Below are positions 1 through 64,000 of a stretch of DNA of 64,000 bases, in pieces. The notes under the pieces are model-generated. The model ran no database searches, had not been told where the DNA came from, and saw only the letters and a program-made list of their open reading frames with translations. The position numbers were made by a program, and so were the translations under genes. How positions within the stretch are numbered: position 1 is the first letter of the stretch; each line of letters opens with the position of its first letter. The stretch spans positions 1 to 64,000 of the forward strand of contig JAUSBK010000010.1 in assembly GCA_030652115.1 (NCBI GenBank). The letters are read 5' to 3'. This stretch comes from Coriobacteriia bacterium (GTDB lineage: Bacteria > Actinomycetota > Coriobacteriia > Anaerosomatales > Anaerosomataceae).

Positions 1-58
1 TCGAACCCGTGATCTCCGCCTTGAGAGGGCGGTGTCCTAACCGCTAGACGAACGCGCC
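1..58 (-). tRNA. tRNA-Glu (anticodon CTC), 3' end cut by the window edge
   Basis: Read on the minus strand, the gene begins GGCGCGT at position 58. A D-arm of the GTCTAGCGGTTAGGAC type follows, then an anticodon stem CCGCC/GGCGG around a CTCTCAA loop, which gives anticodon CTC (reads GAG). The T-loop motif GGTTCGA ends exactly at position 1, so the last part of the T-arm, the acceptor strand and the 3' end lie outside the window. It sits 3 bp downstream of tRNA-Gln, so the two are probably co-transcribed. Confidence 0.93.
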
Positions 59-61
59 ATG

Positions 62-137
62 TGGCTGGGGTACTAGGGCTCGAACCTAGACTCTTCGGAA
101 CCAGAATCCGACGTGTTGCCAGTTACACCATACCCCA
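62..137 (-). tRNA. tRNA-Gln (anticodon CTG), with encoded CCA
   Basis: On the minus strand the acceptor arms TGGGGTA and TACCCCA pair perfectly and are followed by discriminator G and an encoded CCA at 62-64. The anticodon stem TCGGA/TCCGA encloses loop TTCTGGT, giving anticodon CTG (reads CAG). The T-loop is GGTTCGA. At 76 nt including CCA this is a complete gene. It lies between gltX and tRNA-Glu, all in the same orientation. Confidence 0.95.
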
Positions 138-147
138 GTACGTGCCT

Positions 148-163
148 GCGCCCCTCGGGGCGC
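148..163 (-). terminator. Short GC hairpin between gltX and tRNA-Gln
   Basis: A perfect 7-bp inverted repeat (GCGCCCC/GGGGCGC) with a 2-base centre lies between the gltX stop and the tRNA-Gln 5' end. No T-run follows on the minus strand, so it may be a weak terminator, a processing signal or incidental. The remaining bases of this 81-bp gap show nothing I can name. Confidence 0.3.
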
Positions 164-218
164 GAATAGGTACTCTACCTGCGAGGTGCGAGCGGTGTCA
201 ACCGCGGTGGGACCCCGC

Positions 219-1691
219 CTAGCGCGACCCGGAGAGCGTGATGGCCGAGCCGAGACGCCCGATCACCGTGTCGCGCTCGAGCAGCGCGAGCGACTCGAAG
301 AGCGGCGGGCTGACGGTGCTGCCAGTGACTGCCACGCGGACAGCCTGGAAGAGCACCTTGGGCTTAACGCCGAGCGATTCGGCGAGCGCGCGCAGCGACG
401 CTTCGATGGTCTCGGCGTTCCACGGTTCGAGCGTTCGCAGCAGTTCGTCCGCGGCGGCGAGGGCGGTCTTGGCCTCCTCGGAGGCGAGCGCCTTCTCGAC
501 AGACGTCGGGTCGAGGTGGATCTCCTCGGCGAACAGGAAGCCGAGGGTCGGGACCACCTCGGTCATGCGCTTGAGTCGCTCGGAGACGAGCGGAACGAGC
601 GCGAGATACCAGTCCGGGCGGCGAGCGAAATCGCCCGCGGTGGTGAGGCCGGCCTCTTCGAGCCAGGGCAGCATGCGCTCGATCAGGCGCTCGGGTGCCA
701 TCTCGCGTATGTACACGCCATTCATCCACTCGAGCTTCTCGGCGTCGAAGATCGCAGGGTTCTTCGAGATGCGGTCGAGCGAGAAGTGCTCCGTGAGGAC
801 GTCGGCCGAGAAGACCGTGGTCTCGCCGTCGAGCGACCATCCGAGGAGCGCGAGATAGTTCAGCAGCGCCTCGGGCAGGATGCCTTGGTCGTGGAACGCC
901 TCAACGGATGTGGCGCCGTGGCGCTTGGAGAGTTTCTTGCCGTCGGCACCCCAGATCATCGAGAGGTGGGCGAATCGGGGAACGACATGGCCGAGCGCCT
1001 CGAACACGAGGATCTGGCGCGGCGTGTTCGAGAGGTGGTCGTCGCCACGGATGACGTGGGTGATCTGCATCTCGGCATCGTCGACGACGGTCGCGAAGTT
1101 GTACGTGGGCGTGCCATCGCTGCGCACGAGCACGAAGTCGTCCATGGCCGAGGCGGGGAAGGCGGTCTCGCCGCGAACCGCGTCGTCGACCAGGATGTCA
1201 CCGCGGTCGTCCGGCACGGCGAGGCGCCACACGTGCGGCTCACCGGCGTCGAGGCGGGTGCGGACGATTTCCGGGGCGAGCCGCCGGCAGGTGCGGTCGT
1301 AGCCAGCGTTGCCGTCGCCGGAGCGGGCCGCCTCACGCTTACGCTCGAGCTCATCAGCGGAGCAGAAGCACGGGTACGCGGTTGCGTTGGACCTCATCCG
1401 CTCGAGCGCAGCAGCGTAGCTCGGTGCACGTTCGGTCTGGTAGTAGGGCCCGTACGACCCGCCGGCCTCCGGACCCTCGTCCCAGTCGATGCCGAGCCAC
1501 TCGAGCGATCGGAGGATCTGTGCGGTGTTCTCAGCGGTAGAGCGCTCGGGGTCGGTGTCGTCGATGCGCAGGATGAACGTGCCGCCGGCTCCGCGGGCGA
1601 AGGCCCAGTTGTAGATGGCCGTCCGGGCGCCGCCGATGTGGAGGGCGCCGGTCGGGCTCGGGGCAAAGCGAACGCGAACGTGCTCGGTCAC
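219..1691 (-). CDS. gltX: Glutamate--tRNA ligase
   Basis: Charges tRNA-Glu with glutamate in the cytosol. The 490-residue protein shows the class I synthetase signatures: FAPSPTGALHIGG near the N-terminus (HIGH-type motif, residues 18-21) and KLSKR near residue 250 (KMSKS-type motif), and the length is usual for bacterial GltX. I chose the GTG at 1691 because AAAGGGA lies just upstream and the conserved N-terminus starts there; the frame is open further upstream but codes for low-complexity sequence. The gene is followed by tRNA-Gln and tRNA-Glu genes. No glutaminyl-tRNA synthetase is visible, so a non-discriminating enzyme working with GatCAB is possible, but the sequence here does not show it. 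psiE-like lies 25 bp upstream, probably in the same operon. Confidence 0.97.
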   Translation of the reverse strand: MTEHVRVRFAPSPTGALHIGGARTAIYNWAFARGAGGTFILRIDDTDPERSTAENTAQILRSLEWLGIDWDEGPEAGGSYGPYYQTERAPSYAAALERMRSNATAYPCFCSADELERKREAARSGDGNAGYDRTCRRLAPEIVRTRLDAGEPHVWRLAVPDDRGDILVDDAVRGETAFPASAMDDFVLVRSDGTPTYNFATVVDDAEMQITHVIRGDDHLSNTPRQILVFEALGHVVPRFAHLSMIWGADGKKLSKRHGATSVEAFHDQGILPEALLNYLALLGWSLDGETTVFSADVLTEHFSLDRISKNPAIFDAEKLEWMNGVYIREMAPERLIERMLPWLEEAGLTTAGDFARRPDWYLALVPLVSERLKRMTEVVPTLGFLFAEEIHLDPTSVEKALASEEAKTALAAADELLRTLEPWNAETIEASLRALAESLGVKPKVLFQAVRVAVTGSTVSPPLFESLALLERDTVIGRLGSAITLSGSR

Positions 1692-1716
1692 AGCATCCCT
1701 TTCGGTCGCGTGAGGA

Positions 1717-2133
1717 CTAGTGCTCGGTTTCGCCGCACAGGTTGGCGCGGCGTAGGAGGTACCACGTGATGCCCACGGCGAGCGTGAGGACGGCGAGGGC
1801 GAGGGCCTTCTCGAGGACCTTGTCGCCGGTCTCGAAGATGACGAGCTTCCGGACGACGGCAACCAGGCCAGCCTCGAGCACCGTGCCGATGACGTTCTTG
1901 TGCAGCATGTAGGCTATCGCGATCCGGATGAGCTCGATGACGATGAAGACAACGAGGACGGTGTCGATGGTCCGGGTGATGCCTTCGGGGGTCATGAATC
2001 CTTCGGCTCGCACCACCTCGAGCATCTTCAGGACGACGTCGACCACGCCGAGCGCAGCGAGAATGACGAGCAGCGCAGCGACCGCCCCTTCGATGTAGAT
2101 GACGATGCGATTGAGCAGGTCTATCGCCTTCAT
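1717..2133 (-). CDS. PsiE-like (phosphate-starvation-inducible E family) membrane protein
   Basis: A 138-residue protein with about four hydrophobic helices: residues 8-34, a charged loop, roughly 58-80, 83-100 and 108-127. The ELIRIAIAYMLHKN segment followed by GLVAVVRKLVIFE matches my recollection of the PsiE family, whose biochemical function is unknown. ATG at 2133 is preceded by CTGGAG. The gene is read with gltX 25 bp downstream and starts opposite the metK regulatory region. The family name comes from phosphate starvation in enterobacteria; I see no Pho box here, so phosphate control is not supported. A generic small membrane protein is the alternative. Confidence 0.75.
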   Translation of the reverse strand: MKAIDLLNRIVIYIEGAVAALLVILAALGVVDVVLKMLEVVRAEGFMTPEGITRTIDTVLVVFIVIELIRIAIAYMLHKNVIGTVLEAGLVAVVRKLVIFETGDKVLEKALALAVLTLAVGITWYLLRRANLCGETEH

Positions 2134-2162
2134 GCGCAGCTCCAGGGTCGGCGAACCCGTTC

Positions 2163-2191
2163 ACTATACAAGCTTGTGCCCTTCTTGGCAG
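2163..2191 (-). promoter_or_regulatory. Predicted promoter for psiE-like/gltX (minus strand)
   Basis: On the minus strand CTGCCA (2186-2191) and TATAGT (2163-2168) are separated by 17 bp, 30 bp before the psiE-like ATG. Its -35 hexamer overlaps that of the oppositely oriented metK promoter. Confidence 0.6.
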
Positions 2192-2213
2192 TCGGCACGG
2201 TGCGTGCTATCGT
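2185..2213 (+). promoter_or_regulatory. Predicted sigma-A promoter for metK
   Basis: TTGGCA (2185-2190), a 17-bp spacer and TATCGT (2208-2213), with TGC just before the -10 (extended -10 form). The expected start near 2220 places +1 directly at the 5' edge of the SAM riboswitch. Confidence 0.75.
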
Positions 2214-2221
2214 CACAGGCG

Positions 2222-2352
2222 TTCTCATCACGAGGCAGCGCGAGAGCGCTGCAGAGGGTCGAGGGACCGCACCCGACGACACCCCGGCAACCGACGCGAA
2301 AGCGGCGCACGGTGCCACATTGCGGCAGACGGCAACGTCTGGAAGATGAGGG
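2222..2352 (+). promoter_or_regulatory. SAM-I (S-box) riboswitch controlling metK
   Basis: The S-box core is recognisable: P1 strands CTCATC (2224-2229) and GATGAG (2345-2350), GAGGGA (2261-2266), ACCCCGGCAACC (ending 2292), GCACGGTGCC (ending 2316) and a P4 hairpin CAGACG-GCAA-CGTCTG (2326-2341). An additional 6-bp hairpin (2235-2252) sits between P1 and P2, where the usual class has only a short joining strand. The P1 3' strand can instead pair with the 5' arm of the following terminator, which is the expected OFF-when-SAM-is-high arrangement for an SAM synthetase gene. Confidence 0.88.
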
Positions 2353-2385
2353 AATAGCGCGGCACTCGTGCGTGCCATCGACTGT

Positions 2386-2420
2386 ATCCCTTGTCAAACC
2401 GGACAAGGGATCGTTTCTTG
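2386..2420 (+). terminator. Intrinsic terminator of the SAM riboswitch expression platform
   Basis: A perfect 10-bp stem (ATCCCTTGTC, 2386-2395, with 2402-2411) and a 6-base loop, followed by a T-rich stretch CGTTTCTTGT. It precedes metK by about 55 bp. Its 5' arm (2387-2395) is complementary over nine positions to 2345-2353, which contains the riboswitch P1 3' strand, so terminator and antiterminator are mutually exclusive. Confidence 0.88.
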
Positions 2421-2475
2421 TCCGGGGCGGATACTGGAGCACCCGCGTCGCGGGTGACGAAGGCTAGGAGGCTTC

Positions 2476-3723
2476 ATGTCAGAGCGGGAGTACGTGTTCA
2501 CCTCGGAGTCGGTGACTGAAGGCCATCCCGACAAGATGTGCGACCAGATCTCGGACGCCGTGCTCGACGCGATCATCGCCCGCGAGGGTGAGCTTGCGGC
2601 CGAGGGGTACGAGACCGACCAGGGCTCAAAGGCGTCGCCGGAGTACGTGCGCGTTGCCTGCGAGACGCTCACGACAACCGGCCTCGTGGTGGTGGCGGGC
2701 GAGATCCGCACGCACGCTTATGTGGACATTCCCGCGATCGTTCGCGAGACCATCAAGGACATCGGCTACACGCGGGCCAAGTACGGCTTCGACTACGAGA
2801 CGTGCGGCGTGCTGACCGCCATCCACGAGCAGAGCGCCGACATCGCGATGGGCGTGGACGAGGCGTACGAGGTGAAGCACGGCGACACCGACCCGCTCGA
2901 CCTAATCGGCGCGGGCGACCAGGGCATGATGTTCGGCTACGCCTGCAACGAGACGTCACAGTTCATGCCGATGCCGATCTACCTCGCGCATCGGCTCGCC
3001 GAGCGGCTGACCGCCGTCCGGAAGGGCGATGTGCTGGACTACCTGCGGCCCGACGGCAAGACCCAGGTCACCGTCCGCTACGTGGACGGCAAGCCAGTGG
3101 CTGTAGACAAGATTCTGATCTCCTCCCAGCACGCCGACGGTGTGGACATTGAGACACTCATGAAGCCCGATTTCATCGAGCACATCATCGAACCCGTGCT
3201 CTCACTCGAGGACATCGAGTGGAAGGGCGCCGAGGTCTACGTCAACCCCACAGGACGTTTCGTGATCGGCGGTCCCATGGGCGACTCGGGTCTCACCGGC
3301 CGCAAGATCATCGTGGACACCTACGGCGGCATGGGCCGGCACGGCGGCGGCGCGTTCTCCGGCAAGGACTGCACGAAGGTGGACCGCTCGGCGGCGTACG
3401 CGGCTCGCTGGGTCGCGAAGAACGTCGTTGCGGCCGGACTGGCGGACCGGTGCGAGCTTGAGCTCGCGTACGCCATCGGCGTCGCGCATCCGCTCTCGAT
3501 CACGGTCGAGACCTTCGGCACCGAGAAGTTCGACCCGGCCAAGATCGAAGAGGCCATCGCCGAGGTGTTCGACCTGCGTCCGGGCGCCATCATCCGTGAC
3601 CTGGAACTGCGTCGCCCGATCTACCGCAAGACGGCGGCGTACGGTCACTTCGGCCGCGACGACCGCGACTTCACCTGGGAGCGCCTCAATCGCGTGGACG
3701 CGCTTAAGGCAGCCGTCAGCTGA
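2476..3723 (+). CDS. metK: S-adenosylmethionine synthetase
   Basis: Makes S-adenosylmethionine from methionine and ATP, releasing phosphate and pyrophosphate. The 415-residue protein carries the family signatures: [17 protein letters not shown] near the N-terminus, [12 protein letters not shown] in the middle and GGGAFSGKD in the C-terminal third. Length is normal, slightly long because of a short insertion near residue 40. ATG at 2476 follows AGGAGG by 6 bases. The gene stands alone behind its promoter, SAM-I riboswitch and terminator, so it should be shut off when SAM accumulates. Confidence 0.98.
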
Positions 3724-3748
3724 TCGCACGCTACAGACCATACCCCAG

Positions 3749-3773
3749 GGCCACCGGCGCGATGTCGGTGGCC
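3749..3773 (+). terminator. Possible terminator after metK
   Basis: An 8-bp stem GGCCACCG/CGGTGGCC with a 9-base loop lies 25 bp after the metK stop, followed by TTCGGT rather than a clear T-run. It directly precedes the proposed -10 element of priA. Confidence 0.5.
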
Positions 3774-3778
3774 TTCGG

Positions 3779-3784
3779 TATGCT
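3779..3784 (+). promoter_or_regulatory. Predicted -10 element of priA (leaderless geometry)
   Basis: TATGCT ends 6 bases before the priA ATG, so transcription would be expected to start at or next to the A of the start codon. No ribosome-binding site precedes that ATG and I see no clear -35 element. Confidence 0.45.
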
Positions 3785-3790
3785 GTGACC

Positions 3791-6031
3791 ATGGGAACAA
3801 GCCTGCCGATAGCACGTGTCGTTGTGGACGTGCCCGCACGCGCTCTGTCGGAGCCGTTCGACTACCGCGTTCCGGAGCACCTGGTCGCCCAGGTCGCCAT
3901 CGGGTGCCCCGTTGCTGTCCCGCTCGGCCCGCGCCGGTGCGTGGGTTACGTCGTCGGCCTCCTTCGCGAGTCGTCGTACACAGGGACGATCCGCGACATC
4001 GATGCGGTGCTCGGCATGCCGCTGTTCGCCGAAAGTGCGCTCGTACTCGCCGAGTGGATCGCCGCCGAGTACGTAGCGCCGCTCTCCGAGGCACTGCGCC
4101 TGTTCCTGCCGCCGGGTGGCGCCCCGCGGGTCGTGCGCACCACAGATGGTTGGGCGTACGAAGGACGTCAGATGCGCGTCGGATCCGAGCGGCTCGTGAC
4201 GCTGACGGAGGGGACCGCGTTCGCACCGCGTTCGAACGCGAAGGTGCAGCGGGCCGTGCTGGAGGCGCTCTCCAGCGGACCGTTGACGACGGCCGAGCTT
4301 GCCGCGGACATCCCCGGGGCCACCGCCGCCGTCGGGGCCCTGGAGCGGGCCGGTGTGGTCGTCACGGCCGAGCGGGCCCGCCATCGGCGTCCCGCAGAGC
4401 GGCTTCGGCCGAAAGTGACACACGTTCATACGCCGGAGCAGGCGGCCGCGATCGAGGCGATCGTCCGCTCGGTTGACGAGGGCGGAGCCGTGGTATTGCT
4501 CGAGGGCGTGACAGGATCGGGGAAGACGGAGGTCTACCTCGCAGCTATCGAACGCGTGCTCGCACAGGGGCGAAGCGCGATCGTCTTAGTTCCGGAGATC
4601 TCGCTTACACCGCAAACGGTCGGCAGATTTCGGGGCCGTCTGGGCGACGACGTGGCGGTCATCCACAGCCGTCTTTCTGCAGGTGAGCGGTTCGATCAGT
4701 GGCAGCTCGCCCTTGACGGGAGTGTGCGGGTGGTCGTAGGAGCCCGTTCCGCGCTCTTCGCCCCGCTGCGTGACGTCGGGCTCGTGGTCATCGACGAAGA
4801 GCACGAGCCCTCGTACAAGCAGGGCCAGTCGCCGCGATATCACGCGCGCGAGGTCGCCGAGCGGATGTGCGGCTCCACTGGCGCCACTCTCGTTCTCGGC
4901 TCCGCCACACCGAGCCTCGAGTCACGTCATCGTGCCGAGGTGGGACGATACCGGCATGTACGACTGACGCACCGGGTGGGCGGCGGTACCCCGCCCTCGG
5001 TCGAGGTCGTAGACATGACGGCCGAGTTTGCGTCGGGCAACCGGTCGATCTACTCGGCGGCCCTTGAGGGCGCGCTTCGAGAGGTCGCCGAACGGGGCGA
5101 GAAGGCGGTGCTGTTCCTCAATCGCCGGGGTTTCGCATCGTTCGTGCTGTGCCGCGAGTGCGGTTTCGTTCCCGAGTGCGAGTCATGCAGCGTCTCGCTC
5201 ACCTACCACGACGACACCGGCTCACTGCAGTGCCATCACTGCGGAAGCTCGCACCCGATGCCGGTCACGTGTCCGCGGTGTGGCAGCGCGTACCTGCGGA
5301 AGTTCGGCGCGGGGACCGAACGCGCTGAGACCGATCTCGGTGCGCTCATCCCGGGTCTACACATCGTGCGGATGGATGCGGACACCACGACGGGAAGGGG
5401 CGGTCACGAGCGGGCGCTCATGGAGTTCGAGGACCATGCAAGCGCAGTGCTCCTGGGAACCCAGATGATCGCCAAGGGCCTGGACTACCCGGACGTCACG
5501 CTCGTGGGGGTGCTGAATGCGGATACCAGCATGCATGTGCCTGACTTCCGTGCGGGAGAACGGACGTACCAGCTGCTGGAGCAGGTAGCCGGTCGAGCCG
5601 GCCGAGGTGAGAAGCCCGGCCGCGTGATCATCCAGACGTACTGGCCCGATCACCCCGCCGTGCAGGCGGTGCTGGCGGGTGACGGCGAGGGGCTCTACGC
5701 GCGTGAGGCTGCGGATCGCCGCGAGCTCGGGTTCCCGCCGTTCGGACGCGTCGCCAATGTCATCGCAAGCGGTCGCTCTGCCTCCGCAGTCCGGGAGTCG
5801 GCCTATGCCGCGGCTTCTGCGCTCGCCGACGTGCTGCCGGAGGGGTTTGCGATCGTCGGCCCCGCCGCTGCGCCCATCGCGCGCATCAAGGGGAACTGGC
5901 GGTGGCACTTGTTGGTGAAGGCGCCCGAGAGCGCGGACCTCTCGAGCGTGCTCCGGGACGGTCTGGAGCGGCTCACCGTACCGGAGGGCGTCACACGGAT
6001 CGTGGACGTGGACCCCGTCGGCATGCTGTAG
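3791..6031 (+). CDS. priA: Primosomal protein N' (replication restart helicase PriA)
   Basis: A 3'-5' superfamily 2 helicase that reloads the replisome at stalled forks. The 746-residue protein has an N-terminal DNA-binding region, Walker A GVTGSGKT near residue 240, a DEEH box (VVIDEEHEPSYKQ), and eight cysteines in four CxxC pairs around residues 450-500 that form the two zinc sites typical of PriA. These are followed by the helicase C-terminal motifs (QVAGRAGRG). ATG at 3791 has no upstream ribosome-binding site; an in-frame GTG two codons earlier is an alternative. The open frame runs further upstream over metK but that part is not PriA. A -10-like TATGCT places the transcript start at the ATG. 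Confidence 0.96.
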   Translation: MGTSLPIARVVVDVPARALSEPFDYRVPEHLVAQVAIGCPVAVPLGPRRCVGYVVGLLRESSYTGTIRDIDAVLGMPLFAESALVLAEWIAAEYVAPLSEALRLFLPPGGAPRVVRTTDGWAYEGRQMRVGSERLVTLTEGTAFAPRSNAKVQRAVLEALSSGPLTTAELAADIPGATAAVGALERAGVVVTAERARHRRPAERLRPKVTHVHTPEQAAAIEAIVRSVDEGGAVVLLEGVTGSGKTEVYLAAIERVLAQGRSAIVLVPEISLTPQTVGRFRGRLGDDVAVIHSRLSAGERFDQWQLALDGSVRVVVGARSALFAPLRDVGLVVIDEEHEPSYKQGQSPRYHAREVAERMCGSTGATLVLGSATPSLESRHRAEVGRYRHVRLTHRVGGGTPPSVEVVDMTAEFASGNRSIYSAALEGALREVAERGEKAVLFLNRRGFASFVLCRECGFVPECESCSVSLTYHDDTGSLQCHHCGSSHPMPVTCPRCGSAYLRKFGAGTERAETDLGALIPGLHIVRMDADTTTGRGGHERALMEFEDHASAVLLGTQMIAKGLDYPDVTLVGVLNADTSMHVPDFRAGERTYQLLEQVAGRAGRGEKPGRVIIQTYWPDHPAVQAVLAGDGEGLYAREAADRRELGFPPFGRVANVIASGRSASAVRESAYAAASALADVLPEGFAIVGPAAAPIARIKGNWRWHLLVKAPESADLSSVLRDGLERLTVPEGVTRIVDVDPVGML

Positions 6032-6047
6032 ACCGGCGTTGTAGAAT
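6018..6047 (+). promoter_or_regulatory. Possible promoter for def-fmt-rsmB
   Basis: TCGGCA (6018-6023), an 18-bp spacer and TAGAAT (6042-6047), overlapping the 3' end of priA. The start would lie near 6054, giving a leader of about 50 bases. Confidence 0.45.
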
Positions 6048-6104
6048 CGGTGCGGCACCGCACTTGCAGGTGTGTTGCGAAGTCGAGCTGGAGGAAACGC
6101 CCGA

Positions 6105-6590
6105 ATGGAAGTCCTGCATCACCCAAGCCCGGTGCTCAAGAGCCGCGCCCATGAGGTCGAGCCCGCGGCGGACAGCACGCTGCGGAACCTGGTACGCGCG
6201 ATGGCCGAAACGATGTACGACGAGAGCGGCGTCGGCCTCGCTGCGCCCCAGGTGGGCGTCGACAAGCGCGTGATCGTCTTCGATGTTGACGACCGGCTGG
6301 CTGCGCTGTGCAATCCCGTCATCACCGAGTTCAGCCCGGAGACGGTTGTTGAGGACGAGGGATGTCTTTCGGTTCCGGGCATAACGGTACCGGTGGAGCG
6401 GAGCATGCGCGTGGTCTGCTTCGGGCAGACGCTGGAGGGTCGCGACATCACGCTCGAGGCGGAGGACCTGCTCGCGCGAGTGCTGCAGCACGAGATCGAT
6501 CATCTCGACGGCGTACTGATCCTCGACCGATGCCCCGCCGACGTGAAGAAGTCGATCATCCGGACCTATAACGAGGTCAACAACCTGTAG
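6105..6590 (+). CDS. def: Peptide deformylase
   Basis: Removes the formyl group from the N-terminal methionine of nascent proteins. The 161-residue protein shows the three metal and active-site motifs of the family: GVGLAAPQ near residue 43, EGCLS near residue 86 (metal-binding Cys) and HEIDH near residue 130 (two metal His plus catalytic Glu). I chose ATG at 6105, which follows GGAGGAAA; the frame is open 11 codons further but without a good ribosome-binding site. fmt, which adds the formyl group, starts 28 bp downstream, a classic pairing. Confidence 0.97.
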   Translation: MEVLHHPSPVLKSRAHEVEPAADSTLRNLVRAMAETMYDESGVGLAAPQVGVDKRVIVFDVDDRLAALCNPVITEFSPETVVEDEGCLSVPGITVPVERSMRVVCFGQTLEGRDITLEAEDLLARVLQHEIDHLDGVLILDRCPADVKKSIIRTYNEVNNL

Positions 6591-6618
6591 CAGGCACCCA
6601 AGGGGGAGGGATCGCGGG

Positions 6619-7533
6619 ATGCGCGTCGTCTTCATGGGCACCCCCGCGTTCGCGGTGCCCTCGCTCGAAGCCCTTCACGAGCACCATGAGGTGGTGGCGG
6701 TCGTCACGATGCCCGATCGGGTGTCGGGACGTGGCGGTGAGCTTCGGCCGTGCGAGGTGAAGGTGGCCGCCGAGACGCGCGGTCTTACCGTCCTCCACCC
6801 AACGACGCTCCGTGGCGAGGTGGCGGACCACATCCGTGCGCTGCGTCCGGACGTCATCTGCGTTGCGGCCTTCGGCATGCTGCTCCCACCCGTGGTCCTC
6901 GAAATCCCCCCTCACGGGTGCATCAACGTTCACGCCTCCCTCCTCCCTCGCTATCGCGGTGCGGCTCCGGTGCAGCGGGTCATCCTTGACGCCGAGCCGG
7001 AGACAGGCGTAAGCATCATGCGAATGGAGGAGGGGCTCGATACCGGTCCTTACGCGCTCCAGGTGCGGGTGCCCGTCGGGGAACGATACGCCGCCGAACT
7101 CGAGGCCGAACTGGCTCGCGTAGGCGCCGAGGCACTCGTGACTGTCCTTGCGAAACTCCCCGATGTCCGCTGGGAGGTGCAGGACGAGTCGGGCGCGACC
7201 TACGCCCCGAAGGTGTCGAAGAACGACGTCGCGCTCACCCCGGAGTTGTCCATCGCTTCGGCCTATGCGCGGGTGCGGGCTGCGACGCACCGGGCCCCGG
7301 CCCGTGCGTGCGTGAGCGAACGCGAGCTCACGGTGGTCCGGGCCCATCCGACCGAGGCGGACGTTGCGCCGGGAGGTGCATGCATCGTCAGCGGCATGCC
7401 CGTCCTCGGCTTCACGGGTGGAGCGCTGGTGCTCGATGTCGTACGACCCGCGGGCAGGGGCGACATGCCCGGCGACGCGTGGGCGCGCGGGGCGCACATT
7501 GCCGAAGGCGTCTGCTGGCGGTGTACCCGGTGA
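6619..7533 (+). CDS. fmt: Methionyl-tRNA formyltransferase
   Basis: Transfers a formyl group from 10-formyltetrahydrofolate to initiator Met-tRNA. The 304-residue protein starts with the Rossmann-like MRVVFMGTPAFAVPSLEAL and carries the catalytic segment NVHASLLPRYRGAAPV near residue 110, with a C-terminal tRNA-binding domain. ATG at 6619 follows an AGGGGGAGGGA ribosome-binding region. The stop overlaps the rsmB GTG by 4 bases (GTGA). It forms an operon with def and rsmB. Confidence 0.97.
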   Translation: MRVVFMGTPAFAVPSLEALHEHHEVVAVVTMPDRVSGRGGELRPCEVKVAAETRGLTVLHPTTLRGEVADHIRALRPDVICVAAFGMLLPPVVLEIPPHGCINVHASLLPRYRGAAPVQRVILDAEPETGVSIMRMEEGLDTGPYALQVRVPVGERYAAELEAELARVGAEALVTVLAKLPDVRWEVQDESGATYAPKVSKNDVALTPELSIASAYARVRAATHRAPARACVSERELTVVRAHPTEADVAPGGACIVSGMPVLGFTGGALVLDVVRPAGRGDMPGDAWARGAHIAEGVCWRCTR

Positions 7534-8876
7534 CGGTGGCGCCCGCGCGACGCGTCGCCCTCGGCATGCTGGCTCGCGTGCGCAAGCAGAGCGCCTTCTC
7601 CGGCGCCGTCGTGTCAGTCGCACTCGGCAAGGCGTCTCTCTCACCGGCCGATGCGGCGCTGGCCACGCGGCTCGTGTATGGGACTCTCTCGGCCGAAGGC
7701 GTGCTCGACGAGGCTCTCGACCGTCATCTCTCACGCGGGGTCGAGCCTCGCGTGCGCGACGTACTGCGGCTGGCCGCGTTCGAGCTGCTGTTCAGCCGCG
7801 CTCCTGCGTATGCGGTCGTCGACCAGGCGGTCGATCTGGCGCGAGGCGTCCGCCCACAGGCCTCGGGGCTCGTGAATGCCGTCGTGCGGAAGATCGCAGC
7901 CGAGGCCTCCACCTTCCCGTGGGGCGATCCCTCGACCGATCGCGACGCGCTTGCGCGGGCGTCGGGGCATCCGCGTTGGATCGTCGATCTTGCGATCACA
8001 TCGCTCGGGGAGACCGCGGCCCGCGAGATGCTCGGCAGCGGCCTGGAACCTGCTCCCACGTACGTCCGTCTGGATCCGTTCGAGGCCGATCGGGCCACGG
8101 CGGCAGATGCCCTTTCGGCTGCTGAGCCTGAGCCGTCCCCGCCGGACCCGGACTGCTACAGGCTTGGCCATGCGTCGGCCGTGTTCGCGCGGCCTGCTGA
8201 ACCGCACGGATGGTTCCCGATGGACGCGGCGGCGCAGATGGCGCCTGCAGCGCTTCGTCCCACCCCGGGCATGGCGGTTCTCGACGTCGGCTCAGGACGC
8301 GGCAACAAGACGGTGTGCATACAGGCGATCGCGTCGCGTCACGGTGGGCCCGCTGAGGTGACCGCTGTGGACGTGCACGAAGGCAAGGTTCGGACGATGC
8401 GCGAACGACTGGATCGCTCGGGCGTCCCGGGCGTGAACGCCCTCGTATGCGACGCGACCGACCTGGCCGCGGTGTTCGGGCCGGACGCATTCGACGCAGT
8501 GCTCGTCGACGCTCCGTGCAGCGGCCTCGGGACGCTGCGCCGCTACCCCGAGAAGCGCTGGCGCCTTGATCCGGGTGCGCCGGCTCGCATGGCAGTGCTG
8601 CAATCGCAGCTGTTGGAGGCAGCGTCGCGGGTGGTCCGACCGGGCGGCGTGGTGGTGTACTCTACCTGTAGCGTGGCCGCCGAAGAGAACGATGGGGTCG
8701 TCAGTGGGTTCCTTGCCGGCGAGTCCGGGCGCGGTTTCCGGGCCGAACCGCTCGGTGACCTGATCCCGCTCGAATGGGGGACATTCCGAGACGGGGCGGG
8801 CTCCTTCCGTTCCTGGCCGACATCGGGCGGACCGGACGGCCACTTCGTGGCGGTTCTCCGCCGCAGTTCCGAGTAA
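7530..8876 (+). CDS. rsmB: 16S rRNA (cytosine-967-C5)-methyltransferase
   Basis: Methylates C967 of 16S rRNA using SAM. The 448-residue protein has an N-terminal NusB-like helical domain (about residues 1-140), then an SAM-binding domain with [12 protein letters not shown], the [12 protein letters not shown] motif and VYSTCS, whose cysteines match the catalytic and product-release cysteines of RNA m5C methyltransferases. GTG at 7530 overlaps the fmt stop (GTGA); other GTGs at 7521 and 7536 are possible starts. The def-fmt-rsmB order is common in many bacteria. Confidence 0.93.
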
Positions 8877-8908
8877 GCAGGGGTTCGAACGATCCGAGGG
8901 AGGATGGG

Positions 8909-9874
8909 ATGCGCAGCACCCGTATCGTCGAAATGCTCGAGGTCACCGAGGCCGCAGCACTGTCTGCGGGCCGATGGATGGGCAAGGGCGACAAGCATGC
9001 TGCCGATGACGCCGCGGTCGAAGCGATGCGTTCGGCCTTCAACAACGTGGACATCGACGGCACGATCGTCATCGGCGAAGGGGAGCGTGACGAGGCGCCG
9101 ATGCTCTTCATCGGCGAGAAGGTCGGCCGAGGCGGCGAGGAGATCGACATCGCCGTTGACCCGCTCGAGGGCACGAACCTGACCGCCTACGGGCAGTCGA
9201 ACTCGATCGCGGTCCTGGCCTTCGGACCCAAAGGCACGCTGTTGCACGCTCCGGATACCTACATGAACAAGATCGCGGTAGGGCCCACGGCAGCTAGTGT
9301 GGTTCACATCGACCTGAGCCCGACCGAGAACATCCGCAACGTCGCGAAGGCGATGAAGCGTCCTGTCGAGGATCTCGTGGTGTGCATCCTCGAGCGCGAA
9401 CGGCACAAGGACCTGATCGCCGAAGTGCGGGCAGCCGGCGCGCGCATCCGTCTGATCACCGACGGCGACGTGTTCGGCGCCGTGGCCACGGCGATCGAAG
9501 GCACCGGCATCCACCTGTATCTCGGTATCGGTGCCGCCCCGGAGGGCGTGCTGGCCTGCGCCGCCATGAAGTGCATCGGCGGTTGCTTCATGGGCCGTTT
9601 CGCGTGGCGCAGCGATGAGGAGAGAGCACGTGCGGTGGAGATGGGAACGCCGCACATCGATGGCATCCTTGAGATGGATACACTCGTCAATACCGACGAG
9701 GCTGCATTCATCGCCACGGGCGTCACGGACGGGGAACTTCTCCGCGGTGTGAAGTACTTCGGGCACGGCACGCGCACGCACTCGATAGCGATGGATAACG
9801 CCACAGGAACCGTGCGCTTCATCGAGACCGTGAAGCAGACCGGAGCCGAGAAGTTCTGGGTGCGGATGGACTAG
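8909..9874 (+). CDS. glpX: Fructose-1,6-bisphosphatase, class II
   Basis: Hydrolyses fructose-1,6-bisphosphate to fructose-6-phosphate in gluconeogenesis. The 321-residue protein shows the metal-binding motifs of the GlpX family: [11 protein letters not shown] near residue 50 and DPLEGTNL near residue 87. ATG at 8909 sits behind GAGGGAGG. It begins 32 bp after rsmB and may be co-transcribed with it. It ends 9 bp from the convergent fmdB-like gene. Inositol-phosphatase-like activity is conceivable, but length and motifs fit class II FBPase well. Confidence 0.95.
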
Positions 9875-9883
9875 AGGGCGACC

Positions 9884-10156
9884 CTACTCGGAAGCGGGAC
9901 ACGTCGCGCATGCGGCGCCTTGTCCCGAGTTGGCGCAGGAGTCCTTGCCGGATGGCGAGGGCTCCTCGCTTTTCGGCCTCGGCCGGTAGTCGGTGTTGTG
10001 GAAGCCCGAGCCCTTGAAGACGACACCGACCGGCGTGAAGACGCGCTTGGTCTGGCCGCCGCAGGAGGGACAGACGACCTCGGAGGCGTCCGAAAGCGAG
10101 CGTGTGAGCTCAAAGACAGACGCACACGACAAGCAACGGTAGTCGTAGGCGGGCAC
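9884..10156 (-). CDS. FmdB-family zinc ribbon protein
   Basis: A 90-residue protein that opens with PAYDYRCLSC and has a second pair CPSC about 20 residues later, together one zinc ribbon as in the FmdB/putative regulatory protein family. The tail is Ser/Pro-rich and ends with three more cysteines, as family members often do. The start is GTG at 10156 because CAGGAG stands at good spacing; an overlapping ATG 5 bases earlier is in another frame. The function is not established; FmdB was named from a formamidase gene cluster. It has its own promoter and is convergent with glpX. Confidence 0.85.
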   Translation of the reverse strand: MPAYDYRCLSCASVFELTRSLSDASEVVCPSCGGQTKRVFTPVGVVFKGSGFHNTDYRPRPKSEEPSPSGKDSCANSGQGAACATCPASE

Positions 10157-10187
10157 GGCATCTCCTGTGGGTCGTAGGCGATAGTGC

Positions 10188-10216
10188 AGCATAGCCGCGC
10201 AGCCGCCCCGGCGCAA
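10188..10216 (-). promoter_or_regulatory. Predicted promoter for the fmdB-like gene (minus strand)
   Basis: On the minus strand TTGCGC (10211-10216) and TATGCT (10188-10193) are separated by exactly 17 bp. The start would lie near 10181, leaving a leader of about 25 bases with the CAGGAG ribosome-binding site. Confidence 0.65.
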
Positions 10217-10231
10217 GGCGGGCACCGCGCT

Positions 10232-10240
10232 TGCTATACT
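10232..10240 (+). promoter_or_regulatory. Extended -10 promoter of the PASTA gene (leaderless geometry)
   Basis: TGC followed by TATACT (10235-10240), a strong extended -10 element. The ATG begins at 10247, exactly where transcription would start, and no ribosome-binding site lies between. No convincing -35 element is present, which is usual for extended -10 promoters. Confidence 0.65.
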
Positions 10241-10246
10241 GCGAGA

Positions 10247-11320
10247 ATGACCCAGACCACACACAGGCGCCGACTGGTGCCGAAGGCCGCGATCGTTGCT
10301 GCCGTCGTTATCGTGCTGCTGATCGCTGCCGCCGTCGCCGCATCGATGATGGTGGCGCGCGCGGGTCTTCTCGCCGTACCCGACGTGGTCGGACTGCCCG
10401 GCGAGATCGCCGAGGAGTCGCTCGAGGCCGACGGATTCGTCTACGAGCTTGCGGGCACGCGCGTCTCGGTGACCATCCCCGAGGGCGAGGTCATCTCTCA
10501 GGAGCCGGCTCCGGGCGTGCTCGTCGACCCGGGCACCGTGGTCGCGGTGGTGCTGTCCGTGGGGCCGCAGACGTTTCAGGTCCCCGATCTCGTGGGCAGC
10601 TCGGTCGAGGGCGCACGTGACGCGCTGAGCGCCCTCGGGCTCAATGTAGTGACGGAGGCTGTGTCCGCCGAGACCACCCAGGCGATCGTGCTCGAGATGT
10701 TCCCGGCGCCCGGATCCAGCGTGAGCCCCGGTGACGAGATCCGCCTGTCGGTTCCCGGCGGATCCGGTGAGGCGGACGTTCTTCTTCCGTACGACCTCCA
10801 GGGCGTCACGGTACTGCTCGACCCGGCACCGGTACCTGAAGGCGTGGGAGCCGACGTGACGATGGAGATCAGCCGACGGCTGCAATCGTTGCTGGAGGCC
10901 GCGGGCGCGAAGGTCACTACCACGCGCACAGCTGGAGGAGCGGCCACCACCGAGGGTCGTGTCCAGGCCGCCGAGGCCTCGACAGCCGACCTGATCATCG
11001 GGCTCGATGTGGCTGCGTCGGGCGCTCCGGGAGTGGTCGTGTATCACCTCGGATCGGCTGCGGATGCGCAGTACGAGCTGTCGTCGCTCAAGTACGCTCA
11101 GGCGGTCACCCGCGCGGCGACTCTGCCGACACTCACGGTGAACGAGCCTGGGCCCATAGAGGATCCCGTGCTCTCGGCGTTTCCGGGCACCGGGATGCGC
11201 GTGCAAGTCGGTGCTGCCGACGCTACAGCGGACGTGGCACGGTTCGTTGATCCCGCATGGGCCGATCAAATCGCGCGTGCCATCTACCGTGGTGTAGGTC
11301 CGACGCTCGAGGACAACTGA
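10247..11320 (+). CDS. Membrane-anchored PASTA protein with a degenerate N-acetylmuramoyl-L-alanine amidase (Amidase_3-like) domain
   Basis: A 357-residue protein with one membrane segment (residues 13-37) and an extracytoplasmic remainder. Two PASTA repeats (about 42-106 and 109-170, with VPDVVGL and VPDLVGSS) suggest binding to peptidoglycan or its precursors. Residues 187-350 follow the Amidase_3 fold pattern: LLDP, helix ISRRLQSLLEAAGAKV, TRT, a GRVQAAE helix, an ADLIIGLD strand and a C-terminal IARAIYRGV helix. Every active-site position I can align has changed: the DPGHGG histidine (DPAPVP), the SIH histidine (GLDV) and the catalytic VE (VQVG). It is therefore probably a non-catalytic wall-binding domain. 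The next gene is an M23 peptidase. ATG at 10247 is supported by the promoter geometry. Confidence 0.75.
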   Translation: MTQTTHRRRLVPKAAIVAAVVIVLLIAAAVAASMMVARAGLLAVPDVVGLPGEIAEESLEADGFVYELAGTRVSVTIPEGEVISQEPAPGVLVDPGTVVAVVLSVGPQTFQVPDLVGSSVEGARDALSALGLNVVTEAVSAETTQAIVLEMFPAPGSSVSPGDEIRLSVPGGSGEADVLLPYDLQGVTVLLDPAPVPEGVGADVTMEISRRLQSLLEAAGAKVTTTRTAGGAATTEGRVQAAEASTADLIIGLDVAASGAPGVVVYHLGSAADAQYELSSLKYAQAVTRAATLPTLTVNEPGPIEDPVLSAFPGTGMRVQVGAADATADVARFVDPAWADQIARAIYRGVGPTLEDN

Positions 11321-11339
11321 GCGTGCAATCGTGTAGACT
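11310..11339 (+). promoter_or_regulatory. Possible promoter for the M23 peptidase gene
   Basis: AGGACA (11310-11315), an 18-bp spacer and TAGACT (11334-11339), at the end of the PASTA gene. A small inverted repeat GAGGA-ATT-TCCTC (11343-11355) follows at the start of the leader. Confidence 0.45.
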
Positions 11340-11379
11340 GTCGAGGAATTTCCTCCGAGCTGAGACGAACGGAGTCGCC

Positions 11380-12396
11380 GTGCGCGGAATCCGCCTTCGG
11401 ATACTCCTCGTGTCGATGCTGGTGCTCGTAATGGGCTTTACGCCGCATGCGGTGGCCGCGCAGACCGAGGTACAGAAGCTACAAGCGCAGATCAAGGAGT
11501 TGCAGTCCGCCTCATCGGCGGCAGGGCAGGCCTACTCGGCCGCCTACTGGCAGCTCGATGCGACGCGCGTGGAAACGGCCCGCGTGGATGCCGAGCTTGC
11601 CAGCGCGCAAGCACGCCTCGATCAGGTGAACGCCCGTCTTTCGCAGCGTGCGAACGAGATATACCGCACCGGCAAGACCGACTACATGGCCATCCTGCTC
11701 TCGAGCGATGACTTCGACGAGATGCTGAAGCGCCTCGAGTACGTCCAGAGAGTCAGCCAGCAAGACGCATCGATCATCGCCGAGGTGGAGGCGCTCCAGG
11801 TGAGCCTTGCCACGAGCCGTGCCGAACTCGAGGCGCTCAAGACCCAGCAGGCCGAAGAGACCGCCGTCCTCAAGGAGGAGGCGGACCGCATCGACAAGGA
11901 ACTCAAGGCCCAGCAGGCGGAGTACGACAAGCTGCAGAAGCAGCTCGCGGCAGCCCTCGCCGCCGAGAAGGCGAAGAAGCAGAAGTCGTCGGCAACACCC
12001 GGGCCGAACGGGATGGTATTCCCGGTGGCCGGTCCGTGCACGTACACGGACACCTGGGGTGACGCGCGATCGGGTGGGCGCACGCACAAGGGCACCGACA
12101 TCATGGCACGGGAGGGGATCCCGGTCGTGGCTGTCCTGTCGGGGACCGTGCGCTCGAAGGACAACAGCCTTGGCGGCAAGACCATCTGGCTTACCTCCGA
12201 CAACGGATGGGCGTTCTACTACGCGCATCTGAGCAGCTACAAGGTCACATCCGGGTACGTACAGGCCGGGCAGGTCATCGGCTACGTCGGCAGCACCGGC
12301 AACGCATCGGCCAGCGCGCCGCATCTGCACTTCGAGATTCATCCCGGCGGTGGTGCCGCGGTGAATCCGTATCCATATCTCAAACAGATGCAGTAG
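11380..12396 (+). CDS. Secreted coiled-coil murein hydrolase activator / M23 peptidase (EnvC/NlpD-like)
   Basis: A 338-residue exported protein. The N-terminus MRGIRLRILLVSMLVLVMGF ending in AVAAQ is a signal peptide. Residues about 28-210 are a long coiled coil rich in Glu, Gln and Ala. The C-terminal LytM/M23 domain starts near residue 215 and shows THKGTDIM (first zinc His and Asp) and HLHFEIH (HxH), so the zinc site is intact. By family knowledge such proteins either cleave peptidoglycan cross-bridges or switch on amidases. GTG at 11380 follows GGAG. Its neighbour carries a dead amidase domain, which makes a joint wall-remodelling role plausible but unproven. Confidence 0.92.
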   Translation: MRGIRLRILLVSMLVLVMGFTPHAVAAQTEVQKLQAQIKELQSASSAAGQAYSAAYWQLDATRVETARVDAELASAQARLDQVNARLSQRANEIYRTGKTDYMAILLSSDDFDEMLKRLEYVQRVSQQDASIIAEVEALQVSLATSRAELEALKTQQAEETAVLKEEADRIDKELKAQQAEYDKLQKQLAAALAAEKAKKQKSSATPGPNGMVFPVAGPCTYTDTWGDARSGGRTHKGTDIMAREGIPVVAVLSGTVRSKDNSLGGKTIWLTSDNGWAFYYAHLSSYKVTSGYVQAGQVIGYVGSTGNASASAPHLHFEIHPGGGAAVNPYPYLKQMQ

Positions 12397-12440
12397 TTTG
12401 TCACCCGGTGCGTGCTGTGGCACGATGTCTGGGTCTTTCC

Positions 12441-12527
12441 GTTTCGGGAGCTGCCTGCTCGCAGGTGGCTGAGAGGCGACGATGGGTCGCGACCGAGAAG
12501 ACTGGGCCGGTAATGCGGCGCAGGAAC
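12441..12527 (+). promoter_or_regulatory. TPP riboswitch (THI box) upstream of thiT-thiN
   Basis: The thi-box core is present: GGGAGC, a P3-type stem TGCCTGC/GCAGGTG, the conserved CTGAGA (12469-12474), and CCGGTAATGCGGCGCAGGAA, matching the usual GGATAATGCCAGCGTAGGGA pattern. P1 can form between GTTTC (12441-12445) and GGAAC (12523-12527). Its location before a thiamine transporter and a thiamine pyrophosphokinase agrees with this call. Confidence 0.92.
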
Positions 12528-12572
12528 ACGGCTGGAGACGGCCGAGGAGCCGTTTCCGCTCTCAGCGCTCCT
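12528..12572 (+). terminator. Candidate expression platform of the TPP riboswitch: two mutually exclusive hairpins
   Basis: Hairpin A pairs ACGGCT (12528-12533) with AGCCGT (12548-12553) and is followed by TTTCC. Hairpin B pairs AGGAGC (12545-12550) with GCTCCT (12567-12572), followed by TTCC. They share 12548-12550, so both cannot form. Neither has a strong T-run, so I cannot say which one terminates. Confidence 0.45.
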
Positions 12573-12611
12573 TTCCGTATGGCGCTCGGTGCGCCGGGAG
12601 TGGAGAACGCT

Positions 12612-13178
12612 ATGCAGACTTCGCGCGTTCGGATCGCCGCTGAGATCGGGCTCACGGTAGCCCTTTCGGCGGTACTTGGCCTCATGACCGTGTGGTCGAT
12701 GCCCCAGGGCGGCAGCGTTTCGCTCGTCATGCTCCCCATCTTCGTGCTGGCGCTTCTGCGTGGACCCGCCGTGGGGATCGCGGCAGGCGCCCTGTACGGG
12801 CTGGTCGACTTCATGATCAAGCCGTACATCTTCCATCCCGTCCAGGTGCTGCTCGACTACCCCGTGGCGTTTGCGGCGTGCGGTCTCGCCGGGCTCTTTG
12901 CGCACGCGTGGGCCTCGCGAGCGAGGGAGAAGCGCTTTGGTGCGGCGTTCTGGCAAGCGGCGGTGCCGGGGATCGTACTGGGTGCCCTCGGGCGTTATGC
13001 GGCGCATGTGGTCTCGGGACTCGTGTTCTTCGCGACCTACGCGGAAGAGGCCGGTCAGGCGCCGCTGATCTACTCGGTCTCGTACAACTCGTTCGTGCTC
13101 GTGTCGGCCGCGGCCTCGGCACTGATCGCCTTCGCGGTCCTGCCCGCGCTCGAGCTGACCGCTGCGCGTTCCCGCTGA
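12612..13178 (+). CDS. thiT: ECF transporter thiamine-binding (S) component, ThiT family
   Basis: A 188-residue integral membrane protein with about six transmembrane helices. The family hallmark is present: W-SMPQGGSVSLVMLPI near residue 30, RGPAVGIAAGALYGLVD after it and the PVQVLLDYPVAF segment. It captures thiamine and works with a shared ECF energizing module that is not encoded here. ATG at 12612 follows GGGAGTGGAG. It overlaps thiN by one base (TGATG) and lies behind a TPP riboswitch, so uptake should fall when thiamine pyrophosphate is plentiful. Confidence 0.93.
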   Translation: MQTSRVRIAAEIGLTVALSAVLGLMTVWSMPQGGSVSLVMLPIFVLALLRGPAVGIAAGALYGLVDFMIKPYIFHPVQVLLDYPVAFAACGLAGLFAHAWASRAREKRFGAAFWQAAVPGIVLGALGRYAAHVVSGLVFFATYAEEAGQAPLIYSVSYNSFVLVSAAASALIAFAVLPALELTAARSR

Positions 13179-13831
13179 TGGACGGACGCCGCGCGCTGAT
13201 CGTGGGAGCGGCCCCGGCTCCCGGCGGAGAGGCCCACTACCATCGCCTGATCGAGGATGCGGACCTGCTCATCGCCGCGGACGGCGGGCTGCTCGTCTGT
13301 CTCGAGGCGGGGTGCACTCCGGATATCTGCGTCGGTGACTTCGACTCGACTTCCGCAGCGGCACTCTCTCAGGCGGCGGCCTCGGGTGCCGAGATTCGCC
13401 GCTATCCCGCGGTCAAGGACGTGAGCGACCTCGATCTCGCCCTCGCTGTCGCGAGGGAGGCGGGCTGCACCGAGGTCACGTTCGCGGCCGCATTCGCAGG
13501 CCGTCTCGACCACACCCTTGCGGCACTCGGCACGGTCGTTTCCGCGGCGGATCTCGGTGGCGTGTGTGACGAGCCCGAGTGGCGGGGCTTCGCACTGCGC
13601 TCGGAGCTCGGGGGCGTGCGTGAGCTCAGCGAGCCGGTCGGCACGATCATCTCGGTCATGGCGATGGGCGTGGACGCGACCGTGAATGCAACGGGCTTCG
13701 GCTACGCGATGTCCCGGACGGTCCTGAGCGCGCTCTCCTCGCATGGGCTGAGTAATGTCGCGACGGAACGCACGCAGCGTATCGAGGTCGTGTCCGGCAC
13801 CGTTCTTGTCATAGTGAATCGAGAACGCTGA
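13178..13831 (+). CDS. thiN: Thiamine pyrophosphokinase
   Basis: Converts thiamine and ATP into thiamine pyrophosphate and AMP. The 217-residue protein shows the family motifs AADGG near residue 30, VGDFDS near residue 50 and KDVSDLDLAL near residue 80, followed by FAAAFAGRLDHTLA, the equivalent of the usual GGRxDH motif, and a C-terminal beta domain. The ATG overlaps the thiT stop. Together the two genes form a salvage unit: import thiamine, then trap it as the cofactor. Confidence 0.94.
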   Translation: MDGRRALIVGAAPAPGGEAHYHRLIEDADLLIAADGGLLVCLEAGCTPDICVGDFDSTSAAALSQAAASGAEIRRYPAVKDVSDLDLALAVAREAGCTEVTFAAAFAGRLDHTLAALGTVVSAADLGGVCDEPEWRGFALRSELGGVRELSEPVGTIISVMAMGVDATVNATGFGYAMSRTVLSALSSHGLSNVATERTQRIEVVSGTVLVIVNRER

Positions 13832-13924
13832 TGCCGGCTCTTGAGTTCGGACTTGCCTCGACCGATACACTGTGATGACGCACGTGCGCTGTGCGTTGTC
13901 GTGCCGTGTGGCAGTGGGGGCGAT

Positions 13925-15661
13925 GTGCAGGCTCGCGACCGATCGCTTTGGAGCTGGTGGGGGGCACTCGCGGTGCTGGGAGCCGCGTGTGTGCTCGCCG
14001 GCTTCCTGATTCCGTCACTCGCGCTCGGAGTGGTCGGCGCGCTTGGCTGCGTGCTCGGCTTGTGGGAGATGCGGTCGTCTGTCATGTCGGCGGTCCCGTC
14101 CGACATCCCGGTCGCCCAAGTCGCGGTGGTAGAGCACCCGCCGATTCCGCGCGTGCCCCCCGGACTGGAGCCGGAGGTCGTGCTGGGGGCTCTGCGCGAC
14201 TCGGTCACGCACGTCGCCACGCCGGTGGCTGCGCATCTGTGGCTTGCCGATGAGCCCACCGGAACGCTGCGCAAGATCGCGGCCGTTGGCCCGATGGCGC
14301 CCTCAAGCCAGCCGATCCTGCTGTCGTCGGATGATGCCCTTGCAGCTTCATGTCGCAGCGGTCAAGCCGAGACCGGTCCGGTCGCACGCGTTCGCGGGGG
14401 TGGCGAACCGACGACGATCTGGCGGTACGTGCTGCCGATCATCGCCGGCGATGCGAGGGGTGTGGCCGCCGTCGACTTCCAGTCGCCTGATGAGATCGAC
14501 GTCAGTACGCTTCCCGAGGTGACTGCGCCGCTGCGCGGATCCCTCGCCGGCGCGCTCGGCCTCCACGTGGCGCGCATCGAACTCGAAACCGCGCAGCAGC
14601 TCATCGAGGCGGCCCGCGACCTCAGTCGCATGCTCGACCCGCAGCAGGTCCTCACGACCGCACTGCGCCGGGTTATGGAGCTCAGCGATGCGCAGACCGG
14701 TAGCGTCATGCTGCTCGAGCAGAGCACCGGACGGCTGGTGATCGAGATATCCGAGGGCCTCCCAGCTGAGGTTGTGCACTCGACCTCGCTCGCCGAAGGA
14801 GAGGGTATCGCAGGCTGGGTGCTGGCTTCGCGGCAGCCGCTGCTGATAGAGGACCTGCCCGCACGTACTCCGGCGGCGCGGAGGCATGGGATACGCTCGG
14901 CGGTCTCGGTTCCTATCGCCGATGACGAGGGTATCCTCGGCGTGCTGAACGTGGGCAGCCGCTCATTCCCCGCACGGTTCACCGAATCGCACATGTCGTC
15001 GATCGAGGTTCTCGGCAAGCAGACCGCGACGGCGCTGCGAAATGCCCGCGCAATGGTGGAGTCGCGTGAGCTCTACTTCGACACGCTCAAGGCGCTCGCG
15101 CTTGCGATGGAGACCAAAGACCCGTACTCGCGTGGCGGTACGGAACGCGTGCTCGAGTATGCCGATGCGATGGGCAAGGCGTTCGGGCTTGGCCCTGACG
15201 ATCAGGACGCCCTTCGGATCGCCGCGCTTCTGCATGACATCGGGATGGCCGCTGCGGGGGACAGCGTCGCGATCGCCGACAGGCCGCTCACGACTGTGGA
15301 GCGCGCGCTTCTGAAGATGCACCCCCAGATCGCGTCCGAGATCCTGGCCGAGGCGCCGGCGCTGCGCAACGTCGTGCCTATCGTGTACCACCATCACGAG
15401 TGGTACGACGGAGCCGGGTACCTGAGCGGGGTCTCAGGCGAAAGGATCCCGATCGGTGCGCGGATACTTGCGGTCGCAGACGCATTTGTGGCGATGACGT
15501 CGCCACGCCCGTATCGGGCGGCCTTCTCGGTGGCCGATGCGCTGCGGGAGCTCACGGATAAGACAGGGACCCAGTTCGATCCTGCCGTCGTGGATGTCCT
15601 GCGGGACATCCTTCAGGGCGGGTCGAGCCGGGTCCCCGGTACGAACAGCGGGTCGTACTAG
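13925..15661 (+). CDS. Membrane GAF / HD-GYP-type signalling protein
   Basis: A protein of about 578 residues. Two hydrophobic segments (about 8-28 and 32-50) anchor it. A degenerate GAF-like region (about 80-215) and a clearer GAF domain (about 230-380) follow, and the C-terminus (about 395-560) is an HD-GYP domain with HDIG at 437-440 and [11 protein letters not shown] from residue 489. The GYP triplet reads GYL. HD-GYP proteins hydrolyse cyclic di-GMP; the substitution leaves activity uncertain. The start is not fixed: the frame is open from 13841, but GTG at 13925 has a G-rich ribosome-binding region. A TACACT -10-like element lies at 13866-13871. The stop overlaps that of rpmB on the other strand. 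Confidence 0.82.
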
Positions 15662-15846
15662 CCGCGCGTGACCTTGCCGGCCTTGAGGCACTTCGTGCAG
15701 ATGTTCATCTTCTTCACGGTGCCGTCAACGACGACCGAGACCTTCTGCACGTTGGGGTGGAACATGCGGTTCGTCACGCGATGAGAGTGGCTCACGTTGC
15801 GCCCCGCGGTGGGATGCTTGCCACAGACGCTGCAGACCTTGGACAT
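15658..15846 (-). CDS. rpmB: 50S ribosomal protein L28
   Basis: A 62-residue L28, recognisable from [22 protein letters not shown] at the N-terminus. It has two CxxC pairs (CSVC and CTKC), so it is the zinc-binding form. The ATG at 15846 is preceded by GAGGACGGAG. It is a single-gene unit with its own promoter. Its TAG and the TAG of the convergent HD-GYP gene share the palindrome CTAG, so the two coding regions overlap by 4 bases. Confidence 0.97.
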
Positions 15847-15917
15847 CTTCGGGCTCCGTCCTCATGATCGGTTCAGGCGGTCAGGCTTCCACCGCCGGTA
15901 TCGGCAAAAGCGCAGCA

Positions 15918-15946
15918 ATACTAGCACACGGGTGTAGGGCCAGCAA
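15918..15946 (-). promoter_or_regulatory. Predicted promoter for rpmB (minus strand)
   Basis: On the minus strand TTGCTG (15941-15946), a 17-bp spacer and TAGTAT (15918-15923), with TGC directly before the -10. The leader is about 65 bases. This 238-bp divergent gap (15847-16084) also holds the asp23 promoter. Confidence 0.7.
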
Positions 15947-16020
15947 AGCGTCCGCCGTCGGCCCCGGATGCTGCACTCGCGTGGTGCCATGCGCACCGCT
16001 CGGCGAGGGTGCGGTTCCGC

Positions 16021-16026
16021 TATACT
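16021..16026 (+). promoter_or_regulatory. Possible -10 element for the asp23-fakA operon
   Basis: TATACT, a close match to the -10 consensus, about 58 bases upstream of the asp23-like ATG. No convincing -35 element lies at 16-18 bp. Confidence 0.45.
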
Positions 16027-16084
16027 ACATCGTACGTTCGCGACCAGGACCGGACCGTTGTGAGCGCTCTGAGGAGGGTCATGC

Positions 16085-16450
16085 ATGGCTGAGGAGGCAC
16101 GCGGTACCGTCACCATCGCCAATGACGTGTTGGCGGACATCGCCGGCTTCGTGGCGCTCGAGGGCTACGGCGTGGTTGGCATGGCGAGCCCTTCGCTGCG
16201 CGACGGCGTCGCGCAGCTGCTCTCGCGGGACAAGCTTCGCAAGGGCGTGGTCATCACCAATACCGACGAGCGAAGCGTGGCCGTCGATCTGTACGTGGTT
16301 GTGGAGTATGGGACGAATCTGACCCAGGTCTCGCACAACCTGTCCTCGGCGGTTCGTCACGCGCTTACCCACAACGCCGTGGTGCAGGTATCCGATGTCC
16401 GTGTGCACGTCCAAGGGATCAAGCTGAGGAAGAAATCGGAGCACGCATGA
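16085..16450 (+). CDS. Asp23/Gls24 family envelope stress-response protein
   Basis: A 121-residue protein with the Asp23 (DUF322) pattern: G-x-V-TIANDVLADIAG at the start, then GVVGM, a KGVVITN strand, VDLYVVVEYGTNL and VSDVRVHVQGIKL. Family members form abundant membrane-associated or cytosolic assemblies in Gram-positive bacteria; the molecular role is not settled. ATG at 16085 follows GAGGAGGG. It overlaps fakA by ATGA, an arrangement conserved in Firmicutes and Actinobacteria. Confidence 0.93.
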   Translation: MAEEARGTVTIANDVLADIAGFVALEGYGVVGMASPSLRDGVAQLLSRDKLRKGVVITNTDERSVAVDLYVVVEYGTNLTQVSHNLSSAVRHALTHNAVVQVSDVRVHVQGIKLRKKSEHA

Positions 16451-18054
16451 CACAGGTCTCCTCGCCGCCCGGCGTCGTAGTGTTCGCGGCATCTGCCGCC
16501 GCGCTCAAGCAGCGCATGGAAGAAGTCAATCGGCTGAACGTGTTCCCCGTTCCCGATGGCGACACGGGCACCAACATGACCCTCACGCTCGACGCGGTCA
16601 TGACCGACCTCGGCAGACTCGGGTCGGACGCCTCGATCGCTGACGTGTGCCACGCGATCACGCACGGCTCTCTCATGGGCGCCCGTGGCAACTCCGGAGT
16701 CATCTTGAGCCAGATGCTGCGGGGACTGTGTGAGGTCGGCGCGTCGTCCTCGGAATTCACGACTTCGGTGGTAGCCTCCGCGCTCGAGCGGAGCGTGCAG
16801 GTCGCTTTCCAGGCCGTTCGAAAGCCGGTCGAGGGAACGATGCTGACCGTTCTGAAGGACGCCTCGATCGCAGCGCGCGCTGGTGTAGCCGCGGGACTGC
16901 CACTGGACGAGTTCCTTGATGCGGTTGTTCAGGCTGCGTTCGAGTCAGTGCGACGCGGCCCCGACCTGTTGCCGGTCTTGAAGGAGAACGGGGTCGTGGA
17001 CGCAGGAGGCTTCGGGCTGGCGATCATGGCCGAAGGGTTCGTGGCAGGGTACAAGGGCCGCGAGTACCGCGAGCACGCGATCGAGACGGCTGCGGAGCCT
17101 ATGCAGGTCGTACCGGTCGATGACTGGAACGACGATGAGTATCTCTACTGCACCGAGTTCCTCCTGCACGGCGCCGAAGTGGATCGCTCGGTTATCGAGG
17201 ATTACGTCTCCGAGCGCGGCGGTTCGGAACTCGTGGTGGGGGATCGAGAGACCTACAAGGTCCACGTCCACACCGATGAGCCCGGAGGCGTCCTCTCCTG
17301 GGCCACCGGGCTGGGCGAGGTATCGGAAGTCCATGTCAACAACATGCGGCGTCAGACTGCCGATCGCACGCAGGGCATCCGGCAGTCCATCGCCCCCTCC
17401 AAGCCCGTCGGGTTCGTCGCGGTCGCAGCGGGCTCCGGGATGGCAGCGATCCTGTCGAGTCTCGGCGCCGATGTGGTGGTGAGCGGCGGCCAGACGATGA
17501 ACCCGTCCACGGCAGAACTGCTGGACGCCGTGGGCAAGGTGGAAGCGCATGCGGTCGTGATCCTTCCGAACAACAGGAACATCATCATGGCAGCGCAGCA
17601 GGTCATCGCCGTCGCCGACCGGCCAGTATCAGTCGTCCCCACAACCGCAATTCCTCAGGCCTTCGCGGCCCTTCTCGCCTACGACGGTTCCGAGGATCTC
17701 GCCGCCGTGACCGAGGAGATGACCGAGGCGGCTCTGGCTGTACGCTGTGCCGAGGTGACCACTGCGGTCAAGGACGCGAAGGGCAAGGCCGGCGCCATCA
17801 AGGCAGGTCAAGTTATCGGGATCGTCGATCACGAGATCGAGGTCATCGGCACCAACATAGCCGATGTAGCCGTCGAGGCGGCCGGGCTGATCGCGGAGGG
17901 CGGGGATACCGCTACCGTGCTGGCCGGCGAGGACTTCGATGATGCTGCGCTGGACGAGCTGGTAGAGCGTCTGTCCACCGCGTACCCGTCGCTCGAGGTC
18001 GAGGGGCACCGGGGAGAGCAGCCGGTGTATCCGGTGATCGTGGCAGTAGAGTAG
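16447..18054 (+). CDS. fakA: DAK2/DhaL-domain fatty acid kinase catalytic subunit FakA
   Basis: A 535-residue protein. The N-terminal DhaL-type kinase domain contains the nucleotide-binding motif NVFPVPDGDTGTNM near residue 33, with HGSLMGARGNSG further on. A middle region and a C-terminal EDD-like domain follow, as in FakA. By family knowledge FakA phosphorylates fatty acids held by a FakB (DegV) protein, giving acyl-phosphate for PlsX/PlsY. A degV gene follows at 21 bp and plsX is about 9 kb downstream, which supports this role. The start overlaps the asp23 stop. Confidence 0.92.
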   Translation: MTQVSSPPGVVVFAASAAALKQRMEEVNRLNVFPVPDGDTGTNMTLTLDAVMTDLGRLGSDASIADVCHAITHGSLMGARGNSGVILSQMLRGLCEVGASSSEFTTSVVASALERSVQVAFQAVRKPVEGTMLTVLKDASIAARAGVAAGLPLDEFLDAVVQAAFESVRRGPDLLPVLKENGVVDAGGFGLAIMAEGFVAGYKGREYREHAIETAAEPMQVVPVDDWNDDEYLYCTEFLLHGAEVDRSVIEDYVSERGGSELVVGDRETYKVHVHTDEPGGVLSWATGLGEVSEVHVNNMRRQTADRTQGIRQSIAPSKPVGFVAVAAGSGMAAILSSLGADVVVSGGQTMNPSTAELLDAVGKVEAHAVVILPNNRNIIMAAQQVIAVADRPVSVVPTTAIPQAFAALLAYDGSEDLAAVTEEMTEAALAVRCAEVTTAVKDAKGKAGAIKAGQVIGIVDHEIEVIGTNIADVAVEAAGLIAEGGDTATVLAGEDFDDAALDELVERLSTAYPSLEVEGHRGEQPVYPVIVAVE

Positions 18055-18075
18055 TCCCACACAAGGAGGAAACGC

Positions 18076-18921
18076 ATGCCACGGATCGGTATCGTCTGCG
18101 ACAGCACCTGTGACCTCGGCCCCGCCTGGCTGAAGGAACACGACGTGGTCATGGTCCCGCTGAAGGTGCACTTCGGCGAGACGACCTACCTCGACTGGCT
18201 CGATCTCACGCCCGATACCTTCTACCAGAAGCTGACGTCCTCTGACGTGCTGCCGAAGACATCCCAGCCTTCACCCGCCGACTTTGGGACGGTCTATCGC
18301 CGGCTAGCGGATGACGGGTGCACAGATATCGTATCGATCCACCTCACCTCGGCACTGTCAGGGACGATGGAGTCCGCGCTCATGGCGGCCAAGATGGCAC
18401 CCGTCCCCGTGGTGGCCATCGATACCCACACCGTCTCGATGGGCCTGGGCCTCGCGGTGATAGCCGCTGTGGAGGCGAGGGACGCAGGCGGCGACGCCGC
18501 TGCGATCGAAGCTGCCGTACGCCACGTGGTGGATACCGGGCGCATCTTCTTCGCCCTGGATACGCTGGACTACCTCGTGAAGGGTGGTCGCGCCGGCAAG
18601 GCGCAGGGGCTGGCTGCGTCGGTGTTGAACATCAAGCCCGTTCTCACCTTCAATCATGAGGGCATCATCGAGCCCTACAAGAAGGTGAAAGGCACCAAGA
18701 AGGCGCTTGCCGAGATAGCTGCCGGTGCCACGGATCTCGGTCCCGGTCGTATTCGGGTCGGCGTCTTGCACGCACAGGCGCCCGACCTCGCGAAGGACCT
18801 GGTGGCGGCGATCGAGGCCGTCGGGATCGACTTCGAGCTCGTCCACACCGTCGAAGTCGGGGCCGTTATCGGCACATATGCCGGGCCGGGCGCGGTCGGG
18901 GCGGTCTTCTACCCGCTGTGA
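18076..18921 (+). CDS. DegV family fatty-acid-binding protein (FakB)
   Basis: A 281-residue DegV protein, recognisable from IGIVCDSTCDLGP at the start, HLTSALSGTMESALMAAKM near residue 90 and LVKGGRAGKAQGL near residue 170. It should bind a fatty acid and present it to FakA for phosphorylation. The gene follows fakA at 21 bp with a strong AAGGAGGAAA ribosome-binding site. Which fatty acids it prefers cannot be read from the sequence. Confidence 0.92.
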   Translation: MPRIGIVCDSTCDLGPAWLKEHDVVMVPLKVHFGETTYLDWLDLTPDTFYQKLTSSDVLPKTSQPSPADFGTVYRRLADDGCTDIVSIHLTSALSGTMESALMAAKMAPVPVVAIDTHTVSMGLGLAVIAAVEARDAGGDAAAIEAAVRHVVDTGRIFFALDTLDYLVKGGRAGKAQGLAASVLNIKPVLTFNHEGIIEPYKKVKGTKKALAEIAAGATDLGPGRIRVGVLHAQAPDLAKDLVAAIEAVGIDFELVHTVEVGAVIGTYAGPGAVGAVFYPL

Positions 18922-18925
18922 TGTC

Positions 18926-21040
18926 ATGAGCCGCCCTGCGGATCATGCGTGTGCACGCGCCGTTGCGGCGATCACGGCAGCTGAGCCTGTTTCGTCAGTT
19001 CGGCTGGTGGACTCTCGCCGCGCGGAGGCTCTCGCCAGGCTCGGCGTTCAGACGGTGGGCGATCTCGTCCGCCACTACCCGTTTCGCTACCTGGACCTGA
19101 CTGCAACGGCTGACCTAAGGTCAGTGCCCGTCGGCATCGACGCCACCGTCATCGGCCGTGTCCACGAGATCAAGGTGAAGCGCCCACGCCCGCGTCTCAC
19201 GATCACCGAGGTCGCGATCGTCGATGGAACGGGAGCGCTCATCGGGGTGTGGTTCAACCAGCCCTACATGGAGCAGCGATTCCGGGTCGGCGATCGCGTA
19301 GCATTTGCTGGAACGGTGACATTCGATTTCGGACTGAAGCAGATGCGGAGTCCGTTCGTTGAGAAGCTGCCTGACGAGGAACGTGGCCCGGACATAGCGC
19401 GCATTTTGCCGGTGCACCGTGCTACTGAAGGGCTCTCCACGAACTGGATCCGCCGTCTCGTGGCCGAGGCGATCGACATGGCAGGCGATCAGCCCGACCC
19501 GCTTCCAGCCGCTCTCCGGGCGCAGCGACGGCTGATGCCGCTCGCAGGTGCGCTCTCGGCGATCCACCTTCCCGCGAGCACGGCTGACGCCGATGCCGCA
19601 CGCCGACGGCTGGCTTACGAGGAGCTGCTCTCGATCCAGCTGGCGATGGCACTGCGGCGTCATCGCGCGACCGAGGCGACTCCCGGATTCGAGCACATCG
19701 TGGACGGTCCGCACCTCGCGCTGCTGGCCGCCGCACTGCCGTTTGTGCTCACGGAGGACCAGACGCGCGCGCTTGGCGAGATCCTCACCGACATGTCGTC
19801 CGGGCATCCGATGAACCGGATGCTGCTCGGGGACGTGGGAACCGGCAAGACGGCGGTTGCGGCGCATGCGCTCGCAGCGTGCGCCGACTCGGGTACGCAG
19901 GCGGCGATGATGGCGCCGACCGAGGTCCTCGCGCAGCAGTACGCGGGAGCGGTTGGCCCGCTTCTGGACTCGGCGGGCATCTCTTGGCGGCTACTCACCG
20001 GTTCCACGAGGGCCGCCGAGCGTTCGGAGATCGCTGCGGGCCTCGCCGACGGGAGCATCAGCGTTGCCTTCGGCACGCACGCGCTCATCCAGGAATCGGT
20101 CGGGTTCAAGAGGCTGACGCTCGCCATCGTGGACGAGCAGCACCGGTTCGGGGTCGCCCAACGCCTGGCGCTCCGCGGCAAGGGGGAGGGCATCGATCTG
20201 CTGGTGATGACCGCGACACCGATTCCCCGGAGCCTCGCACTCACGCTCTACGGTGATCTCGAGACCTCGTACGTGCGCCAGCGCCCCGGCGGCAGGGGCC
20301 CCGGCCACGTCCGAACACGGGTCGTGCCCATGAACGGCCGGGCAGACGCGTACGCGGCTGTGCGCGCGGCGGTCGCCGAAGGCTACCAGGCATACGTCGT
20401 GTGCGCCCTGGTCGACGAGAGCGACGCCACGCAGGCGAAGGCGGCGACAGCCGAGGCGCGTCGACTCCAGCGTCAGGTGTTCTCGGAGCTCAAGGTAGGT
20501 CTGCTGACAGGGCAGATGCCGGCTTCCGAGAAGACCGCGGCAATGGCCCGCTTCCGGGCGGGTGAGACCGATGTCCTCGTTGCCACGACCGTGATCGAGG
20601 TCGGCGTGGACGTGCCGCGGGCCACCGTCATGATCATCGAAGACGCCGAGCGCTTCGGCCTGGCCCAGTTGCATCAACTCCGTGGACGCGTGGGACGAGG
20701 GGAAGCTCCCGGCGAGGTGCTCCTGTTCGCCGACCCCAAGACGGTCGACGGCAGGGCCAGGATGGAGGCTATCGTGGCCACCGATGACGGGTTTGAGCTC
20801 GCCGAGTACGACCTGCGTCTGCGCGGGGAGGGTGAGGTGCTCGGAGACCGTCAGAGCGGTCTGCCGGGCCTGCGCCTGGCTTCTCTCGCGACCGATCAGG
20901 AGCTGATAGAGATCGCACGGGAGGACGCGAGGGCGATCGTCGCAGAGGACCCCGAACTCAGGCGGCCCGTCAATCTGCCACTTGCCGAAGACGTGCGGCG
21001 GCGTATCGGCGCCGTGTGGGAGTGGGTGAGCGCCGGGTGA
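18926..21040 (+). CDS. recG: ATP-dependent DNA helicase RecG
   Basis: Remodels stalled replication forks and Holliday junctions. The 704-residue protein has an N-terminal wedge (OB-fold) domain and the helicase motifs GDVGTGKT near residue 300, DEQHRFGVAQR (motif II), TATPIPRSLALT (motif III), and a C-terminal GRVGRGEAPG. ATG at 18926, 4 bases after the degV stop, has no obvious ribosome-binding site, so translation may depend on coupling to degV. The gene overlaps rsmD by GTGA. Confidence 0.96.
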   Translation: MSRPADHACARAVAAITAAEPVSSVRLVDSRRAEALARLGVQTVGDLVRHYPFRYLDLTATADLRSVPVGIDATVIGRVHEIKVKRPRPRLTITEVAIVDGTGALIGVWFNQPYMEQRFRVGDRVAFAGTVTFDFGLKQMRSPFVEKLPDEERGPDIARILPVHRATEGLSTNWIRRLVAEAIDMAGDQPDPLPAALRAQRRLMPLAGALSAIHLPASTADADAARRRLAYEELLSIQLAMALRRHRATEATPGFEHIVDGPHLALLAAALPFVLTEDQTRALGEILTDMSSGHPMNRMLLGDVGTGKTAVAAHALAACADSGTQAAMMAPTEVLAQQYAGAVGPLLDSAGISWRLLTGSTRAAERSEIAAGLADGSISVAFGTHALIQESVGFKRLTLAIVDEQHRFGVAQRLALRGKGEGIDLLVMTATPIPRSLALTLYGDLETSYVRQRPGGRGPGHVRTRVVPMNGRADAYAAVRAAVAEGYQAYVVCALVDESDATQAKAATAEARRLQRQVFSELKVGLLTGQMPASEKTAAMARFRAGETDVLVATTVIEVGVDVPRATVMIIEDAERFGLAQLHQLRGRVGRGEAPGEVLLFADPKTVDGRARMEAIVATDDGFELAEYDLRLRGEGEVLGDRQSGLPGLRLASLATDQELIEIAREDARAIVAEDPELRRPVNLPLAEDVRRRIGAVWEWVSAG

Positions 21041-21603
21041 GGATCATTGCCGGCCGATGGAAAGGCCACCGCCTCGCCGCGCCGCGCGGTCGCGACACGC
21101 GCCCCACAGCCGATCGCGTGCGTGAGGCGGTCTACTCTGCAGTCGTCTCGCGCCTCGGAGACCTCGATGGGAGAGCGGTCGCCGATCTGTACGCGGGTAG
21201 CGGGGCGCTGGGGCTCGAAGCCCTATCCCGAGGTGCCACGCACTGCGTGTTCGTCGAGTCTGACAGGAACGCCGCCTCAGTCATCAGGGCGAATGCGGTA
21301 TCACTCGGCGTCGACCCCACAGCGGTGCGGGTGGTTCAGGCAACCGTAGCGGGGTTCGCGGCGCATTTGCCCGAGCAGGCGGGGGTGTCGTTGCTTCTTG
21401 CCGACCCGCCCTATAGGATAGACGCGGCCGAGTTCAGCCAGGTACTGGAAGCGCTGGCAGGTCGCGGATTCCTGGACGTGGGGGCGCTGGTCGTCTACGA
21501 GCATTCGGCCGAGGCCGAACCGGCATGGCCTGCCGGGTTCGTGGGGGAATCTGCGCGGAGGTACGGAAGCACTGCGGTGTCATTTGCCACGTATGAAGGG
21601 TGA
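21037..21603 (+). CDS. rsmD: 16S rRNA (guanine-966-N2)-methyltransferase
   Basis: A 188-residue SAM-dependent methyltransferase acting on G966 of 16S rRNA in the small subunit. Motifs: RIIAGRWKG at the start, TRPTADRVREAVYS, the SAM site DLYAGSGALGLEALSRGA and the catalytic DPPY. GTG at 21037 overlaps the recG stop and gives the conserved start; an ATG-like start 7 codons upstream is possible but adds non-conserved residues. recG-rsmD-coaD is a common order in Gram-positive bacteria. Confidence 0.95.
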   Translation: MRIIAGRWKGHRLAAPRGRDTRPTADRVREAVYSAVVSRLGDLDGRAVADLYAGSGALGLEALSRGATHCVFVESDRNAASVIRANAVSLGVDPTAVRVVQATVAGFAAHLPEQAGVSLLLADPPYRIDAAEFSQVLEALAGRGFLDVGALVVYEHSAEAEPAWPAGFVGESARRYGSTAVSFATYEG

Positions 21604-21612
21604 GGCCCAAGC

Positions 21613-22104
21613 GTGAACCGTGCGATGTGCCCGGGAACGTTCGATCCGGTGACAAACGGGCATCTCGATGTCATCGAGCGGGCGTCTGCGCTGTTCGATG
21701 AGGTGGTCGTGGCGGTCGCGCTCAGCCCGGACAAAGGCGGCGGTCCGCTGTTCGGCCTGGAGGAGCGTGTCGCCTTCATCGAGCAGGCGGTTGCCGCGCT
21801 GCCGAATGTCACGGTACAACCCTTCGACGGACTTCTAGTAGAATGCGCACAGGAGATAGATGCGAAGGTCATCATCAAGGGCCTTCGTGCGGTGACGGAC
21901 TTTGAACGTGAGTTCCAGATGGCACAGCTGAACTACCGTCTCGACAAGTCGGTCGAAACGATGTTCATTATGTCCATCCCGGAGTATGCGTACCTGAGTT
22001 CGTCGGCGGTGAAGGAGATCGCCCGCCACGGCGGGTCGGTGAGAGGGCTCGTGCCAGACGCAGTATGCGAGGCGCTTGCCTCGCGGTTGCACCAGTCCCA
22101 CTAA
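21613..22104 (+). CDS. coaD: Phosphopantetheine adenylyltransferase
   Basis: Adenylates 4'-phosphopantetheine to dephospho-CoA, the penultimate step of CoA synthesis. The 163-residue protein carries the nucleotidyltransferase motif CPGTFDPVTNGHLDVIERA with the T/HxGH-type NGH, plus KGLRAVTDFEREFQMA and the YLSSSAVKEIA segment near the C-terminus. GTG at 21613 follows the rsmD stop by 9 bases with TGAGG as the ribosome-binding site. Confidence 0.97.
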   Translation: MNRAMCPGTFDPVTNGHLDVIERASALFDEVVVAVALSPDKGGGPLFGLEERVAFIEQAVAALPNVTVQPFDGLLVECAQEIDAKVIIKGLRAVTDFEREFQMAQLNYRLDKSVETMFIMSIPEYAYLSSSAVKEIARHGGSVRGLVPDAVCEALASRLHQSH

Positions 22105-22115
22105 GGGAGGTACGT

Positions 22116-22577
22116 ATGGACATCTTGGCGCTGATCGACCGGATCGAGGAACTCATCGATAGCGGCCGCAACGTGCCGTTCTCGGGCTCGAAGGTCATCG
22201 ATCCGGAGAAGGTCTACGAACTCATCGACGAGATTCGTGCCCAGTTCCCCGACGAACTGAAGCAGGCGCGATGGATCGTCAAGGAGCGCCAGGAGATGCT
22301 CGAAGAAGCCGAGAAGGAAGCGAACCGGGTACTCGAAGAGGCGAAGTCGCGTGCCGAGTCCATCGCGTCCGAGCAGGAGATCGTCAAGCTCGCCGAACAA
22401 CAGCGAGCAGACATCCTCGACGACGCCCGCGCGCGCGAGCGTGAGATCCGGCTTGGCGCCGAGGACTACGCCGATGAGATGCTGGCGAATCTCGAAGTCA
22501 ACCTTGGCAAGCTGCTGACAGCGGTGCAGCGCGGCCGCGATCGGCTGCAGGGCAAGGTCGCCCAGCGCGGTCAGTGA
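22116..22577 (+). CDS. Coiled-coil protein of unknown function
   Basis: A 153-residue, highly charged protein predicted to be almost wholly helical. Residues about 55-125 form a coiled coil rich in Glu, Ala and Arg. It begins MDILALIDRIEELI and has no signal or membrane segment. ATG at 22116 follows AGGGAGG. Proteins like this between coaD and yceD are often labelled ATPase or V-type H+-ATPase subunit H-like because of the coil, but I see no P-loop and no ATP synthase context. Its conserved place between coaD and yceD-rpmF suggests a housekeeping role I cannot name. Confidence 0.85.
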   Translation: MDILALIDRIEELIDSGRNVPFSGSKVIDPEKVYELIDEIRAQFPDELKQARWIVKERQEMLEEAEKEANRVLEEAKSRAESIASEQEIVKLAEQQRADILDDARAREREIRLGAEDYADEMLANLEVNLGKLLTAVQRGRDRLQGKVAQRGQ

Positions 22578-23113
22578 TGGACGACGCGTCCTACTCGATC
22601 GACGTTCGCACGATACTGGAGGACCTCGGAGCGTCGATTGCACTCGATGCCGATGTAGAGATCCCGCAGATCGTCTTGGGGACCGAGAGTTTCATGCCGA
22701 CGAGGCCCATGCGTCTGATCGCCGATATCACCAACACCGGCGCCGGGATCGTGGCATCCGGTACGCTTGATGCGGAGTTCCACGCCACCTGCTCCCGCTG
22801 CCTGAAGGAGTTTCCGCTCCAGGTGAACGCCCCGCTGGAGGCGTTCTATGTCGCTCACGGCCAGGAGCATGAGCTGCCTGAGGAGCAAGAGTTCGGGTAC
22901 ATCAACGAGGGCGCAGTCGACCTCATGGAGCAGATGCTCGCGTCGCTCGTTCTCGAGCTTCCCTATGCACCACTGCACGCGGAAGACTGTCCCGGAATCT
23001 GCCCGCAGTGCGGTGCGGATCTGGCCGAAGGCCCGTGCGACTGCCAGCCCGGCGGCTCGGACTCGCCGTTCGCTGTTCTCAAAGACCTGCTGCCTCCCGA
23101 TCCCGAGGCATAG
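22577..23113 (+). CDS. yceD: YceD/DUF177 family protein
   Basis: A 178-residue protein of the DUF177 family, usually found next to rpmF and thought to be linked to 23S rRNA accumulation or ribosome assembly. The family core is visible: FHATCSRCLKEFPLQV in the middle and a C-terminal cysteine cluster (CPGICPQCGADL, CDC) that probably binds zinc. ATG at 22577 overlaps the upstream stop; an in-frame GTG one codon earlier is equally possible. rpmF begins 138 bp downstream behind its own promoter. Confidence 0.9.
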   Translation: MDDASYSIDVRTILEDLGASIALDADVEIPQIVLGTESFMPTRPMRLIADITNTGAGIVASGTLDAEFHATCSRCLKEFPLQVNAPLEAFYVAHGQEHELPEEQEFGYINEGAVDLMEQMLASLVLELPYAPLHAEDCPGICPQCGADLAEGPCDCQPGGSDSPFAVLKDLLPPDPEA

Positions 23114-23131
23114 CCCGTCGGTGACGACCGG

Positions 23132-23162
23132 TTGCGCCACTGAGGCGACCGTGTGCTATCAT
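23132..23162 (+). promoter_or_regulatory. Possible promoter for rpmF
   Basis: TTGCGC (23132-23137), a long 19-bp spacer and TATCAT (23157-23162) preceded by TGC (extended -10). The leader of about 85 bases holds a 7-bp hairpin, GCACCGG (23208-23214) with CCGGTGC (23223-23229), just before the ribosome-binding site. Confidence 0.5.
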
Positions 23163-23251
23163 GTCGCCTTGCGCCGGGGCAGGTCCGGCGTCTATTCATG
23201 ATGTATGGCACCGGTCGAAGAGCCGGTGCTCGCGAAGGGAGATCGGAAGCC

Positions 23252-23428
23252 ATGGCGGTACCCAAGAGGAAGACGACCCGCGCCGTTCGGGACGCGCGTC
23301 GCTCGACCCACCACGTCGAGGCGCCGTCGCGCTCGCTGTGCCCGCAGTGTCACCAGCCGAAGCTCCCGCATCGGGTGTGCCCCGACTGTGGGTACTATGA
23401 CGGCAGGGAGATCATCGACACCGAGTAG
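23252..23428 (+). CDS. rpmF: 50S ribosomal protein L32
   Basis: A 58-residue L32. The N-terminus MAVPKRKTTRAVRDARR is diagnostic, and two CxxC pairs (CPQC and CPDC) show the zinc-binding form. ATG at 23252 follows AAGGGAGA. The frame is open further upstream, but that part is leader. A strong terminator follows 6 bp after the stop. Confidence 0.97.
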   Translation: MAVPKRKTTRAVRDARRSTHHVEAPSRSLCPQCHQPKLPHRVCPDCGYYDGREIIDTE

Positions 23429-23434
23429 TGTCAG

Positions 23435-23463
23435 CGGCGCCGGACTCCCGGCGCCGTTTTCGT
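23435..23463 (+). terminator. Intrinsic terminator after rpmF
   Basis: A perfect 9-bp GC stem, CGGCGCCGG (23435-23443) with CCGGCGCCG (23448-23456), and a 4-base loop, followed by TTTTCGTTT. Textbook form. The next gene starts only about 28 bp further on, so it depends on read-through or on a promoter inside this short gap that I cannot see. Confidence 0.9.
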
Positions 23464-23490
23464 TTCACGCACGTCACAAGGAGGAGGCCG

Positions 23491-25584
23491 TTGCTCGCGG
23501 AGTTCTTCACTCCTCGCAGCGTCGCAGTCGTCGGCGCATCGCGCGACCCCGGCAAGGTCGGGCATGCGGTGTTCGCCAATCTCCTCGATGGTGGCTTCCC
23601 GGGCGCGGTCTACCCCGTCAATCCCACCGCCCCGGAGATCCTGGGTCATGCGGCCTACGCCTCGCTTACGGCGCTTCCGGAGCGCGTGGACCTTGCGGTC
23701 GTCGTGGTTCCCGCACACGTGGCCCCGGCCGTCATCGTTGAGTGCGGTACGCTCGGCATCCCGGCGGCGATCGTCATCTCCGCAGGCTTCAGGGAGACAG
23801 GTCCCGCAGGCGCGGTGCTCGAGCGGGAGCTGGTCAGTGCGGCGCGAGAAGGCGGCGTGCGCATTCTGGGGCCGAACTGCCTGGGACTGATCGCCACGCG
23901 CGGTCATCTCAACGCTTCGTTCGCGCCGATCATGCCCACCCCGGGCTCCATCTCCTTCCTCTCGCAATCGGGCGCGCTCGGCACCGCCATCCTCGATTGG
24001 GCGGCGGGTGAGCGCATCGGGCTCGGGCATTTCGTCAGCCTCGGGAACAAGGCAGATGTCTCCGAGGTGGATCTCGTGCGTGCGTGGTCTCAGGACGCCG
24101 ATACGGGTGTCGTGGTCGCGTACCTCGAGGCCATCACCGATGGCCGTGCGTTCGTCGAGTCGGTGAGCGAGCTCGTGCAGCGCGTGCCATTCATCGCGCT
24201 CACCGCGGGCAGTTCCGACGCCGGCGCCCGCGCGGTGTCATCGCACACGGGCAGTCTTGCCGGCTCCCGGGCGGCGTATGACGCGGCCTTCCGCAAGGCG
24301 GGCGCGATCCGGGCGCGCACGGTCGAGGAGCTCTTCGACTTCGCCGAGGGCTTCGCGCGTCAGCCACTTCCCGCTGGATCCGGGACGGTGATCCTCACCA
24401 ACGCGGGCGGGCCGGCGATCCTTGCCACCGATGCGTGCGAAGAGCTGGGAGTCGCGCTGGCGACGCTCGAGTCGGAGACCACGGCCGCCTTGCGCGATGT
24501 GCTGCCTGCCGCAGCTGCTGTGTACAACCCCGTCGACATCCTCGGCGACGCTCCCGCCTCACGCTACGCTGATGCCGCACGGATCATCCTCACCGACCCC
24601 AACGTGTCTTCGCTCGTTGTGGTGCTCACGCCCCAGGCGATGACCGAGGCCGAGGCGACCGCAGTCGCCATTGCCGATGCGATCGACGGAACCGGGATAA
24701 CAACGCTCGCCGTCTTCATGGGTGATTCCACCGTCGCCTCGGCGGTCCAGGTGCTCAAGGAGCGAAACATCCCGGGCTACTCGTTCCCCGAGCGGGCCGT
24801 TGCGACTCTGGCCGCCATGGAGCAGTACCACGCGTTCCGTGAGCGCCCGGCAGGGGAGCCCTGCGCCGAGGAGATCGATGACGCGACGGTCCGGTCCGCA
24901 ATCGACCACGCGCGCGAGGCGCATCGGACGTTCATCACAGAGGCCTCGGCACAACGCGTCGCCGAGGCGTGCGGTATCGCGACTCCGCGTGCGGGGACGG
25001 CGACCGATCTTGCAGCAGCCCGCAAAATGGCTTCCGAGTTCGGCTATCCGGTCGTGCTCAAGATCGCGAGCCCGGACATCCTGCACAAGTCCGACATCGG
25101 CGGCATAGAGCTGGATGTTGGCGACGATGATGGCGTTGTCGGGGCCTACGAGCGGATTCTCGCACGCGTCACGCAGCGGATGCCCGACGCGCACATCTGG
25201 GGCGTCACGGTCCAACAGCAGTTGCCGCCGGGACGCGAGGTCATCATCGGTGTCAACCGCGACGTCAACTTCGGCCCGATTCTCATGTTCGGTCTCGGCG
25301 GCATCTATGTGGAGGTCCTTCAGGACGTCACGTTCCGGCTGTGTCCTGTCACTCCGCGGGAAGCACGCGAGATGATTTCCGAGATTCGCGCGTACGGGCT
25401 GCTCCGCGGAGCCCGGGGGGCCGCGCCGGCGGACGTGGACGCGATAGTGGACGTCATCTGCAGGATCTCGGCGCTGGCCATGGCGTTCGACGACATCACT
25501 GAACTGGATATCAATCCCCTGATCGTCGGCGACAGGGGACAGGGAGCGATCGCCGCTGACATCCGCATCGGGATCGGAGGGTGA
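23491..25584 (+). CDS. Acyl-CoA synthetase (ADP-forming), fused alpha and beta subunits (acetate--CoA ligase type)
   Basis: A 697-residue protein that couples acyl-CoA hydrolysis to ATP formation, or the reverse. Residues about 1-450 are the CoA-binding and ligase domains of the alpha subunit (SVAVVGASRDPGKVG at the start; SSHTGSLAGS around the expected phospho-histidine). Residues about 470-697 are the ATP-grasp beta part (AEACGIATPR, GYPVVLKIASPDILHKSDIGG, ELDINPLIV). The start is TTG at 23491, 4 bases after AGGAGGAGG; the frame is open 21 codons further but overlaps the terminator. Anaerobes use this enzyme to make ATP from acetyl-CoA. The next gene encodes a BioD-like/DRTGG protein and lies 2 bp downstream. 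Confidence 0.92.
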   Translation: MLAEFFTPRSVAVVGASRDPGKVGHAVFANLLDGGFPGAVYPVNPTAPEILGHAAYASLTALPERVDLAVVVVPAHVAPAVIVECGTLGIPAAIVISAGFRETGPAGAVLERELVSAAREGGVRILGPNCLGLIATRGHLNASFAPIMPTPGSISFLSQSGALGTAILDWAAGERIGLGHFVSLGNKADVSEVDLVRAWSQDADTGVVVAYLEAITDGRAFVESVSELVQRVPFIALTAGSSDAGARAVSSHTGSLAGSRAAYDAAFRKAGAIRARTVEELFDFAEGFARQPLPAGSGTVILTNAGGPAILATDACEELGVALATLESETTAALRDVLPAAAAVYNPVDILGDAPASRYADAARIILTDPNVSSLVVVLTPQAMTEAEATAVAIADAIDGTGITTLAVFMGDSTVASAVQVLKERNIPGYSFPERAVATLAAMEQYHAFRERPAGEPCAEEIDDATVRSAIDHAREAHRTFITEASAQRVAEACGIATPRAGTATDLAAARKMASEFGYPVVLKIASPDILHKSDIGGIELDVGDDDGVVGAYERILARVTQRMPDAHIWGVTVQQQLPPGREVIIGVNRDVNFGPILMFGLGGIYVEVLQDVTFRLCPVTPREAREMISEIRAYGLLRGARGAAPADVDAIVDVICRISALAMAFDDITELDINPLIVGDRGQGAIAADIRIGIGG

Positions 25585-25586
25585 GC

Positions 25587-26654
25587 ATGCGCACCATTGT
25601 CGTGACCTCGACCAAACCGTACACCGGCAAGAGCAGTCTGTGCATCGCGCTGATCGGCTACCTCGCCGGGCGCGGCCTCGACGTCGGGTACTTCAAGCCG
25701 TACGGCACGATGCCTGTCATCGAAGGTGACCTCACCACGGACGAGGACGCGCTTTACGTGAACCGTGTGTTGCCGCGGCCGTCCGCTCTCGCCGACGTCT
25801 GTCCGGTCGTGCGCACCCAGGGGCTGATCGAGCGCGTTCTTGGCGGTGAGTCCGTGACGAGTGATGAGGCCGTTCGCGCCGCGTTCGACCGCTGCGCGGA
25901 GGGCCGCGACGTGATGATCGTCGAGGGCCCGACCGAGCCGGCGCAAGGCTCCTCGGTGGGGCTCTCCGCCGCCACGATCGCCCGACTCGTGGACGGCCGG
26001 GTCCTGCTCGTCGACCGTCCGCGGCCGACGGATCTCCCCGAAGACGCCCTGTGGGTCGCCTCGGTGCTGGGCGACCGCCTGGGAGGAGTCGTCCTCAACG
26101 GGATTGATGAGTCCAGGCTCCGCGTGGTGAGCGAGCGAGTCGCCCCGTTCCTGGAAGGCCGGGGCGTGCCCGTCCTGGGCGTGATCCCGCACGACCCGAG
26201 CCTCAGCTCGGTGACCGTTGCCGAGATCGTCGAGGCGCTCAACGGGACGGTACTGACCGCGCCGGATCGCGTGGGGGACACGGTCGAATCGTTCATGGTC
26301 GGCGCGATGGGCCAGGACAAGGCGTTGCGTTTCTTCCGCAGGAAGACCAACAAGGCGGTCATCACCGGCGGCGACCGCGCTGATGTGCAGCTGGCCGCGC
26401 TGGAGACGAGCACGCGGTGCATCGTGCTGACTGGCAATCAGGTTCCGGGCGCGACGGTCATGTCACGTGCCGAGGACCTGGGCGTTCCGATGGTGCTGGT
26501 GGATACCGACACGCTTACTGCTGTCGAGCGGATGGAGTTCCTGTTCGGCCGCGTGCATCTGCACGACCCCGTGAAGGCGGCACGCATCCGCGAGATGTTC
26601 GAACGAGATGTGGACCTGAACCGGCTTTCGGCGATCTTCGGGCTCGACGCCTGA
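25587..26654 (+). CDS. BioD-like P-loop / DRTGG domain protein (phosphotransacetylase N-terminal-like)
   Basis: A 355-residue protein. Residues 1-200 form a P-loop domain of the dethiobiotin-synthetase/CobB-like type, with VVTSTKPYTGKSSLCIAL at the start and an IVEGPTEPAQG strand. Residues about 215-320 resemble a DRTGG domain (VGAMGQDKALRFF, KAVITGGDRADV). The same architecture forms the N-terminal regulatory half of long phosphotransacetylases, but the catalytic Pta domain is absent. ATG at 25587 has GGAGGGTGAG; a GTG at 25581 is possible. It is coupled to the ADP-forming acyl-CoA synthetase, so a regulatory link to acetyl-CoA/acetate flux is a reasonable inference. Confidence 0.82.
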   Translation: MRTIVVTSTKPYTGKSSLCIALIGYLAGRGLDVGYFKPYGTMPVIEGDLTTDEDALYVNRVLPRPSALADVCPVVRTQGLIERVLGGESVTSDEAVRAAFDRCAEGRDVMIVEGPTEPAQGSSVGLSAATIARLVDGRVLLVDRPRPTDLPEDALWVASVLGDRLGGVVLNGIDESRLRVVSERVAPFLEGRGVPVLGVIPHDPSLSSVTVAEIVEALNGTVLTAPDRVGDTVESFMVGAMGQDKALRFFRRKTNKAVITGGDRADVQLAALETSTRCIVLTGNQVPGATVMSRAEDLGVPMVLVDTDTLTAVERMEFLFGRVHLHDPVKAARIREMFERDVDLNRLSAIFGLDA

Positions 26655-26673
26655 GTCGAGACGAGGAGCACGA

Positions 26674-27678
26674 ATGACCCAGAATGGCACAGCGATCGTC
26701 GTGGACGCCATGGGTGGCGACCACGCACCCGGCGTGGTGGCCGAAGGCCTAGCCCTCGCGCTTGCGGCCGATCCGGAGCTTCTGGTTCTGCTTGTCGGCC
26801 CGGAGGCTGTCGTGGCGCCGCTTGCATCCGACCGCTGCGAGCCGGTGATCGCGACCGAGGTCATCGGCATGGGCGAACACCCTGCGGCAGCCGTGCGCGG
26901 CAAGAAGGACTCCTCGATCGTTGTAGGGTGCCGGCTGGTGAAAGACGGACGAGCCGGAGGCTTCTTCAGCGCCGGCAGCACCGGGGCGTGCATGGCCGCA
27001 GCGACGCTCGTGATGGGGCGGATCCCGGGCATCGCCCGGCCGGCTATCGCCGCTGTCATTCCCGCTGCCGCCAGGCCGACTGTCCTGCTCGATGTTGGCG
27101 CTAACGCTGACGTGAAGGCCGACATGCTCGTCCAGTTCGCCGGCATGGGTGCCGCGTACGCGCGGGTCATGCTGGGCGTGACCGAGCCGAGCGTCGGACT
27201 CCTGAACATCGGAGAAGAGCCGTCCAAAGGCTCCGCGCTCGCACAGGAGGCGCATGAGCTGATGGCGGCCTCGGTTCCCGGGTTCGTCGGGAACGTCGAG
27301 GGGCGTGAGGTTCCTGCAGGCACCGTCGACGTCATCGTGACCGATGGATTCACCGGGAACGTGACGCTCAAGGTGCTCGAAGGGCTCGCGTCGGTGCTCT
27401 TCAAAGAGATGAAGACCGCACTCACTTCAACGCTGCCGAACCGTCTGGCGGCGTCGGTCGTGGCGCCGGCGATCCGAGAACTCAAGGATCGACTCGACCC
27501 GGACGCCTACGGCGGAGCGCCTCTGCTCGGGGTGAACGGAGTGTGCATCATCGGCCACGGCAGCTCGGGCGCACAGGCCATCGCGAACGGGATAGCGGCG
27601 ACCGCGCGAGCCGTGCGCGGAGACCTGACGGGTACGATCGCGCGCGCCGCGGGCGATGGTGCAGGAACCGACGAGTAG
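26674..27678 (+). CDS. plsX: Phosphate acyltransferase PlsX
   Basis: Interconverts acyl-ACP and acyl-phosphate, feeding phospholipid synthesis via PlsY. The 334-residue protein starts IVVDAMGGDHAPGVV, the family hallmark, and carries GFFSAGSTGACMA, LLNIGEEPSKG, FVGNVEGREV and TDGFTGNVTLK. ATG at 26674 follows GAGGAG. It opens the fatty-acid cluster and is the natural partner of the FakA/FakB pair near 16-19 kb, since both deliver acyl-phosphate. Confidence 0.97.
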   Translation: MTQNGTAIVVDAMGGDHAPGVVAEGLALALAADPELLVLLVGPEAVVAPLASDRCEPVIATEVIGMGEHPAAAVRGKKDSSIVVGCRLVKDGRAGGFFSAGSTGACMAAATLVMGRIPGIARPAIAAVIPAAARPTVLLDVGANADVKADMLVQFAGMGAAYARVMLGVTEPSVGLLNIGEEPSKGSALAQEAHELMAASVPGFVGNVEGREVPAGTVDVIVTDGFTGNVTLKVLEGLASVLFKEMKTALTSTLPNRLAASVVAPAIRELKDRLDPDAYGGAPLLGVNGVCIIGHGSSGAQAIANGIAATARAVRGDLTGTIARAAGDGAGTDE

Positions 27679-27692
27679 CGGCCCGTTCGAGG

Positions 27693-27720
27693 TTGCCGTG
27701 ACGGGTCAAACGTGTACACT
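27693..27720 (+). promoter_or_regulatory. Predicted promoter of the fabH operon
   Basis: TTGCCG (27693-27698), a 16-bp spacer and TACACT (27715-27720). The start would lie near 27727, giving a leader of about 58 bases before fabH. Confidence 0.65.
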
Positions 27721-27725
27721 ACACG
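27711..27725. promoter_or_regulatory. Inverted repeat over the fabH -10, candidate operator
   Basis: A perfect 6-3-6 inverted repeat, CGTGTA-CAC-TACACG, covers the -10 element of the predicted fabH promoter. A regulator bound here would block transcription. No regulator is encoded nearby and I do not recognise the motif as FapR or FabT. Confidence 0.4.
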
Positions 27726-27784
27726 GACACTGACGTGCGTCGGGCGCGCAAGCGCGGCGCTGGACGTAAGGGACCACTCGCCCC

Positions 27785-28777
27785 ATGCCACACGCCGCGA
27801 TCACCGGAATCGGCGCCTATCTGCCGGAGAAGGTGCTCACCAACCACGATCTCGAGTCGATGGTGGATACCTCCGACGAGTGGATCGCCACGCGAACGGG
27901 CATCCGGGAGCGTCACATCGCCGGAGAAGGCGAGTCCACGTCGACTCTCGGAGCGGCAGCGGCACGTCGTGCGCTCGAGGACGCGGGTATCGGTGCGGCT
28001 GACCTCGACCTGATCGTCGTCGGCACATCGAGCCCCGACCACATCTTCCCGTCCACAGCTGCGCTCATCCAGCATGCCATCGGGGCATCGTGCCCGGCGG
28101 TCGACGTGATGGCTGCGTGCACGAGCTTCGTGTTCGCGCTGCAGAGCGCCGTCTCGACGATCGAGAGCGGGCGCGCGCGCCGCGCACTCGTTGTAGGCGC
28201 CGATGCTTTGACGCGCCACGTGGACTTCACGGATCGTGCCACTTGCGTGCTCTTTGGTGATGGCGCGGGCGCTGTGGTCCTTGAGGCTTCCGAAGAGGCG
28301 GGTGTACTCGGCATCGACCTCGGCACGGATGGCTCCGGCTCCGAAGTGCTCATGGTTCGTGCCGGCGGGTCGGCTGCGCCGTGCACACCGGCGCGCCTCG
28401 TGGCAGGAGAGCAGTACGTACGCATGGCGGGAAGCGAGGTATTCAAGTTCGCGGTTCGGGTGATCCCCGAGACAACGCGCCGCGCCCTCGAAGCCTCGGG
28501 CCTGTCTGTTGAGGATGTCGCCTGGCTTGTCCCGCACCAGGCCAACCAGCGGATACTGCTCACCGTTGCCGAGCGGCTCGGTCTCCCGGCCTCGCGCGTC
28601 TTCTCGAATATCGCCTCGGTGGGGAACACATCCGCGGCATCCATACCGCTCGCTCTCAACGACCTGTATACTGACGGCCAACTCAAGCCCGGGGACGTGG
28701 TGGCGCTGGTGGGATTCGGTGCCGGACTGACCTGGGGGGCGGCTATCGTCCGCTGGACGAAGGGGCTACCGGCATGA
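27785..28777 (+). CDS. fabH: 3-oxoacyl-ACP synthase III
   Basis: Starts fatty-acid synthesis by condensing an acyl-CoA primer with malonyl-ACP. The 330-residue protein has the catalytic triad: Cys112 in MAACTSF, His in VPHQANQRIL near residue 253 and Asn in VGNTSAASIP near residue 282. The N-terminus with DEWIATRTGIRERHIA is typical. The ribosome-binding site is weak (TAAGGGA about 14 bases upstream). It overlaps fabK by ATGA. Confidence 0.97.
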   Translation: MPHAAITGIGAYLPEKVLTNHDLESMVDTSDEWIATRTGIRERHIAGEGESTSTLGAAAARRALEDAGIGAADLDLIVVGTSSPDHIFPSTAALIQHAIGASCPAVDVMAACTSFVFALQSAVSTIESGRARRALVVGADALTRHVDFTDRATCVLFGDGAGAVVLEASEEAGVLGIDLGTDGSGSEVLMVRAGGSAAPCTPARLVAGEQYVRMAGSEVFKFAVRVIPETTRRALEASGLSVEDVAWLVPHQANQRILLTVAERLGLPASRVFSNIASVGNTSAASIPLALNDLYTDGQLKPGDVVALVGFGAGLTWGAAIVRWTKGLPA

Positions 28778-29721
28778 CCCTCAGGACCAGGCTCACGACA
28801 CTGCTCGGTATCGAGCATCCGATCATCCAGGGCGGCATGGCGTGGACCGCGACCGCCGAGCTTGCCGGCGCCGTGAGCAATGCAGGTGGTCTCGGCATCA
28901 TCGGCGCCGGACACATGCCCACCGACCTCCTCCGCGAGCAGATCAGGGGCGCGAAGGCGATCACGTCGCGCCCCTTCGGCGTGAATCTCATGCTCCTCAC
29001 ACCGCACATCGACGAACTGGTGCAAATGGTGCTCGACGAGCACGTACCGGTCGTGACCACAGGCGCGGGTAATCCCGGCAAGTACATGGCGGCTCTGATG
29101 GACGCCGGCATCAAGGTCATCCCGATCGTGCCCTCGGTGGCGCTCGCGAAGCGGATGGAATCCATCGGCGCGGACGCCGTCATCGGCGAAGGCATGGAGG
29201 CCGGCGGTCACATCGGCGAGCTCACGACCATGGTGCTCACCCCCCAGCTCGTGGATGCGATTGACGTGCCGGTCATCGCAGCCGGCGGCATCGCCGATGG
29301 GCGCGGACTGGCCGCGGCGTTCGCGCTCGGGGCCGAGGGCGTCCAGGTGGGCACGCGCTTCATGTGCGCGACAGAATGCACGATCCATCCGTCGGTCAAG
29401 GCGGAGGTCATCAAGGCAAAGGACCGCGACACGGTGGTCACAGGGCGCTCGACCGGCCATCCCGTGCGGGTCATCAAGAACAAGCTCGCCCGGGAGATCA
29501 TGGAGCTCGATCGCGAGAACAAGGCTGATGAGATCGAAGCGCTCGGTGCCGGCAAGCTTGCGCTGGCGATGCGACAGGGCGACATCCAGATGGGAAGCCT
29601 CATGGCGGGCCAGGCGGCAGCCATGGTGACCTGCATCGAGCCTGCGGCGGAGATCATCGCGGCGATACTCTCAGAAGCCGAGGAGATCTTGCGCACGTTG
29701 CCCGGACGGGTCGGCCTGTAA
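28774..29721 (+). CDS. fabK: Enoyl-ACP reductase II (FMN-dependent, FabK)
   Basis: Reduces the enoyl-ACP double bond in the last step of each elongation cycle. The 315-residue TIM-barrel flavoprotein shows HPIIQGGMAWTATAELAGAV at the start, FGVNLMLLTP, VIGEGMEAGGHIGE and the phosphate-binding IAAGGIADGRG, the usual FabK pattern. It follows fabH with an ATGA overlap and precedes fabD by 2 bases. The second FabK-like gene at 31755 differs, most clearly in its C-terminus. Confidence 0.93.
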   Translation: MTLRTRLTTLLGIEHPIIQGGMAWTATAELAGAVSNAGGLGIIGAGHMPTDLLREQIRGAKAITSRPFGVNLMLLTPHIDELVQMVLDEHVPVVTTGAGNPGKYMAALMDAGIKVIPIVPSVALAKRMESIGADAVIGEGMEAGGHIGELTTMVLTPQLVDAIDVPVIAAGGIADGRGLAAAFALGAEGVQVGTRFMCATECTIHPSVKAEVIKAKDRDTVVTGRSTGHPVRVIKNKLAREIMELDRENKADEIEALGAGKLALAMRQGDIQMGSLMAGQAAAMVTCIEPAAEIIAAILSEAEEILRTLPGRVGL

Positions 29722-29723
29722 GG

Positions 29724-30641
29724 ATGGCGCCGGTACTTGCATTCGTCTTTCCGGGGCAGGGATCCCAGCGGGTCGGGATGCTCGCAGCGTTCTCCAGCGA
29801 CGAGACGGTCACGAGACTGCTCGACGCGGCCGAAGCACTCTCGGGCCTCCCGCTCGCGCGCATCGCGGCCGACGGTCCCGATGCCGAGCTCGCCGACACT
29901 CGCGCGGCCCAGCCGCTGCTCTACCTTGCCGACTGGTTCTGGGCCGCGAGGCTGGAGGCGCGGGGAATCGCGCCGTCCTTCGTCGCGGGACATAGCCTCG
30001 GCGAACTCGCAGCGCTGGCCTTCGCGGGCGTCTTCTCCGTGGAAGCCGGCCTTGAGCTCGTGGTGACGCGGTCGCGGATCATGGCCGAAGCGGCCTCGGC
30101 AACACCCGGCACTATGGCCGCCGTTCTCGGCATGGACGGCGAGACGATCGCCAGTGTGCTCGACGGAATGAGCGGCGTGTGGATTGCGAACGACAACGCC
30201 GCGGGGCAGGTCGTGGTCTCGGGTACGCATGCGGGGGTGGAGCACGCGATCGCGGCCCTGCTGGCTTCTGGAGCCCGCAAGGTCGTCCCGCTCAACGTTG
30301 CCGGACCCTTCCACAGCCCGCTCATGGCGCGAGCGCGCGATGCGTTCGCCGAAGTCGTGGATCAGGCGGCATTCGCCGATGCACGAGTACCGGTGCTGCA
30401 GAACACCCTGCCCGAGCCGACGCAGGCTGCAGTCGAGATCCGCGCGCGGCTGCGTGATCAGATCGTGAGCCCGGTTCGCTGGACGGAGACGATGGGCGCG
30501 CTCGTGGATGCGGGCGTGACCACGGTGGTAGAGACAGGCCCCGGCGCCGTGCTGACCGGTCTTGCGCGGCGCATGGAAGGCATCACCGCGCTCTCCGTTG
30601 AGGGGGACGGGGTAGAACGGGTGGAAGAGGTGATCTCGTGA
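29724..30641 (+). CDS. fabD: Malonyl-CoA:ACP transacylase
   Basis: Moves malonyl from CoA to ACP. The 305-residue protein shows FVFPGQGSQ at the N-terminus, nucleophile Ser91 in GHSLGELAAL and catalytic His197 in GPFHSPLM. It overlaps the fabG GTG by 4 bases, so translation is coupled. Confidence 0.97.
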   Translation: MAPVLAFVFPGQGSQRVGMLAAFSSDETVTRLLDAAEALSGLPLARIAADGPDAELADTRAAQPLLYLADWFWAARLEARGIAPSFVAGHSLGELAALAFAGVFSVEAGLELVVTRSRIMAEAASATPGTMAAVLGMDGETIASVLDGMSGVWIANDNAAGQVVVSGTHAGVEHAIAALLASGARKVVPLNVAGPFHSPLMARARDAFAEVVDQAAFADARVPVLQNTLPEPTQAAVEIRARLRDQIVSPVRWTETMGALVDAGVTTVVETGPGAVLTGLARRMEGITALSVEGDGVERVEEVIS

Positions 30642-31390
30642 GCAAACGGCTTGAAGGACGTGTGGCGCTCGTTACGGGCGCATCCCGCGGCATCGGCGCA
30701 GCCATCGCACTCAGGCTCGCTGCCGAAGGTGCGACTGTTGCGGTCAACTATGCGGGTAGGGCGGACGCCGCAGCCGAGGTGGTGGGTGCGATCGAGTCCG
30801 CCGGCGGCACGGGCAAGGCGTTCCAGGCCGACATCAGCGATCCCGCCGCGTGCACAGCGCTCGTGAACGCGGTGGCGGAGGAGTTCGGTGCTCTCGACAT
30901 CCTCGTGAACAACGCAGGCATCACGCGTGACGGACTGCTCGTCCGCATGTCCGATGATGACTGGAGCTCCGTCATTGACACGAATCTCTCGGGTGCCTTC
31001 TACGCGACCCGTGCTGCCGGCAAGATCATGATGAAGGCCCGCGCGGGTTCGATCGTGACCATCGCGTCGGTGGTCGGGCTGGTAGGCAACGCGGGCCAGG
31101 TGAACTACGCTGCCGCAAAGGCAGGTCTGGTGGGTATGACGAAGGCGGTGGCACGCGAGCTCGCCTCGCGCAACGTCCGGGCGAATGCGATCGCTCCCGG
31201 GTTCATCGCGACCGAGATGACCGACGCGTTGCCCGACTCGGCCCGGGAGGCCGCAGCAGCTACCATTGCGATGCGGCGTTTCGGCACACCGGAAGACGTA
31301 GCGTCTGCCGTGGCGTTTCTGGCAAGCGACGATGCGTCCTATATCACCGGTCAGGTCATCGCCGTCGACGGCGGCATGACGTTCGTATAG
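30638..31390 (+). CDS. fabG: 3-oxoacyl-ACP reductase
   Basis: NADPH-dependent reduction of 3-oxoacyl-ACP. The 250-residue short-chain dehydrogenase has the cofactor site TGASRGIG (13-20), NNAG near 91-94 and catalytic Ser144, Tyr157 and Lys161 (YAAAK). The C-terminus [12 protein letters not shown] is typical of FabG. GTG start at 30638 overlaps fabD. Confidence 0.97.
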
Positions 31391-31431
31391 AGGCCGGATC
31401 CACGCGAGAAGCGCGGAAGGAGGTGTTTCGT

Positions 31432-31674
31432 ATGGAGCACGAGGAGATCTTCGTCAAGGTCAAGGAAGTCATCGTCGACCAGCTTTCGGTCGAGGAGGAC
31501 GATGTGACCGCCGATGCGTCGTTCTTCGACGACCTGGGTGCCGACTCGCTCGACATCGTCGAGCTCGTCATGGCGCTCGAGGACTCGTTCGGCATCTCCA
31601 TCCCGGATGAGGATGCAGAGTCGATCAAGACGGTCGGCGACGCGGTGGACTACATCGCCGCCAACATGGAGTAG
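31432..31674 (+). CDS. acpP: Acyl carrier protein
   Basis: An 80-residue acidic protein that carries growing acyl chains. Ser39 in [13 protein letters not shown] is the phosphopantetheine attachment site. ATG at 31432 follows AAGGAGGT at a spacing of 7; the upstream in-frame GTG lies inside that ribosome-binding site and is unlikely to be used. A strong hairpin follows the gene. Confidence 0.98.
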
Positions 31675-31697
31675 CGCGGCTGTACGCGGCCGCTTCG

Positions 31698-31733
31698 GGG
31701 CGGCGTCACCGGTTCGTTCGGCTGACGCCGCCC
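31698..31733 (+). terminator. Strong hairpin after acpP (attenuator or mRNA stabiliser)
   Basis: An 11-bp perfect stem, GGGCGGCGTCA (31698-31708) with TGACGCCGCCC (31723-31733), enclosing a further short CCG/CGG pairing. No T-run follows, so it is more likely to limit read-through or protect the acpP 3' end than to terminate fully. Confidence 0.6.
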
Positions 31734-31754
31734 TAGAGACACGGAAGGTACCCC

Positions 31755-32717
31755 ATGGATATGCCCCCGCTCGTCATAGGCTCGAGAACCGCCCGACTAC
31801 CCATCGTGCAGGGCGGCATGGCCGTCCGCATCTCGCTATCGCCGCTTGCTACCGCGGTCGCGCAGGCCGGCGGAGTCGGTATCATCGCCGGGTCAGGGCT
31901 CACTCCGGCCGAGCTGGCCGCCGAGGTTCGCGCCGCACGTGCTGCCACCGACGGCGTGATCGGCGTGAACATCATGGTGGCCGTGCGCATCTTCAAGGAC
32001 CTGGTGCACGCCGCCCTATCCGAAGGCGCGGACCTCATCGTCGCCGGCGCGGGTTTTTCGCGCGACGTGTTCGGCTGGTGCAAGGACGCGGGCGTGGAGA
32101 TGGTGCCGATCGTGGGCTCTGCCCGCGTGGCGAAGCTCTCCGAGAAGTTCGGCGCCTCGGCGGTCGTTGTTGAAGGCGTTGACGCGGGCGGGCACCTCGG
32201 TACCGACCGGCACGTGGACGACCTGCTGCCGGAGATCCTCGAAGCGGTCAGCATCCCGGTGATCGCGGCGGGCGGTATCTGCACCGGCGCGGACATCAAG
32301 CGCATGCTCGATGCGGGTGCTTCGGGTGTCCAGATGGGTTCGCGGTTCGTCGCTACCACGGAGTGCTCGGCGGCCGACGCGTTCAAGGCGATGTACGTGG
32401 CCGCAACCGATGACGACATCGTGCTCACGACAAGCCCCGTGGGCCTGCCGGGACGCGCGATTCGCAATCCGCTCACCGAGAAGCACGCCGCGGGCGATTA
32501 CGAGCGTATCGAGCGGTGCCGCGCATGCCTGAAGGAGTGCGGCAAGGAGTACTGCATCATCGACGCGCTTGAGAAGGCCCAGCGCGGCGATGTCACCACC
32601 GGACTGGTCTTTGCCGGCACGTCCGCTGCGCGGGTCGACGACGTGGTTCCGGCAGCGGTGGTCATCGATCGACTGGTAGCCGAATGGCGTGCAGCCGAAG
32701 AAGGAGTCGCATCATGA
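31755..32717 (+). CDS. FabK-like / nitronate monooxygenase-family flavoprotein with a C-terminal cysteine cluster
   Basis: A 320-residue TIM-barrel flavoprotein related to FabK: LPIVQGGMAVRISLSPLA at the start, VGVNIMVAV-like IGVNIMVAV, VDAGGHLGTD with His147 and IAAGGICTGAD. Unlike FabK it ends in Cys255, Cys258, Cys262 and Cys267 (C-x2-C-x3-C-x4-C), a possible metal or Fe-S site. It lies between acpP and fabF and overlaps fabF by ATGA, so a lipid role (second enoyl reductase or a desaturation/isomerisation step) is likely. Database labels such as nitronate monooxygenase would rest on the shared fold only. ATG at 31755 follows GGAAGG. Confidence 0.8.
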   Translation: MDMPPLVIGSRTARLPIVQGGMAVRISLSPLATAVAQAGGVGIIAGSGLTPAELAAEVRAARAATDGVIGVNIMVAVRIFKDLVHAALSEGADLIVAGAGFSRDVFGWCKDAGVEMVPIVGSARVAKLSEKFGASAVVVEGVDAGGHLGTDRHVDDLLPEILEAVSIPVIAAGGICTGADIKRMLDAGASGVQMGSRFVATTECSAADAFKAMYVAATDDDIVLTTSPVGLPGRAIRNPLTEKHAAGDYERIERCRACLKECGKEYCIIDALEKAQRGDVTTGLVFAGTSAARVDDVVPAAVVIDRLVAEWRAAEEGVAS

Positions 32718-33946
32718 GGCGAGTCGTCGTCACCGGGCTCGGCGTGGTTTCGCCGGTCGGCGTTGGCGTGTCTGCCACGTGGGAGTCGATCATCGCGGGC
32801 AGGAGCGGCATCGGACCGATCACCGCGTTCGACGTGAGCGCGTATCCGACCCGGTTCGCGGGGTACATCGACGGCTGGGACCCGACGCCGTGGATCGACG
32901 TGAAGGAAGCCCGCCGAATGGCGCGCTTCCAGCAGTTCGCCGTCGCCTCGGCACTGATGGCGGTCGAGGACTCGGGCCTCGTCATCGACGAGTCGAACGC
33001 CGAGCGAGTGGGCGTGATCGTCGGTTCCGGCATCGGCGGCCTGCAGACGATGGAGGAGCAGAAGGCGGTCCTCGACGAGAAGGGACCCGGGCGCGTGAGC
33101 CCGTTCCTCGTGCCGATGATGATCGTGGACCTCGCCGCGGGGCACATCTCCATCAGGCTCGGCGCCAAAGGCATCAACTACGCGCCTGTCTCGGCATGCG
33201 CCACGGGCAACCACTCGATCGGTGAGGCGGGGGAGGTCATCGCGCGCGACGACGCCGACGTCATCATCGCCGGCGGATTCGACTGCGGCGTGACCCCGCT
33301 CGGACTCGCGGGTTTCTGTGCTGCGCGGTCGCTGTCGACCCGCAACGACGACCCCCAGGGGGCGTCGCGTCCGTTCGACGCCGATCGCGACGGCTTCGTG
33401 ATGGGCGAGGGCGGCGGCATCCTGGTCCTCGAAGAGCTCGAGCACGCACGTGCACGCGGCGCGCACATCTACGCCGAGCTCGCCGGCTACGGCGCCTCGG
33501 CCGACGCGTATCACCTCACGGCGCCTGCACCGGACGGGAACGGCGCCCGACGCGCGATGATCCAGGCGCTCGACCGTGCGGGGATGAACGCGGACGAGGT
33601 CGGGTACATCAACGCGCACGGCACGTCCACCGAACTCGGCGACGCCGCTGAGACCGGCGCGATCAAAGCGGTCTTTGGCGCCGATGCGCCCCCGGTGTCG
33701 TCCACCAAGTCGATGACGGGACACCTGCTTGGCGGCGCCGGTGCTCTGGAGGCGGTTGTCTGTGCTCTGGCGCTCGAGCGCAACATCCTGCCGCCCACGA
33801 TCAACTACACGACGCCCGACCCTGCCTGCGACCTCGACTACATCCCCAATGAGGCGCGTGAGGCGCGGATCGGCGCGGTCATGAGCAACTCATTCGGATT
33901 CGGCGGGCACAACGCGTCGCTGCTGTTCCGTCGGCATGGGAGCTGA
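32714..33946 (+). CDS. fabF: 3-oxoacyl-ACP synthase II
   Basis: The elongating condensing enzyme. The 410-residue protein shows VVTGLGVVSPVG at the start, active-site Cys162 in VSACATGNHSIGEA, and the two histidines in NAHGTSTELGD and KSMTGHLLGGAGA. ATG at 32714 follows AAGGAG and overlaps the upstream stop. It completes the visible cycle except for a 3-hydroxyacyl-ACP dehydratase, which is not encoded in the window. Confidence 0.97.
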   Translation: MRRVVVTGLGVVSPVGVGVSATWESIIAGRSGIGPITAFDVSAYPTRFAGYIDGWDPTPWIDVKEARRMARFQQFAVASALMAVEDSGLVIDESNAERVGVIVGSGIGGLQTMEEQKAVLDEKGPGRVSPFLVPMMIVDLAAGHISIRLGAKGINYAPVSACATGNHSIGEAGEVIARDDADVIIAGGFDCGVTPLGLAGFCAARSLSTRNDDPQGASRPFDADRDGFVMGEGGGILVLEELEHARARGAHIYAELAGYGASADAYHLTAPAPDGNGARRAMIQALDRAGMNADEVGYINAHGTSTELGDAAETGAIKAVFGADAPPVSSTKSMTGHLLGGAGALEAVVCALALERNILPPTINYTTPDPACDLDYIPNEAREARIGAVMSNSFGFGGHNASLLFRRHGS

Positions 33947-34661
33947 TCGGCTCGTGGAGGACGCCCGAGTTGCAGACGCCGAGCGCTTGCTCGGTCACGC
34001 GTTCTCGGATCGCGGCCTGCTGCGCACCGCGCTGACGCACCCTTCCTACGCCGCGGAACACGGCCACGAGGAAACGTACGACCGAATGGAGTTCCTCGGC
34101 GACGCGATTCTCGGGTTCGTCGTCTCGGAGCACGTCTACTCGGCGTTTCCGTCCGAGCCCGAAGGCAGTCTGACGCGCAGGAAGCACTACGCCGTTGCCG
34201 GTGACGCGCTTGCCGGCGCTGCGGAGTCGCTCGGGCTTTCCGGCTACGTGCTGCTCGGTAGTGGCGCCAACGCAGCAGGCGAGCGTCAGCGGGCATCCGT
34301 TCTCGAGAACACGGTGGAGGCGCTCATCGGCGCCATCTACCTCGACGCAGGTCTGGATGCTGCCCGGGCGTTCGTGGTTCGGATCCTCGGCCCGCGTCTG
34401 GAGGCCCGGGACGTGCCCGAGGTGGACGCCAAGAGCGCGCTTCAGCAGTGGACGCAGTGGCACAGCGGCAGTCTGCCGTCGTACCGCATCGTGGACGTGG
34501 CCGGTCCGGTGCATGCGCGCACGTTTACGGCTGCCGTTGCAGTGGATGAGCAGGTGCTCGGCATCGGCTCGGGACCGAGCAAGCAGGCCGCCGAGAAGGC
34601 CGCGGCGAACTACGCGCTCGACGTCTTGCACGGACGGCGAAAGGCCCCGCCCGAGGCCTGA
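33936..34661 (+). CDS. rnc: Ribonuclease III
   Basis: Cleaves double-stranded RNA during rRNA and mRNA processing. The 241-residue protein has the signature RMEFLGDAILG near residue 50, the second catalytic segment ENTVEALIGAIYLD near residue 128 and a C-terminal double-stranded RNA-binding domain (from about residue 165, KSALQQWTQW to KQAAEKAAANYAL). Its ATG overlaps the fabF 3' end by 11 bases. fabF-rnc-smc is a standard order in Gram-positives. Confidence 0.97.
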   Translation: MGADRLVEDARVADAERLLGHAFSDRGLLRTALTHPSYAAEHGHEETYDRMEFLGDAILGFVVSEHVYSAFPSEPEGSLTRRKHYAVAGDALAGAAESLGLSGYVLLGSGANAAGERQRASVLENTVEALIGAIYLDAGLDAARAFVVRILGPRLEARDVPEVDAKSALQQWTQWHSGSLPSYRIVDVAGPVHARTFTAAVAVDEQVLGIGSGPSKQAAEKAAANYALDVLHGRRKAPPEA

Positions 34662-34777
34662 TCCGCGGACCCGCGACGTGGCCGAAAGCCCCAGTTCCTG
34701 TGGTAGGATACGGTGCGTTGTTCTCGGCACGCAGAAGGCTGGCGGCCGTCCCCATCAGCAGCGGAGAGAGCCCAGAT

Positions 34778-37700
34778 TTGTACCTGAAGTCGCTTACTTT
34801 GAAGGGGTTCAAGTCCTTCGCCGACCGTAGCCGTCTGAGCCTGGAGCCCGGCGTCACCGTCGTGGTCGGCCCGAACGGCTCGGGCAAGTCGAACATCTCG
34901 GACTCGATCCTCTGGGTGCTCGGCGAACAGTCCGCCAAGGCGCTGCGCGGCAACTCGATGGAGGACGTGGTCTTCGCGGGTTCCTCGGCACGTCAGGCCG
35001 TGGGTATCGCCGAGGTCGATCTGGTCCTCGACAATCGCGATGGCACGCTCCCGCTGGAGTTCGCCGAGGTCATGATCACCCGCCGGATGTTCCGCAACGG
35101 GGAGAGCGAGTACCTCATCAACCAGTCGCCGTGCCGCCTCTTGGACGTGCAGGAACTGCTGCACGACACGGGACTCGGACGCGACACCCACTCGATCATC
35201 AGCCAGGGCCGTCTCGATGAGATCCTGAGCTCCAAGCCGGAGGACCGTCGAGCGCTCATCGAAGAGGCCGCAGGCGTTCTCAAGCACAAGAAGCGCAAGG
35301 ACCGGGCGGTGCGCAAGCTTGCCGCCATGGACGTGCATCTCGACCGCATCAGGGACGTACTGATCGAGATCGACCGTCAGTTGAGGCCCCTTCAGCGCCA
35401 GGCGGACAAGGCCCAGGAGTACCGAGGCATCGAAGCCGAGCTTCGCGACCTCGAGGTCGCGCTCGCCGTCGGTGACCTCCGGACGCTCCAGGAGTCGTGG
35501 GATGGCGTCGAGAAGCGCGAGCGTGAGCAGGACGCGGAAGTGGAGCTCGCACGGTACCGTCTGGCCGAGGCCGAACGGGAGCTCTCGAAGTTCCAGTCCC
35601 TCCTCGAAGAGAAGGGGCTGTTCGTCGGCGACCTCTCGGAGCAGCGGCGACGCTTGCAGTCGGTCCTCGAGCGCACCAACTCGGGACTCCTCCTGCTTGA
35701 GGAGAAGGGCAAGAACCTCGTCGAGCGTCTCTCGGAGATGCGTCAGAAGATGCATCAGAGCGAGACCCGACTTGCGGGCCGTTCGCGCGAGTTCGAGGAG
35801 ATCGCCGAGGAGCGTGCGGTCACCGAAGCGAAGATCCAGGCGCTGTACAACCAGCTCGGCGAGCTCAGGCGCGAGTCCGAGACGGTCAAGAAAGAGCGCC
35901 TGGCTGCCGACGAGGCGCTCTCGATGGTGATGATGGAAGCGCGCAAGGCCCGAAAGGACGTCGATGACGCCCGGTCCGAGCTTGCCGATATCCAGCAGGC
36001 AATGTCCGGATTCGCGATCGAGAGCGACATGCTCTCGGAGCGCGCCAAGACGGTTCGCGACCAGCGCACCGCGCTCATGCAGACGCTGTCGGCGAGGCGT
36101 ACTCGCCTCGATCAGCTCGCCGCGAAGCTCGAGCACAGTCGCAAGGAATCGGTCCTGGCTGCCTCGGACGTGGACAAGCGCGTCCGCCTGGTGGAGGGGC
36201 GTCGTGCGACGCTCGACAAGGTCCGCGAAGAGCATAGCGAGGTCCGCGCCGAGGTCCGCGCACTCGAGGAGGTCGATCGCGCGTTCGAGGCCGCATCGCC
36301 CGCACTCGCGTGGCTGCTCGCGAGGGACCACGAGGTACCGGGGGTCATCGGACCGGTGACCGACCACATCACGGTGCCGGAGGAGTACGAGCGTGTCGTC
36401 GAGCGGGTGCTTGGGGCGGATGTCTTCTGCGTCCTGCTGAGGAGCGCGAGCGACGTCGCTCCCACGGTGGCGGTGCTCGAGGAGTACGGCGCCTCGGACT
36501 TCTCGCTGGTTCCCGTGGACACCGCGCAGGTGCCCGTTCTGCCCGAGGACGGTCCGGGTGTCCGGCTCGTGGATGTTCTCGGTTGTTCGGACGATGTCTG
36601 GAACGCGCTCAACGCGCTCATTGGCGACGTCCGCGTTGTTGAGACGCTCGAGGAGGCTCTCGCGGCCGATGCAGGCCCCTGGCGTCTGGCCACCCGCTCA
36701 GGACATACGGTGTGGCCTTCCGGCCGGGTACGCGTGGGACCGAACCTCGACGACGACACCGGCGTCCTTGCGCGCCGACGGGCGCTGGTGGATTTCAAGG
36801 ACCGCATGGCGGCCCTCGACACCGAGGTCGGTGCCGCCGAGGCACTGTCCGTGGAGGCCACGGAAGCACTGGCAGCAGCGCAGCAGGATGCGCTCGAGAT
36901 CGAGCAGCGTATCGCCACGCTCGGTGGGGAAGAGGCGTCGCTCAGAGAGGACGCCGGGCGCATCGAGCAGTCGGTGACCGACGCCGACACCGAGGCTGCG
37001 GGCATCGAGCTCAGGCTGCGCCAGATCGAGGAGAAGACCGCGAAGGGCAGCCCCCAGCAGCGCGGACTCGCGGAGCGGATCGAGCAGGGGCTTGTGCGCA
37101 TCGAAGAGCTTGAGGACGCGGCCATCGCGCGCCGCGAGGAACGGGACATGCGCTTCCGCGAGGAGTCGGAAGTGGCCTCCCGGCTCTCGGCATGCCAGGT
37201 CGAGATCGCGGCGGTCTCCGAGCGTGAGATCCACCTGAAGCGGCGCTTCGCCTCGCTCACCTCAGAGACGAGCGAGCTGCAGCACACCGTCGCACAGTCC
37301 ACCATCACGACCGAATCACTTGAGATTCTGATACTTCGTGTCCAGCCGCTGCACGACGTGTATGCGGAGCTTCTCGAGCGCGCCGAGCATTGGGCCGAGC
37401 GCCTGAGGGACCGTGCGCGGTTCGAGCAGGCGGACTCGGAGTCGCTGCGTCAGACCATCCATGGCGGCCAGGACGGCGTGCGCGCCGCTCAGGCGGCGGT
37501 CGAGGCGGCGAGCGGGTCCATGGGCGACGTCCGTGTCGAGAAGGCCGCACTCGAGGTCCAGGTGACCGCAGCCGTGAAGCGCATCGTCGAGGATCTGGGC
37601 GTGCCGATCGAGCGTGCGCTCGAGGTGCCGCAGGTGGAGGACCGCGCCGAGGCCGCCGATCGTGCGCATCGACTTCGGAAGAGGATCGCTAACCTCGGTC

Positions 37701-38314
37701 CTGTCAATCCGATAGCGGTCGAGGAGTTCCAGGGTCTGCGCGACCGTCGCGACTTCATGCAAAGCCAGCTCGACGATCTGCTCTCCAGCCGCAAGGCGCT
37801 GCAGAAGGTCATCACCGCGATCGACCGCAAGGTACGCGATCGCTTCCTTGAGACGTTCGAACTCGTGAACAACCACTTCCAGGACGTCTTCGCCGTACTG
37901 TTCCCGGGCGGTCATGCGTCACTCACGATGACCGAGCCCGATAACCCGGAGGAGACCGGCGTCGAAGTCGTCGCGCAGCCTCGCGGCAAGCGCCTGCAGA
38001 AGATGACGCTGCTTTCAGGCGGCGAGAAGTCGCTGACGGCCCTCGCGCTCCTGTTCGCGGTCTACCGCACCCGACCGTGCCCGTTCTACATCCTCGACGA
38101 GGTGGAGGCGGCGCTCGACGACACGAACCTCCGCAGGTTCATCGCCTTCGTTGACAGCCTGCGCACGCACACGCAGTTCGTGGTCGTCACGCACCAGCGA
38201 CGCACCATGGAGATGGCCGACGTGCTCTACGGGGTCTCGATGCAGGCCGACGGCGTCAGCAAGGTCGTGAGCCAGAAGCTCGAGCGGGTCGTGAGTGGGG
38301 CAAGCGCATCGTGA
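34778..38314 (+). CDS. smc: Chromosome segregation protein SMC
   Basis: The large condensin subunit. The 1178-residue protein starts MYLKSLTLKGFKSFADRS and has Walker A GPNGSGKS at 31-38, two long coiled coils separated by a hinge around residues 520-660, the ABC signature LSGGEK at 1079-1084 and Walker B FYILDEVEAALDD. The start is TTG at 34778, set by the conserved N-terminus and GGAGAGAG upstream; an earlier in-frame start would add 26 non-conserved residues. The 116-bp gap after rnc holds an extended -10-like TGGTAGGAT at 34701-34709. The stop overlaps the ftsY GTG. Confidence 0.97.
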   Translation: MYLKSLTLKGFKSFADRSRLSLEPGVTVVVGPNGSGKSNISDSILWVLGEQSAKALRGNSMEDVVFAGSSARQAVGIAEVDLVLDNRDGTLPLEFAEVMITRRMFRNGESEYLINQSPCRLLDVQELLHDTGLGRDTHSIISQGRLDEILSSKPEDRRALIEEAAGVLKHKKRKDRAVRKLAAMDVHLDRIRDVLIEIDRQLRPLQRQADKAQEYRGIEAELRDLEVALAVGDLRTLQESWDGVEKREREQDAEVELARYRLAEAERELSKFQSLLEEKGLFVGDLSEQRRRLQSVLERTNSGLLLLEEKGKNLVERLSEMRQKMHQSETRLAGRSREFEEIAEERAVTEAKIQALYNQLGELRRESETVKKERLAADEALSMVMMEARKARKDVDDARSELADIQQAMSGFAIESDMLSERAKTVRDQRTALMQTLSARRTRLDQLAAKLEHSRKESVLAASDVDKRVRLVEGRRATLDKVREEHSEVRAEVRALEEVDRAFEAASPALAWLLARDHEVPGVIGPVTDHITVPEEYERVVERVLGADVFCVLLRSASDVAPTVAVLEEYGASDFSLVPVDTAQVPVLPEDGPGVRLVDVLGCSDDVWNALNALIGDVRVVETLEEALAADAGPWRLATRSGHTVWPSGRVRVGPNLDDDTGVLARRRALVDFKDRMAALDTEVGAAEALSVEATEALAAAQQDALEIEQRIATLGGEEASLREDAGRIEQSVTDADTEAAGIELRLRQIEEKTAKGSPQQRGLAERIEQGLVRIEELEDAAIARREERDMRFREESEVASRLSACQVEIAAVSEREIHLKRRFASLTSETSELQHTVAQSTITTESLEILILRVQPLHDVYAELLERAEHWAERLRDRARFEQADSESLRQTIHGGQDGVRAAQAAVEAASGSMGDVRVEKAALEVQVTAAVKRIVEDLGVPIERALEVPQVEDRAEAADRAHRLRKRIANLGPVNPIAVEEFQGLRDRRDFMQSQLDDLLSSRKALQKVITAIDRKVRDRFLETFELVNNHFQDVFAVLFPGGHASLTMTEPDNPEETGVEVVAQPRGKRLQKMTLLSGGEKSLTALALLFAVYRTRPCPFYILDEVEAALDDTNLRRFIAFVDSLRTHTQFVVVTHQRRTMEMADVLYGVSMQADGVSKVVSQKLERVVSGASAS

Positions 38315-39228
38315 CCGAACCGTGGTACAGGCGCATCGGTGAGGGTCTGGCGAAGACCAGAGGTGAACTTCAGGGCCATCTGAATGTGCTGCTCCGCCGC
38401 GGCCCGGATCTCGACGCCGCCTTCTGGGAAGAACTCGAGGACGCTCTGCTTCAGGCGGACATGGGCATCGCTGCGACCACCGAGATGGTTGAGCGGCTGC
38501 GCGATCTGGCCGCGCGTGAGGCGCTTCCCGATGCGTCGGCGGTGATCGCGCGCCTTGCCGAGGAGGTCGCTGCCGAGGTCACGGTGCCCGGCGAAGACCC
38601 GTTCGCCATCCCCGAAGCGACAATCCTCGTGGTGGGCGTCAACGGCACCGGCAAGACCACGAGCGTGGGCAAGCTCGCGAAGGGCCTGGCCGAGTCGGGG
38701 AGGCGGGTCGTCATCGGCTCGGGCGACACGTTCCGTGCCGCCGCCATCGAGCAGCTGCGCATTTGGGCCGAGCGGGCGAACGTGCCGGTGGTCGAGCGGC
38801 CGCACGGGTCGGACCCGGCGGCGGTCGTGTTCGACACCATCGCGGAAGGGCGCCAGCGGCAGGCCGACATGATACTCATCGATACCGCTGGCCGCCTGCA
38901 TACCTCGGCGGACCTGATGGCCGAGCTGGTGAAGGTCAAGCGCGTCGCCGAGCGTGAGAGCCCGTTCCCGGTGCGCACTGTGCTCGTCATGGATGCCACA
39001 ACGGGACAGAACGGCCTGATCCAGGCGCGCGAGTTCGATCGGGCGCTGTCGCTCGACGCCATCGTCCTCACCAAGCTCGATGGGACGGCGAAAGGCGGCA
39101 TCGTGGTGGCCGTCGCCCGGGAACTCGGGCTCCCCGTGGTCCGCATCGGCGTCGGAGAGGGCCCTGACGATCTGGAACCGTTCGATCCGAGTGTGTTCGC
39201 CGACGCCCTCGTCGGCACGGTCGGTTAG
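38311..39228 (+). CDS. ftsY: Signal recognition particle receptor FtsY
   Basis: The GTPase that docks SRP-ribosome complexes at the membrane. The 305-residue NG-domain protein has the G1 motif GVNGTGKTT, DTFRAAAIEQL, DTAGR (G3) and TKLDGTAKGG (G4). There is no long acidic A-domain, as in many Gram-positives. The GTG at 38311 overlaps the smc stop. A signal peptidase gene follows at 6 bp and ffh is 600 bp downstream. Confidence 0.96.
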   Translation: MTEPWYRRIGEGLAKTRGELQGHLNVLLRRGPDLDAAFWEELEDALLQADMGIAATTEMVERLRDLAAREALPDASAVIARLAEEVAAEVTVPGEDPFAIPEATILVVGVNGTGKTTSVGKLAKGLAESGRRVVIGSGDTFRAAAIEQLRIWAERANVPVVERPHGSDPAAVVFDTIAEGRQRQADMILIDTAGRLHTSADLMAELVKVKRVAERESPFPVRTVLVMDATTGQNGLIQAREFDRALSLDAIVLTKLDGTAKGGIVVAVARELGLPVVRIGVGEGPDDLEPFDPSVFADALVGTVG

Positions 39229-39234
39229 AGTCCC

Positions 39235-39780
39235 GTGGAGCCGCCTCGCCTCATCGCGTGGCGTTCGTCCGATCGCCACTTCCTGCTGCCCGTGGCGATC
39301 CTCGTTGCCGTGCTCGCTGCACTCGTGACGCTCCTGTACGTGGTTCACGACGTCCGCAAGATCGACGGTCCTTCCATGGAGCCGACGTTTCTGCAGGCAG
39401 ACCGGATCTTGGTGACGCGCGGCTACGACGTCCCTGAGGTCGGCGACATCGTGTCGTTCACCACGGTGGATCGCAATGGCACGCCGGTCCGGCTGATCAA
39501 GCGAGTCATCGCGCTTCCCGGGGATCAGGTTGAGATCATCGGCGACTCGGCGTACGTGAACGGCGAGTTGTCGGTGGCTGCGCCGCGCGCCTTCGTGGGC
39601 ACTGCAGCGTACAGGCTGGGGCCGATGACCGTGCCCGATGGCAACGTCTACGTACTCGGCGACAACAGGCCGGTCTCGCTGGACAGTCGCTATCTGGGCT
39701 TCATTCCGGTGTCGTCGATCGCGGGCGAGGCCGTTGCGGTGATCTTCCCGCCCGGGCGTATGGGTGGGATTGACGAGTGA
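39235..39780 (+). CDS. lepB: Signal peptidase I (first copy)
   Basis: Cleaves signal peptides of exported proteins outside the membrane. The 181-residue protein has one N-terminal membrane anchor (about residues 16-40), the catalytic serine in IDGPSMEPTF, the catalytic lysine in RLIKRVIALPGD and box E GDNRPVSLDSRYLGFIP. The GTG start at 39235 has only a weak ribosome-binding site. It is placed between the SRP receptor and SRP genes. A second signal peptidase lies at 43273. Confidence 0.94.
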   Translation: MEPPRLIAWRSSDRHFLLPVAILVAVLAALVTLLYVVHDVRKIDGPSMEPTFLQADRILVTRGYDVPEVGDIVSFTTVDRNGTPVRLIKRVIALPGDQVEIIGDSAYVNGELSVAAPRAFVGTAAYRLGPMTVPDGNVYVLGDNRPVSLDSRYLGFIPVSSIAGEAVAVIFPPGRMGGIDE

Positions 39781-39827
39781 CGTGCGCCATACGTAGGGTG
39801 TAGCCCTGTCCTGACCCGGGAGGCCCC

Positions 39828-41180
39828 GTGTTCGAGAACCTGAGCGACCGTCTCCAGGCGGTCTTCTCCAAACTGACCGGTCGCGGAGTCCTGTCCGAGG
39901 CCGATGTGGACGCCGCGATGCGCGAAGTGCGCATGGCGCTCCTCGAAGCGGACGTGAACTTCAAGACGGTCAAGGAGTTCGTGGCCCGCGTGCGCGAACG
40001 CTCGGTCGGCCAGGACGTGATGAGGAGTCTCACGCCGGGTCAGATGGTGGTGAAGATCGTCCTCGAGGAGCTCACCGCGCTGATGGGAGGCTCCGAGTCG
40101 AGGCTCGTCTTCTCGGGCAGGATCCCGTCCGTGGTCATGCTCGTGGGACTGCAGGGCTCAGGCAAGACCACCGCTTCGGCGAAGCTGGCGAATCTCCTCC
40201 GAAAGCAGGGGAAGAGCCCGCTGCTCGTCGCGTGCGACGTCTATCGCCCCGCCGCCATCGATCAGCTCGAGGCCCTCGGCCGTCAGCTCGAGATCCCCGT
40301 GTATCGTGGCGAGGGCACAAATGCGGTTGCTATCGCCGAGGCCGGCATCCGGGAAGCGATCGCGCAGATGCGCGATCTGGTCATCATCGACACGGCGGGC
40401 CGTCTGCACATCGATGAGGAGATGATGGCCGAAGCCGCGGCGATCAAGGCGGCAACCAGGCCCGACCAGGTGCTCATGGTCATCGATGCGATGACGGGAC
40501 AGGATGCGGTCACCGCTGCAAGCGCGTTCGCCGAGCGCGTGGACTTCGACGGCGTCATCGTCACCAAGCTCGATGGTGACGCCCGCGGCGGCGCGGCCCT
40601 CTCTGTGCGTGCCGTTACCGGGCGTCCCATCAAGTTCGCGGGAGTCGGGGAGAAGCTCGATGCGCTCGAGCCGTTCCATCCCGAGCGGATGGCCAAGCGG
40701 ATCCTGGGGATGGGCGATGTGGTCACGCTCATCGAGAAGGCGCAGGACGCGTTTGACACCGACGCAACTGCGGACATGGAGGAGCGCCTGCGGAGCGGGG
40801 TGTTCACCCTCGATGATTTCCTGGCGCAGCTGCAGCAGGTGCGCAAGATGGGATCGCTCTCGGACATCCTGAAGATGATCCCCGGCGCCAACAAGCTCCC
40901 CAAGGACGCCGAGATCGATGAGGGCGCCCTCGGCCGGACCGAGGCGATCATCCAGTCGATGACGCTGGCCGAACGCGCGAAGCCGTCCGTCATCAACGGC
41001 GCCCGGCGGGAACGCATCGCCGCAGGGGCGGGCGTGCGGGTCTTCGATGTGAACCAGGTACTCAAGCAGTTCGCCCAGACGCAGAAGATGATCCGCCAGA
41101 TGCAGACCATGGAGCGTCAGGGCAAGCGTGGGAGGAAACGCCGTGGCTTTGGGATGCCCGGTATGCCCGGCTCGATGTAG
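39828..41180 (+). CDS. ffh: Signal recognition particle protein Ffh
   Basis: Binds signal sequences on nascent chains and 4.5S RNA. The 450-residue protein has an N domain, the G domain with GLQGSGKTTASAKLA, DTAGRLHID and TKLDGDARGG, and a methionine-rich M domain ending in GFGMPGMPGSM. GTG at 39828 follows GGGAGG. The SRP RNA gene is not evident in the window. Confidence 0.98.
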   Translation: MFENLSDRLQAVFSKLTGRGVLSEADVDAAMREVRMALLEADVNFKTVKEFVARVRERSVGQDVMRSLTPGQMVVKIVLEELTALMGGSESRLVFSGRIPSVVMLVGLQGSGKTTASAKLANLLRKQGKSPLLVACDVYRPAAIDQLEALGRQLEIPVYRGEGTNAVAIAEAGIREAIAQMRDLVIIDTAGRLHIDEEMMAEAAAIKAATRPDQVLMVIDAMTGQDAVTAASAFAERVDFDGVIVTKLDGDARGGAALSVRAVTGRPIKFAGVGEKLDALEPFHPERMAKRILGMGDVVTLIEKAQDAFDTDATADMEERLRSGVFTLDDFLAQLQQVRKMGSLSDILKMIPGANKLPKDAEIDEGALGRTEAIIQSMTLAERAKPSVINGARRERIAAGAGVRVFDVNQVLKQFAQTQKMIRQMQTMERQGKRGRKRRGFGMPGMPGSM

Positions 41181-41204
41181 TATTCGCGGGACGCCCGGCC
41201 GCTT

Positions 41205-41233
41205 TTGACCCCCGGGTACTTCTCTCGTATCAT
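41205..41233 (+). promoter_or_regulatory. Predicted promoter for rpsP-khpA-rimM-trmD
   Basis: TTGACC (41205-41210), a 17-bp spacer and TATCAT (41228-41233), one of the best sigma-A promoters in the window. The start would lie near 41240. Confidence 0.8.
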
Positions 41234-41255
41234 TAGTCGCTGCTTTTGCTCAGGA

Positions 41256-41273
41256 GTGGCCCGACCGGGCCAC
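41256..41273 (+). promoter_or_regulatory. Leader hairpin before rpsP
   Basis: A perfect 7-bp stem GTGGCCC/GGGCCAC with loop GACC, ending 6 bases before the rpsP ribosome-binding site. It may influence translation of the operon; no ligand or protein can be assigned. Confidence 0.5.
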
Positions 41274-41292
41274 CTACACGGAGGTGAACGTT

Positions 41293-41763
41293 TTGGCAGT
41301 CAAGATCCGCCTTGCACGTGCAGGCGCGAAGAAGGCCCCGTTCTACCGCGTCGTCGCCGCTGATTCGCGTGCGCCGCGTGACGGCCGGTTCATCGAGATC
41401 CTCGGCCGCTACAACCCGCGGACCGATCCCTCGACGATCGAGCTGAACGTGGAGAAGATCGACGCATGGATCGCCAAGGGCGCTCAGCCGAGCGAGACCG
41501 TCGCACGGCTGCTCGCTATCGCCAAGAACCCGGAGGCGGCGGCTCCCACGAAGGAGTCCGCTCTCTCGAAGAAGGCCCAGGCGAAGGCCGAGGCTGAGGC
41601 GAAGGCCGCTGCCCAGGCGCCTGTTGCCGCAGAGGCGCCTGCCGAGGTCGTTGTCGAGGATGTCACCGAGCCCGAGGCCGTGGTTGAGGAAGTCGCGGAG
41701 CCCGAGGCAGCCGAAGCGGTTGAAGAGGCATCCGAGGAAGCGACCGAAGAGGCGGCTGAGTAG
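41293..41763 (+). CDS. rpsP: 30S ribosomal protein S16 with acidic C-terminal tail
   Basis: A 156-residue protein. Residues 1 to about 80 are S16 ([33 protein letters not shown]). The rest is an Ala/Lys-rich linker and then an Ala/Glu/Val/Pro-rich acidic tail, roughly doubling the usual length. The start is TTG at 41293, 8 bases after GGAGG; an upstream GTG lies inside that site. S16 with a similar tail is known in some actinobacteria; the role is unclear. It begins an operon with khpA, rimM and trmD. Confidence 0.95.
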
Positions 41764-41765
41764 CC

Positions 41766-42014
41766 GTGTCTGGCGCAGCGGACGTCGACTCCCTGGTCGA
41801 GTATGTGATCACGTCGCTCGTGGAGCACCCCGAGGACGTCAAGATCGACAAGCGCGTCGCGGGGGAGGCCACCACGTACGACGTGACGGTCCACCCGGAC
41901 GACACCGGGAAGGTGATTGGCCGGCAGGGTCGTGTCATCAAGGCGATCCGCGTGCTCGTTAGGGCCGCAGCTTCGGTCGACGGTGCCGACGCCACGGTCG
42001 AAGTCGTCGGCTGA
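41766..42014 (+). CDS. khpA: KH-domain RNA-binding protein KhpA
   Basis: An 82-residue single KH domain protein with the RNA-binding GxxG loop in GKVIGRQGRVIKAIR. Family members pair with KhpB/Jag and bind many transcripts. GTG at 41766 lies 2 bases after the rpsP stop. The rpsP-khpA-rimM-trmD order is conserved in Gram-positives. Confidence 0.95.
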   Translation: MSGAADVDSLVEYVITSLVEHPEDVKIDKRVAGEATTYDVTVHPDDTGKVIGRQGRVIKAIRVLVRAAASVDGADATVEVVG

Positions 42015-42018
42015 GCGC

Positions 42019-42534
42019 ATGCCCGTGCCGTATCGACGGCTGGGTCGTGTCGTGAAGGCTCACGGTACTGACGGTGAGGTCTCGGTCGTTGTGGCCGGGG
42101 GCCTCACCGCTTTGCGTCCGGGTACGGACGTGTGGATCGTCCCGCCCCCCGAGACCGGGGCGCATGTGCGACAGATCGCAGGCGTACGAACGGGCCCGAA
42201 GGGGCCGCTGGTGCGACTCTCCGACATCGATTCGGCAGCGAAAGCCCACGAGATCGTGGGGAGATGGCTGCTCGGGCGCGGCGAGGAGCCGGAGGCGACG
42301 GACGTGAGCGATGTGCTCCTCGGCATGCGGGTGCACGATCGGGCGCGCGGGGACATCGGAGTGGTCACCGACGTGATCGTAACCGGAGCCAACGACGTCC
42401 TCGTGGTCGATGAGGGGTCCTTCGGCCAGGTTCTCGTGCCGGTCATCGACGATGTGATACTCGGTATCGATGAGACGTCACGCGTTATCGACGTCGCATT
42501 GCTCGATGGGCTGATCGACGAGGACGACCGATGA
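42019..42534 (+). CDS. rimM: 16S rRNA processing protein RimM
   Basis: Assists maturation of the 30S head with S19. The 171-residue protein has the N-terminal RimM domain (LGRVVKAHGTDGEVSV) and a C-terminal PRC-barrel (GMRVHDRARGDIGVVTDVI to FGQVLVPVIDDVI). ATG at 42019 lies 4 bases after khpA. It overlaps trmD by ATGA. Confidence 0.95.
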   Translation: MPVPYRRLGRVVKAHGTDGEVSVVVAGGLTALRPGTDVWIVPPPETGAHVRQIAGVRTGPKGPLVRLSDIDSAAKAHEIVGRWLLGRGEEPEATDVSDVLLGMRVHDRARGDIGVVTDVIVTGANDVLVVDEGSFGQVLVPVIDDVILGIDETSRVIDVALLDGLIDEDDR

Positions 42535-43265
42535 GAATAGACATCATCACGATCCTGCCCGAGGTCTTCGGTCCGGTGCTGGATGCGTCGATCGTGGGCC
42601 GGGCGCGTGCGTGCGGTGCGCTCGACGTGAGCGTGCACGACCTGCGCGATTGGACGACAGACCGGCACAGAACGACCGACGATTCCCCCTTCGGTGGCGG
42701 TCCGGGCATGGTCATGAAGCCCGAACCGGTGTTCCGCGCTCTCGACGACGTGCTCAAAGAATCCGAGGAGCGCCCGATCGTGATCGTCCTGTCGCCGCAG
42801 GGAGAACCGCTCCACCAGGGACTCGTGAGAGAGCTTGCGACCCGCCCGTGGCTGGTTCTCATCTGCGGCCGGTATGAGGGATTCGACGAGCGCATCCTCG
42901 GCAGGGCAGACATGGAACTCTCCCTCGGCGACTACGTTCTCACCGGCGGCGAGCTTCCGGCGCTGGTGCTCACCGACTCGGTCGCCCGACTTCAGCCCGG
43001 CGTGCTGGGAGACGACCAGTCTGCACTCGACGAGTCGTTCAGCGAAGGCCTCTTGGAGTATCCTCAGTACACGCGTCCGGCCTCCTTCGAGGGGCTGGAC
43101 GTTCCGGATGTGCTCCTGAGCGGAGACCACCGGCGCATCGCCGAATGGCGGCGGCGCGAATCGGTGAGACGCACCGCAGAGCGGCGCCCGGACCTGATAG
43201 AGAGCGCGGACCTCTCCGACGATGAGCGAGCGTTCGCACAAGAGATCAACGACGAGACAGAGTAG
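42531..43265 (+). CDS. trmD: tRNA (guanine-37-N1)-methyltransferase
   Basis: Methylates G37 of tRNAs to prevent frameshifting. The 244-residue knotted methyltransferase starts MRIDIITILPEVF and carries DDSPFGGGPGMVMKPEP, ICGRYEGFDERI and SLGDYVLTGGELPALV, which form the SAM-binding trefoil knot. Coupled to rimM by an ATGA overlap. Confidence 0.98.
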   Translation: MRIDIITILPEVFGPVLDASIVGRARACGALDVSVHDLRDWTTDRHRTTDDSPFGGGPGMVMKPEPVFRALDDVLKESEERPIVIVLSPQGEPLHQGLVRELATRPWLVLICGRYEGFDERILGRADMELSLGDYVLTGGELPALVLTDSVARLQPGVLGDDQSALDESFSEGLLEYPQYTRPASFEGLDVPDVLLSGDHRRIAEWRRRESVRRTAERRPDLIESADLSDDERAFAQEINDETE

Positions 43266-43272
43266 GGACAAC

Positions 43273-43878
43273 GTGACCGACGAACGCGAGTACGACGCGA
43301 AGCTCGAGGACGATGACGTCTACGACGACGACTATGACGAGGACGACGAGGACAAGCCGGTCTCGTTCGCGCGCTGGCTGGGCGAGCTCGTCCTCATGGT
43401 GGCGCTGGCATTCCTGCTGGCGACCGGCATCCGCACATTCGTCATCCAGCCATACGTCGTACCGACGGGCTCGATGATCCCGACGATCGAACTGCAAGAC
43501 CGCGTGATCGCGAACAAGTTCGTCTACCGCTTCTCGGAGCCGGAGCCGGGCGACGTCGTGGTGCTCGACGACCCCACCGGCAACGTGACGACGCTTATCA
43601 AGCGGGTGATCGCTACCGAGGGCCAGACGGTCGACTTCGTGGAGGGCCTCGTCGTCGTCGACGGCGTGGTGCTGGACGAGCCATACACTCACGGACTCCC
43701 GACGGAGCCCATGTCTCAGCAGATGCCGTTGACCGTGCCGGAGAACAGCGTGTGGCTCATGGGCGACAACCGTACGAACAGCGCCGATTCCCGGGTGTTC
43801 GGCGCCGTGGACCTTTCGCAGATCAAAGGCAAGGCGATCTTCTGTTACTGGCCAGTGGACCGCATGGGGTCGCTGTAG
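43273..43878 (+). CDS. lepB: Signal peptidase I (second copy) with acidic cytosolic N-terminus
   Basis: A 201-residue signal peptidase I. The first 35 residues form a very acidic cytosolic segment (runs of Asp and Glu), then one membrane helix (about 36-58), catalytic Ser in PTGSMIPTI, catalytic Lys in TLIKRVIATEGQ and box E GDNRTNSADSRVFG. I chose GTG at 43273, preceded by AGGGA; an ATG 17 codons upstream would overlap trmD by 44 bases. It differs clearly from the copy at 39235, which may mean divided substrates. Confidence 0.93.
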   Translation: MTDEREYDAKLEDDDVYDDDYDEDDEDKPVSFARWLGELVLMVALAFLLATGIRTFVIQPYVVPTGSMIPTIELQDRVIANKFVYRFSEPEPGDVVVLDDPTGNVTTLIKRVIATEGQTVDFVEGLVVVDGVVLDEPYTHGLPTEPMSQQMPLTVPENSVWLMGDNRTNSADSRVFGAVDLSQIKGKAIFCYWPVDRMGSL

Positions 43879-43884
43879 GAGTCG

Positions 43885-43914
43885 TTGCGTGGCTGCTGGG
43901 CGCTGGGCTATACT
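43885..43914 (+). promoter_or_regulatory. Predicted promoter for rplS
   Basis: TTGCGT (43885-43890), an 18-bp spacer and TATACT (43909-43914), directly after the second signal peptidase gene. Confidence 0.65.
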
Positions 43915-43972
43915 GTCGGCTCGTGCCTCGAGCAGCCTCCGCAGATCATCATGAGAAGAACAGGAACGTGTA

Positions 43973-44314
43973 ATGGATAAGGTCCGCGCGATCGAGCAGC
44001 AGCAGCTGCGTGAAGATATCCCGGCGTTCGGCGTCGGCGATACGGTCAAGGTCATGTACAAAGTCGTCGAGGGCAGCCGCGAGCGCGTCCAGCCGTTCCA
44101 GGGCATCGTGATCCGTCGCCACGGCGCGGGTAATCGCGAGACGTTCACGGTCCGCAAGATCTCGTTCGCGGTCGGCGTGGAGAGGACCTTCCCGGTCCAC
44201 TCACCGAAGATCGTGAACCTTGAGGTCGTCTCGCGCGGCAAGGTTCGCCGCGCGAAGCTCTACTACCTCAGGGACAAGGTCGGCAAGGCCGCCCGCGTGA
44301 AAGAGCTGCGGTAG
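43973..44314 (+). CDS. rplS: 50S ribosomal protein L19
   Basis: A 113-residue L19, recognised by [29 protein letters not shown] and the C-terminal [20 protein letters not shown]. The ATG at 43973 has a modest CAGGAAC ribosome-binding site. It is its own transcription unit, between a promoter and a 15-bp terminator stem. Confidence 0.98.
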
Positions 44315-44335
44315 TCTTCAGTAGATCGGCTTCTT

Positions 44336-44367
44336 CGTATGCCCCGGGACTCGTCCCGGGGCATACG
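44336..44367 (+). terminator. Terminator after rplS
   Basis: A perfect 15-bp stem (44336-44350 with 44353-44367) separated by only two bases, so the actual loop opens the innermost pairs. A TGTCTTC stretch follows. It separates rplS from rnhB. Confidence 0.8.
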
Positions 44368-44381
44368 TGTCTTCGGGGCGG

Positions 44382-44387
44382 TACACT
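44382..44387 (+). promoter_or_regulatory. Predicted -10 element of rnhB (leaderless geometry)
   Basis: TACACT ends 6 bases before the rnhB ATG, the same spacing as at priA and the PASTA gene. No ribosome-binding site or clear -35 is visible. Confidence 0.5.
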
Positions 44388-44393
44388 GCACGC

Positions 44394-45170
44394 ATGGAGC
44401 ACCAGTCCGTCGTCACGATCAGAGCGCGCCTGTCGGCATGTCCGGCGGATGAACTCACCGTCGTCATCGCCGAGTTTCGCGACGACGCGCGTGCGGGCGT
44501 ACGCGACGCCCTAGCGAGCGCGGAGAAACGCATGGCACGTTGGGATGCGGAGCGACGCCGTCTCGAGGCGCTTGCACGCGCCGAGCTGCAGCTTCTGGAC
44601 AGTGGCGTCCTTGTCGTCGCGGGAGTCGACGAGGTCGGGCGCGGCGCACTCGCCGGTCCGGTGTCTGCCGGCGCATGCGTCCTGCCGAGGGACCTTTGGC
44701 TCGAAGGCCTCGATGATTCGAAGCGTCTGTCCCGCATCGCGCGGGAGCGGCTCTTTGCTGAGATCGAGCGGACCGCGATCGCGGTGGCCGTAGGTCACGC
44801 CGAGGCGGCCGAGATCGATGCGGTCGGCATCGCGGAGGCGACCGTGGTGGCGATGCGACGCGCTCTCGCGGCGCTGGGCCTGGAGATCGGGCACGTGCTT
44901 GTGGACGGAAGATCGGTGGCGCTCGGTGTGCCATGCACGGCCATCGTTCGCGGAGACTCCTCGGTACGTGCGATCGCCGCCGCGGCGATCTATGCGAAGG
45001 TCACGCGCGATGCCCTGATGCGTGAGCTCGACGCCGAGTACCCCGGGTACTGCCTTGCGGACAACAAGGGATACGGCAGCCCCGAGCATCTGGCAGCGAT
45101 CGTTGCGATGGGTCCGTCGCCGGTCCATCGGCGTTCGTTCGCCCCGTGCTGCCAGCCCGGTCTCTTCTGA
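44394..45170 (+). CDS. rnhB: Ribonuclease HII
   Basis: Removes ribonucleotides and RNA primers from RNA-DNA hybrids. The 258-residue protein has an N-terminal helical extension (about residues 1-72), as in some Gram-positive RNase HII, then the catalytic core with GVDEVGRGALAGPV, LDDSKRLS and DGRSVALG, and a C-terminal NKGYGSPEHLAAI. ATG at 44394 lacks a ribosome-binding site; see the -10 element just upstream. Confidence 0.95.
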   Translation: MEHQSVVTIRARLSACPADELTVVIAEFRDDARAGVRDALASAEKRMARWDAERRRLEALARAELQLLDSGVLVVAGVDEVGRGALAGPVSAGACVLPRDLWLEGLDDSKRLSRIARERLFAEIERTAIAVAVGHAEAAEIDAVGIAEATVVAMRRALAALGLEIGHVLVDGRSVALGVPCTAIVRGDSSVRAIAAAAIYAKVTRDALMRELDAEYPGYCLADNKGYGSPEHLAAIVAMGPSPVHRRSFAPCCQPGLF

Positions 45171-45237
45171 CGTTGTACTCGCGTTAAGAGCCGGCTATAC
45201 CGGCCATGCCACGCTCTCTTCCGACGAAGGGAGCGTC

Positions 45238-45600
45238 ATGAACAGGGTGGAGACCGGTAAGAGGGGCGAGGACGCGGCAGTCGCGTATCTCGAGCGGGCG
45301 GGGTTCGAGATCGTGGACCGCAACTGGCGTGACGGCAGGGGAGAGCTCGACATCGTCGCACTTGACGGTGAGACGCTCGTCATCTGCGAGGTGAAGACCC
45401 GCTCCGGAGTCTCGCACGGGACGCCTGAAGAGGCCGTGTCGCTTGCCAAACAGCGGCGCCTGGTTCGGCTCGCTCGTTCGTACATCTCGGGAAACGGCCT
45501 GGAGCCGTGTCCGGTCCGGTTCGATGTGGTCAGCATCGACGTGCTCCGGGAGGACCGTGCACTCCTGCGGCACCACAGGGCCGCATTCGAGGCGCAGTAG
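45238..45600 (+). CDS. YraN/UPF0102 endonuclease-like protein
   Basis: A 120-residue protein of the UPF0102 family, with a restriction-endonuclease-like core: GKRGEDAAVAYLERAG, GELDIVALDGETLVICEVKTR (the D-x-n-E-x-K-type site). The biological role is not established. ATG at 45238 follows GAAGGGAG. It sits between rnhB and comM as in many bacteria. The 67-bp gap after rnhB holds a small GCCGG/CCGGC inverted repeat around TATAC. Confidence 0.93.
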   Translation: MNRVETGKRGEDAAVAYLERAGFEIVDRNWRDGRGELDIVALDGETLVICEVKTRSGVSHGTPEEAVSLAKQRRLVRLARSYISGNGLEPCPVRFDVVSIDVLREDRALLRHHRAAFEAQ

Positions 45601-45601
45601 C

Positions 45602-47062
45602 GTGCAAGCCACAATCGCGACCGCGACGCTCGTCGGAGTCGATGCGGTGCCCGTTGAAGTCCAGGCCGACGTCTCGCCGGGTCTCCCGTTGTTTGGGATC
45701 GTCGGGTTGGCAGACGCCGCCGTTCAGGAGGCGAGGGACCGGGTCCGTGCGGCGCTTCGATCCTCGGGATACGACTTCCCCAACGCCCGCGTGATCGTGA
45801 ACCTTGCGCCCGCGCCTCTGCGGAAGCACGGCACGGGATTCGATCTGCCGATCGCACTCGCCGTCCTATGCGCCACGAGGCAGCTTTCGGCGGATGCGTT
45901 CCACGATGTGTCGGCCGTCGGCGAACTTGGCCTTGATGGGACGGTGCGCACCGTTCCGGGGATGCTGGCGCATGCGCTGGCCGCCTCGGAGCAGGGAAGG
46001 GACCTCCTGGGACCGGCGATGGCGAGTGGAATCGTCGGCGCGGTCCCGGAACTTCGGTACCGTCCTGTGTCGAGTATCGGTGGAGTCCGGATGGGACTAC
46101 CCGCCGAACATCGGTGCCACGACGTGCCGGCGCTGGGGAGCGTCGCTCCCGCGGTGGACCTGTCGGACGTTGCGGGTCACGCCGCCGCCAAGCGGTGCCT
46201 TGAGATCGCCGCCGCGGGCGGGCACAACTTGCTCCTCGTCGGGCCGCCGGGATCGGGGAAGACGATGCTGGCCCGCGCGTTGTGCGGTCTGCTGCCCCCA
46301 CTCGCTCCTACCGAGCGGCTCGAGGCCGCAGTCGTGCACTCGGTCGCCGGGAGAGACCCGATGCCGAGCCTCTCGGGCATCCGTCCGTTCCGGGCGCCAC
46401 ACCACTCGTGCAGCATCGCGGGCCTCGTCGGCGGAGGAACGCCCCCGCTGCCGGGGGAGGTCTCTCTGGCGCATACCGGAGTCCTGTTTCTCGACGAGCT
46501 CCCCGAGTTCGGGCCTGCGGCTCTGCAAGCACTACGTCAGCCGATAGAGGAGGGCGCCGTGACCCTGGTGCGAGCTAACGGTGCCATCAGGTATCCCGCG
46601 CGCGTCACGCTGGTGGCAGCCATGAACCCATGCCCCTGCGGGTACGCGGGAGATCCCGAGCGTCAGTGCACCTGCACTCCCGCTGCGGTCGATCGTTACG
46701 GGAATCGTGTCGGCGGTCCGCTGTACGACCGGATGGACATGTCGATCAGGGTCGATCGCGTGGATCCCGCCCTTCTGATCGGGCGTGGCGAAGTCAGTGA
46801 GCGAACGGACACGGCTCGGACTCGTGTGCGGAATGCGCGAACGTACGCACTTGAGCGGCCATCAAGGGACCTTCGTAGGAGCCTTGATGGTGAAGCTCGC
46901 CGGCTGCTTGAGACAGCGGCACGACAGACGCACCTCTCGGGCAGGGCGGTCACGCGCCTGATGCGCGTCGCACGTACGATCGCGGACTTGTCCGAGGAAC
47001 CGACGATCACCGAGGCGCACGTCAGCGAAGCCCTCGGCTATCGAGCATGGGAGTACCGATGA
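45602..47062 (+). CDS. comM: ComM-family AAA+ protein (Mg-chelatase-like, YifB)
   Basis: A 486-residue protein with the N-terminal ChlI/Lon-C-like domain (GLPLFGIVGLADAAVQEARDRV) and an AAA+ domain with Walker A GPPGSGKT, Walker B VLFLDELPEF, and the CPCGYAG...CTC cysteines typical of ComM. In transformable bacteria ComM helps branch migration of incoming DNA. GTG at 45602 lies one base after the yraN stop. It overlaps dprA by ATGA. It is not a magnesium chelatase. Confidence 0.94.
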   Translation: MQATIATATLVGVDAVPVEVQADVSPGLPLFGIVGLADAAVQEARDRVRAALRSSGYDFPNARVIVNLAPAPLRKHGTGFDLPIALAVLCATRQLSADAFHDVSAVGELGLDGTVRTVPGMLAHALAASEQGRDLLGPAMASGIVGAVPELRYRPVSSIGGVRMGLPAEHRCHDVPALGSVAPAVDLSDVAGHAAAKRCLEIAAAGGHNLLLVGPPGSGKTMLARALCGLLPPLAPTERLEAAVVHSVAGRDPMPSLSGIRPFRAPHHSCSIAGLVGGGTPPLPGEVSLAHTGVLFLDELPEFGPAALQALRQPIEEGAVTLVRANGAIRYPARVTLVAAMNPCPCGYAGDPERQCTCTPAAVDRYGNRVGGPLYDRMDMSIRVDRVDPALLIGRGEVSERTDTARTRVRNARTYALERPSRDLRRSLDGEARRLLETAARQTHLSGRAVTRLMRVARTIADLSEEPTITEAHVSEALGYRAWEYR

Positions 47063-47901
47063 GCGGTGAACGTTTCGTGTTGACGCTGGGAAGTCCGGAG
47101 TATCCCGAACAACTGGCGGAAACACCCGACCCGCCGAGGATGCTCTACGGGATCGGCGATCCGGGCGCGCTCGTCCCCGGTCTGGCAGTCGTAGGGGCAC
47201 GGAGGGCCACCCCGTACGGCCTCCGGGCGACCCGTCTCCTCGCAGGCTGGGCGGCCTCCAAGGGGGTCACGGTGATCTCGGGCGCGGCGATCGGGTGCGA
47301 CTCCGAGGCCCACCGGGCGGCGCTCGATGCTCCGGGCGCGACGGTGGCAGTCCTCGGGTGTGGTCCGGACGTGGACTACCCGCGCAGGTCGGCTGCGCTG
47401 CTCGAGACCGTTCGTGCTCGATTTGCCGTCGTTTCGGAGTGTCCGTTCGGGCAGCAGCCGCTCCGGTTCGCCTTTGCACGTCGGAATCGCATCATCGCGG
47501 GGCTGGCCTCGGCCGTGCTCGTTGTGGAGGCCGGTCTTCCCAGCGGGACCTTCAGCACCGCCGACGCGGCTTTGGAAGCAGGCCGCGACGTGATGGCGGT
47601 TCCGGGTTCGATCTTCTCTCCCGAGTCGCGAGGGTCGAACAGGCTGATCAGGCAGGGCGCTGCTGTCGTGAACGATGTAGCGGACTTGGCCAGCAGTCTC
47701 GGGCTGCAGGGCGTCGGTGCCCCGGTCGGAACACAGGAGGGTGACGCCGTGGTGCGGGCGCTTCGAGCGGACCCGATGCGACCGGATGATCTTGCACGGG
47801 CGCTTGGCATCGACATCGTGGCGGCAGCCAGGACGCTCGGATCCCTTGAGGCGCACGGACTGATCGCGCGCTATCCGGACGGACGATACGGGGTGAGGTG
47901 A
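47059..47901 (+). CDS. dprA: DNA-processing protein DprA
   Basis: Loads RecA on single-stranded DNA taken up by transformation. The 280-residue Rossmann-fold protein has VVGARRATPYG, ISGAAIGCDSEAHRAAL and FARRNRIIAGLASAVLVVEA, and a C-terminal winged-helix domain (about 215-280). The usual N-terminal SAM-like domain is missing or very short. ATG at 47059 overlaps the comM stop; an in-frame ATG at 47047 is possible. dprA occurs widely and does not prove competence. Confidence 0.95.
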   Translation: MSGERFVLTLGSPEYPEQLAETPDPPRMLYGIGDPGALVPGLAVVGARRATPYGLRATRLLAGWAASKGVTVISGAAIGCDSEAHRAALDAPGATVAVLGCGPDVDYPRRSAALLETVRARFAVVSECPFGQQPLRFAFARRNRIIAGLASAVLVVEAGLPSGTFSTADAALEAGRDVMAVPGSIFSPESRGSNRLIRQGAAVVNDVADLASSLGLQGVGAPVGTQEGDAVVRALRADPMRPDDLARALGIDIVAAARTLGSLEAHGLIARYPDGRYGVR

Positions 47902-47926
47902 GCGTGGCCCGTCCAGAGCCGTGCCG

Positions 47927-47932
47927 TACAAT
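47927..47932 (+). promoter_or_regulatory. Possible -10 element upstream of trmFO
   Basis: TACAAT, preceded by a GCCG stretch, about 30 bases upstream of the chosen trmFO ATG and 8 bases before an alternative in-frame ATG at 47940. No clear -35 hexamer. Confidence 0.4.
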
Positions 47933-47960
47933 GGCCGGGATGCAGGACGGGAAGGTGCGG

Positions 47961-49328
47961 ATGGACACGGTAACCATAATCGGTGCGGGCCTGGCCGGCT
48001 CCGAGGCTGCGTGGCAGCTGGCAGTCCGTGGCGTTGCGGTGGAACTCGTGGAGATGCGTCCCGAGCGGATGACCCCCGCACACGAGACCGGGGGGTTCGC
48101 AGAGCTCGTTTGCTCGAACTCGCTGAAGAGCGACGATCCCTCCACGGCCGCAGGGCTTCTCAAGCGCGAGTTGGAGGCGCTCGGATCGCTGGTGCTCGCC
48201 GCCGCGCGTGCGACCGCCGTTCCCGCGGGCGCTGCGCTCGCCGTCGACCGGATTCGCTTCTCTGAGCTGATCACCAAGATCGTCGGGACTCATCCTCTGG
48301 TGACGGTCACCCATCATGAAGCCGATTCCATACCGGACGGAGACGTGATCGTGGCGACCGGTCCGCTCACGAGTGCAGCGCTCGAACCCGCACTCTCGGA
48401 GCTCATCGGTGAGTCCCGCCTGGCATTCTTCGATGCCGCCGCGCCGATCGTGGACGCGGAGACGATCGACCAAAGCCGCGTGTTCGCCGCGTCGCGGTGG
48501 GAGAAGGGCGGGGGACAGGACTACCTGAATTGCGCGCTCACTCGCGACGAGTACGCCCGCCTCATCTCAGAACTGGTGTCGGCGGACAGGGCCCCACTGC
48601 ACGCGTTCGAGCGCTCCCAGCTCTTCCAGGCGTGCCAACCCGTTGAGGAGATAGCCCGAACGGGTGTGGACGCTCTGCGCTTCGGGGCGCTAAAGCCGGT
48701 GGGCCTGGTCGATCCGGCGACGGGGGAGCGTCCGTACGCCGTGGTCCAGCTCCGTCCCGAGAACCGGGACGCTCTGGCGTACAACCTCGTCGGCTTCCAG
48801 ACGAATCTCACGTTTCCCGAACAGCGCCGGGTGTTCAGACTCATCCCGGGTCTGGCCGAGGCGGAGTTCTTGCGCTACGGAGTCATGCACCGCAACACCT
48901 ATATCGACGCGCCACGGCTGCTCACCAACGGACTCGCGCTGCGCGAAGTGCCCCGCGTGCGCATTGCGGGCCAGCTCTCGGGAACTGAGGGATACCTCGA
49001 GGCCGCTGCGAGCGGTTTGGTAGCTGCGCTCGACGTCTGGTCGTCCCGCACGGGCGCCACAGGATTGGGCCTGCCTCCCACGACCGCACTTGGTGCCCTC
49101 GTGCGCTACGCGACCGACCCGGCGACCGACCCTTACCAGCCGATGCACGTGAACTTCGGGCTCGTACCGCCGCTGTCGCAGCCAGTACGAGGCAAGCGCG
49201 CCCGGTACGCCGCGTACGCCGAGCGCGCGGCGCGCGACCTGGCCGATACGCTGGCCGACCGTGGTGACCTGCTCATACAGTCACCGACAGGTGCCCTCGT
49301 TGATGCATCCCCTGGACGTGCCCGATGA
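47961..49328 (+). CDS. trmFO: Methylenetetrahydrofolate--tRNA (uracil-54-C5)-methyltransferase TrmFO
   Basis: Forms ribothymidine at position 54 of tRNA, using methylene-THF and FAD. The 455-residue protein starts MDTVTIIGAGLAGSEAAWQL (FAD-binding GxGxAG) and has MRPERMTPAHETGGFAELVCSNSLKS, which distinguishes it from MnmG. ATG at 47961 has GAAGG upstream; an in-frame ATG at 47940 would add 7 residues and would fit a near-leaderless start. Overlaps xerC by ATGA. Confidence 0.96.
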   Translation: MDTVTIIGAGLAGSEAAWQLAVRGVAVELVEMRPERMTPAHETGGFAELVCSNSLKSDDPSTAAGLLKRELEALGSLVLAAARATAVPAGAALAVDRIRFSELITKIVGTHPLVTVTHHEADSIPDGDVIVATGPLTSAALEPALSELIGESRLAFFDAAAPIVDAETIDQSRVFAASRWEKGGGQDYLNCALTRDEYARLISELVSADRAPLHAFERSQLFQACQPVEEIARTGVDALRFGALKPVGLVDPATGERPYAVVQLRPENRDALAYNLVGFQTNLTFPEQRRVFRLIPGLAEAEFLRYGVMHRNTYIDAPRLLTNGLALREVPRVRIAGQLSGTEGYLEAAASGLVAALDVWSSRTGATGLGLPPTTALGALVRYATDPATDPYQPMHVNFGLVPPLSQPVRGKRARYAAYAERAARDLADTLADRGDLLIQSPTGALVDASPGRAR

Positions 49329-50227
49329 ACGAACGCGTCTCACCCGAAACCCTGGTCGATGAGTACCTGACCCATCTTCGGGTCGAGCGTAACCTCTCCC
49401 CGAACACGCTCAAGGCGTACGCCGAAGACCTCTCCTCGTTCCTCTCGTGGGCCGACAGGGAGGTTGTCCACCCGCTTGACGTGGATCACCGGCGTCTTCG
49501 TCGATACCTCGCCGAGCTGGATCGTGCCAAGTACGCGAAGCGTACGATCGCCAGACGGCTCGCGGCTGTCCGCTCCTTCTACCGGTATCTGGTCATGCGC
49601 GGCTATGCATCCGGAAGTCCGGCGGCCGTTCTTTCGACTCCGCGGCTGCCGCGTGAGCTGCCGTCCATCGCTCCCGTGCAGTTGCTGAACGACCTCCTCG
49701 ACACGCCGGACCCCGCCACACCCCTCGGGCTTCGAGACCGGGCCATTCTTGAACTGCTGTATGCCACGGGAGTCCGCGTTTCGGAGCTGAGCGGGCTCGA
49801 CCTCGGCGATGTCGATCTCACCGGGGGCACGATCCGCGTTATGGGCAAGGGTTCCCGCGAGCGCGACGTGCCGATGCACCCGGCTGCCGTCCGGCGCCTG
49901 CGAGAGTACCTCTCGGGAGGACGCACCGCACTCCAGGGATCAAGCTCGGGAAGTGCATTCTTTCTGAACCGGCTGGGGACCCGACTCACCTCCGGCGGAG
50001 TGCGCAGGATGCTCGAGCGGCACCTCACGACGATCGGTGCGGCCGCGCAAATCACCCCCCATGACCTGCGCCACTCGTTCGCGACTCACCTGCTGGAGGG
50101 TGGCGCGGATTTGCGCACGGTGCAGGAGTTGCTCGGCCACGTTGCGCTCTCAACCACCCAAATCTATACTCACCTGAGTACGAAACACCTGCGTGATGTA
50201 CACAAAGGGGCGCATCCTCGGGCCTGA
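49325..50227 (+). CDS. xerC: Tyrosine recombinase XerC/XerD family
   Basis: Resolves chromosome dimers at dif. The 300-residue protein has the N-terminal SAM-like core-binding domain (LRVERNLSPNTLKAYAEDL) and all catalytic residues: Arg in ATGVRVSEL, Lys in GKGSRER, H-x-x-R in HDLRHSFATHLL, His in LGHVALS and the nucleophile Tyr in TTQIYTH. It follows trmFO with an ATGA overlap, as xerC/codV does in Firmicutes. The coupled operon position argues against a phage integrase. Confidence 0.95.
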   Translation: MNERVSPETLVDEYLTHLRVERNLSPNTLKAYAEDLSSFLSWADREVVHPLDVDHRRLRRYLAELDRAKYAKRTIARRLAAVRSFYRYLVMRGYASGSPAAVLSTPRLPRELPSIAPVQLLNDLLDTPDPATPLGLRDRAILELLYATGVRVSELSGLDLGDVDLTGGTIRVMGKGSRERDVPMHPAAVRRLREYLSGGRTALQGSSSGSAFFLNRLGTRLTSGGVRRMLERHLTTIGAAAQITPHDLRHSFATHLLEGGADLRTVQELLGHVALSTTQIYTHLSTKHLRDVHKGAHPRA

Positions 50228-50243
50228 TGGAGGGCCACACCGA

Positions 50244-51035
50244 ATGAGATCCGACTCCAGGACGGACCTTGCTGCCGCGTGGGCAGCGTTCAAGCACGAT
50301 GGAGACCCTGAAGCCCGGGAGAACCTCATACTCACATACTCACCCCTGGTGAAGTACGTGGCAGGCCGTCTTTCGTCAAGTCTCCCGCAGACGGTCGACA
50401 CCTCGGACCTCATCTCATACGGGGTGTTCGGGCTGATCGACGCGATCGAGAAGTTTGACACCGACCGTGGGATCAAGTTCGAGACCTACGCGATCGCCCG
50501 CATCAAGGGCGCCATCATCGACGAACTTCGTGCCATGGACTGGGTCCCGCGTTCGGTGCGTGCACGCGCGAGGGAGTTCGAGGCGGCGTACGTGGCTCTC
50601 GAGAATCGTATGAAGCGCGTGCCGGACGACGCCGAGGTCGCAGCCGAGATGGGCGTATCACCCCGGGAGTTGCAGGCCATCCTGGCCAAGCTGAGCTACG
50701 CGTCGGTCATCTCGTTCGAGGAGATGTGGTCAGGCGGCGCTGAGCGCGATGAGCATCAGGATCCGCTCGGTGCGATCGCCGACGAGCGGGCCGAGGATCC
50801 GGTCGACGTGTTCGAGAGCGCCGAGGTCAAGGAGATCCTCTCGGGCGCGATCGAGCGGCTTCCCGAGCGGGAGAAGACGGTTGTGGCGTTGTACTACTAC
50901 GAGGGCCTCACGCTCAAGGAGATCGGCACCGTGCTCGGCGTCACTGAATCACGAGTGAGCCAGCTACACACTAAGGCCGTTCTCCGACTTCGGGCACGTC
51001 TTCATGCCGCTCAAGGGTTCGTACCTGCAACATAG
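50244..51035 (+). CDS. RNA polymerase sigma factor of the WhiG/FliA (sigma-28) type
   Basis: A 263-residue group 3 sigma factor with region 2 (LVKYVAGRLSSSLPQ, DLISYGVFGLIDAIEKFD, FETYAIARIKGAIIDELR), region 3 (VPRSVR to LENRMKRVPDDAEVAAEMG) and region 4 (LPEREKTVVALYYYEGLTLKEIG). FliA controls motility and WhiG sporulation in different lineages; no flagellar gene is in this window, so the regulon is open. ATG at 50244 follows GGAGGG; it lies 16 bases after xerC. Confidence 0.94.
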   Translation: MRSDSRTDLAAAWAAFKHDGDPEARENLILTYSPLVKYVAGRLSSSLPQTVDTSDLISYGVFGLIDAIEKFDTDRGIKFETYAIARIKGAIIDELRAMDWVPRSVRARAREFEAAYVALENRMKRVPDDAEVAAEMGVSPRELQAILAKLSYASVISFEEMWSGGAERDEHQDPLGAIADERAEDPVDVFESAEVKEILSGAIERLPEREKTVVALYYYEGLTLKEIGTVLGVTESRVSQLHTKAVLRLRARLHAAQGFVPAT

Positions 51036-51077
51036 GGGCACTCACAACACATAGAGCCCGTTCACGAAGGGGGAACC

Positions 51078-51674
51078 GTGACAGCGAAACGCATCCTCGT
51101 GGTGGAGGATACCGAGCTGCTGAGGCGCATGTATCGGGACCGTCTCATCCAGGACGGCTACGAGGTGCTCGATGCGGCTGACGGGCTGGCGGCGCTGAGC
51201 ATCCTTCGCGATGAGCACTTCGATCTGATCCTTCTTGACCTGATCATGCCGCGAATGGGTGGGATACAGGTCCTCGAGGCCGTGAAGCAGGACCCGCGCA
51301 CGCAGTCGATTCCCGTGGTGGTCCTCACGAACCTCGGCGAAGAGTCGACCATCGAGCACGCCGTCTCGCTCGGCGCAGTCGACTACCTCATCAAGAACGA
51401 GACCCGGCCGGCTGACGTTGCCGCGAAGGTGAAGCTGGTCCTGGATGCGTATGCGGTGGCCGAGGGGACGTCGGATGCGTTCATCATCTATCCCGATACG
51501 ACGCGGGGAGATGTCGACGGGATCGTTGAGCACGCGCAGCTGAAGCGCCGGCTGTGGTGTCCCGCCTGCGAGAACGAGCTCGCGCTCGAACTCGTGCCCG
51601 ATCCCAAGCGAGCTGGATGGTACTCGGCCCGGTTCATCTGTCCTTCCTGTGGACGCACGTACTCCGGTTCGTGA
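51078..51674 (+). CDS. Response-regulator receiver domain fused to a zinc ribbon
   Basis: A 198-residue protein. Residues 1-122 are a complete receiver: acidic pair E10/D11, phospho-acceptor Asp54 (LLDLIMP), Thr84 and Lys106. A linker follows, then a C-terminal zinc ribbon with Cys161, Cys164, Cys188 and Cys191. There is no DNA-binding helix-turn-helix. No histidine kinase is adjacent. GTG at 51078 follows AAGGGGG. It lies 42 bases after the sigma factor gene, so it could share the transcript. The ribbon may bind protein or nucleic acid; function unknown. Confidence 0.88.
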   Translation: MTAKRILVVEDTELLRRMYRDRLIQDGYEVLDAADGLAALSILRDEHFDLILLDLIMPRMGGIQVLEAVKQDPRTQSIPVVVLTNLGEESTIEHAVSLGAVDYLIKNETRPADVAAKVKLVLDAYAVAEGTSDAFIIYPDTTRGDVDGIVEHAQLKRRLWCPACENELALELVPDPKRAGWYSARFICPSCGRTYSGS

Positions 51675-51693
51675 TGACGACCCGCTCGGTCAG

Positions 51694-52821
51694 GTGAACC
51701 ACACCGCAAGCCAGGATCCTCCGGCGACCGCCTCTGTGGTCCGAGACCAGGGTCTGGATGCAGTTCGAGGTCTCGGGATCCTCCTTGTCGTGATCGGGCA
51801 TGCGCTGATCAGGGCGCTTGATCCCGCGCTGCCCGGCACGACCTCGGCTGTCATGCTCGCGGGTATCGGGTGGGTGAGGATGACGCCCGGGATCGATGCG
51901 GCGCTGACCGCCATCTACTCGTTCCACATGCCGCTGCTCGCGTTCGTCTCAGGTCTGGCGTTGTCGCGCTCGTCCGTCGGCTATGGACGCAGCTTCCTCG
52001 GTCGCAGGGCGGCGGGTCTCCTCGTGCCCTACTTCGCCTGGCTGGGCGTCGCATGGCTGGTGGTGGGCGACGGTACGCTGGCCGGACTCCTTCGCTTCTT
52101 CGGAAGCGCCGCCATCGATCCTCAGTCGTCCGGTGCGCTGTGGTTTCTGTATGCGTTGTTCGCAAGCTCGATCGTTCTGGCCGTCGTGATGGCATTGGGC
52201 GGCTCGGACCGTGCGCTGGTGGCGAGCGCCGTGCTTGTCGGACTGGGTGGCATGCTGCCGCTCGGTGCGTACAGCAACATGCTGGGCTTGAGCGACGTTG
52301 CATGGCTGTACCCGTTCGTTGCCGCCGGAGTCCTCGTTGCGCGTCACCGAACCTCGCTTGAACGATCCCGCCTGATCGTCCCGCTCGCACTCGTGCTGTG
52401 GGTGGCGTCGTTGCCGCTCGTATGGCCTGTTGTCGTCCCCGGTCCGCGGTGGTGGTTTCCCGCTGTCACGGCCGCTCTTGCGCCCCTCGGCACCTCGGTC
52501 GCCCCGCTTGTCGCAAAGGCCCTCTGGGCACTCGTGCGGGTCGCCGGAGCGCTTGCCGGGACGTACGTCGCATTCTCGCTGGGGACACGTGCGTGCGGCG
52601 CGCTCCTGACCGGATGGGCATGGCTCGGAAGGCGCACGCTCGGCGTGTACGCGACCCACAGCCTCATCCTGCTTGCGCTCGTTCCGCTCGTGGCCCCGCT
52701 CGCCATCGCGGCACGCCTGGTCGCGCTCACCATCCTGGCCCTCGCGGCGGCTCTCGCCATCACCCTGCTGCTCGAGCGTTGGGTCGTCACGCGAAGGGTG
52801 TTCCTGGGCAGCCGGGCGTAG
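51694..52821 (+). CDS. Acyltransferase 3 (OafA/WecH-like) membrane protein
   Basis: A protein of about 375 residues with roughly ten transmembrane helices. The N-terminus GLDAVRGLGILLVVIGH carries the Arg and His of the acyltransferase-3 family, which O-acetylates or acylates sugars at the envelope; IYSFHMPLLAFVSGLAL is also typical. The start is uncertain: the frame is open from 51649 inside the receiver gene, and GTGs at 51694 and 51736 are candidates, none with a clear ribosome-binding site. The substrate cannot be inferred. Confidence 0.85.
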   Translation: MNHTASQDPPATASVVRDQGLDAVRGLGILLVVIGHALIRALDPALPGTTSAVMLAGIGWVRMTPGIDAALTAIYSFHMPLLAFVSGLALSRSSVGYGRSFLGRRAAGLLVPYFAWLGVAWLVVGDGTLAGLLRFFGSAAIDPQSSGALWFLYALFASSIVLAVVMALGGSDRALVASAVLVGLGGMLPLGAYSNMLGLSDVAWLYPFVAAGVLVARHRTSLERSRLIVPLALVLWVASLPLVWPVVVPGPRWWFPAVTAALAPLGTSVAPLVAKALWALVRVAGALAGTYVAFSLGTRACGALLTGWAWLGRRTLGVYATHSLILLALVPLVAPLAIAARLVALTILALAAALAITLLLERWVVTRRVFLGSRA

Positions 52822-52833
52822 CTGTGGTATCCT
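52805..52833 (+). promoter_or_regulatory. Predicted promoter for rpsB-tsf
   Basis: TGGGCA (52805-52810), a 17-bp spacer and TATCCT (52828-52833) with TGG before it (extended -10). The leader of about 113 bases carries GC-rich segments, a place where S2 autoregulation could act, although I cannot draw a specific structure. Confidence 0.6.
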
Positions 52834-52952
52834 CACTCCCGCTCTTATCACACACGCCCGTGGATTCCGCGCGAGGTGCCGAACCCTTCGAGGTCGGTCG
52901 CTGTCGGGAGTAGAAGCGGGCGGAGGAAAGAACCGAAAAGGGAGGCACCACC

Positions 52953-53882
52953 ATGTCCGTTTCCATGAAGGCCCTGCTCGAAGCTGGTGTGCACTTCGGC
53001 CACCAGACCCGTCGCTGGAACCCGAAGATGAAGCCGTACATCTTCACCGAGCGTAACGGCATCTACATCCTCAACCTCCAGCGCACGCTCCGCGAGATCG
53101 ACACCACGTACAAGTTCGTCCGTGACATCACGGCGCGTGGCGGGTCCGTTCTGCTTGTCGGCACCAAGAAGCAGGCGCAGGACCCCATCCGTAAGGAAGC
53201 CGAGCGCTCCGGCCAGCCGTACGTGAACCAGCGCTGGCTCGGCGGCATGCTGACGAACTACGTGACGATCCGTGGCCGCATCAAGCGCATGATCGAGCTC
53301 GAGACCATGGAAGAGACCGGCGCCATGGCGCTGCTCCCCAAGAAAGAAGCCATCCTGCTCCGCCGTGAGCTTGAGAAGCTCCACCGTGATCTCACGGGCA
53401 TCCGCGAGATGTCGGACCTGCCCAGGGCGGTCTTCGTCGTCGACACCAAGCGCGAGGCGATCGCAGTCAAGGAGGCGCGCCGACTCGGCATCCCGCTGAT
53501 CGGCCTTGTGGATACCAACGCCGATCCCGACGAGGTCGATTACGTGATCCCGGGCAATGACGACGCCATCCGTTCGGTGGCGCTGATCTGCAAGGTGATC
53601 GCCGACGCCGCGCTCGACGGCCGTCGCGCCGCCGGGCTCTCGACGCCCGAACAGGACGCCGAAGCCGAGGTTCAGGTCGCAGCGCCCGCCGAAGAGGCGG
53701 CTCCTGCGGCTGAAGAAGCAGCTCCCGTGGCCGAAGAAGCAGCACCCGTTGCCGAGGCACCGGCCGAACCCGCTCCTGTTGTTGAGGAGCCCGCGGTTGA
53801 AGCCGAGCCCGCGGTTGAAGCTGAGCCGGCGGTCGAGGCCGAGGTTGCTGCAGATCCTGAGGCGGCACCTGCAGCCGAGTAG
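52953..53882 (+). CDS. rpsB: 30S ribosomal protein S2 with long Ala/Glu/Pro tail
   Basis: A 309-residue S2. Residues 1 to about 230 are the ordinary protein ([59 protein letters not shown]). Residues 231-309 are a low-complexity acidic tail built from EEAAPVA and PAVEAE repeats. ATG at 52953 follows AAGGGAGG. The tail resembles that of S16 in composition. tsf follows at 58 bp. Confidence 0.97.
53790..53843 (+). repeat. Three tandem 18-bp repeats within rpsB
   Basis: Copies at 53790-53807, 53808-53825 and 53826-53843 encode PAVEAE three times. Copies one and two differ at one base; the third has several silent changes. Repeat-driven length variation between strains is likely. Confidence 0.85.
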
Positions 53883-53940
53883 GCCGCGCGCGTACTGATA
53901 CATGACTCCGGCGGTTCGTGACGCCGGTCGAGGAGGACCG

Positions 53941-54855
53941 ATGGAGATCACTGCTGCAATGGTAAAGGAGCTTCGGGAGACGACCGGAGCCGGAATGATG
54001 GACTGCAAGAAGGCGCTCACCGAGGCCGATGGCGACATGACTGCTGCCATTGACGTGCTGCGCACCAAGGGACTCGCCGACCTGGCGAAGAAGGCCGGCC
54101 GCGCGACCAACGAGGGTGTCATCGGCGGCGGCGTGAATGCTGACGCCAGCGTGGGCACGCTTCTCGAGATCAACTGCGAGACCGACTTCGTCGCGCGCAA
54201 CGCCGCGTTCAAGTCGTTCGTCGGCGAGATCGCCGATCAGATCGTGGCTACCGCACCGGCATCCGTCGAAGCCCTCATGGCCCAGACCTACGGGCCACGG
54301 CCCGAGATCACGGTCGAGCAGCGCCTCGGCGAGGCAGTGAGCAAGCTCGGCGAGAACATGGGCGTCACCCGTTTCGAGCGCTACGAGGTCAGCGGCGATG
54401 CAGGGTGCATCGCTGTCTACCTCCACGGCGTCGGCAACATCGGCGTCATGGTCGAGGTGACCTCCACGTCTCCCGACGTTGCGCGCGGCGAGATCGCGGC
54501 ATCGTTCGCCAAGGACGTGGCGATGCAGATTGCTGCCACCTCGCCGATCTCCGTGCGCCGCGAGGAGGTCTCGGCCGACGTGGTCTCCCACGAGATGACG
54601 ATCTACAAGGCCCAGGCCGCCGAGACCGGCAAGCCGGAGCCGATTCAGCAGAAGATCGCCGAGGGTCGCCTCGACAAGTTCTACAAGGAGTTCTGCTTGC
54701 TCGAGCAGAACTTCGTGAAGAACCCCGATCAGACGGTGAAGCAGTACGGCGAGCAGGCCTCCAAGGAGGCCGGCGGACCGCTCGAGGTTGTGCGCTTCTC
54801 GCGCATGGTTCTCGGCGAGACCGGCACGGAGCCCAAGGCTTCCCCCAGCTGCTAG
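53941..54855 (+). CDS. tsf: Elongation factor Ts
   Basis: Nucleotide exchange factor for EF-Tu. The 304-residue protein has the N-terminal UBA-like segment (MVKELRETTGAGMMDCKKAL), the core TDFVARNAAFKSFV and the LLEQNFVKNPDQTV region. ATG at 53941 follows GGAGGACCG; the frame is open 13 codons further without a better start. Terminated by a 14-bp hairpin. Confidence 0.98.
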   Translation: MEITAAMVKELRETTGAGMMDCKKALTEADGDMTAAIDVLRTKGLADLAKKAGRATNEGVIGGGVNADASVGTLLEINCETDFVARNAAFKSFVGEIADQIVATAPASVEALMAQTYGPRPEITVEQRLGEAVSKLGENMGVTRFERYEVSGDAGCIAVYLHGVGNIGVMVEVTSTSPDVARGEIAASFAKDVAMQIAATSPISVRREEVSADVVSHEMTIYKAQAAETGKPEPIQQKIAEGRLDKFYKEFCLLEQNFVKNPDQTVKQYGEQASKEAGGPLEVVRFSRMVLGETGTEPKASPSC

Positions 54856-54869
54856 TGTTGTCCGAATGA

Positions 54870-54900
54870 CAACGGGGCGGTGCGATGCACCGCCCCGTTG
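54870..54900 (+). terminator. Terminator after tsf
   Basis: A perfect 14-bp stem, 54870-54883 with 54887-54900, and a GAT loop, followed by GTCTATCAT. The T-run is weak but the stem is very stable. It separates rpsB-tsf from the pyrH operon. Confidence 0.8.
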
Positions 54901-54932
54901 GTCTATCATCGCTTAGGGCTGCTCTGGCCTGA

Positions 54933-55684
<752 letters not shown>

Positions 55685-55685
<1 letters not shown>

Positions 55686-56242
55686 TGACGACGAACAGCG
55701 TGAAAGAAGCCGCAGACCGCATGGACAAGGCGCTCGTTGCGCTCGGTCACGAGTTCGGAGGCGTCCGCACGGGTCGCGCATCCGGCTCGATCCTCGAGAA
55801 GATCAGCGTGGAGTACTACGGTTCGCCCACACCGCTCAACCAGATCGCATCGGTGAGCGCTCCCGAACCCCAGCTCGTCATTGTGAGCCCGTACGACAAG
55901 TCGGCGCTCAACGCGATCGAGAAGGCCATCCGCTCGGCGGACCTCGGACTGAACCCATCGAACGACGGCGTCGTCATCCGAGTGCCGTTCCCGCCGCTTA
56001 CCGAGGAGCGTCGCAAGGAGCTCGTCAAGCTCTGCAAGCACTACGCAGAAGAGGCGCGGGTGGGCGTGCGAAACATCCGCAGGGACGCGAACGATCACTT
56101 CAAGCGCCAGGAGAAGGACCACGAGATCTCCCAGGACGACCTCCGTCGCCTTGAGACCGAGACGCAGAAGGCCACTGACGCCCGAATCGCTGAGATCGAC
56201 GAGATGCTCAAGCGAAAAGAAGCGGAGATCATGGAGGTCTGA
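55685..56242 (+). CDS. frr: Ribosome recycling factor
   Basis: Splits post-termination ribosomes with EF-G. The 185-residue protein has the typical GGVRTGRASGSILEKISVEYYG and a long C-terminal helix (NIRRDANDHFKRQEKDHEIS). ATG at 55685 overlaps the pyrH stop; the in-frame GTG one codon upstream is possible. GGAGG precedes both. Confidence 0.98.
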
Positions 56243-56249
56243 GACAGCG

Positions 56250-57026
56250 ATGTCCCCGACACGAGCATCGCTCGAGGCCGCCTTCACCACACGTACCGAC
56301 CGCGAGCTGCTCGGTAAGCTCGACATCGACTCCGTCCCGCGCCACGTGGCCATCATCATGGACGGGAACGGCCGGTGGGCGTCCAAGAGGGGAGTGCCGC
56401 GGATCCTCGGGCATCGCGCGGGAGCCAAGGCGATCCGCGAATCGATCGCGGCATGCATCGAACTCGGCATCGAGTACCTCACCATCTACTCCTTCTCGAG
56501 CGAGAACTGGCGCCGCTCCGCCGAGGAAGTCAGCGGCTTGATGGGACTGTTCGTCGAGGTCCTGGAGTCGGAGATCGGCAACCTCATGGAGCAGGGCGTC
56601 CGCGTTCGCGTGATCGGCAGCGAGGAGGGCATGCCCGAGGCCACGATGGAGGCCTTCCGCCGCACCGAGCGACGTACCGCCGACAACGCAACGCTCACGC
56701 TGCTTGTGGCGCTCAATTACGGTGGGCGTATGGAGATCACCGAGGCGGTACGCGCCATCGCCGAGGAGGCTGTGCGCGGGGAGCTGGACCCATCGACCAT
56801 CGACGAGGACACGATCGACGCCCACCTGTACACCACGGGGATTCCGGATCCCGACCTTATCGTCCGAACGAGTGGTGAGATGCGTATCTCGAACTTCCTA
56901 CTGTGGCAGCTTGCATACTCGGAGATCTGGGTGACGGCAACGTTGTGGCCCGACTTCAAGCGAGGCGATCTGCTGCGTGCGGTCATCGACTTCCAGAAGC
57001 GCTCGCGTCGGTTCGGCGGCCGATGA
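56250..57026 (+). CDS. uppS: Undecaprenyl/polyprenyl diphosphate synthase (cis-prenyltransferase)
   Basis: Makes the C55 lipid carrier for cell-wall synthesis. The 258-residue protein has VAIIMDGNGRWASKRG, LTIYSFSSENWRRS, NYGGRMEI and the C-terminal DLIVRTSGEMRISNFLLWQLAYSE. ATG at 56250 lies 7 bases after frr. The overlap with cdsA is ATGA. Confidence 0.97.
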   Translation: MSPTRASLEAAFTTRTDRELLGKLDIDSVPRHVAIIMDGNGRWASKRGVPRILGHRAGAKAIRESIAACIELGIEYLTIYSFSSENWRRSAEEVSGLMGLFVEVLESEIGNLMEQGVRVRVIGSEEGMPEATMEAFRRTERRTADNATLTLLVALNYGGRMEITEAVRAIAEEAVRGELDPSTIDEDTIDAHLYTTGIPDPDLIVRTSGEMRISNFLLWQLAYSEIWVTATLWPDFKRGDLLRAVIDFQKRSRRFGGR

Positions 57027-57838
57027 TGTCCTCACGTCTCGCCGATTTCAGTGTCCGCGTCGGCACTGCGTTTCTGCTCGGGGCCGTCGTCTTGGTCGCG
57101 GTCTTCTGGGGCGGGGTCGTCGGCCTCGCTGCGGTCGTGGCCATCGTGGCGGCGCTCGCGACCACCGAGTTCTACGCGATGGTCCGCCGGGAACGGCGCC
57201 TGCCGAGCGAGCTCATCGGCCTCACAGCGGTCGTCGCGATGCCGTTTGCAGCGGCCGGGTTCGGGGTGCTCGGACTCACCGCCGTGGTCGGCATGCTCGT
57301 CATCAGCGCGTTCTTCTGGCACGTCATGATCCGCCAGATCCACCTCACCGAGACGGGCGTCACCCTCTTCGGCGCCGTGTATGTGGGCTTCACGCTCGCG
57401 CACGTCGTGCTCGTCCGGGAGTACGACAGTGGCATGTGGCTGACGTTCATCATGTTCGCCAGCGTCTGGGCGAACGACTCGTTCGCGTACTTGGCGGGGT
57501 CCGCCATCGGCCGCCACAAGATCGCCCCGCGCATCTCGCCCAAGAAGTCCTGGGAGGGCGTCGTGGCGGGTACCCTGGGGACCACCGGCGTCTGGCTCGC
57601 CGCCAGCGCCCTGCCCGGTGTGGATCTTTCGTTCGGATGGAGGCTCGCTATCGGTCTGGCTGCGTCGATCGCGGCTGTGATCGGCGATCTGTCCGAGTCG
57701 AGGATCAAGCGGGAGGTCGGCGTGAAGGACTCCGGCAATCTGCTGCCCGGCCACGGCGGGTTCCTCGATCGCTTCGACAGCTTCATCATGGTCGCCATCG
57801 TGACGCACTACATGCTGTTTGCGGCGGGTGTCCGATGA
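57023..57838 (+). CDS. cdsA: Phosphatidate cytidylyltransferase (CDP-diglyceride synthase)
   Basis: Converts phosphatidate and CTP to CDP-diacylglycerol. The 271-residue protein has about seven membrane helices and the signature near the C-terminus (SESRIKREVGVKDSGNLLPG with HGGFLDRFDS after it). The ATG at 57023 overlaps uppS; a second ATG follows directly. It overlaps dxr by ATGA, giving three coupled lipid genes. Confidence 0.96.
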   Translation: MMSSRLADFSVRVGTAFLLGAVVLVAVFWGGVVGLAAVVAIVAALATTEFYAMVRRERRLPSELIGLTAVVAMPFAAAGFGVLGLTAVVGMLVISAFFWHVMIRQIHLTETGVTLFGAVYVGFTLAHVVLVREYDSGMWLTFIMFASVWANDSFAYLAGSAIGRHKIAPRISPKKSWEGVVAGTLGTTGVWLAASALPGVDLSFGWRLAIGLAASIAAVIGDLSESRIKREVGVKDSGNLLPGHGGFLDRFDSFIMVAIVTHYMLFAAGVR

Positions 57839-58971
57839 CCCGTCTTCGTGTCGCCATACTCGGCTCAACCGGGTCGATCGGTCGCCAGGCGCTCGATGTG
57901 GCCGCGCGATATCCCGACCGCATCGAGATCGTTGCGCTCACCGCACATTCGAGCATCACGGCACTCCTCGAGGCTGCGCAGCGCTTCGGCGTGACACGGC
58001 TTGCGCTGGGTGATGCCGAGGCAGCCGAGACAGCGACCCGCGAGTTCGGTGCGCCTGTGGGCGGCGGGCCCGAGGCCATCGAGTCCATCGCCGGTGAGGG
58101 CGCCGCCGACGTCGTCTTGAACGCGCTTGTGGGGGCCGCCGGACTCCGCGCTTCGATCGCCGCCCTGAAGTCGGGCGCGAGACTCGCACTCGCCAACAAG
58201 GAGTCGCTCGTTGTCGGCGGCGAGCTGGTCACCGGACTCGGTCTCGACCGCATCGTGCCGGTGGACAGCGAGCACTCGGCCATCTTCCAGTGCCTCGTCG
58301 GTGAGCCTGCCGAGGCGGTCGCCCGCATCTGGCTCACGGCTTCGGGAGGTCCATTCCGCGGCGCCACGCCCGAGCAGCTCCACGCCGTCACGCTCGAGGA
58401 GGCGCTCGCGCACCCGCGCTGGACGATGGGACCGAAGATCACGATCGACTCGGCCACGCTCATGAACAAAGGCCTCGAGGTGATAGAGGCACACCACCTC
58501 TTCGGCGTGTCATACGACGACATCGCGGTCGTGGTGCATCCGCAGTCCTGCATCCACTCGATGGTCGAGTTCACCGACGGATCGGTGAAAGCGCATCTGG
58601 GCGCCACCGACATGCGGGTGCCGATCCAGTACGCCTTCAGCCACCCCGAGCGCTGGGACGCGCCGGTGCCGCCGGTGGACTTCCGGACCTTCGGCGGGCT
58701 TGACTTCGAGCCGCCTGACACGGATACCTTCCGGTGCCTCGGACTTGCTCTGAGCGCCGGTCGCGAGGGCGGGACGATGCCCGCAGTCCTCAACGCAGCC
58801 AACGAGATCGCGGTCGCAGCGTTCCTGGACGGGCGTGCTGCCTTTGATGACATCCCGCGGGTGGTCGAGCAGGTCATGACGGCACACGTGACGGGGCCGG
58901 TCGACTCGCTCGAGGCCGTGGAGGCCGCAGACGCATGGGCGCGCAGGGCGGCGAGCCAGCTCCTTAGGTGA
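57835..58971 (+). CDS. dxr: 1-deoxy-D-xylulose-5-phosphate reductoisomerase
   Basis: Makes methylerythritol phosphate, the committed step of the MEP isoprenoid pathway. The 378-residue protein has the NADPH site ILGSTGSIGRQALDV, NKESLVVGGELV, the metal and substrate motifs VDSEHSAIFQ and TMGPKITIDSATLMNKGLE. ATG at 57835 overlaps cdsA. ispG, a later step of the pathway, is two genes downstream. Confidence 0.98.
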   Translation: MTRLRVAILGSTGSIGRQALDVAARYPDRIEIVALTAHSSITALLEAAQRFGVTRLALGDAEAAETATREFGAPVGGGPEAIESIAGEGAADVVLNALVGAAGLRASIAALKSGARLALANKESLVVGGELVTGLGLDRIVPVDSEHSAIFQCLVGEPAEAVARIWLTASGGPFRGATPEQLHAVTLEEALAHPRWTMGPKITIDSATLMNKGLEVIEAHHLFGVSYDDIAVVVHPQSCIHSMVEFTDGSVKAHLGATDMRVPIQYAFSHPERWDAPVPPVDFRTFGGLDFEPPDTDTFRCLGLALSAGREGGTMPAVLNAANEIAVAAFLDGRAAFDDIPRVVEQVMTAHVTGPVDSLEAVEAADAWARRAASQLLR

Positions 58972-59029
58972 GTATGGCGCGCGGCTTGCTCGCCAGTGTG
59001 GGTACGTTCATCTCCGGACAGGAGTTCAG

Positions 59030-60286
59030 ATGCCGGCGTCGCTTGGAGCACTAGAAACCGCCCTCTGGGGCATTGCCACGTTCTCCATACTCGTGGTTCT
59101 GCACGAGATGGGGCACTTCCTCGCCGCGCGTGCGTTCGGCGTGAAAGTCCACGAGTTCATGGTCGGTCTTCCCGGACCGTCGCTTCGGCTGCACACCAAG
59201 AACATGGACTGGGGCGTCACCGCAGTGCCGCTCGGCGGATACGTGCGCATCGCGGGCATGGAACCAGGTGCCGAGGACGAGTTCCTCGGCGAGGCGCTCG
59301 TTGCTGTCAGAGACCGCGGGCCGCTCGACGCTACAGCGCTTGCTGCCGACATCGGCGTCTCCCAAGTGCGTGCGGAGGCGATACTCGTCACGCTTGCCGA
59401 CTGGAAGGCGGTCTCTGCCGGCGACGACGATCGCTACACGCTCACCGTTGACGGCGACATCCACTGGCTCGATGCGACGGGCCTCGCGGCTCAGGCGCGC
59501 AAGGTGACCTACCGCGGCCAGTCCACACCCAAGCGCATCGCGATCCTTGCTATGGGCGTCATCACGAACCTTCTCGTGGCCATCCTCACCTTCACGATCG
59601 TGCTGTCGGTGTGGGGCTACTACGACCAGACCACGCGGATCGATTCGATCGGGGAGGGCACCCCGGCCGAGGCGGCGGGCCTCCGTGTGGGAGACACGCT
59701 TGTGGCGCTTGAGGGAGACCCCGTCGAGCGCTGGGACGAGTTCCAGCTTGCGATGAACGCCACCGCCGCGGGCGACACGGTCACCGTGACCGTCATGCGT
59801 GCTGGAGCTGAGCAGGACTTCCCGGTCACGCTGGCCGAGCGCGATGGTCACGGCTTCCTGGGAGTGGGCCCGACGAGCGTGCCCGTGAGGCCGAGCGTCC
59901 TGGAGAGCCTCGGCGAGAGCTTCCGCTACGTAGGCCTCGTCTTCCAGACGATCGCGCGGCTGTTCGACCCCTCCACCTTCCAGGGGACCGTGAAGTCGTT
60001 CACCGGCGTGGTGGGCGTGTCGGTCCTGGCACAGGAGGCAGCGGCTGCCGGGGCGCTGTCGTATGCAGGTCTCATCGCGATGCTGTCGCTCTCGCTCGGC
60101 GTGATGAACATCCTGCCGATCCCACCGCTAGATGGCGGCAAGATCGTCCTCGAGATCGTGGAGCGGCTCATGGGTCGCCCGCTCTCCCGGGCGGTCACGC
60201 TCGGGTTCAGCTCTGTGGGTGCGGTGCTACTCTTCTCGCTTATCGGGTACGTGATGTACCTGGATATCCTGCGCTACGCAGTCTGA
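59030..60286 (+). CDS. rseP: Site-2 intramembrane metalloprotease (RseP/RasP family) with inserted cytosolic domain
   Basis: A 418-residue membrane protease. HEMGH at residues 25-29 and Asp368 in PPLDGGK give the zinc site, and a PDZ domain occupies about 200-280. Between the first and second membrane segments there is an extra stretch of roughly 70 residues (about 80-150). Part of it, residues 87-140, reads like a small winged-helix fold: helix, turn and helix (LDATALAADIGVSQVRAEAIL) followed by beta-like RYTLTV and DIHWL. ATG at 59030 follows CAGGAG. Between dxr and ispG, as in many Gram-positives. Family members cleave anti-sigma factors and leftover signal peptides. Confidence 0.92.
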   Translation: MPASLGALETALWGIATFSILVVLHEMGHFLAARAFGVKVHEFMVGLPGPSLRLHTKNMDWGVTAVPLGGYVRIAGMEPGAEDEFLGEALVAVRDRGPLDATALAADIGVSQVRAEAILVTLADWKAVSAGDDDRYTLTVDGDIHWLDATGLAAQARKVTYRGQSTPKRIAILAMGVITNLLVAILTFTIVLSVWGYYDQTTRIDSIGEGTPAEAAGLRVGDTLVALEGDPVERWDEFQLAMNATAAGDTVTVTVMRAGAEQDFPVTLAERDGHGFLGVGPTSVPVRPSVLESLGESFRYVGLVFQTIARLFDPSTFQGTVKSFTGVVGVSVLAQEAAAAGALSYAGLIAMLSLSLGVMNILPIPPLDGGKIVLEIVERLMGRPLSRAVTLGFSSVGAVLLFSLIGYVMYLDILRYAV

Positions 60287-60299
60287 AGGGGGTAGGCGC

Positions 60300-61355
60300 G
60301 TGATCACACGCAGGCCATCGAAAGTGGTCTCCGTCGGGGGAGTCGCGCTGGGGGGCGACGCACCTATCGTCGTGCAGTCGATGACCAACACCGACACGCG
60401 CGATGCCGAGGCCACGCTGGCGCAGATCACCCGCCTTGCCGATGCGGGATGCGAGATCGTCCGCGTTGCGATCCCACATGCCGATGCGCTCGACGGGTTC
60501 GAGCGGGTGTGCGCATCCAGCCCGCTTCCGGTGGTAGCCGACATCCACTTCGACCATCGCCTCGCGATCGAGGCCGCCCGTCGAGGGGCAGCGAAGCTGC
60601 GCATCAACCCGGGTAACATCGGCGACATGGCGCGCGTCGACGCCGTGATCGACGCAGCAGGGGAGGCCGGGATCCCGATCCGTATCGGGGTGAATGCCGG
60701 CAGCCTCGCCGCCGAGCATCACGACCGCGACTGGCCGCTCGCGGAGAGGCTCGCGGCGAGCGTGCAGTCCTTCTGCGCACACTTCGAGGACCGCGGGTTC
60801 GCCGACATCGTCGTATCGGCAAAGGCATCCTCCGTGAGCGCCACCATCGACGCGTACCGCCTGCTCGCTTCGGCGATCGAATACCCCTTGCACATCGGCG
60901 TGACCGAGGCGGGCACCACCTTCTCGGGCACCATCAAGTCCGCAGTCGGCCTCGGCACGCTCTTGGCCGATGGAATCGGCGACACGCTGCGCGTCTCGCT
61001 CACGGCCGCACCCGAGGAGGAGATCCGCGTTGCGTGGGAGATCCTCGCCTCGCTCGACCTCCGCCGCCGCGGGCCGGAACTGATCTCGTGCCCCACATGC
61101 GGCCGCTGCGAGGTCGACCTCGTGCCCATCGCCACCGAGGTGGAACGGCGTCTTCGCGACCTGCACACGCCGGTCAAGGTGGCGGTCATGGGATGCATCG
61201 TCAACGGGCCCGGTGAGGCTCGTGAGGCCGACGTTGGTGTCGCGGCCGGCAAGGGCGTCGGTCTCGTCTTCCGCCACGGCGAGCCCGTGCGTAAGGTTCC
61301 CGAGGCCGAGATCGTGACGGCACTCTTCGAGGAGATCGCCCGCCTCGACGACTAG
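60300..61355 (+). CDS. ispG: 4-hydroxy-3-methylbut-2-en-1-yl diphosphate synthase
   Basis: The 4Fe-4S enzyme of the MEP pathway that makes HMBPP. The 351-residue protein has VQSMTNTDTRDAEATLAQI near the start, ADIHFDHRLAIEA, RINPGNIG and the cluster cysteines in SCPTCGRC and GCIVNGPGE. GTG at 60300 follows GAAGGGGG. It lies 13 bases after rseP. Confidence 0.98.
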   Translation: MITRRPSKVVSVGGVALGGDAPIVVQSMTNTDTRDAEATLAQITRLADAGCEIVRVAIPHADALDGFERVCASSPLPVVADIHFDHRLAIEAARRGAAKLRINPGNIGDMARVDAVIDAAGEAGIPIRIGVNAGSLAAEHHDRDWPLAERLAASVQSFCAHFEDRGFADIVVSAKASSVSATIDAYRLLASAIEYPLHIGVTEAGTTFSGTIKSAVGLGTLLADGIGDTLRVSLTAAPEEEIRVAWEILASLDLRRRGPELISCPTCGRCEVDLVPIATEVERRLRDLHTPVKVAVMGCIVNGPGEAREADVGVAAGKGVGLVFRHGEPVRKVPEAEIVTALFEEIARLDD

Positions 61356-61401
61356 CCTCGCGCTCCTGGCTTCGGCCGTGCGGTCTGACACCCGCTTGCG
61401 G

Positions 61402-61407
61402 TATCCT
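61402..61407 (+). promoter_or_regulatory. Possible -10 element before the small Rossmann-fold gene
   Basis: TATCCT, with transcription expected near 61414. No -35 hexamer at a normal distance. A leader of about 36 bases would carry the AGGGGGA ribosome-binding site. Confidence 0.4.
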
Positions 61408-61449
61408 CTCCAGGTGATCGTCCACTCACCTACGCACAGGGGGACAGCC

Positions 61450-61839
61450 ATGAGCGAGAAGATCCGCATCGCCATCGTCGGCGGGGGCCGCACCGGAGCA
61501 CCGCTGCTCGAAGCACTCAGCGCACTGCCGTACATCGAGATCACCGGCGTCGCCGACCACGACTCCACCAGCACCGGCGCCCGGTTCGCGCAGGACAACG
61601 GCATCTTCTACACCGAGCATGCGAGTGTCCTCGGCGCAAAGGCCGATGACATCGACCTCATCATCGAGGTCAGTGGCGATCCGCTGGTCAAGCCCGCGCT
61701 CAAGGACGCCTTCCGCGCGCAGGGCAACACCGAGACGATCATCGTGCACGATCTCGTCGCCCGACTCCTGATGACGCTGGCGACCGGCGACGATGAGCTT
61801 GCCGCGAGCCTGCACCCGCACGATCGCGGCGTGGGCTGA
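61450..61839 (+). CDS. Small stand-alone Rossmann-fold (NAD-binding-like) protein
   Basis: A 129-residue protein consisting of one Rossmann-like unit: IRIAIVGGGRTGAPLLEAL (GxGxxG-type loop), an acidic VADHD at the end of the second strand, then DIDLIIEVSGDPLVKPAL and ETIIVHDLVARLLM. It resembles the nucleotide-binding half of homoserine dehydrogenase or Gfo/Idh oxidoreductases but has no catalytic half. It ends at a normal stop with a polar tail, so it does not look like a recent truncation. ATG at 61450 follows AGGGGG. It could be a redox or nucleotide sensor; function unknown. Confidence 0.85.
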   Translation: MSEKIRIAIVGGGRTGAPLLEALSALPYIEITGVADHDSTSTGARFAQDNGIFYTEHASVLGAKADDIDLIIEVSGDPLVKPALKDAFRAQGNTETIIVHDLVARLLMTLATGDDELAASLHPHDRGVG

Positions 61840-61876
61840 TCGTCGCGCCATCTGTGACCGGAGAAGAAGGAGCCGC

Positions 61877-63607
61877 ATGACCGTCGCGCTCAGGATGACC
61901 CACGTGTACGTCCCCACGCTCAAGGAAGAGCCCGCCGAGGCCGAGGTGATTTCGCATCGGCTGCTGCTGCGCGCCGGCATGATGCGCAAGGCCGCCGCAG
62001 GCATCTACACGTTCCTGCCGCTCGGCTACCGCTCGGTCCGCAAAGTGGAGCAGATCGTGCGCGAGGAGATGGACGCGATCGGCAGCCAGGAGATGCTGAT
62101 GCCGGTGGTCCAGCCCGCCGAGTTGTGGCAGCAGTCCGGCAGGTGGGACGTCTACGGACCCGAGCTCGCGCGGCTGAAAGACCGTCAGGGCCGCGAGTTC
62201 TGCCTCGGCCCGACGCACGAGGAGATCATCACGGCGACCGTGCGCGATGAGCTGCGCTCGTACCGGGAACTCCCCGTGTCGCTCTACCAGATCAACACGA
62301 AATTCCGCGATGAGATGCGGCCGAGGTTCGGTCTGCTGCGTGGCCGCGAGTTCATCATGAAAGACGCGTACTCGTTCCACGCGTCGGAGGCGTCGCTCCA
62401 GGAGCACTACGACGCGATGGCCGGGGCGTACGGACGCATCTGCGACCGGCTGGGCCTTGCATGGCGCCCCGTGGCGGCCGACTCGGGACAGATCGGCGGC
62501 TCGGTCACGACCGAGTTCATGGCACTTGCCGAAAGCGGCGAGGCTGCACTCGTGTACTGCAACTGCGGCTACGCGGCCAACGTGGAGGCCGCCGAGGCCA
62601 CCGTGGCGTACGAGCCGCAGGCCACGACCTCGCAGCCGCTCGAGCGCGTGCATACGCCCGGCGTGCAGACGATCGCCGAACTTGCGGCGTTCCTCGGCGT
62701 GGACGCCCGCCACACGGTCAAGACGATGGCCGCACGCACGGGGGCGGGCAAGCTCGTCTTCCTCTGCCTGCCGGGTGACCGCGAGCTCAACACGCTCAAG
62801 GCCGAGCACGTCGTGCCGGGCTTCGAGCTGCTCGAAGAGGCCGACTTCGCCGCCTTCGGCATCCATCGTGGCTTCCTCGGACCCGTGGGCGCGCCCGAGG
62901 GCACGCTCATCGTCGTGGACCGCACGCTCAAAGCCGAGCTCGCCTGGACCGTGGGCGCGAACGAGGCCGACTATCACCTCACGGGCGGCCTGCCCGGGCG
63001 CGACTTCGCCATCGGCGTGTGGGCCGACCTCGTGACCGCCGAGCCGGGCGACGCCTGCCCGCGCTGCGGCGCGCCGCTTGAGGCTGCCCGCGGCATCGAG
63101 GTCTCGCAGGTCTTCCAGCTCGGCACCAAGTACTCGGAGTCCATGGGGGCCTCGTACACCGACGAGGCGGGCGAGGAGCACCCGTTCATCATGGGTTGCT
63201 ACGGCGTGGGCATCACGCGCTCGCTTGCCGCCGTGATCGAGCAGCACTACGACGAGCACGGCATCGCCTGGCCGGTGAGCGTCGCGCCCGCCGAGGTCGC
63301 GGTCCTGCCGCTGGCCGCCGATGGTGAGGTCTTCGAGGTCGCCGAGACGCTGTGGAGCGAGCTCGCGGAAGCCGGCATCGAGGTGGTCCTCGACGACCGC
63401 GACGAGCGCGCTGGCGTGAAGTTCGCCGATGCCGACCTGATCGGCTGGCCCTACCAGATCGTGGTGGGCAAGAAGGGTCTTGCCGAGGGCGTGGTCGAGA
63501 TCAAGCAGCGCGCTACGGGTGAGCGCGAGACGGTGCCTATGGCCGAAGCGACCACGCATGTGACGGCGCTCGTGACCGCCGCCCGCGCCCGTTTCGCCCA
63601 CTCCTGA
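61877..63607 (+). CDS. proS: Proline--tRNA ligase (bacterial type with editing domain)
   Basis: Charges tRNA-Pro. The 576-residue class II synthetase has GIYTFLPLGYRSVRKVEQIV, the class II motifs (GPTHEEIIT, KFRDEMRPRFGLLRGREFIMKDAYSF) and GCYGVGITRSLAAVIEQ. Between them lies the INS/YbaK-like editing domain (about 240-390) that clears Ala-tRNA-Pro. ATG at 61877 follows AAGGAG; a later ATG at 61895 is possible. The rseP-ispG-proS order is common. Confidence 0.98.
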   Translation: MTVALRMTHVYVPTLKEEPAEAEVISHRLLLRAGMMRKAAAGIYTFLPLGYRSVRKVEQIVREEMDAIGSQEMLMPVVQPAELWQQSGRWDVYGPELARLKDRQGREFCLGPTHEEIITATVRDELRSYRELPVSLYQINTKFRDEMRPRFGLLRGREFIMKDAYSFHASEASLQEHYDAMAGAYGRICDRLGLAWRPVAADSGQIGGSVTTEFMALAESGEAALVYCNCGYAANVEAAEATVAYEPQATTSQPLERVHTPGVQTIAELAAFLGVDARHTVKTMAARTGAGKLVFLCLPGDRELNTLKAEHVVPGFELLEEADFAAFGIHRGFLGPVGAPEGTLIVVDRTLKAELAWTVGANEADYHLTGGLPGRDFAIGVWADLVTAEPGDACPRCGAPLEAARGIEVSQVFQLGTKYSESMGASYTDEAGEEHPFIMGCYGVGITRSLAAVIEQHYDEHGIAWPVSVAPAEVAVLPLAADGEVFEVAETLWSELAEAGIEVVLDDRDERAGVKFADADLIGWPYQIVVGKKGLAEGVVEIKQRATGERETVPMAEATTHVTALVTAARARFAHS

Positions 63608-63620
63608 GAGTGCTCCCTGA

Positions 63621-63652
63621 GGCACCCCGTCGTCTTTGACCGGCGGGGTGCC
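63621..63652 (+). terminator. Hairpin after proS, overlapping the rimP promoter
   Basis: A 9-bp stem, GGCACCCCG (63621-63629) with CGGGGTGCC (63644-63652). The rimP -35 hexamer lies in its loop. There is no T-run, so termination would rely on the stem alone. Confidence 0.6.
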
Positions 63653-63663
63653 TGTGCTACAAT
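63636..63663 (+). promoter_or_regulatory. Predicted promoter of the rimP operon
   Basis: TTGACC (63636-63641), a 16-bp spacer and TACAAT (63658-63663), with TGC before the -10. The strongest promoter by eye in this part of the window; start near 63670. Confidence 0.8.
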
Positions 63664-63691
63664 CCCTGCGAACGACACATGTCCCGTGGCG

Positions 63692-63722
63692 AGAAGTGGG
63701 CTTACCCCCGCTTCTTTTGTTC
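63692..63722 (+). terminator. Attenuator-like intrinsic terminator in the rimP leader
   Basis: AGAAGTGGG (63692-63700) pairs with CCCGCTTCT (63707-63715) with one T-G pair and a 6-base loop, followed directly by TTTGTTCT. It lies between the promoter and the rimP ribosome-binding site AAGGAGG. Terminator-like hairpins in this leader are common and are usually linked to NusA autoregulation. Confidence 0.75.
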
Positions 63723-63739
63723 TGGAAGGAGGTCCGAGC

Positions 63740-64000
63740 GTGTCTGTGAGTCTCGTAAGCGAGCTGATCGCCCTGCTCGAGCCTCTTGCTCAGGACAACG
63801 GGCTCGAGCTTGTGACCGTTGAGGTCTCCGGCGGCCAGCGCCATCAGACCGTGCGGGTGTTCCTCGATCGCGAAGGCGGGATCGATATCGACGCCATCGC
63901 GAGCTCGAACGCCTGGGTCTCCGAGGCGCTGGACGCGGTCTCCCGCTTGAACGGCGCCTACACGCTCGAGGTCTCGTCACCGGGTATCGAACGCGTTCTT
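63740..64000 (+). CDS. rimP: Ribosome maturation factor RimP, 3' end cut by the window edge
   Basis: The first 87 codons of rimP. GTG at 63740 follows AAGGAGG. The visible part has the RimP N-terminal pattern: a first helix (LVSELIALLEPLAQDNGLEL), LVTVEVSG, RVFLDREGGIDID and VSSPGIERVL at the window end. RimP assists 30S maturation and normally heads an operon with nusA and infB, which would lie beyond the window. Confidence 0.95.
   Translation, partial: MSVSLVSELIALLEPLAQDNGLELVTVEVSGGQRHQTVRVFLDREGGIDIDAIASSNAWVSEALDAVSRLNGAYTLEVSSPGIERVL

Follow-up and report, generated by a model that had tools for sequence, protein, structure and literature searches.

A winged-helix insert in the RseP-type site-2 proteases of Coriobacteriia, with a possible role in protein docking

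The stretch of Coriobacteriia DNA analysed here (the window, 64,000 nucleotides) contains an rseP gene whose product is clearly predicted from its sequence to be an RseP-type site-2 protease (Table 1). It scores 187.3 bits against the RseP family TIGR00054 (curated cut-off 147.55) and 164 bits against Peptidase_M50, and both zinc-site motifs, HExxH and N..PxxPxDG, are present, with H25, E26, H29, N360, P363, P366, D368 and G369 invariant in an alignment of 78 sequences; the invariant columns around the LDG motif in this alignment are P363, P365, P366, D368, G369 and G370. A match to PDZ_2 (E 8.8e-12, residues 204-268) places the PDZ domain between TM2 and TM3, and the structural model agrees. 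The gene is located between dxr and ispG and is followed by proS, with identical neighbours in Collinsella; the Listeria neighbourhood is also like that of the source genome, without ispG. Because the gene order dxr-rseP-ispG-proS matches that of relatives, we regard the window rseP as an ordinary orthologue. It encodes the sole full-length homologue in its own genome, three other matches being confined to the PDZ region.

Table 1. Features of the rseP gene of the window and of its product.
Feature	Position	Strand	Basis or remark
rseP gene	59030..60286	+	418-residue site-2 protease, MEROPS M50 type, one PDZ domain
AGGAG, likely ribosome-binding site of rseP	59020..59024	+	Sequence
HEMGH zinc-binding motif, residues 25-29, in TM1	59102..59116	+	H25, E26, H29 invariant
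Membrane-reentrant beta loop, residues 40-74	59147..59251	+	Predicted model
Inserted winged-helix domain, residues 82-140	59273..59449	+	Model, structural matches, profile
Winged-helix H1, residues 86-96	59285..59317	+	Model
Winged-helix H2, residues 101-108	59330..59353	+	Model
Winged-helix H3, 'recognition' position, residues 112-124	59363..59401	+	Model
Asp124-Trp125, end of H3, near-invariant	59399..59404	+	Alignment of 78
Beta wing, residues 128-138	59411..59443	+	Model
Helix before TM2, residues 149-157	59474..59500	+	Model and conservation
Extracytoplasmic PDZ domain, residues 197-285	59618..59884	+	Family match and model
LDG motif, residues 367-369, third zinc ligand	60128..60136	+	Invariant neighbouring columns

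The loop between TM1 and TM2 is unusually long. Counted between the H of HExxH and the N of GxxxN, the motif with which TM2 opens, it spans 155 residues in the window protein, 154-167 in its own order, 154-156 in three further Coriobacteriia families and 167-195 in the Coriobacteriales, against about 77-94 in other classes of the phylum, where there are two exceptions of 108 and 127 residues (the latter at L111). The excess over relatives without the insert is some 70 residues and lies between the reentrant beta loop and TM2. A preliminary description of this DNA, made from the letters alone, had placed a winged-helix-like insertion at 59267-59480; coordinates and frame are correct (residues 80-150 of the open reading frame 59030-60286), and the helix-turn-helix-like stretch that it quoted, LDATALAADIGVSQVRAEA, lies at residues 99-117. 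Its excess of about 70 residues is also right, but the absolute loop lengths from which it was derived, 105 residues here and 35 as the usual size, are too small. In the AlphaFold2 model the reentrant loop has strands at residues 40-45, 51-55, 60-64 and 71-74, and the winged helix is predicted to begin about 10 residues past the last of these. After the helix that precedes TM2, ordinary RseP sequence resumes, with R157, Y161 and R169 conserved. The Coriobacteriales (L081-L083, L086-L096), and they only, carry a second well-conserved segment, some 38 residues long, that separates the wing from the pre-TM2 helix; its pattern is like ARDxxLLTEYDRGHDFSxPGSTxxGEP, and it has no family match.

A full-length AlphaFold2 model, built from the 78 aligned sequences, has a mean pLDDT of 91.7 and a pTM of 0.82. 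The insert belongs to the most confident regions (pLDDT 92-97) and is predicted to form three helices and a two-stranded wing; modelled alone, it adopts the same fold. A Foldseek search with the insert gave no match with E < 0.001, as expected for a domain of 60 residues, and VIA-align and sequence profiles were therefore used. The closest structures in VIA-align are all winged helices, led by 4kmf (Z 9.2, 1.2 A over 59 residues) and including ESCRT-II (2zme and 3cuq, Z 8.6) and FtsK-gamma (2ve8, Z 7.9). Among curated winged helix-turn-helix families the best match of the window insert is HVO_A0261_N (21 bits, under the cut-off of 35), and among 62 inserts the matched families include MarR_2 (21/62), TrmB (18), IclR (15) and FtsK_gamma (14), with a best E of 2.8e-7; in a genome-wide MarR_2 search RseP inserts of several relatives (G003, G005 and G007) exceed the curated cut-off. 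A match of the insert to designed 'Cake' proteins was set aside as a repeat artefact (many 3-bit stretches). By the two routes of structure prediction and sequence profiles, it is as good as certain that the predicted fold is a canonical winged helix, so that what had been suspected from the letters is borne out by the confidence of the model and by its winged-helix neighbours.

A winged-helix core profile made without the Coriobacteriales sequences is positive in all 93 Coriobacteriia RseP proteins, including that of Collinsella aerofaciens, with a minimum of 21.1 bits; the 93 loci include some genes twice, from two collections, and correspond to 78 non-redundant sequences. None of 45 RseP-type proteins from outside the class (Actinomycetia, other classes of the phylum, Listeria, Enterococcus and Acetoanaerobium) is positive, the maximum being 0.2 bits. 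Searched genome-wide, the insert profile hits RseP-sized frames in all 17 Coriobacteriia genomes; in other genomes the best matches, among those listed and compared, are at other, mostly longer frames (700-900 residues, FtsK-like) and not at RseP. The winged-helix insert is a trait of the whole class Coriobacteriia, to which Collinsella and other common gut bacteria belong; that it marks an entire class goes beyond the preliminary description. The simplest reading, and the most likely one, is a single insertion event before the Coriobacteriia diversified. With its high-confidence predicted fold and its conservation throughout the class, the segment is no chance helix-turn-helix look-alike. Within the order the insert has a mean pairwise identity of 0.45, against 0.35 for RseP's own PDZ domain, and the wing and linker (residues 131-150) are very variable (identity 0.17). 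The strongest class-specific mark of the insert is the pair D124-W125: position 124 is D in 69 and E in 6 of the 78 sequences, position 125 is W in 68 and Y in 6, and the same positions are variable in FtsK-gamma.

Other lineages differ at this loop. The RseP proteins of Escherichia coli, Kangiella koreensis and Aquifex aeolicus (PDB 7w6x, 7w6y and 9j82) share the core, the reentrant loop, a PDZ region and the arrangement of four transmembrane segments, and the window protein matches them with structural Z scores of 25 (E. coli), 18 (K. koreensis) and 26 (A. aeolicus); they have two PDZ domains and no winged helix, whereas the window protein has one PDZ domain. The Rip1-type proteases of Actinomycetia (a label inferred from sequence and kinship) are of the same phylum and have the same catalytic core, but their loop is short and lacks the insert. 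The best overall structural match to the window protein is Bacillus subtilis RasP (PDB 9a6w, Z 27.3), and the RasP-type proteins of Bacilli belong to the same family and have a similar gene neighbourhood. In Listeria and Enterococcus these carry an insertion at the identical site, with loops of 162 and 164 residues against 155 here; it matches no helix-turn-helix family, and the Coriobacteriia insert profile reaches −2.0 bits at best in these proteins. The earlier remark that such an insert is not recognised in RseP, RasP or Rip1 proteins is therefore accurate for E. coli-type RseP and Rip1-like proteins, but in Bacilli the RasP-type proteins contain an equally long insertion. Since this insertion is same-sized and same-placed but unrelated in sequence, the TM1-TM2 loop appears to be a recurrent insertion point whose contents differ by lineage. 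EcsB, considered as a partner family, was found in none of 19 Coriobacteriia genomes; RasP function in B. subtilis depends on EcsA (PMC10128001), and RasP-EcsA is not mentioned in a structural-proteomics paper checked for the pair.

The variety of insertions at this site (those of Listeria and Enterococcus, and that at L111) would suit a neutral passenger, an old insertion tolerated in a permissive loop and having no function of its own. We can hardly credit this for the winged helix, which is kept in every Coriobacteriia member examined and within the order is conserved beyond the PDZ domain.

The preliminary description had suggested a substrate, a sigma factor or even DNA near the membrane as what the insert could bind; the first two may hold. 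The insert has the fold of DNA-binding winged helices, and part of the class shows a likeness to the gamma domain of FtsK, likewise a winged helix: own-order inserts resemble this DNA-reading domain in a profile match to 2j5o (E 5.7e-4, the best among solved structures) and in hhalign (E 1.7e-9, 56 gapless columns), with a common D-x-L(L)-x-x-A start, and the invariant arginine R37 of FtsK-gamma corresponds to R114 here, kept in 49 of the 78 sequences. Reciprocal matches with FtsK-gamma were obtained in Coriobacteriia genomes. Nonetheless, R37 is the only one of the invariant FtsK-gamma arginines R29, R37, R40 and R60 with a counterpart in the insert, the GSxxR wing is absent, and the FtsK_gamma family cut-off (PF09397, 30.6 bits) is not reached, the best RseP inserts scoring 20.8 (G025) and 20.7 (G003). 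Under controls this likeness does not hold up as proof of an origin from FtsK-gamma: MarR and IclR profiles come close (39.8 and 40.9 against 49.1), FtsK-gamma is the nearest winged helix for the own-order subset only, and Coriobacteriales-only or other-order inserts match MarR and IclR profiles equally well or better. In the source genome and several relatives across the phylum, ftsK (G000:C10:96545) lies some 20-40 kb from rseP.

The charge of the insert also argues against DNA binding. In each of the 78 sequences the core (residues 82-140) carries a negative net charge, which is not a surface map, and a low net charge is compatible with a small basic patch; the window insert core has a net charge of −7 and a pI of 4.1, and H3 averages −2.6 across the family. 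Per residue, the stretch between H1 and the first strand, both included, carries a charge of −0.071, compared with +0.038 in FtsK-gamma, which is basic, and −0.002 in MarR domains (p 5e-13 and 3e-8 respectively, indicative only as the sequences are related); the MarR controls were taken from Coriobacteriia genomes and the FtsK-gamma controls also from other genomes of the phylum. Because the core is acidic and the DNA-reading residues of FtsK-gamma are not retained, DNA binding by the insert appears unlikely and protein contact is the better guess. A role of the protein as a membrane-anchored regulator whose winged helix binds DNA near the membrane is accordingly disfavoured, and we consider it distinctly improbable.

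From what was computed (the fold, its exact place, its presence throughout the class, its absence from the others examined and its acidity) we infer a function, and we incline to the view that the insert is a cytosolic protein-docking module, with a putative partner, beside the active site of an RseP-type protease. That it lies on the cytosolic side would follow from the known topology of RseP. The insert stands directly after the substrate-recognition loop, is acidic, has a near-invariant DW pair and is conserved beyond the PDZ domain; against docking, the conserved D-W may serve internal packing alone. The reentrant beta loop takes part in substrate recognition and cleavage (PMC4597795), and there is a partial parallel in SpoIVFB of B. 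subtilis, another site-2 protease that has an additional domain in the cytosol and uses a cytosolic region to bind a sigma-factor substrate: its cytosolic linker next to the CBS domain binds pro-sigmaK (PMC11486902), although the extra domain there is a C-terminal CBS domain and that of Coriobacteriia RseP is a winged helix in the TM1-TM2 loop. The dependence of RasP on EcsA and the unrelated insertion of Bacilli at this site are further points in favour of docking. We propose that a small winged helix was inserted into the cytosolic TM1-TM2 loop of an ordinary Coriobacteriia RseP, that it would no longer read DNA, and that it may serve for docking and positioning where the active site opens to the cytosol. 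Its ligand would be an adaptor or the cytosolic portion of a substrate, such as an anti-sigma factor in the membrane or the sigma factor held by it, and the docked partner would be ordered for strand addition to the reentrant loop and then cleaved. D124-W125 would be the most likely hot spot, or else the contact through which the domain is packed against the body of the protease.

Packing of this kind is central to another role, in which the winged helix would act as an intramolecular gate, lying on the reentrant loop and the pre-TM2 helix and opening or closing substrate access (auto-inhibition), possibly with coupling to the PDZ domain through TM2. The insert does sit between two parts that line the active-site cleft, strong conservation is seen at D124-W125 and, ahead of TM2, at R157, Y161 and R169, and the whole-chain pTM suggests some ordering. 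The high variability of the wing and linker, together with the tolerance in Coriobacteriales of some 38 more residues after the wing, argues instead for a loosely attached domain, and we think a gate unlikely.

The insert might also be a dimerisation module, the winged helices of two RseP molecules pairing on the cytosolic side as in O-methyltransferases. Weak matches to the O-methyltransferase 'Dimerisation' family (PF08100, E 0.11; 4 of 62 members) and to the N-termini of BchU and other methyltransferases point this way, but many DNA-binding winged helices score equally, and O-methyltransferase dimerisation domains use additional helices that are missing from the RseP insert, which makes this role improbable.

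For the docking module the leading candidate partner is an anti-sigma factor or its sigma factor, and the source genome encodes seven sigma-70-type factors. An ECF sigma gene (L275, G000:C10, ~343470-345000) is followed by a gene for a membrane protein with a single transmembrane segment and an HxxxCxxC-like segment (HSESCREC), the N-terminus of which has a weak 'anti-sigma factor' match (E 5.5e-4, below the curated cut-off); judged by these features it is a candidate RseP substrate and not more. Searches of this genome with zf-HC2 and RsgI_N gave nothing over cut-off, and zf-HC2 misses the HSESCREC protein. The more specific proposal, that the winged helix is a class-wide docking site for sigma or anti-sigma factors through which the protease would recognise the cytosolic half of its substrate before cutting, is put forward tentatively and we regard it as doubtful.

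Two further sigma-factor loci are recorded here. A second ECF sigma gene (L273, G000:C1, ~106500-107800) is followed by one for a membrane protein whose DUF5667-like domain scores just short of the cut-off (E 8e-6); this may be an anti-sigma type not yet recognised. The window itself contains, at 50178-51032, a 285-codon frame for a sigma-28/WhiG-like sigma factor with a response-regulator-like frame directly after it.

No paper joining RseP and Coriobacteriia was found, and among papers on site-2 proteases and winged helices none seems, judged from title and abstract, to report a domain of this kind. The winged-helix RseP is a real domain variant within a known protease family and, as far as these searches show, one without a prior description. 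How RseP-type proteases choose their substrates is still debated, and attention has centred on the PDZ domains outside the cytoplasm and on the reentrant loop. Recognition of sigma or anti-sigma factors by the insert, if true, would be a second route of recognition, in addition to the reentrant loop and the size filter of the PDZ domain. For a partner search the insert provides bait that is soluble and compact, at about 90 residues. More generally, the TM1-TM2 loop appears to be a place where lineages add different cytosolic domains, a winged helix in Coriobacteriia and another domain in Bacilli, and if the docking role is true, substrates would be selected also from inside the cell in a class that contains common human gut bacteria.
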